Shown piece after piece: positions 1 to 24,699 of a DNA stretch of 24,699 nucleotides. Both the position numbers and the translations under genes were made by a program. The notes under the pieces were generated by a model that was not told where the DNA came from, did not search any database, and saw nothing but the letters and a program-made list of their open reading frames with translations. Position 1 is the stretch's first letter. The number at the start of each line of letters is the position of its first letter. The stretch comes from Lachnospiraceae bacterium (GTDB lineage: Bacteria > Bacillota > Clostridia > Lachnospirales > Lachnospiraceae), in contig CABJAV010000038.1 in NCBI GenBank assembly GCA_902363675.1, positions 1-24,699 of the forward strand. The letters are read 5' to 3'.

Positions 1-85
1 CATCCTCACCGATGATTGGTTCCATTGCGCATAATGTGTAATTTGTGGTATGGACATCCATGCCGATTTTTAGTATTCTTTTCAT
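1..85 (-). CDS. IS110-family transposase, N-terminal fragment (runs off the window)
   Basis: The 28 visible codons begin MKRILKIGMDVHTTNYTLCA. The I-G-M-D-V-H start, with the first acidic residue of the RuvC-like DEDD site, is characteristic of IS110-family transposases, which act with a bridge RNA. The start is set by a GGAGAT ribosome site about 8 bases upstream. The rest lies outside the window, so integrity cannot be judged. IS110 elements insert without long terminal repeats, so the boundary cannot be fixed from sequence alone. What is seen is the N-terminal motif; the family call is recognition of that motif. Confidence 0.8.
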   Translation of the reverse strand, partial: MKRILKIGMDVHTTNYTLCAMEPIIGED

Positions 86-143
86 ATGAGTGATCTCCTT
101 TTGTATGCGGTAATCCCTGTTACCTTTGTTCTTATCAAACTCT

Positions 144-172
144 AGTATACAGGTAAATCCACGTTGCTACAA
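144..172 (-). promoter_or_regulatory. Candidate sigma-A promoter upstream of the IS110 transposase
   Basis: On the minus strand TTGTAG (172-167) and TATACT (149-144) are separated by exactly 17 bp, 59 bases before the transposase start. It could drive the transposase and any noncoding RNA of the element's left end. Nearby short stems (CCAC/GTGG and GGTAA/TTACC) suggest a structured leader. Confidence 0.45.
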
Positions 173-228
173 ATGTGGGGTCACTTCATATTATCTAATA
201 TATCTTTTCTCTTATTTTTCCAACCGTG

Positions 229-1296
229 TTAATTATGCGATACTTCATGATCACCAAATATGTCATTGATTCTTGTTTCATATGCGTACCATCGTGTAAA
301 TACAGACATATTCCCCAAGAAATTTTTGATGTTAGAATTATCTCCTGACTCTGAATAATAATCTTCCATTAAATCCCAAACGTTACAAATTTCGCCTTCC
401 GATCCAGTTCGTAAGGTCTGAAATGGAACCTTTAAATCGAATTTGTTCTCTCCGATTGTTATTTTCAGATTTCCATTAAATTTATTGTCTTCTGTAAAAG
501 ATGTTACCTGTTCCTTAAAAAACATCTTAAAATTCTCAGGCGGTATCGTTGATTCCTTTGCCAGACTGCTCCTTCCAGCCTGATTCCTAAAATCCGAATT
601 CCATATGCTGTTAAAATCAAAACCTCCATCTAACGTAAGGCTGGAATTTGCTTCTATTTCATCACAGTCAATCCCGTCCAATTCCCATTTTTCCGTCATC
701 TTCCGAGCAGATTCTCTCAATGCCGCATTGGTGTCATTGCATTGATAGTAATAATCTGAATTATAATAAGTCCAATCACTGTGACCATCAGAATAATATT
801 TTTCATTCCACGCTTTTCCTTCCTGATAGTTCGCCTGACCTGCCGCCCTTGCATTTTCTTTCGCAAAAACCTCATACATCTCACTTACGATCTGTGTATT
901 ATCTGCTTCATTGGTTCCGGATGTCTGATGCTGTCCGGTCCGGTAAGTACGCATGGAAGTACAACATTTCTCAAAATAAGAATCAAGATCCTCCCTGCTC
1001 ACCTTTCCAGCATAAAAATCCTGCATATAATCCGAAATTTCTTTCTGCATTGCATAGCCAAAAGAATCTCCGAATGTGCTTTTAGGCATACCTGTGACTA
1101 CATTAAATTTTTGATAACAGTCACATACATATACCAGTGGTTCTGTCATTTTCTCAAAAGTGTCTTTTCGGGTTTGAAGTTCTTTTTCCAAATCCTTTAC
1201 TTTTTCTTTGTATTCATCATATTTACTTGTATCATTTACAATATTGTTTACATTATTTGAAGCAAGCGTTCCGATGTGAAGGGTACTATCACTCAT
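229..1296 (-). CDS. Unrecognised 355-aa protein, probable cargo
   Basis: A complete ORF with an AGAGG ribosome site a few bases before the ATG. The protein has no signal peptide and no membrane segment. Residues 25-50 are charged and likely helical or coiled coil. The middle is rich in Tyr, Trp, Asp and Asn, and there are several scattered cysteines. I recognise no domain or catalytic motif. It lies between the IS110 fragment and the secreted 586-aa protein, in the same direction as both, and about 95 bases downstream of the latter's stop, with a hairpin between. It may be co-transcribed with that gene. Its position beyond the IS4-family element and beside another IS suggests cargo rather than conjugation machinery. 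Function is unknown. Confidence 0.7.
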   Translation of the reverse strand: MSDSTLHIGTLASNNVNNIVNDTSKYDEYKEKVKDLEKELQTRKDTFEKMTEPLVYVCDCYQKFNVVTGMPKSTFGDSFGYAMQKEISDYMQDFYAGKVSREDLDSYFEKCCTSMRTYRTGQHQTSGTNEADNTQIVSEMYEVFAKENARAAGQANYQEGKAWNEKYYSDGHSDWTYYNSDYYYQCNDTNAALRESARKMTEKWELDGIDCDEIEANSSLTLDGGFDFNSIWNSDFRNQAGRSSLAKESTIPPENFKMFFKEQVTSFTEDNKFNGNLKITIGENKFDLKVPFQTLRTGSEGEICNVWDLMEDYYSESGDNSNIKNFLGNMSVFTRWYAYETRINDIFGDHEVSHN

Positions 1297-1310
1297 ACAT
1301 TATCCTCTCA

Positions 1311-1343
1311 AATGAGCAGCAACAACAAGTATTGCTGCTCATT
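1311..1343 (-). other. Perfect 12-bp stem-loop between two cargo genes
   Basis: Positions 1311-1322 and 1332-1343 are perfect inverted complements with a 9-base loop. No T-run follows on either strand, so it is a poor intrinsic terminator. It ends only a few bases before the ribosome site of the 355-aa gene, so it may act as an mRNA processing or stabilising structure or affect translation of that gene. Confidence 0.6.
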
Positions 1344-1391
1344 CCAATCAAACTTTTATTATTACATCAATTTTAAAATTCTCCAAAATCA

Positions 1392-3152
1392 TCAATCGCC
1401 ATATTCATAATAATAAGAAACACTATAACTTGGAATAAATGTGTAACTTGAGCTGCTCGACTGAAAAGCCACGCTCCATGTTCCCTTTAGTTTAGCGTTG
1501 CTTGATGAATCATTTACAAAATTAAAATTTATACTTGGATAGAAGTCAGATTCATTTGCAACCCAAACCGACTTATTAGGTGCCATTAATCTCCATCTTT
1601 TAATTTTAGACATCCCTGTTCCGCTAAGACTAATAGTTCTTACCTGTGCCGTATTAGGAATATCATCTCCACTTACACTAAATGTCCGTGTTGACGAATA
1701 TCCTGAACCCGTAGCTGTCACAGATGTTCCTGGTATGATCTTTGTGCTTGCAGCACACATAACAGGATTTCCAACAGCAGTTGCTATACTACCTGTTCTA
1801 AGAGATACTCCTTCCGTTGGATTCGTACAATAAACTACCAAATAATATTCTGTTCCAACTACCGTAGTCAGCCTTGCTTTTTCAGCGCAGCACCAACCAC
1901 CACTACCTGTAAATGAGGTCTTATGCGTATCGTCATCCTTAGCTGAATCATACATAACTGCCAAAGTATCCACATTCAATATCTTAAAACGAATATCTGT
2001 AGCACTACTTAAAATCGTAATAACACTTGTCGAATTTCTTTTATATTTATACCAATATTCACCAACATTAGGTACATATGAATTATTCTGTAAATTTACT
2101 TTTGATTCATAATATTGATCCAATAAAACTGTATTCTCAATGCCACTCATCATCAATTCAGTATCATTTTTATCGCCTACTATAATCCTATAATCGCTTG
2201 CTCTATCTTCATACGAATTAGGTGTAGCAACTACTGTGTAATTACAAACAGTCACATCATCGGAAGGTTTATCAATATAACCCCAATTTTTTGCCTGTCT
2301 ATAATTCGTTCCTTTATTCAGAACCTGATTTCCATTCTCATCGTAAACTTTAATATTTGTGCCTACATAGCCCTTTCTAACTAAACATACGGCAGCAGAA
2401 TCCATCTGTGAAAAGTCTATTGAAAAATCATATGTAGCAGAATCTTTTTCTGAGGTAAAACTACCTTCAAACGCCTGATATGTTTCTTTCGCAGGTGCTT
2501 CAATAACTTTAATTGAATATCCAACCACGCGAGAATACTCTCCTGCACTATCTTCTACCTGATAATATAAATAGTATGTTCCCGGATCTGTAATCTGTAC
2601 AACAAATCCCCCATTGATTGTTCCAATAATATAATCTACTGCACTTCCATCCACATAACGGGAAGCTATTGTGTCCCCATCTTCATCTGTATCATTATAG
2701 AAAAATGCAATTCTTGTATCTGTTGTAATCTGCCCTTCTGATAAAGAGTCTTCGTTTACTATAACTGGAATTAAATTAGCTGTTGGTGCAGTTCTTTCCA
2801 TTTCAGTATCAACCGAAATACTGTCAGTAAGATTTTCAGCCATATTATCCATTGACACTGTATCATCCAATTCTATTTCTCCTTTTTCTTCAAAAATAGA
2901 ATCTAATGATCTAAATCCAACACGTTCAGTATATTCCATACTCTGTGTCTGTATTTGATTTTCCTCCGTTGTTACTTTGACAGGCTCTAAATCATTTTCC
3001 TCAATATCTGTGTTATTGTTTTCCTGCTCTGCCAACCATTCATCATACGTCATGTTGGTAATTGTTTCTTCCGCAAATGCAGTAGTTGTAGTTACTGAAA
3101 ACAACATACATATTGCTACTGCAAATGCAAAAATTTTCGTTACTTTCTTCAT
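1392..3152 (-). CDS. Secreted 586-aa multidomain extracellular protein
   Basis: The start has a very strong ribosome site (AAGGAGG, 7 bases from ATG). Residues 1-27 form a signal peptide: MKK, a hydrophobic core, and an AFA cleavage site. Residues 28-130 are acidic and low-complexity. About residues 140-215 look like an immunoglobulin-like beta domain (DPGTYYLYYQVEDSAGEYSR). Residues 225-460 resemble pre-peptidase C-terminal type beta-sandwiches (DSATYDFSIDF, GTNIKVYDENGNQ, GTEYYLVVY). The C-terminus is Ser/Tyr-rich beta. There is no LPXTG, no C-terminal membrane anchor and no visible protease triad, so it is probably released or loosely wall-bound. An adhesin-like or accessory role is inference. 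Direct repeats about 150 bp upstream suggest dedicated regulation. Confidence 0.75.
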   Translation of the reverse strand: MKKVTKIFAFAVAICMLFSVTTTTAFAEETITNMTYDEWLAEQENNNTDIEENDLEPVKVTTEENQIQTQSMEYTERVGFRSLDSIFEEKGEIELDDTVSMDNMAENLTDSISVDTEMERTAPTANLIPVIVNEDSLSEGQITTDTRIAFFYNDTDEDGDTIASRYVDGSAVDYIIGTINGGFVVQITDPGTYYLYYQVEDSAGEYSRVVGYSIKVIEAPAKETYQAFEGSFTSEKDSATYDFSIDFSQMDSAAVCLVRKGYVGTNIKVYDENGNQVLNKGTNYRQAKNWGYIDKPSDDVTVCNYTVVATPNSYEDRASDYRIIVGDKNDTELMMSGIENTVLLDQYYESKVNLQNNSYVPNVGEYWYKYKRNSTSVITILSSATDIRFKILNVDTLAVMYDSAKDDDTHKTSFTGSGGWCCAEKARLTTVVGTEYYLVVYCTNPTEGVSLRTGSIATAVGNPVMCAASTKIIPGTSVTATGSGYSSTRTFSVSGDDIPNTAQVRTISLSGTGMSKIKRWRLMAPNKSVWVANESDFYPSINFNFVNDSSSNAKLKGTWSVAFQSSSSSYTFIPSYSVSYYYEYGD

Positions 3153-3303
3153 TATGTTACCTCCTTATTTTTCTTTTTTATCGACAAGCATCTTACAATT
3201 CATGTATATGCTGCCCACAGCTTTTCTCAATGAAATTAATAGGATATATATCTTTTAATCTCTACTCATTTTTTACATTAAGAAAAGGTGTTTTTCAATA
3301 CTC

Positions 3304-3340
3304 TTTGCAGAAAATGACCAATTTTTGCAGGAAATGACCA
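3304..3340 (-). promoter_or_regulatory. Tandem 20-bp direct repeats, possible LytTR-type activator site
   Basis: Two copies of TTTGCAGRAAATGACCA lie head to tail with a 20-bp period (3304-3320 and 3324-3340), about 150 bp upstream of the secreted-protein start. Paired direct repeats one to two helical turns apart are typical of LytTR-family response-regulator binding. The exact motif does not equal the classical AgrA consensus, so the regulator assignment is inference. No regulator gene is in the window. Confidence 0.45.
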
Positions 3341-3408
3341 TATAAACAAAAATTAAGGTCCCCTTGAATCACCCATAAATCAACCCTAAAGTTCAATCAA
3401 GGTATTTT

Positions 3409-3516
3409 TTACAAAGCAAATAAATCTATTGTTTTTAGTCCATTCTGGTTATTTCTTGAAACATCCTCCAGATCATAAACTGTTTCAGACAAATAAAAAG
3501 GACGCAGGATTTTACT
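3409..3516 (-). pseudogene. Possible remnant of a cytosine-5 DNA methyltransferase 5' region, split by the IS
   Basis: Rejoining the sequence across the IS insertion gives a minus-strand frame without a start codon. It reads GSKILRPFYLSETVYDLE and later NGLKTIDLFAL, then stop. LKTIDLFA is how many Dcm-type methyltransferases open their first motif (DLFAGIGG), but here the frame stops right after DLFA. The frame opens 15-20 bases downstream of the 298-aa gene's stop in the pre-insertion order. This could be a deletion remnant of a methyltransferase or chance. The segment is short and the call is tentative. Confidence 0.3.
3507..3516. repeat. Left copy of the 10-bp IS target duplication
   Basis: GGATTTTACT directly abuts the left inverted repeat and recurs exactly at 5195-5204 beside the right inverted repeat. 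Duplications of 9-12 bp are typical of IS4-family insertion. Confidence 0.92.
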
Positions 3517-3538
3517 CAATGTCATTTAGATAAGGATT
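3517..3538. repeat. Left terminal inverted repeat of the IS
   Basis: The 22 bases starting CAATGTCATTTAG are the exact reverse complement of 5173-5194. The match stops at the next base. Confidence 0.93.
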
Positions 3539-3559
3539 GCTTTATAGTCAGAAATTCTT

Positions 3560-3594
3560 ATACAGCGGATAAACATTTTGTTTATCTGCTGTAT
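3560..3594. other. Stem-loop inside the left end of the IS
   Basis: Fourteen bases (3560-3573) pair with 3581-3594 with one G-T wobble, around a 7-base loop. On the plus strand it is followed by TTCTAT, so it may stop transcription entering from outside, or be a transposase-related end structure. Confidence 0.5.
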
Positions 3595-3640
3595 TTCTAT
3601 CTTATAACACTTTTAACATAATAAATTTGCACAACAAACA

Positions 3641-3660
3641 GACAGATGCTTTCATCTGCC
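3641..3660 (-). terminator. Intrinsic terminator after the IS transposase
   Basis: On the minus strand an 8-bp stem (GGCAGATG / CATCTGTC, one G-T pair) closes a 4-base loop. TGTTTGTTGTG follows, about 27 bases after the transposase stop. Confidence 0.6.
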
Positions 3661-3687
3661 TTAAAAATGGTATATACTAATATTTGT

Positions 3688-5001
3688 TTAAGCTGCTCTA
3701 TATAGAAAGCTTATCGCCGACTGGGGCTTGACTTTGCGAGGGTCTGTTCTCCCAGGACGTATAGGAAGAAGCTCATGTCCGATTAGATATTCTACATCGG
3801 GTGGAGCTTTTTCTTTTTTAATCGATAGAAAGTAACAGCAAATCCGAATTGCTCGGGTATAGTTGAGCTGATATGTATGTTTACAGCCTTTTTTCTCATT
3901 TATAACAACATTAGTTGCTATAATTTCACAGAAATTATACAGAGTCATTCTTGACCATATTTCCTGCATAATATATTCTGGTTTCTTTGAATGAAAACGT
4001 GTTAGTCCTAAGGCATATTTCAATTCTCGAAAAGCGGTTTCTATTCCCCAACGTTTTGCATATAACCGTTTGATTTCATCAGAATTAAATTTATCTTGTG
4101 GCAGATTTGTAATAATGCATTCATAAGAACCTTGAGGTATTGGAAAACGTATCACTCTCATTTTCATTTCGTAAAAATTATTAAAATGCAGATCAAGATA
4201 ATCAAAAGGCGTTTTCTTATCAATAACTCTGTATTTTTTGGGATTTGCTTTTACTTCATTTGTCTGCTTTTTAGTAAGCGTAACATTAACCCATTCATCA
4301 AATTCCCCACTCTCTGGAAGCATTGTAAGTTTTGAAGTTATACCATTACTTGTTATATCTTTGACACGAATTAAATAATACATTCCTTTGTGTTCCACAT
4401 GGGCAAATATATTATAATTCTCATAACCCCTGTCTGCGATAAAAATAGCTGATGTATCATTGTATCGGTCAATCATTTCACACATTGCACGTCTTTCATT
4501 CGCCAAGCGTGAAGGCTGGATAATTGCATCTGTGTATTGGCGGCTGCATAAATCATAAAAAGCATTTAAATGCAATAGGTTGTACCCTTTTCTGTCAGGA
4601 AGAGTTTGAAAATAGGTTGTTTCATCTTGGGGATTGTGTGCAATGCACAAATCCGAGCCATCACATGCAATCAGTCTAAGACCATTATATGTAACATTAT
4701 CCGTAAAAGACTTTGTAAATTCTTGGAATAAAAATTCAAATGCTTCAGGCAATATCTGTGCTCTACGCTGATTGAATGAAGAATTTGATGGTGTAGTATT
4801 ATCAAATTCAAAATATTCCAACAGTTCATCTCTTAATGCTTTGCCTTCCATTGTAAGCATGAACTTCATAACCTCTTCAAATGACCATTTCTTTTTACGG
4901 GAAAAGTCCGTTTTTGGATGCTTTGTAAATAGCCAATAGTAAGAATCCATTTTTGTAATAATTGATAGTAATTTTTGTTTTACCTCTGTAGAATAATTCA
5001 T
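3688..5001 (-). CDS. IS4-family DDE transposase, 437 aa
   Basis: Catalyses cut-and-paste transposition of the surrounding IS. The catalytic Asp residues are D114 (in IACDGSD) and D190 (in IFIADRGYE). The IS4 YREK signature is complete and correctly spaced: Y314, R317, E321, K328. The C-terminal region after the signature is retained. Length fits the family. The start has an AAGGAG ribosome site about 9 bases upstream. No frameshift or internal stop is present. An 18-bp perfect hairpin lies just upstream and may keep outside transcripts from expressing the gene. Confidence 0.93.
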   Translation of the reverse strand: MNYSTEVKQKLLSIITKMDSYYWLFTKHPKTDFSRKKKWSFEEVMKFMLTMEGKALRDELLEYFEFDNTTPSNSSFNQRRAQILPEAFEFLFQEFTKSFTDNVTYNGLRLIACDGSDLCIAHNPQDETTYFQTLPDRKGYNLLHLNAFYDLCSRQYTDAIIQPSRLANERRAMCEMIDRYNDTSAIFIADRGYENYNIFAHVEHKGMYYLIRVKDITSNGITSKLTMLPESGEFDEWVNVTLTKKQTNEVKANPKKYRVIDKKTPFDYLDLHFNNFYEMKMRVIRFPIPQGSYECIITNLPQDKFNSDEIKRLYAKRWGIETAFRELKYALGLTRFHSKKPEYIMQEIWSRMTLYNFCEIIATNVVINEKKGCKHTYQLNYTRAIRICCYFLSIKKEKAPPDVEYLIGHELLPIRPGRTDPRKVKPQSAISFLYRAA

Positions 5002-5044
5002 CGTGTAATTCTCCTTGCAATCAAGATATTTTCTTAATTACAAG

Positions 5045-5084
5045 GGTCGCTCTAACTATCTTAAAAAAGATAGTTAGAGCGACC
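5045..5084 (-). other. Perfect 18-bp hairpin in the transposase leader
   Basis: Positions 5045-5062 and 5067-5084 are exact inverted complements with a 4-base loop. The hairpin lies 44 bases before the transposase ATG and does not include the ribosome site. It lacks a T-run. IS10/IS50-type elements are known to limit transposase translation from read-in transcripts by leader structures. A similar protective role here is inference. Confidence 0.65.
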
Positions 5085-5130
5085 GCACATTTTGATTATC
5101 ATGTCAAGTGCTTAACATAATTTTACAAAA

Positions 5131-5168
5131 AAAGAACAGGGTACATATTTCTATATACACTGTTCTTT
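5131..5168. other. Stem-loop next to the right IS end
   Basis: AAAGAACAG (5131-5139) pairs with CTGTTCTTT (5160-5168) around a 20-base loop, a few bases inside the right inverted repeat. Role unknown. Confidence 0.4.
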
Positions 5169-5172
5169 GTAT

Positions 5173-5194
5173 AATCCTTATCTAAATGACATTG
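5173..5194. repeat. Right terminal inverted repeat of the IS
   Basis: Exact reverse complement of 3517-3538, 22 bp, ending in ACATTG directly against the target duplication. Confidence 0.93.
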
Positions 5195-5204
5195 GGATTT
5201 TACT
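5195..5204. repeat. Right copy of the 10-bp IS target duplication
   Basis: GGATTTTACT, identical to 3507-3516. The pre-insertion order would have placed 3506 next to this segment and 5205 after it. Confidence 0.92.
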
Positions 5205-5219
5205 CCCACGCCCCTAAAC

Positions 5220-6116
5220 TTATCTGGCTTTATCTTCCCTGACTTTTGGCAGCTCCTTCCCCACCGTTTCCTGCTTTGCTTCCGATGTCTTTCTTGCCTC
5301 AAAAGCATCTGCATTATACTTGTACTCCTGTGGTTCAGCTACCATCGGTGAGTAGATGACCTCTCTTTCTGTATCCGGTGCTTTCTGTTCCTTATCCTTT
5401 GTGTGCTCCATACGCTTTTCCTTATCAAACTGCACAGTCATATCCAGATTATCCAGCTTATCAATCGAGGCGTCCAGATGCATCTCCATTGATACAAGCA
5501 GTTTTCTCACTGCTTTCATAGGGGCAAGTACAGCCTTTGTGAGATGGTGTTTCTGTTCTTTCTGTGAATAATCCACCTCCGGCTTATCTGCAAAGGTACG
5601 GAACGCATTGTTTACGGTCTGCCCGGCTTTTCGGAGTCCCTTTGCAAGAAGTGCTGTCCTTGCAATATCCCTGTCTGTAGATACAATCGTATCTTTTACC
5701 ACTGTTCTGACATTGAGAAGTCTTTTCTTAATTCCTACAAATTCTGTCACCCTGTAAAGTGCCGCCCTGCCCTTTGCCTTTGTTTCATCAACAATATTCT
5801 TGGCAGTAGATTTTACCTGTACCTTTATCTCAGATACCTGTGACTTTATCTGCTCACATCTGGCATTGAGTCGCTCCTGTGCTTCTGTTAATGCTTTTTT
5901 TGCATTATTGATAAGGGTATCTTCCTGCATTTTCTTGATCTGGTCCTGCATACTGGTAAGTTCTTCTGTCATAGACACAATCTTTTTTTCCAGACCGTCC
6001 ACATAGGTGCATATCTCAAATACATCATTTGCCTGTTCTTTCATAGTATTCTTTTTTAATAAATCGAGAAGTTCTCTTATGATCTCCTCATTAGTAAGTG
6101 TCTTTTCTGCTTCCAT
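5220..6116 (-). CDS. 298-aa coiled-coil ICE protein (DUF6674-like)
   Basis: A cytoplasmic, strongly helical protein. Residues 1-100 are heptad-rich (LEKKIVSMTEELTSMQDQIK) and continue through a QVSEIKVQVKSTAKNIVDETKAKG stretch. Around residues 120-220 is a basic segment with conserved-looking VTEFVGIKKRL and FADKPEVDYS. The last 60 residues are charged and disordered. It resembles the DUF6674-type proteins found in Firmicutes ICEs; I name that family from memory of its style, without a search. It follows the tandem SpoVG gene by 51 bp with an AAGGAGG site and is the last gene of the operon before the IS. Function is unknown. Confidence 0.75.
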   Translation of the reverse strand: MEAEKTLTNEEIIRELLDLLKKNTMKEQANDVFEICTYVDGLEKKIVSMTEELTSMQDQIKKMQEDTLINNAKKALTEAQERLNARCEQIKSQVSEIKVQVKSTAKNIVDETKAKGRAALYRVTEFVGIKKRLLNVRTVVKDTIVSTDRDIARTALLAKGLRKAGQTVNNAFRTFADKPEVDYSQKEQKHHLTKAVLAPMKAVRKLLVSMEMHLDASIDKLDNLDMTVQFDKEKRMEHTKDKEQKAPDTEREVIYSPMVAEPQEYKYNADAFEARKTSEAKQETVGKELPKVREDKAR

Positions 6117-6137
6117 CTGCTTTTCCTCCTTATAAAC

Positions 6138-6157
6138 GGGGCAGCATATGCCGCCCC
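6138..6157 (-). other. GC-rich near-palindrome before the 298-aa gene
   Basis: GGGGCRGCAT pairs with ATGCYGCCCC (one G-T wobble) just before the AGGAGG of the 298-aa gene and just after the SpoVG gene stop. It is likely an intercistronic RNA structure. There is no T-run for termination. Confidence 0.5.
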
Positions 6158-6167
6158 TTAGCCTTAA

Positions 6168-6851
6168 TTATCGAAAGGGTGTATCCTTTTTATCCTTGTC
6201 GGGATTTCCGTGGTTCTGTTCGGCATTCTCCCTTGCTTTTTCGTTGCTCTTATCCTTTGCTTTCTCATATTCTGCAATAATCTCATTATAGAGCTTCTCC
6301 CTGAAATCCTTTGTGACCGGATAGCAGACATCCTGATAAATCGGTTTGCCATTCTCGTCCACCTGCTTTGTCTTATAAGAAGGCATTGACACAAAGATTT
6401 TTTCTTTGCCCTGAAGGATATTTACATTATTTACAATGAAGCTGTTTTCAAAGTAAATACGGGCAAGTCCCTTGATATTACTGCCTTCCCTTTCATAAGG
6501 TGTTACCGTCACGGAAAACTCCGGCATTTCCTGAGTTTTTCCCTGTGTCTGTGTTTCTGCTTTCTCCGGCTCCCTGATTTTTGCATAAGCCCCAAGGATA
6601 TTAGTATAGAGTTCCTCACGAAACTCTGCCGTGATAGGATTGCATACATCCTTATAAATCACGCTGTTTTTCTCATCACGCTCATTGGAACGGTATCTTG
6701 GCATTGATACAAAAAGCTCTCCCTTTTCCTTATTTTCAAGGATTGCGATATTGGTAATCTTGAATGAATCACCAAATACCACGGTCGCAAAACCCTTGAT
6801 ATTGCTGCCATCTCTTGCTCTTACCTCGTTTACCTTAATTGAATACTTCAT
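6168..6851 (-). CDS. Tandem SpoVG-domain protein, 227 aa
   Basis: SpoVG is a small nucleic-acid-binding regulator, usually a single domain of about 85-100 residues. Here two copies lie in one chain. Copy 1 (residues 1-92) has IKVNEVRARDGSNIKGFATV and FVSMPRYRS...DVCNPITAEFREELY. Copy 2 (about 113-200) has VTVTPYEREGSNIKGLARIYF and FVSMPSYK...DVCYPVTKDFREKLY. A Gln/Glu-rich linker joins them, and a charged tail follows. Since SpoVG dimerises, the fusion may act as a built-in pseudo-dimer (inference). Regulation of ICE or host genes is likely, but the target is unknown. Confidence 0.9.
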   Translation of the reverse strand: MKYSIKVNEVRARDGSNIKGFATVVFGDSFKITNIAILENKEKGELFVSMPRYRSNERDEKNSVIYKDVCNPITAEFREELYTNILGAYAKIREPEKAETQTQGKTQEMPEFSVTVTPYEREGSNIKGLARIYFENSFIVNNVNILQGKEKIFVSMPSYKTKQVDENGKPIYQDVCYPVTKDFREKLYNEIIAEYEKAKDKSNEKARENAEQNHGNPDKDKKDTPFR

Positions 6852-6869
6852 ACGCTGTTCCTCTCTTTC

Positions 6870-7259
6870 TTATACTTCTGAATTATCATTGTTTTCTGGT
6901 ATGATAAGCCCACACCAAAGCTGTTCTATCTGTTCACAAGACAATCTGCCATTTAACCAGTTGCCAAGTGTAACAACCATTCCGTCCTGCTCATAGTAGA
7001 GCCATTCCTGTGTTTCGATGTTTCCCTCATACACGATAGTCACATCAAAATCAGGCATAAATAATCCTGCCTCCGTATCCCAGATACAGGCAACTCCCTG
7101 TCTGAGTGTCAGATTCAGGCTTTCGACATACACAGACCAGCCGCTTACGACAATCTGAAAGTCATCATCAATCTCTGCAATATCATCCTGAGTGTCGATC
7201 AGCTCCTCCATTTCCGATACAGCTTCTTCTATCTCCCCCAGTCGGTATCTCTTATTCAT
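6870..7259 (-). CDS. Acidic 129-aa ICE protein of unknown function
   Basis: I place the start at the ATG at 7259 because TAAGGAGGCGGCAG lies directly before it. An upstream TTG at 7292 would overlap the preceding ORF and lacks a ribosome site. The protein is acidic, has no signal peptide or membrane segment, and contains Trp-rich beta-like segments (FQIVVSGWSVYVESLNLTL, QEWLYYEQDGMVVTLGNWL). The stop of the preceding sortase-like ORF (7271) overlaps this ribosome site, so the two are translationally coupled. It precedes the SpoVG gene by 18 bp. I do not recognise the family. Confidence 0.7.
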   Translation of the reverse strand: MNKRYRLGEIEEAVSEMEELIDTQDDIAEIDDDFQIVVSGWSVYVESLNLTLRQGVACIWDTEAGLFMPDFDVTIVYEGNIETQEWLYYEQDGMVVTLGNWLNGRLSCEQIEQLWCGLIIPENNDNSEV

Positions 7260-7270
7260 CTGCCGCCTCC

Positions 7271-7612
7271 TTATATCTGCACCTGACAACAAAACGCATT
7301 GTTCCCTGTCCCGGCATTCAGCATTTCACTTCCGGTTTCTTCCATTACCGGGTATCTGATATCTATTCCCGGTATCTCAATAATGCCGATGATACTGCCT
7401 TCTTTAAGAATGGCTTTCTCCTCTTTACTAACGGTGGTTTGCTCTTTCTCAACCTCTGTCCTTTCATCCTGCTTCTCCTCCAATGTCTGCTCAAATTCAT
7501 TTATGAGCTGGTTCGTGTTTCTCTCTCCGGTTGTACACCAGAAAAAAGGGACTGCCATAATGGCAATCCCTGCTGTAATCAGTAGTCCTGCGACCACTTT
7601 CCTTATACTCAT
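7271..7612 (-). pseudogene. Truncated sortase-like protein, 113 aa
   Basis: Residues 1-27 are an N-terminal signal/anchor (KVVAGLLITAGIAIMAVPFFW), followed by a charged coil. GIIEIPGIDIRYPVMEE then matches the first strands of class B/D-type sortases. The chain stops at residue 113, before the catalytic His, Cys and Arg would appear; full sortases are about 200-250 residues. Enzymatic activity is therefore not expected. It begins 12 bases after the giant gene's stop. It may be a decayed sortase, or a short membrane protein that keeps only the N-terminal part. A terminator-like hairpin lies within its signal segment. Confidence 0.65.
7542..7571 (-). terminator. Terminator-like hairpin inside the sortase-like ORF
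   Basis: On the minus strand an 11-bp stem (AGGGATTGCCA / TGGCAGTCCCT, one G-T pair) with a 3-base loop is followed by five further T's. It lies about 40 bases into the coding sequence, just after the giant gene. Active translation would disrupt it, so it could work as a polarity attenuator for the distal genes. Confidence 0.55.
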
Positions 7613-7624
7613 AGAGTTTCACTC

Positions 7625-10600
7625 CTATCTTTTCCTGTTTCTGTCTGGCATATAGATTCCCTTATCCTCTGCAACAATACCCGCATTTTCTATTCTGTCC
7701 TCAGACTTTTCTTCGTCCGGTCCGCCAAGATCTGCATCCATAGCCTTTGCGTTCTCAAGGTCAAGCTGGGCATTTAATTCATACTGCCTTGCAAGTTTTT
7801 CTTCCAGTTCTGCACTATATGCAAACGGCTTGTCATACTCCGCCTTTGAAGCCTCAAGATCATTTTGGTACTGTTCAATCTTCTTTTCCAGAAAATCAAC
7901 ATTTTCGTGAAGTCCGTTGAACAGGTTCTCCAGCTTTACCATACTTCCCACCGGACTTGTGGAAAGTTCCGCCTTGTATTCCGTCTTTCCACGAAGCACC
8001 ATATAGTTGATACTGAGGAAATTCTTTTCCACCAGAAGCTCAAAGCCGTGGAACTTACCGACTGGAGTGGTTTCGCCTGTCTTACATTTGCTGATTGCTT
8101 CAAGCATTACGGTTCCACCATCCACTCGCTCTGTATAAGTTGCATTGCCTATGGTAATGGCAAAGTCCGGGTTATCAATCAATTCCTTATCCCTTGCCTT
8201 TATATCCTCCCTTACATTGGCAAGTTTTTCTGTCGCAGTTTTGATGAGTTTTGGATATTTGATCATAAAATTATCCTGCAATCCGTATCTCTGATTATCA
8301 TACGACGCTTTTAAGAGCTTTAATCTCTGGACATCATTGTCAACCTCCATCTTTTCCCTGATTAAAGGGTTGCCTGTCGCAACCGCCTTAATCTCCGCAT
8401 AAGAAAGTGTTGCCTCATCAATGTCCTCACAGCTTCGGCTCACTGCCTTGCTTGTCATAACCTGACTGATGAAACGCTGCTTGTTTTCCACAAGTGACCA
8501 GTTGTATGCATCAAAGGTTTGTTTTGTAACATATCGGTAGATTGCCACCTCATCGTTTTTATTTCCCTGTCGGATACCTCTGCCTTCCCTCTGTTCAATG
8601 GAAGAAGGCTTCCACGGGCAATCGACATGGTGCATTGCAACAAGGTGTGTCTGTACATTAACTCCGGTTCCGCACTTATCTGTCGAACCGATAAGGACTT
8701 TTTTCTTACCTGTCCTCATTTCCTTAAAGAGTGCATCCCTCTGTGCGTCTGTTTTTGCATCGTGAATAAATGCTATCTCCTCCGCAGGGATACCATATTG
8801 GATAAGTGACTCCTTCAGATAATCATAAATCGTAAAGTCCTTGTCCGGTCCCGGTGTTCCAATATCCGAAAAAATAAGCTGACAGCCTATATGACCATCA
8901 GCATTTCCTTTTACATATTCTTTCCAGACATTTTCCGCTACCTTATTGAGCTTTCCGTCCGGGTTGTTCGGTGCGTCCTTATCAATCAGTCTTGCGTCTG
9001 TTCCAAGAAGTCTTGCTTCGTGCGTAATCTTTAAGAAGTTGTCAACACTTGGATCAACACCCCCGCCCCTTATCCTTTCTGCCCTTACAACAAATTCTTC
9101 CATTACCTGCTTCACATACCAGTCCGGCTCCGACTCCACGATGATAGGCTTGCCGCCACGCAGAGCTGGCACATCAAGGTCAAGCATATCCGCTGTCTGC
9201 ACATCGGCAACCTCACGGAAGATGTTCATAAGCTCCGGCAGATTGGTAAACTTATTGAACCTGCTCTTGAAACGGAAACCACTGCCCTCAACCGTAAGCT
9301 CCAGTGCCGTTGTTACTTCTCCAAAGTTAGCCGCCCACGAGTCGAAATGATGAATTCCCATCTCCTCAAGTGCCGATTTCTGCAAATAAAGCTGCATAAC
9401 ATACATCTCACACATTGTGTTGCTTATCGGTGTACCTGTTGCAAATACAATTCCCCTGCCATCATTTATCTCTGATAAATACTGGCATTTAAGCTGCATA
9501 TCCGTTGACTTTTTAGCCCCACTACTGCTGATTCCCGACACATTATTCATCTTTGAAAATGTGGCGAGGTTCTTAAAATTGTGTGCTTCGTCTACCATAA
9601 TAGAGTCAACACCCAGCTCCTCAAAGGTAATGAGGTCATCTTTCCTGCTCTCATCGGTCAGGGATTTAAGCTGTTCCTCCAGCTTTTTCTTCTGGCTTTC
9701 CATCTGCTTTACGGTCCAGCGTTCCCCGTTCCGCTCCTTCATATCATCAATCGCATAGGTGATCTCATTTATCTGTTCATTAAGCATTCGCTCCTTTCTC
9801 TCTGCCGAAATTGGAATTTTTTCAAATTGCGAGTGCGACATAATGATGCAGTCATAATCGCCTGTCGCAATCCTTGACACAAACTGCTTTCTTCGGCTCT
9901 TTTCAAAATCACGCTCCGTTGCAACCAAGATGTTTGCTGACGGGTAAAGCCTTAAAAATTCACTTGCCGTCTGCCCGATAAGCGGCTTTGGCACTACCAT
10001 AATTGTCTTATTGGAAAGTCCGAGTCTTTTCTGTTCCATACACGCAGCCATCATTTCAAACGACTTTCCGGCTCCGACGCAGTGGGCAAGCAGGGTATTT
10101 CCTCCCATAAGGATTCGTGCCACCGCATTTTTCTGGTGCGGTTTTAATTCAATCTCAGGGTTCATTCCTGGAAATTGCAAATGGCTTCCGTCATACTCAC
10201 GCAGGCGGATATTATTGAAGGTTTCATTATAATATTCCACATACTTCTGTCGGCGTTCCGGTTCTGCAAACAGCCATTCCTTGAACTTCTCCTTGATCAT
10301 ATTCTGCTTTTCCCTTGCAAGCATTGTCTCATTCTTATTGACTTCATAATGGTACTTGCCATCACCGTCATCAATCCTGTCCCTGACAGTGACTGTTTTT
10401 AAGTTCAGGGTATCCTCAAAAATAGAATAAGCGTCCATTCTGCTTGTACCATAAGTTTTCGTTGCAGCCACGGAATGTTTATCCATACTTTTATTTTCAA
10501 TGAACCATTCCATACTCATTTTATTCAAGTGTACCTGAATACCGGAATTATAATACTCTGTTCTGATTGCCCTTGCCCTCTTTGGTGTATTAAGCAGCTC

Positions 10601-13600
10601 ATAGATAAACTGCTCATAATCAAGCGGCTCAATCCAAGTTGTACCAATCTTTACATCAATATCCGAGGCTTCAATCCATTCCGGCTGAACTTCCTCTAGG
10701 GCTGCGGCATTGGCGGCAAATCTTTCTGCCTGCGGATTATCGGTATCCGCCGCCATTGCCTTTGCAACACGCAGCTTATCCCTTACATTTCCCGACAGAT
10801 ATTCGTCTGCTGTCTCCCAGCCTGCGTCCGGGTTATTTTCATTGTAACGGTCAGGATTAAGAAATATAATTCCATCAAGTTCCTTTATGAGAGTATCCCT
10901 GTCTGCTTCATAAATGGAGAGCATATAAGGGATATTTACATATCCAAACTCATTGACCGATACATTAAGAGCCTCTACCGCAGTTTCTACCCTGTCCACC
11001 ACGGACTTTGCCTTAATCGTCTGCTTATAAAACATATCAGCCTTCTTCACCTCCCCGTCCTCATTTACTTCTTCAAGACTGCAAAGAAGCGGATAATCGC
11101 TGTCATCCCTGAACGCTGTACGGTTTGCTTTGGAAGTGATTGCTCCATACTTTCCAACGAATTTATCATATTTTACATTCAAAAGCTGCTGTTTGTCTGC
11201 AAGCTCCTCATCACTACAGCCCTCCATCTGGATATCAATCAGCTCTCTTGTTATCTGTCTGATTTCATCAAGGCTCTTGATACGCTCCTCTGCTGTCGGT
11301 GATACTTTCTGCCTTACCATCTCTGAATTTTCCCTGTAATAAAGTTTTCCTTCAAAGAATGTGTAAGTATAATTTCTGACATCCGGATCAGCGGGAATGA
11401 CTTCCTCTGTCTGTTCCTCATTATCTGCCAGTCTCTCAAAATCTGTCATCTGTGCTCTGATGTTACAGATTGCCTTATTGAGTGCTTCATACAGATTGAA
11501 GTTCTCATCATTATTCACACAGACGGTATATCTGCTGTCCTGTCCGAACATCCTTGTGTCATACTGCATTGTACCAAGCATCATCTCCGGGTGCTCTGCA
11601 AAATAGGAATTGACTGCTATGCCATCACCTGTGACACCAAGATGTACCCAGTCAGGCTCTATATCAATTTTTCGCTCTCTTTTCTGTAAAAAAAGAATGT
11701 CCGCAGTCACCTCAGTTCCTGCATTATCCTTAAATGCAGTATTCGGAAGTCGGATTGCTCCCACAAGTTCTGCCCTCTCAGCCAGATACTTTCGTATAGT
11801 CGGATTGCTCTTATCCAGTGTTCCCTTTGTGGTAATCACTGCAACCATGCCGCCCGGTCTTGCCTGATCGAGTGCTTTTGCCAGAAAATAATCGTGAATA
11901 CGGAAGTTATACTTGTTGTACTTTGGATCGAATATCTTATAATCTCCAAATGGCACATTTCCCATAACAACATCAAAAAAGTTATCCGGATATGTGGTGT
12001 TTTCAAATCCCGTAATACTGATATTGGCATTCTGGTAAAGCTGTTTTGCAATCCTTCCTGATATGCTGTCCAGCTCCACTCCATACAGCTTACTTTGCTG
12101 CATTGGTGCTGGCATACTTCCGAAGAAATTGCCGATACCCATAGAAGGCTCCAAGACATTGCCGCCTTTAAAGCCAAACTGCACAAGTGCTGAGTTAATA
12201 CACATTGCAATCTCAGGTGAAGTATAAAAGGCATTATTTACGGTTGCTCTTGCGGCACTGTATTCCTCATCGGAAAGAAGTTCTTTCAGTTCTGCATATT
12301 CTCTGGTCCACCCTGCATTATTCTCATCAAATGCCTGTGACAACCCGCCCCAGCCGACAAACTTTGATAAAACCGTCTGCTCCTCCTGTGTTGCAAGTCT
12401 GTTTTCTGCTTCAATCTGCTTTAGTGTACAGATTGCATCAATGTTCCACTGGTATCTGGTCTTTACACCGCCCTTTTCTGTTTCCCACAGGTTATAATGG
12501 AAATTGAGTTTTGTCTGGTCTTGTGTTTTTTCTTTTCCACGCAGACCTTCCGCTGGCGGTAATACTTCCTGTGCAGGTGTTTCAGGGGCAGCCTCCTGTG
12601 GTTCGGTATCATTCTGCGAAATATCTGCCGATACATTCTTATCCTCATCAGAAATTATACGACCATCCGTGTCAATCTTGGTATTCAAGCCATATGCAAT
12701 CGCCCGTTCTCTGGTTTTAAGACGGCTTTCTCTCACACTGTCCTCAATATCAAAGAACTTGCGGTAAACAGGATTCATCTTTTCCCTGTCAATCTTATTT
12801 TTTATGGTCTGATAGATTGCCTTCTGGTCCTCTCCACAGTAAAATGGCTGTTTTACCATATAGGATAAGATTTCATATACCTCACGCCACGATACGGTAT
12901 CCCCTGCCCTCTCTCCATTTCTGTTTTTGTAGCTTACTTTCACATCTGCACTGCTTAAAGTGTATTCTGTGAGTCCATACTGATTATTGCAATATGCCTT
13001 TCTCTCACCCTGAACATTTCCCATCGCTATCTCACAGATCAGTTCCAGCTTATTCGGCATAAATGCAAAATCCGATTGCACCACATCCATAAGGAAAGCA
13101 CGGAATGGTGTGTAACAGCTACATTCTGACACAAGTATCTCAATGGCATCTCTTAAATCTTCATCCATTGCAGCTACACGGTCAGCATAATCAATCGGCT
13201 TGATATACCGTAACTCAGCCGCCTTTCTGTTTACAGCATAACTGTCAGGCTCATCAGGAATAGCATAATCATCAATTTCTGATTTTTCCTCCTGCGTATC
13301 AACTTCACGGTACTCTGCGTCAATGACTTCATCATCTTCACGAAGTCCGTCCATTGCAAGCTCATCAATACGAGGTGTCTCCGACTGGTATTCTCCGGTA
13401 AGGATAAGTACACCGATTTCCTTTTCGACATTCTTCCACGAAACATATCCTTCTACTTCTCCATCTTGATCTTTCCATTGGATACGAAGTCCCGAACCGT
13501 GAAATGTGTCATACCCGTGCAAGCCCAGACCGTCAAGCGGCCAGCTTGCACCACCCTGACCATATTCTGCCTTGATACGCTTTGCTCTGGTTCCTGCGTC

Positions 13601-15070
13601 TATCTCTGTCTGATAGATTTCACACACCCTGCCTTTTCCACCGACAAAGCCAGTTCCTTTCATAAGTATCTCTTTTACATACTCACTTGGTACACTCTCT
13701 GCTTTCTTTGGATTAAGGTAATTATATTTTCTGGCAAGGGCAGCCTTTTTATCCTCCTCGAACTGACGCATAAATTCATTGTGTCTGGTTTTCTCCGGCT
13801 GCTTCACACCAAAACTTGCCTGCCCGTTTTGGTCGAAAAAAAAGGAAGCCTGTGTATATTCGGCTTCCTTACTGACACCCAATGAGTTAATCTCATCAAG
13901 CTCTCTATTTAATTCTTCCTGTGTTTCTAATGAAACTTCATCACGATCTGGTGGAGCACTACTTCCTCTGCCTGCATCTTCGCCTGCTCTCTTATCTTCC
14001 ACATCTCCATTGTCGATGACGGATTCTGTGGCTTGTGCTTCATTAGATACTGTTCCTCCAACTGATCGTAAAGCTGGTTTGCTTCCTCCTCTACTGCCGA
14101 CATCTTCTCGTACATCTTCCCGAATCTCATCAGTGTCTTGTACCTTGCCGGTTCGTTCTCCAGAAGATACTTCATTGCCATTCTCCCGTATCTGCCCAGC
14201 TTCGTTAAATCCTCTGTCTCGTCCGGCATTGTCAGCTCCGGATACAGCAGTCCGTCCACTTCCTTGTAAGTCATTGCTTCTAACATATGATATTCTCCTT
14301 TCGCTCTCAATCGTTTGTAAATTCCTACTAAATTCTCTAAGAACACTACAGGAGACATCGCATACAAGGGAACCAAGACGGTAAACTATCTCCTCATCTT
14401 TGATATTTACAATCTGACTGAAATCCTGTTCTTGCACAGATAAGTCAAATCCACATCTCGTCCCTACAGCATACATAACACTGGAATATACTAACTGCTC
14501 CATATCGCTATCCTGCTGTAAGCCCTTGCGTTTTTCGTTGAATTCCTTTATCACACTACCTGATAGCTGCATTAGTTCGGACATTCTATCCCCGAACTCC
14601 TCTTTTATTATATTCCAAACATTTGTTCCTGTAAACTGTTTTAGCGTATTTTTTAGTGATTCCCTGTCATCGCTTTTATACCGCTCCATCTGTCCTTCCG
14701 ATACCAGAAAGTCTGCATAACTTTTCAGGTTTTCCCCCTCCAGATCCCAAGTCAGCTTCACATTCTTTCCGCCTGTATCACTGATATCGAAAATATATCT
14801 CATACGGGGATTAAGTGCCCTTGAGGGGAAGATAGCACAGCCCTTTGCTCCACGCTTTACATATCTTCCCACTTTCTTCCAAGTGTCATAATCTGCCATA
14901 AGGGTACTTTTCTCCGGTGATCTCTGAGCTGTTACCATAACGATATTATCAAATTCATAGCGATATAACTGACCTGCAACCTTTAATACATCTTTCCAGT
15001 TCTTTTCAGAACGGGTGATGTTGCTGATTTCTGAATCATATATCGCTTTGACCTTCATATCAACACTCAT
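7625..15070 (-). CDS. Giant polyvalent ICE protein: ArdC/LtrC-like, DNA methylase fold, SNF2-type helicase (2481 aa)
   Basis: Residues 1-110 match the ArdC/LtrC-type N-terminal ssDNA-binding or antirestriction domain ([39 protein letters not shown]). Residues 250-390 are a disordered linker. Residues 400-900 are LtrC-like. Residues 930-1170 have an adenine-methylase fold: [13 protein letters not shown] binds SAM, and GNVPFGDY stands where NPPY usually is. Residues 1640-2230 are an SF2/SNF2 helicase: Walker A CVGAGKS near 1663, DEAH near 1827, [10 protein letters not shown], and [12 protein letters not shown] near 2163. A coiled C-terminus follows. Such polyvalent proteins are thought to protect or process DNA entering the recipient. 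The start has a GGAGGG site. A second gene is embedded at residues 262-381. Confidence 0.92.
13836..13870 (-). terminator. Canonical intrinsic terminator inside the giant ORF, downstream of embedded tnpV
   Basis: On the minus strand AAGGAAGCC (13870-13862) pairs perfectly with GGCTTCCTT (13850-13842) around an 11-base loop, followed by a run of T's to 13836. It lies 57 bases after the TnpV stop, while the giant frame reads through it as [13 protein letters not shown]. The strength and placement fit termination of a tnpV transcript. Confidence 0.7.
13927..14286 (-). CDS. tnpV: TnpV-family transposon-encoded protein, overprinted inside the giant gene (119 aa)
   Basis: A full-length ORF in a different minus-strand frame from the giant gene. 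It starts at an ATG with AAAGGAG 8 bases upstream. The protein has the TnpV pattern: a start with [17 protein letters not shown], then [20 protein letters not shown], a central helical stretch ending [16 protein letters not shown], and a final [22 protein letters not shown] helix. Length equals the usual 110-125 residues. TnpV proteins accompany Firmicutes transposons and ICEs; their biochemical role is not established. The overlapped giant residues 262-381 are a Gly/Ser/Arg/Asp-rich linker, which would tolerate overprinting. An intrinsic terminator follows. The call rests on recognised family pattern plus a proper ribosome site. Confidence 0.75.
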
Positions 15071-15084
15071 GTGTCACCCTCCTT

Positions 15085-15453
15085 TTACTTCAGTAATTCT
15101 GCAAACATTTCCTTAAAGAGCTTTGACTCCTCCCCGTCAAGCTCAATCACAAATTCTGCATCAACCACCTGTCTATCACATTTGCCCTTTCCTTTTACAA
15201 TCTTTCGCATAATCCTGAGAAGCACATAACACTGCTTTGACTTGGCTATGCTCTGCTTAAAGGCAAGTCCGTCGCTGTCAGCCGACTGCTGTGTCTCATA
15301 GACAATCACATTCAGCTTTCTGCTGATTTCCTCAACTTTCTCATATGGAATACTGACAGACGATTTTACCTCTCCCGGTCTTTCCCATTCCTTATGAAGT
15401 TCGTTTAATAAAAATTCCATATCCTTAATAACTGCTGTCTGCTCATTTTTCAT
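15085..15453 (-). CDS. 122-aa ICE protein of unknown function
   Basis: The start overlaps the stop of the preceding DpnD/PcfM-like gene (ATGA), so the two are translationally coupled, and the stop lies 14 bases before the giant gene's ATG. The protein is helical and charged, with no signal or membrane segment. Visible segments are KDMEFLLNELHKEWERPGEV, a basic KQCYVLLRIMRKIVKGKGKC and an acidic tail ending FKEMFAELLK. I do not recognise the family. Its tight placement suggests it works with the giant protein. Confidence 0.7.
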   Translation of the reverse strand: MKNEQTAVIKDMEFLLNELHKEWERPGEVKSSVSIPYEKVEEISRKLNVIVYETQQSADSDGLAFKQSIAKSKQCYVLLRIMRKIVKGKGKCDRQVVDAEFVIELDGEESKLFKEMFAELLK

Positions 15454-15668
15454 CGTGTCTTTCCTCCATTTTCCTTTAATGAAGAAGGGAGCTGTTCTTC
15501 GCTGTATGGCGAAAAATCAACTCCCTTCATATCCTCCGCATCAAGGACTATCTGCTCTGAATAATACATATCCATTGCCTTGTTTATGGCATCGTCAAGT
15601 GACTCTGCCTTTACTGTCTCTACCCTTGAGAGAACTTCTTTTATCTCAATATCAAATTCTCTTTCCAT
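15450..15668 (-). CDS. DpnD/PcfM-like small protein, 72 aa
   Basis: Residues 1-48 match the DpnD/PcfM family: FDIEIKEVLSRVETVKAESLDDAI, then YYSEQIVLDAEDMKGVDF. Proteins of this family occur in conjugative elements and beside the DpnII restriction system, but their molecular role is unknown. The remaining 24 residues are a tail whose coding sequence folds into a long hairpin. The stop overlaps the next gene's start by 4 bases. The gene follows the 296-aa ORF by 29 bp. Confidence 0.8.
   Translation of the reverse strand: MEREFDIEIKEVLSRVETVKAESLDDAINKAMDMYYSEQIVLDAEDMKGVDFSPYSEEQLPSSLKENGGKTR
15485..15527 (-). other. Long hairpin within the 3' end of the DpnD/PcfM-like gene
   Basis: AAGGGAGYTG (15527-15518) pairs with 15494-15485 (one G-T), and an inner 7 of 8 positions pair (TTTTTCGC with GCGAAGAA), around a 6-base loop. 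It ends about 30 bases before the next gene's start, in coding sequence outside the conserved domain. It may tune coupling between the two genes. Confidence 0.5.
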
Positions 15669-15697
15669 TCGATATCAGCCTCCAATTCCATTTTTCC

Positions 15698-16588
15698 TCA
15701 TCGGCTCTTTTTTTCTTTTACCTGTCTTTCCTTAAAACCTTCATCATACTTTCCATCTTCAAGCCTGTCATAAAAATATTCCTCCTCTATCGTTCCAAAT
15801 TCCTTATACATCTGGTGCAGGAAATCATTCTGCATATTTTTGGGAATATCATCATCCTTTGACAAATCCTGATAAAAATAAAACTTCTGCTTGAGTTTCG
15901 CCCTGTAATCATAAACATCTTTTATCTTTTCAGGTGTCCCGTATTCTCTTTTATATGCCTTAAAGTTGGTCTGCGAAAGTGTGGAACCAAGATAAATCCC
16001 GTGCTCCCACGATACCCCGATCGTTGTGTTATCCTTAGTTGGCTCCTCGTCTTTCGGATATCGCTTATACTCTGTTGCTCCAAGAGCAATCGTGAGAGAG
16101 CCGCTTTTCATATCCATTACCACAAGATTGCGTGGAGATAATGCTTCCAGTACCATATAATCGTGGTCATTAAAATTATGAAATGTCTGCCCTCTTTCAA
16201 ATGTCCTGTCGCATTTTTCATAATGCAGGATAAAGTCATCTATCCAGCCTCTATCCGTCATTCCAATCTCATCCATCTTTGTAATACACTCTGGGGAACT
16301 TGTTGCCTTATCAAAGTAAAATTTCTTTGAATCATTATAATATCCTTGCAAAAAGCGTCCCAGTTCCACATCATCTCTACAGAATTTTGCAAAAACTGTA
16401 ACATTTGCTGCCCTGTAATACTCTGTAAAACCTTCCGCAAGCGTTCTTCCAAGAAGCAGCATCTGATCTGCAAGCTCTGACATATCATCAATGGCAACGA
16501 ACTTCTTATAATCTTCCAAAGTCATAAGCATATTTCTTTCTGTTCCCTTATAATTCTCCATTACAAGAATCATATCTTTTAAATCCAT
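15698..16588 (-). CDS. 296-aa ICE protein of unknown function
   Basis: Start at an ATG preceded by CAGGAGGTAAGA. The protein is soluble and rich in aromatic and acidic residues. Distinctive segments are LTLEDYKKFVAIDDMSELADQMLLLGRTLAEGF, FHNFNDHDYMVLEALSPRNL and an acidic C-terminus. The MVLEALSPRNLVVMDMKSGS region resembles small beta domains found in ICE accessory proteins, but I cannot name a family. It lies between the NlpC/P60 gene (47 bp, with a hairpin) and the DpnD/PcfM-like gene. No signal or membrane segment is present. Confidence 0.7.
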   Translation of the reverse strand: MDLKDMILVMENYKGTERNMLMTLEDYKKFVAIDDMSELADQMLLLGRTLAEGFTEYYRAANVTVFAKFCRDDVELGRFLQGYYNDSKKFYFDKATSSPECITKMDEIGMTDRGWIDDFILHYEKCDRTFERGQTFHNFNDHDYMVLEALSPRNLVVMDMKSGSLTIALGATEYKRYPKDEEPTKDNTTIGVSWEHGIYLGSTLSQTNFKAYKREYGTPEKIKDVYDYRAKLKQKFYFYQDLSKDDDIPKNMQNDFLHQMYKEFGTIEEEYFYDRLEDGKYDEGFKERQVKEKKSR

Positions 16589-16603
16589 TCTTACCTCCTG
16601 TTC

Positions 16604-16627
16604 CAGAGAGGACTTTCGCCCTCTCTG
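16604..16627 (-). other. Hairpin with GAAA loop before the 296-aa gene
   Basis: On the minus strand CAGAGAGGGC pairs with GTCCTCTCTG (one G-U) around a GAAA tetraloop, directly between the NlpC/P60 stop and the AGGAGG of the next gene. There is no T-run, so a stabilising or processing element is more likely than a terminator. Confidence 0.55.
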
Positions 16628-16635
16628 CCAATTTT

Positions 16636-18606
16636 CTATGGTCTGCCAATTACTACAATTTTTCCGACACTTGCCACATCACGGTAAACTACGCCAACTC
16701 TTTCATTCAGGGCTTCTACCACCTTGCCATTGCCGACATATACTGCCACATGGCTGATATTCTTATATCTTCCGTTGTTTGTGAAACTGTAAAAGATAAG
16801 ATCACCAGGCTGCATTTCATCATAAGATACGGTCTTTCCTGCTTCATCAAGTCCCTGTGCTTCTGCCGCTGCTGTAGTTGCTCCTCCATGACTGATATTC
16901 ACACCTGCATCCTTCCATGAATAATACGCAAGTGAACTGCAATCATAATAATTGCCACTATCTCTTAATTCCTGACTGTAAGGATAACCCACTCTGTGAA
17001 GGGCATAAGAGCAGACTGCTTTCTGCCTGCTATCTGTAATACCACTGAGGATTGCATTTATTTCATCCTCTGTCATGGAACTTACTCCGGGGCTTCCACC
17101 GCCTCCACCGCTTCCACTTCCGGCATATCCAAGCTGTCCCATAAACTCAGGACTCATGATCTGCTCAAGCATTTCTATCTGATCAGAATTAAATCCATAA
17201 ACGGAAATCATATCTCTGTATGATTTGAGCGTAACATTTACATACAGTACCGACTTCGTAACAGTTGTTACATTGCCATCTGCGTCTGTTTCCTCCACAT
17301 CTTTTGTTCCACTACTTGTAGTATAAGAACACATATCATTTACTACAGTCTGCAACCACCCCTTTGATATATCATTCATAATTGTTGCAGTATCGCCTAC
17401 ACCATACTTGACCATGTAGACCGCCATAATGTCGTAGTAGTTACTTGGATTTTCATCCATTCCCTCATAATCTACATACACCAGTTCGCCAAAGTCATAT
17501 CCGGTATGTTCATTCACTTTGGTATTCACATCACGGTTAAATTCAGACACATAAGCACTTGTAACTGTCTGCACTGTATCTCCTGACTCCAGCGGCGGTA
17601 AAAATAAGGCAAATGGTGAATTATAAAGAATCGCTATCACAGCAATAACCGGAACTGCAACGATTACCACTAAAAGAACCAACAGCAAAAGTACAAGTCC
17701 GATAATCGGAGCTGCCGCCTTTATCCAGAGAACTGCCTTTTTTACAATCAGATCTTTTACCAGTTTTACAACACTGTCCGTCTGATTTTCCTGTTCTTTC
17801 ATCTTATCCAGAAAAAATTTAATCTTTCTGCTACGGTTCGCTGCTTTCACATCCTTCGCCTCAATAGATACACCCGTGGCATAGCCTGCCGCCATGCCGA
17901 CTGCTGTACCTGCTCCCGGTGCAACCGCTGTACCTGCCGCTGTGGTTGCCGCTTTTGCCGTAGTTTTGGCAGTTTCTTTTGCAGTGTTCTTGGCAGTTTC
18001 TTTCGCAGTTTCTTTCGCAGTTTCTTTCGCTGCTGTCTTTGTCGTGTCACCGGCAACCTTTTTTGCCGTATCACTGGCAGCTTTCTTTCCCATCTTTTTT
18101 GCCAGCTTCTTTCCTGTTTCTACCTTCTTGATACGCCTCTTTGCTTCGGCTGCCGCTTTCTTTCTGAAAAGTGACGCTCCCCTTGAAGCAGTTCCCGTAA
18201 CCGGACGGCTTGCTTCATATGCAAGATAAGCTGCCTGTGACACTTCCTGCCCGCCTTCCACCTGCTCTGTAACTGCTCCAGTCGCAAGTGCTCCCGTTCT
18301 TCCTGCTATATGAAGATTGGTATTCTTCGTCTTGATAGAAGTATTGGACTCCCGTATATTTCTCTTAAATTTTGAAGGTTCCTTTTCTTTCTTCTCTGCC
18401 TGATGAATGGTACTCTTACGATAAGACTTCTTTTTACCTGTATCATTTATCTTTGCACTGGCAATTTTCGGACCACGCTGTACAGTGTAAATGTTACTGC
18501 CCTTAATTTTAGCTTTCTTCGGTTCATGCATATGAATCTTAGCTTTTTTCTTAGTGTGAATGACCATAGGCTTGTCATCCACTTTTTTTATCTTCAATGT
18601 TCCCAC
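16636..18606 (-). CDS. Membrane-anchored NlpC/P60 cell-wall hydrolase of the conjugation system, 656 aa
   Basis: Opens the cell wall for the mating pore. Residues 1-130 are very basic. Residues about 150-250 are Lys/Ala/Thr-rich with KETAKETAKETAK repeats, then an AAGTAVAPGAGTAVGMAAGY segment. One long hydrophobic membrane segment lies near 297-328. An extracellular domain (330-480) that may be VirB8-like follows, then a Gly-rich linker near 497. The C-terminal NlpC/P60 domain (from about 520) has catalytic Cys near 554 (YYDCSSLAYYSW) and His near 618 (ISHVAVYVGNG). The layout matches the CD1108-like proteins of clostridial ICEs. The gene follows virB4, with a terminator-like hairpin between. 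Confidence 0.88.
   Translation of the reverse strand: MGTLKIKKVDDKPMVIHTKKKAKIHMHEPKKAKIKGSNIYTVQRGPKIASAKINDTGKKKSYRKSTIHQAEKKEKEPSKFKRNIRESNTSIKTKNTNLHIAGRTGALATGAVTEQVEGGQEVSQAAYLAYEASRPVTGTASRGASLFRKKAAAEAKRRIKKVETGKKLAKKMGKKAASDTAKKVAGDTTKTAAKETAKETAKETAKNTAKETAKTTAKAATTAAGTAVAPGAGTAVGMAAGYATGVSIEAKDVKAANRSRKIKFFLDKMKEQENQTDSVVKLVKDLIVKKAVLWIKAAAPIIGLVLLLLVLLVVIVAVPVIAVIAILYNSPFALFLPPLESGDTVQTVTSAYVSEFNRDVNTKVNEHTGYDFGELVYVDYEGMDENPSNYYDIMAVYMVKYGVGDTATIMNDISKGWLQTVVNDMCSYTTSSGTKDVEETDADGNVTTVTKSVLYVNVTLKSYRDMISVYGFNSDQIEMLEQIMSPEFMGQLGYAGSGSGGGGGSPGVSSMTEDEINAILSGITDSRQKAVCSYALHRVGYPYSQELRDSGNYYDCSSLAYYSWKDAGVNISHGGATTAAAEAQGLDEAGKTVSYDEMQPGDLIFYSFTNNGRYKNISHVAVYVGNGKVVEALNERVGVVYRDVASVGKIVVIGRP
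17969..18028 (-). repeat. Tandem 12-bp repeat coding Lys-Glu-Thr-Ala units
   Basis: Five consecutive 12-base units lie within the NlpC/P60 gene; the three at 17993-18028 are identical (plus strand GCAGTTTCTTTC) and two are diverged. They encode KETA units of the cytoplasmic tail. Unit number is expected to vary between strains. Confidence 0.85.
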
Positions 18607-18633
18607 CTTCTTTCTGTATCCTTAAAAAAGGTA

Positions 18634-18667
18634 AAAAGTAGCCATCCGGAACTTAGTCCAAATGGCT
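18634..18667 (-). terminator. Terminator-like hairpin between virB4 and the NlpC/P60 gene
   Basis: On the minus strand an 11-bp stem (AGCCATTTGGA / TCCGGATGGCT, two G-U pairs) with a 6-base loop is followed by ACTTTTTACC and a second T-run. It lies 15 bases after the virB4 stop and 28 bases before the next gene's ATG, so it would attenuate downstream expression. Confidence 0.65.
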
Positions 18668-18681
18668 GATACATTGCAATT

Positions 18682-21060
18682 CTAATCAGCAAATTTTGCC
18701 TCCCTTTTCTTCTGCTCCGCAATCTTTTCGTGGATATTGGTGTTATACAGTCTGTAAAGGTCAGTGTCCTTGCTGATCTGGTTATCAAACGGAATTACCA
18801 CGGAACCACACTTGATAAGTCCCATTCCCGATGCAGTATTGGTTACGAAACGAAGCTGTGCCTCTGATACACCGATAACCTCTGCCATCTTGGAACTGTC
18901 TGTATTCGCCTGCTTTAAGAGTGCAACAAACTCCGAGTTTGCAAGCATTGTAGTGGCGGTGTAGTTCTGTAAAAGATCCACGACGTTCTGAGTGATACCC
19001 GTGCACAGTCCACCTTGTTTCCTCACCTTCTTCCAGAGCTGCTGTAAATATTTTGCAGAATACTCCGAATTAAGCAGGACGTGGAACTCATCAATATAGA
19101 GCCAGGTTGCCTTGCCCTTCTGCCCGTTTTCTACAATTCTGTTCTGAATGGACTCCATCATAACAAGCATTGTGATAGGACTAAGTTCCGTGCCTAAGTC
19201 CCTGATACCATATACCGTGAATCGGTTATCTACATCAACATTTGTCTGATGGTTAAAGATATTGAGGGAACCATTTACAAAAAGTTCCAAAGACAATGCG
19301 ATATCCTTTGCTTCGTCCTCCGGCTGTTCCATAAGGATATCGTAGAAGTCACTCATTACCGGAATATACTTTTCCCTGCCCCTTGCGATGTCGATATACA
19401 TCTTTCTCACGCAGCGGTCAATGATTGATTTCTGTCTGGAATTTAAGCTGTCCCCGATACACTGCTCACAAAGACCAAGCATAAATTCCCCTTTTTCCCT
19501 TATCATTCCCTTTGAATCATTCGGATCAAGACTCCACACATCCATCTCAAGCGGATTTACATAGTTGTCCGTGTATGTGGACATATTTACCACGGTTCCG
19601 CCATAAGTCTGTGCAATATCAAAATATTCGTTCATCGGATCAATGACGATAATCTCATCATCCCCCGATAAAAATACGCTGCCCATTTCCATCTTACAGA
19701 AGAATGATTTGCCGGAACCCGGCACTCCGAATACAAAGCCATTTCCGTTGATGAGCTTCTTTCTGTTGCCAATATTCACATTCTTACTGATCTGGTTTAT
19801 ACCGTAATAATTACCTGTACTGTCATTCAGTTCCTGCACATTGAACGGCATAAGCACCGCAAGCGACTGGGTAAGAAGGGTACGCATTGTTTCCACCTGT
19901 CTTACACCAATCGGAAGTGCCGTGTTGAGTGCTTCCCTCTGCTTTAAGTAGTGTGTATCAATCGTACAACTGTTACGTTTTCCGATTGTTTCTACTGTTT
20001 CGCAGACACTCTCAAGCTCCTTCTTACTTTCTGCCATAAGGATAATGGTAACTCCTACAAAGAAAAGACACTGGTCATTCTCACGAACATCATCCATAAT
20101 TGCCTCAATCTCTTTTTTCTCCGTTCTCTTTGCATAAGAGATTTCTGTGGAGAAGTCATTGTTCTTATTACGGACTCTCTGCTGCTTGATAATATCCGAT
20201 TCAATACCAAGATATTTCTTCTGAAGCACCTTTGTGGTCAAATCCTTTGGCACAGGCACTACATCAATACTGGTAATGGAGTGTACCGGAAGGGAAGTAA
20301 TCTCATTGATAAATCTGTCAGATAAACTGCTGGGATACTTCTTAATGAAAAGTGCCTTGCAGTATTTACTCTCGTCCTCAAAATGGTCTGGGAAATATTT
20401 CACCATACCATTACATAAATCATTCTTAAAATCTGCTCCGACCTTCTTTGCCTTTTTGATATCAAAATCAAAACTGCCCTCATCGCCAAGATGGTAATAG
20501 TCATAGAGCACTTTCAGCCTTTCATTGCCGTTAAGCGGCACAATCTCCGCCCCCAGTTCAATGAAAGCCTTGTGTATTGTTGCCTCAAGTGTGGCAAACT
20601 GTGCCTTTGCCTCCTCAAAGTTCTTTCTCTCAATCGTGATCGTCAGGTATCTTTCCTGTTCAATCCCCTGTCTGCCCTCAATAATCTTCTCCTCAATAAT
20701 GTCATTGTAGATTCTTCGGTAATTATTGAAGCCATCGTTTTTTTCTGTAATAAGAACCTTATCACGGAGATCCTCCATATTTTTGTTCTTATTGTTAATC
20801 GTAATCTTATAATTACAGTCCAGCGAATTTAAGAATTTGCAGTATCTTTCAAAAATGCCGATCTGCTCATCCTCCGTTGCCGTTGTGTAATTGATGTCCT
20901 GAAAGCGGTAACACTTGGAATACTTATTCCTGCTTACTTCAAAAATACCGTTTTCAGCCACCGCCATAATTTCTATGGTTTCCTGAATGGATTTCGGTGT
21001 CTTATACAAAGGCTCACTTGCCTTTTTCAAGAGCTTAAATCCGTCCGTAAATAAACCCAT
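18682..21060 (-). CDS. virB4: VirB4/TraE-type conjugation ATPase, 792 aa
   Basis: Powers assembly and transfer in the type IV secretion system at the cytoplasmic face of the membrane. Walker A is GVPGSGKSFF near residue 448, and Walker B is WLYIDEFHVLL near residue 655. DPMNEYFDIAQTYGGTVVNMS and the late GLCTGITQNVVDLLQNYTATTMLANSEF are typical of VirB4 proteins of Gram-positive ICEs (CD1110-like). Length is normal and the frame is intact. Upstream is the inverted toxin-antitoxin pair, so this gene depends on transcription reading across that insertion or on a promoter I cannot identify. Confidence 0.93.
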   Translation of the reverse strand: MGLFTDGFKLLKKASEPLYKTPKSIQETIEIMAVAENGIFEVSRNKYSKCYRFQDINYTTATEDEQIGIFERYCKFLNSLDCNYKITINNKNKNMEDLRDKVLITEKNDGFNNYRRIYNDIIEEKIIEGRQGIEQERYLTITIERKNFEEAKAQFATLEATIHKAFIELGAEIVPLNGNERLKVLYDYYHLGDEGSFDFDIKKAKKVGADFKNDLCNGMVKYFPDHFEDESKYCKALFIKKYPSSLSDRFINEITSLPVHSITSIDVVPVPKDLTTKVLQKKYLGIESDIIKQQRVRNKNNDFSTEISYAKRTEKKEIEAIMDDVRENDQCLFFVGVTIILMAESKKELESVCETVETIGKRNSCTIDTHYLKQREALNTALPIGVRQVETMRTLLTQSLAVLMPFNVQELNDSTGNYYGINQISKNVNIGNRKKLINGNGFVFGVPGSGKSFFCKMEMGSVFLSGDDEIIVIDPMNEYFDIAQTYGGTVVNMSTYTDNYVNPLEMDVWSLDPNDSKGMIREKGEFMLGLCEQCIGDSLNSRQKSIIDRCVRKMYIDIARGREKYIPVMSDFYDILMEQPEDEAKDIALSLELFVNGSLNIFNHQTNVDVDNRFTVYGIRDLGTELSPITMLVMMESIQNRIVENGQKGKATWLYIDEFHVLLNSEYSAKYLQQLWKKVRKQGGLCTGITQNVVDLLQNYTATTMLANSEFVALLKQANTDSSKMAEVIGVSEAQLRFVTNTASGMGLIKCGSVVIPFDNQISKDTDLYRLYNTNIHEKIAEQKKREAKFAD

Positions 21061-21089
21061 TGTCTCTAACCTCGCTTTCTTATCTGTGA

Positions 21090-21120
21090 AAGCCCGCCGG
21101 GAACGTCACCCAACGGGCTT
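21090..21120 (-). other. Strong hairpin in the virB4 leader
   Basis: Twelve bases pair (21090-21101 with 21109-21120, two G-U pairs) around a 7-base loop, about 30 bases before the virB4 start. The minus-strand tail is only TTTCACAG, so termination would be weak. It resembles the other AGCC...GGCT hairpins of this operon. Confidence 0.6.
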
Positions 21121-21189
21121 GTTCCCGACCTCACGGTCAGATACATATGAATAGTTGTGTTTATCCTGCTAACACTAATGGTATATCCA

Positions 21190-21218
21190 TTGACTTCATA
21201 ACAAAATTTGTGTATAAT
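21190..21218 (+). promoter_or_regulatory. Promoter of the toxin-antitoxin pair
   Basis: TTGACT (21190-21195) and a perfect TATAAT (21213-21218) are separated by 17 bp, 28 bases before the antitoxin start. AAGGAGG follows 8 bases before the ATG. Confidence 0.85.
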
Positions 21219-21226
21219 TTTGTTAT
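21198..21226. promoter_or_regulatory. Operator palindrome over the -10 box
   Basis: ATAACAAAATT (21198-21208) and AATTTTGTTAT (21216-21226) are perfect 11-bp inverted repeats with a 7-bp spacer, covering the spacer and -10 box. This is the expected binding site for autorepression by the antitoxin or the toxin-antitoxin complex. Confidence 0.8.
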
Positions 21227-21245
21227 CAAATAAGGAGGTGTTTTT

Positions 21246-21509
21246 ATGCCAGCAATCAAATCAAGTGCTGATTTAAGGAATAATTACAATGAAATTTCTA
21301 CATTTTGTCATAATTATCCTGAACCAGTTTTCATCACGAAGAATGGAAAAGGCGACCTTGCCGTTATGAGCATTGAAGCCTACGAAGAACTGACCAGCCG
21401 CTTTGAACTTTACAGCCAGATCAAGGAAGGAATGGACGATATTGTCACAGGCAACACCAGACCATTTTCCGAAGCTATGGCTGATATCAGGAGCCGCCGC
21501 AGTCGATGA
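21246..21509 (+). CDS. Phd/YefM-family antitoxin, 87 aa
   Basis: Neutralises the adjacent ParE/RelE toxin and represses its own promoter. The N-terminal Phd/YefM fold is visible: IKSSADLRNNYNEISTFC, then PVFITKNGKGDLAVMSIEAYEEL. The C-terminal 40 residues are a charged helix that would bind the toxin. The start is fixed by AAGGAGG and by a promoter with an operator palindrome. The stop overlaps the toxin start (ATGA). It is transcribed against the surrounding conjugation genes and serves plausibly to stabilise the element in the cell. Confidence 0.92.
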   Translation: MPAIKSSADLRNNYNEISTFCHNYPEPVFITKNGKGDLAVMSIEAYEELTSRFELYSQIKEGMDDIVTGNTRPFSEAMADIRSRRSR

Positions 21510-21838
21510 GCTATCAGGTTCATATCACTTCCACCGCAGAACACGATATTATGCGTGCTGCGGATTACATCGAATTTACCCTCAAAAATCCTGATGCCGC
21601 AGATAATCTGTTAGATGCTGCGACTGAGCAGATAAGCTCACTAGCCGACCTGCCACAGAAGTTCTGTCTGGTAGATGATCCGGTACTGGCAAGCTGGGGC
21701 ATTCGTTTTGTGATAATCAATAATTACCTTGCCTTTTATACGATTGATGAAGAAAAGCAGACTGTAATCATAGTCCGATTTCTCTATCAGAAAAGTAACT
21801 GGACTTCCATTCTTCGACAGGGATTTTCCCTCATTTAA
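21506..21838 (+). CDS. RelE/ParE-family toxin, 110 aa
   Basis: The sequence follows the RelE/ParE pattern: YQVHITSTAEHDIMRAADYIE in the first helix, then a WGIRFVIINNYLAFYTIDEE core and a final VIIVRFLYQKSNW strand. Toxins of this fold either cleave ribosome-bound mRNA (RelE) or poison gyrase (ParE). The long first helices and the VRFLYQ end favour the ParE side, but the target cannot be settled by eye. It overlaps the antitoxin by 4 bases and ends in its own terminator, which also overlaps the 3' end of the convergent prgI gene. Confidence 0.9.
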   Translation: MSYQVHITSTAEHDIMRAADYIEFTLKNPDAADNLLDAATEQISSLADLPQKFCLVDDPVLASWGIRFVIINNYLAFYTIDEEKQTVIIVRFLYQKSNWTSILRQGFSLI

Positions 21839-21867
21839 GGAATCTGTTTTTATGCAGGTTCCTTTTT
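21837..21867 (+). terminator. Terminator of the toxin-antitoxin pair
   Basis: AAGGAATCTG (21837-21846) pairs with CAGGTTCCTT (21855-21864), one G-U, followed by TTT. It starts at the toxin stop codon and runs into the convergent prgI stop, leaving no free spacer. Confidence 0.8.
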
Positions 21868-22378
21868 AGTGCATTGCTTTATAAGCAGCCACACCCGCTA
21901 CCGCCAGCACAAACACGGCTGCCAGTCCAAACATCATGTTTCTTGTCTTTTTCTTCATTTCTTCAAATTCCTCCTGTTTCTTTACTGCTGACTCAGATGT
22001 TGTAATCTCTGATTGAGTTTTTTTACCTTTCTTCTTTACCTGTCCGTTCTGCTCCATTTCAAAAGCCTTGATAATCGGCTCTCCCTCAGTAGATACATAG
22101 GTAAGAGCCTTATTTCCAAACATAAAATGCAGTTTCTTTCCCATATACTCGTAGAAATTCATTCCATTAAAAGAATAAAATCCTCCAAGTGCTATCGGAG
22201 CTACACACGGAATCGCCACATAAGCAGAACCCGTAAGACCAATATATCTATAAAGAAGTAATACGATACCGCCACCGACTATCACACTGGCAATAGAAAA
22301 TACAAGCTGTTTTGCTGTAAGTCCCATTGCCACCGATTCCTGATAACGGTCAATGTCTTTGTTTATTTCAATAACCAT
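21866..22378 (-). CDS. prgI: PrgI-family conjugation membrane protein, 170 aa
   Basis: PrgI proteins are the VirB3-like inner components that partner with VirB4 in Gram-positive conjugation. The N-terminus INKDIDRYQESVAMGLTAKQL is diagnostic. It is followed by two membrane segments (about 25-43 and 51-67), a FNGMNFYEYMGKKLHFMFGNKALTY motif and a charged coil. Unusually, a third hydrophobic segment lies at about 147-165, giving a C-terminal anchor. In related elements prgI directly precedes virB4; here the toxin-antitoxin pair separates them. Confidence 0.9.
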   Translation of the reverse strand: MVIEINKDIDRYQESVAMGLTAKQLVFSIASVIVGGGIVLLLYRYIGLTGSAYVAIPCVAPIALGGFYSFNGMNFYEYMGKKLHFMFGNKALTYVSTEGEPIIKAFEMEQNGQVKKKGKKTQSEITTSESAVKKQEEFEEMKKKTRNMMFGLAAVFVLAVAGVAAYKAMH

Positions 22379-22391
22379 TGTCCTCTGCCCC

Positions 22392-22802
22392 CTATCTTGC
22401 TAACTCCTTTGTCTCCGGCTTTCTTGCCATACCGATATTTGCCTCATACATATCCATTCCATCCGGACACAGTTCTCTCAGCTTATCGACATTGAACAGA
22501 TAAAGAGGATATTCACAATAACCACTCCTCTGTGTAAATCCTGTAAACTCCCCAAGCTCATTTTCTGTGATGAATTTCTCAATATCCGGCATATCATTCA
22601 CATTCAGATATCCGCAGTAATTCGGTGCAGCAACAGACAAATTTACGGTCACATCACCAAACGGCTCATCGTATCCATCTTCATTACACATAAGCCCGAT
22701 ATACATTGCCTTGTTATTCATATACTGCTGAATATCGAGTGTTACCTGTGTCTCCCCGGAAAAACTGGAATTATAAGTCACCTGTTTCTTTTCATTATCC
22801 AT
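22392..22802 (-). CDS. DUF4313-like protein, 136 aa
   Basis: A soluble protein with the pattern of DUF4313: an opening beta region ending in FGDVTVNLSVAAPNYCGYLNV, then IEKFITENELGEFTGFTQRSGYCEYPLYLFNVDKL. Proteins of this type sit in conjugative elements of gut bacteria and have no known activity. It lies 13 bp downstream of the VirB6-like gene and 13 bp before prgI, clearly in the same operon. The family name is from recognition, without a search. Confidence 0.75.
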   Translation of the reverse strand: MDNEKKQVTYNSSFSGETQVTLDIQQYMNNKAMYIGLMCNEDGYDEPFGDVTVNLSVAAPNYCGYLNVNDMPDIEKFITENELGEFTGFTQRSGYCEYPLYLFNVDKLRELCPDGMDMYEANIGMARKPETKELAR

Positions 22803-22814
22803 AAATGCCTCCTT

Positions 22815-23657
22815 CTATAATCCGAATGCCTTACTTGTAAGTGTCTGTGCTCCCTTCACACTTCCAACCGTCATTGCTATGGTAAATGTCATTTCACACA
22901 GATAAATAAGTGTCTGTGCCCAGTCTGCATAACTTCCCGTAAAGGAAGGCAGCCCTGCATTGATAAATGCATTGCATACCACAATCGCAAGTGCCATTGT
23001 TACCGCCTCAAACACACAGGATAAGAAATACTTACAGTAAGTTGACATCGTATGACTTACCATTCTGTTTCCTGCCATTGTAGAGCAGGCGATTGCTCCA
23101 AGCGGCACAATGATCAATATTTTTAAGAATCTGAAATACACGGTGTAAATGATAAAGAAACCACAGATAATAATGATGATTGCAAGCAGTGCCGTAAGGA
23201 TCAGCATTACCAGACTTTCACCAAATCCAAGTTCCTTAATGACATCTGCCTGTGCACTGTCAATGGCAAGCTGTGTTGTTGTTCCTGCCGAAATAAGCCC
23301 TACCAGATTTCCGATGGAAGTAAAAAATGCTTTCATAATCGTGACATTATTGGCAACAAACCATTCTGCAAGTCCTAATCGGATAAGCATACGCAGGATT
23401 GATTCAAACCTCATTTCATCTTTCACATCTATACTTTCCGAACAGAAACCGATAACAAAGAACAGTACCACAAGGGAAGAACCAACTGCTACAAAGATTG
23501 GCTCTATTCCCTCAATGACTGCCCACGGACCACCGCCCTTAAAACTGACGGGCGATTGTCCAAGCATTGCAAAAACCAAAGATATCTGATTATTCCAAAA
23601 TCCAAACATAGCTTCAAGGAGAGCAAGTATTTTGTCTCCCAGCTTAAAAATATCCAT
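22815..23657 (-). CDS. VirB6/TrbL-like polytopic membrane protein, 280 aa
   Basis: A channel-forming inner-membrane component of the type IV secretion system. It has about six hydrophobic segments, including FVAVGSSLVVLFFVIGFCSE (near 55-75), a long ILTALLAIIIIICGFFIIYTVYF stretch (near 150-175) and a C-terminal AVTMALAIVVCNAFI region. The PLGAIACSTMAGNRMVSHTM segment between segments is typical of the clostridial ICE members of this group. It follows the Maff2-like gene by 54 bp. Confidence 0.88.
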   Translation of the reverse strand: MDIFKLGDKILALLEAMFGFWNNQISLVFAMLGQSPVSFKGGGPWAVIEGIEPIFVAVGSSLVVLFFVIGFCSESIDVKDEMRFESILRMLIRLGLAEWFVANNVTIMKAFFTSIGNLVGLISAGTTTQLAIDSAQADVIKELGFGESLVMLILTALLAIIIIICGFFIIYTVYFRFLKILIIVPLGAIACSTMAGNRMVSHTMSTYCKYFLSCVFEAVTMALAIVVCNAFINAGLPSFTGSYADWAQTLIYLCEMTFTIAMTVGSVKGAQTLTSKAFGL

Positions 23658-23711
23658 ACCTGTTATTCACCTCTTTTCTTCTATTGCAACAGGGATTATT
23701 TTTTCCCTATC

Positions 23712-24089
23712 TTAGAAGCCTAAGAAAGTGAGTACAGTAGAAATACCTGCCATGATAATACCTGCCACAACTCCCTTTAAAGCTGAGTTCATAGTAGATG
23801 AATCCTGCTGCTGGTATGCCTGTGCAAATTCCATAACATTTTTTGCAAGGATAATGACACCGACTGCACCGATAACTGCGATCACAAGCGTTTTTAAGTT
23901 CTCAAGCGGCTGTGTTACTGCCGAAGTGCCTCCTGCCGCAAAGCAGGTAGTGCTCATAAGCATTACTCCCATAATGGCTCCGGATAATGCCGGAACAAAT
24001 TTTCTCTTAAAATGAATAAATCTCTGCTTCATACCTTTTTCCTCCATCTGATTGTTGTTGGTTGTCGTAATAATCTGTTCTTTTCTCAT
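23712..24089 (-). CDS. Maff2/VirB2-like small membrane protein, 125 aa
   Basis: Probably the pilin-like or pore subunit of the mating channel. It has a basic N-terminus, a signal-like segment (FVPALSGAIMGVMLMSTTCFAAG), then two hydrophobic segments, LKTLVIAVIGAVGVIILAK and GVVAGIIMAGISTVLTFLGF, separated by EFAQAYQQQDSSTMNSALK. That loop layout is the Maff2 pattern. The first ATG (24089) has a GGAG site, but a second ATG at 24032 has an equally good GGAGG. The 19-residue extension may therefore be absent from some or all of the protein. It is the first gene of the visible operon, behind a structured leader. Confidence 0.85.
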   Translation of the reverse strand: MRKEQIITTTNNNQMEEKGMKQRFIHFKRKFVPALSGAIMGVMLMSTTCFAAGGTSAVTQPLENLKTLVIAVIGAVGVIILAKNVMEFAQAYQQQDSSTMNSALKGVVAGIIMAGISTVLTFLGF

Positions 24090-24110
24090 ATTGGTTGTCT
24101 CCTTTTCGAT

Positions 24111-24146
24111 AAAAAAATAGCCAGCAGGGTTTATCCCTAACTGGCT
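24111..24146 (-). terminator. Intrinsic terminator/attenuator just before the Maff2-like gene
   Basis: On the minus strand AGCCAG pairs with CTGGCT and AGGG with CCCT inside it, followed by ATTTTTTT. It ends about 20 bases before the gene's start, so it must be bypassed for operon expression. Confidence 0.75.
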
Positions 24147-24244
24147 GTTAAAAGTTGCTTTATATGATCAGGCATAGCCTGTTGTAATGATAAAACCGGG
24201 CTTTCCCCGATATGTTTTGCTGTTACCACCTCCTTTTATGGCAC

Positions 24245-24280
24245 AAAAAAGCACCTTAACTATAATTGGCTAAAGTGCTT
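24245..24280 (-). terminator. Intrinsic terminator upstream in the operon leader
   Basis: AAGCACTTTA pairs with TAAGGTGCTT (one G-U) around a 12-base loop, followed by TTTTG on the minus strand. It may end an upstream transcript or act as a first attenuator. Between this and the next terminator lies an orphan AAAAGGAGGTGG ribosome-like sequence (about 24225-24237) with no properly spaced start codon. Confidence 0.65.
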
Positions 24281-24349
24281 ATATGAGTTCGTTATTAAAA
24301 TATTTTAGTGTCAGACAAACTTGAATTGAGATTTCACCTGTTTTAAGAG

Positions 24350-24380
24350 ATTTAATAACTGTTATATTTTGTTATTAAAT
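24350..24380. repeat. Operator-like AT-rich inverted repeat
   Basis: ATTTAATAAC (24350-24359) and GTTATTAAAT (24371-24380) are perfect 10-bp inverted repeats, 11 bases apart. Another GTTATTAAAA lies at 24291. Such a site fits a dimeric repressor; none is visible. Confidence 0.5.
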
Positions 24381-24397
24381 TCTCCACAAGCCCTTGA

Positions 24398-24468
24398 AAA
24401 CACTGGATTTATCGCAGGTGAGCTTTTCCTTATTGTTTCCCTTGTGTTATATCGTCCCATCAGTGTTT
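24398..24468. repeat. Long-range inverted repeat
   Basis: AAACACTG (24398-24405) and CAGTGTTT (24461-24468) are exact complements, and flanking GCCCTT/AAGGGC copies (24390-24395 and 24481-24486, approximately) extend the symmetry imperfectly. The function is unknown. Confidence 0.4.
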
Positions 24469-24612
24469 ACGAACTCTGATAAGGGCAAATACAAGGGCAA
24501 GAAAAATCTATAAAACAGTATAACACAAAATAAAAGTGACATGGTGAACTGATTGAAATGCTTCTGATTTTTGTAACAAATGACTGATTGAATGATAAGG
24601 AGATTCTATACG

Positions 24613-24699
24613 ATGAGAACAATATTTGCAGAATACAATCCACACAGAAACAGCATTGATATTTATACTTCTGCTGGTTATATGCTCCGCATTGACTGT
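24613..24699 (+). CDS. N-terminal fragment of a small ICE-associated protein (DUF6061-like)
   Basis: Twenty-nine codons are visible, reading MRTIFAEYNPHRNSIDIYTS then AGYMLRIDC. The start has an AAGGAG site 10 bases upstream. The pattern (AEYN, IDIYT, G-Y-M-L-R-I-D-C) resembles short DUF6061-like proteins common in Firmicutes mobile elements. It is transcribed away from the conjugation operon. The gene continues beyond the window. Confidence 0.65.
   Translation, partial: MRTIFAEYNPHRNSIDIYTSAGYMLRIDC

Follow-up and report, generated by a model that had tools for sequence, protein, structure and literature searches.

The window analysed in this study is a stretch of 24,699 nucleotides from a Lachnospiraceae bacterium (contig CABJAV010000038.1 of assembly GCA_902363675.1), and it carries a very long gene, hereafter the giant, whose parts are listed in Table 1 together with the features that we found in distant relatives. 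The giant encodes an adenine methylase followed by an SNF2/SF2 helicase, as recognized both by Pfam and by phrog_10089, and is for that reason described here as DarB-like. Its first 250 codons gave no match in a Pfam scan; we call them an ArdC-N part, which is also the NCBI name of the Listeria homologues. Because its neighbours include a VirB4/TraG-like ATPase, PrgI, an NlpC/P60 protein and a TrbC-like protein (the last below cut-off), the giant can be assigned to a conjugative element, of which the window may contain only part. A Pfam scan covering 21 ORFs of the window found a single transposition gene, the DDE transposase that lies among the element genes. Elsewhere in the window, a Phd/YefM antitoxin and ParE toxin pair is found at 21246-21838 on the plus strand, opposite to the conjugation genes, and the ORFs at 229-1296 (355 aa) and 1392-3152 (586 aa) have no Pfam match of any kind.

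Table 1. Features of the nested locus in the window and of comparable loci in other replicons (entries with an L number are positions within that locus).
Feature	Position	Strand	Basis or remark
Giant DarB-like methylase-helicase gene, 2481 codons	7625..15070	minus	ORF, Pfam; core PHROG 10089 DarB-like antirestriction, 1.2e-122
N-terminal part of giant, codons 1-250	14321..15070	minus	conserved in alignment of relatives
Shine-Dalgarno-like GAAAGGAG ahead of tnpV ATG, within giant codons	14295..14302	minus	sequence
Linker of giant, codons 262-381, Gly/Ser/Arg/Asp/Glu-rich, very probably dual-coding	13928..14287	minus	composition, synonymous change
tnpV, 119-aa ORF including stop, +1 frame relative to giant	13927..14286	minus	Pfam PF14198, 1.7e-27
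Methylase core with GWGG motif (alignment A1, used in surveys)	11651..12460	minus	PHROG match
SNF2/SF2 helicase part, ResIII to Helicase_C	8564..10153	minus	Pfam
DDE transposase (PF01609)	3688-5001		Pfam
Second small family nested in +1 frame, Campylobacter/Salmonella/Helicobacter plasmids	L119:4794-5267; L133:2501-2794; L134:2501-2785; L135:92-565
346-aa ORF in +1 frame in methylase-helicase gene, Campylobacter sp. RM16187 plasmid	L128:1835-2872		no detected family
+1 ORFs just before methylase core	L131:2441-2923 (Arthrobacter); L122:2678-2965 (Alteromonas)
DUF1896 gene overlapping methylase-helicase start by 11 bases, two Bacteroidota plasmids	L129:2553-2978; L132:2501-2938

A preliminary description of this DNA had claimed that a complete TnpV ORF of 119 residues lies in another frame, on the same strand, inside the 2481-codon gene, and the coordinates, the frame and the Pfam match all agree with this; the description gave no strand for the ORF, which is on the minus strand. 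The ORF begins with the ATG at 14286, its stop ends at 13927, and it lies wholly within the 15070→7625 ORF in such a way that codon position 1 of TnpV is codon position 2 of the giant. Membership in the TnpV family follows from a match over the whole profile (residues 6-115 on positions 1-111 of 111) with a score of 96 bits against a cut-off of 27, and a search of the same 119-aa protein against NCBIfam gave no match. The structure of this small protein is predicted with confidence (pLDDT 89) and as largely helical, and its fold matches in structure comparison are weak. The Shine-Dalgarno site that had been proposed for it is present 8 bases ahead of the ATG, and the AAAGG motif occurs in 54 of 61 overprinted start regions compared with 4 of 22 standalone ones, a count in which the choice of start favoured Shine-Dalgarno-like sites. 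The low-complexity Gly/Ser/Arg/Asp linker said to cross tnpV was likewise recognizable in the composition of the giant, being rich in Glu as well and containing no Cys.

The nested arrangement is a conserved property of the gene family and not just of this element, a point that the preliminary description missed. A homology scan with the window's TnpV, taking one genome per species, gave 37 loci whose TnpVs are 49-100% identical to it, the identical one being in Roseburia inulinivorans DSM 16841 (L001). In 35 of these loci a long giant ORF on the same strand encloses the complete TnpV, in a constant relative frame; L037, truncated by its contig end, is nested over the part that is present, and L036 is a standalone TnpV. 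Since this set was found through TnpV similarity it could not reveal losses of TnpV, and a survey of 398 genomes, sampled around the nearest available genome, with the methylase core gave 25 full-length cores (E below 1e-100), 23 of which have a TnpV match upstream within the gene (coordinates compared by eye). In G256 the giant is split across two contigs and TnpV is on the other piece; G146 (L093), whose linker is coding but not Arg/Gly/Asp-rich, is the sole full-length giant among the 25 with no TnpV match by Pfam or by our own profile. A full-length giant with no TnpV was seen once, and none of the three outcomes that the preliminary description had named as refuting its proposal was obtained. 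Two of the 23 matches, in G325 and G027, fall below the Pfam cut-off; a profile built without these genes gave 5.5e-6 for G325 and a doubtful 0.029 for G027, and 1.4e-10 for G030, which is weak in Pfam.

TnpV itself does not need the overlap, since a Pfam TnpV search of the 398-genome sample gave 57 matches in 28 genomes, and the 50 examined comprised 25 overprinted loci and 25 lying outside a giant, the latter including fragments and contig-edge copies. When L001-L036, the 50 survey loci and the window are taken together, a sampling biased to the window, 61 of the 87 TnpV loci are nested in a giant gene, always in the +1 frame (61 of 61), and both frames are open across these diverged relatives. 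In 60 of the 61 the giant frame is open for at least 150 codons before tnpV and at least 300 after it. Six of L001-L036, namely L008, L016, L017, L028, L032 and L033, have an early stop in the giant frame (847-1431 codons, within the locus) and an intact TnpV, and at least one Listeria record (H70) keeps TnpV with a match to the methylase core that covers no more than 26%, which means that some of the Listeria plasmid records may have a broken giant. Both kinds of case may represent a TnpV that has outlasted its host gene, or they may be assembly errors. In L016 and L027, bins labelled Bacteroidales carry contigs with TnpVs nearly identical to Lachnospiraceae ones, which may reflect either bin contamination or recent transfer.

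Plasmids of Enterococcus faecalis (L088, L092, L114), Virgibacillus (L089), Listeria monocytogenes (L115) and Subdoligranulum variabile (L113) carry the same nesting, as does a contig from a faecal phage collection that is unverified as phage (L091), with TnpV profile E values from 5.9e-44 to 4.7e-12. The TnpV of Listeria pLM6179 is above the Pfam cut-off (1.1e-6), and 95 Listeria plasmid records carry the TnpV protein. Nesting probably extends to Nitratidesulfovibrio vulgaris (L117) and Streptomyces sp. 11x1 (L125). In the former TnpV is sure (Pfam 1.2e-6, above cut-off; own profile 3e-8) and the nesting is read from the helicase frame, which is +1-related and stays open, though no recognized domain lies upstream. 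In the latter the giant is annotated across the TnpV position and the TnpV match is moderate (1.2e-5 with our own profile; Pfam 0.0019, below cut-off; hhalign 4e-8 with a profile containing L064 and L065), in DNA of 71% G+C, where open frames come cheaply.

The suspicion that annotation tends to lose one partner of such a pair was borne out in these records, which were compared through a plasmid gene table that is incomplete. The Enterococcus, Virgibacillus and pLM6179 records list the giant and omit tnpV, and the Nitratidesulfovibrio record lists TnpV and has a helicase shortened to begin after it. The overlap of both genes was not displayed in any nested record that we examined; either one gene is listed alone or the helicase is shortened. 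Among the 25 matches listed for the protein of the Listeria plasmid records, the overlying feature is named ArdC-like in 16 cases, SNF2-related in four and TnpV in two (one of them Heyndrickxia), with three bearing another name or none.

Our results suggest that one DNA stretch very probably encodes two real proteins, TnpV and the giant. The computed support is that both frames are open, conserved and under selection, that the start signal is conserved, and that the two genes are co-inherited, the distances between TnpVs and between methylase cores being correlated (r = 0.89, n = 25). A competing explanation is that only TnpV is functional, that the giant frame is open by composition, and that an N-terminal protein and a helicase are in reality made as separate products. 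This explanation draws on the observations that the giant-frame protein in the overlap is of low complexity and changes more than its flanks at positions 1 and 2, and that the helicase is annotated after the small gene in Nitratidesulfovibrio, Pseudomonas and Burkholderia. However, in a set of 36 overprinted TnpVs made non-redundant at a 93% identity cut (L064, L065 and L087 left out), the giant frame is open in 36 of 36 copies, compared with 1 of 20 standalone copies. This openness, together with the fact that accident does not yield a full-length family match, is also why we regard tnpV as more than a chance ORF. When the same TnpV proteins were randomly recoded with synonymous codons, the mean probability of an open giant frame was 0.0012 with standalone codon usage, so that of 36 copies 0.04 would be expected to be open; overprinted codon usage raised it to 0.033.

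Codon choice in the overprinted copies argues further against an open frame by composition. A codon ending in T before AA, AG or GA would create a stop in the giant frame, and it was found at none of 1415 such sites in overprinted copies versus 15.5% of 729 in standalone ones; at sites where it could create no stop, T is also rarer in overprinted copies, though less strongly so (0.219 vs 0.341). Four-fold wobble sites change less in overprinted than in standalone pairs in all five identity bins (0.344/0.383, with the standalone value from 2 pairs only; 0.476/0.589; 0.563/0.685; 0.616/0.686; 0.570/0.680). Across the overlap the giant-frame protein lacks Cys, has few Met, Trp, Phe and Tyr residues and is depleted in stops, and this depletion of residues would be expected for a flexible linker. 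The host frame is therefore under selection within the overlap, and we consider it very improbable that TnpV is the only functional product.

Selection on the nested frame was seen in a comparison of 20 aligned giants, of which 11, the window included, are close to each other; the measure was the share of codons identical in amino acid that differ synonymously in the giant frame. For the 11 close sequences this share was 0.018 across codons 262-381, compared with 0.155-0.302 across the seven other segments, among them codons 1-250 (0.158) and the stretch just after the overlap (0.172), and it was likewise low (0.036) in codons 251-261, the 11 before the overlap, which carry the Shine-Dalgarno site. 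For all 20 sequences it was 0.056 in the overlap versus 0.235-0.426 elsewhere. The five 40-codon windows of lowest third-position change in the whole giant start at codons 261, 281, 301, 321 and 341 and are the tnpV ones. The conservation of giant-frame synonymous sites on which the preliminary description had staked its proposal is thus strong over exactly the tnpV coordinates. In 253 pairs with 60-80% identity upstream, differences at TnpV positions 1/2/3 were.240/.149/.394 in the overlap, and those at the giant's own positions upstream of it were.264/.176/.485; position 3 of the giant, normally its freest, coincides with position 2 of TnpV and is here the most conserved of the three. A signal lying within a gene can keep synonymous change low, but the idea that an RNA or DNA signal (an origin, attachment site or regulatory structure) accounts for the dip with no second protein has almost nothing left to recommend it, because the conserved frame reads as a complete TnpV whose codon positions vary as in a protein gene, is homologous to standalone TnpV proteins, and the dip ends where the tnpV ORF ends.

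More distant relatives carry other small genes at the same place. A protein of 101 aa in Pseudomonadota (45 database relatives) and one of 158 aa in Campylobacterota (27 database relatives) are read in the +1 frame immediately ahead of the methylase core, and hhalign places them in one family (4e-7); profile comparisons of this family with TnpV established no relation, although its AlphaFold models and that of TnpV share a helix pattern. The giant of Campylobacter coli is annotated from upstream of the nested ORF, and the one pair compared, with C. peloridis, shows giant-frame differences of.381/.150/.069 in the overlap versus.080/.047/.270 downstream, and overlap identities of 79% for the nested protein and 53% for the giant frame, which reads as a clear dual-coding signature like that of tnpV. 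The giant of Salmonella sp. 14 starts 28 bases ahead of the nested ORF, and a Helicobacter suis relative (38% over 60% of the query) stands in the same relation to its giant. The Campylobacter version matches 212 plasmid records and the Pseudomonas version 65, these being protein matches and not counts of nesting; in Pseudomonas and Burkholderia nesting is less sure, because of the high G+C and of an annotated helicase that begins downstream of the small gene.

Sixteen more distant giants were read, and by our reading a +1 ORF precedes the core in nine of them (Burkholderia, Nitratidesulfovibrio, Gordonia, C. coli, Pseudomonas, Alteromonas, Streptomyces, Campylobacter RM16187 and Arthrobacter); the RM16187 ORF is very long for chance in DNA of 35% G+C. 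Emticicia and Leptolyngbya have a separate upstream gene, and no convincing nested ORF was found in the remaining five, which are the P1-like DarB (L120), Agrobacterium, Acetobacter, Acinetobacter and Rhodococcus. The DUF1896 gene (PF08989) of Bacteroidota plasmids is likewise small and sits immediately ahead of a methylase gene of this kind, but it is a separate gene that shares only 11 bp with it, whereas tnpV is fully nested. Profile comparison found no sequence similarity between DUF1896 and TnpV, and structure comparison gave a weak hint of kinship in which the 2apl match was tied.

These distributions can be read, tentatively and at somewhat less than even chances, as evidence that TnpV is the nested subunit of a dual-coding module of ancient origin, carried by plasmids and conjugative elements, with a +1-frame partner gene in Bacillota, Actinomycetota, Thermodesulfobacteriota, Pseudomonadota and Campylobacterota, and that the transposon copies are escapees. 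We hold this reading slightly lower than we otherwise would because the Streptomyces match is moderate, the G027 match doubtful and the 2apl match tied. Standalone TnpVs fall within the overprinted diversity in TnpV trees, which were built from few columns and without an outgroup, and this suggests that the standalone transposon TnpVs could be escapes from overprinted genes, a possibility that the preliminary description also missed. A large serine recombinase lies beside standalone TnpV in 2 of 9 loci (10 neighbouring ORFs scanned). The standalone TnpV at L036:18-410 groups with overprinted ones and has an N-terminal extension like standalone copies; it is possibly an escape or a recombinant.

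As to how the overlap arose, we give roughly even odds to a 5′ extension of the methylase gene across a small upstream gene, the new frame having become a tolerant linker. A de novo birth of TnpV, overprinted on a linker that was already there, with later spread as a free gene, would fit the greater diversity of the overprinted copies in the trees and the tolerance of disordered linkers for second frames. We consider it unlikely, however, since TnpV is confidently predicted to be structured and, in Bacteroidota, DUF1896 with its weak structural hint of kinship sits directly upstream of the methylase with only the short overlap. It is doubtful, too, that TnpV is an old standalone transposon protein inserted into the giant's linker, perhaps by an integrative mobilizable element (IME) targeting snf2. 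Such TnpV-carrying IMEs, according to passages of PMC9815147, insert into snf2 genes of Streptococcus suis ICEs, but their 11-bp repeat has no exact or one-mismatch match in the window, and the position of standalone copies within the overprinted diversity speaks against insertion.

If the two frames are used as we propose, ribosomes from the giant's own start would read the linker in frame 0, and ribosomes initiating at the internal Shine-Dalgarno site and ATG would read TnpV from the same mRNA in frame +1; that both frames are translated is what we infer from the sequence. The giant would be a DarB-like polyvalent protein of the conjugative element, consisting of an N-terminal domain, a flexible linker, an adenine methylase and an SNF2 helicase, and it may act on incoming element DNA against restriction, by analogy with DarB of phage P1. 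P1 DarB-like proteins share the order of methylase and then SNF2 helicase, and the P1-like DarB differs in being without a nested gene. DarB-like polyvalent proteins have been proposed to act on element DNA during entry (Iyer et al. 2017, PMC5512222); the words TnpV and overlap are absent from the main text of that paper. The TnpV of Tn4451 and related mobilizable transposons belongs to the same PF14198 family over its whole length, and differs in that the gene described here is nested in the methylase-helicase gene of a conjugative element. In passages of PMC3158075, a role in excision is postulated for TnpV of Tn4451/Tn6104 on the strength of homology with lambda Xis. The near-constant place of TnpV inside DarB-like genes would instead favour a role with the DarB-like protein, and linkage is what leads us to suggest, a little short of an even chance, that TnpV is a partner, escort or regulator acting together with the methylase-helicase.

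Other fully nested same-strand overlapping genes of bacteria likewise use two frames of one strand, but tnpV differs from them in that it is a whole gene belonging to a named family, has stayed in a single frame across widely diverged relatives and is carried on mobile elements. To our knowledge, complete same-strand nested genes kept over such divergence are hardly known in bacteria. Among the titles and abstract openings of the open-access literature, subscription papers being mostly outside the search, we found none that reports TnpV overlapping a methylase-helicase gene, and its novelty is a fair guess. The nested pair, common in ICEs and conjugative plasmids, yields strong comparative statistics; catalogues of genes are prone to overlook it by showing one gene or shortening the other. 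It makes TnpV, a transposon protein of unclear role, a testable partner of an antirestriction-type methylase-helicase, and it offers a natural system for studying how a flexible linker absorbs a second gene.
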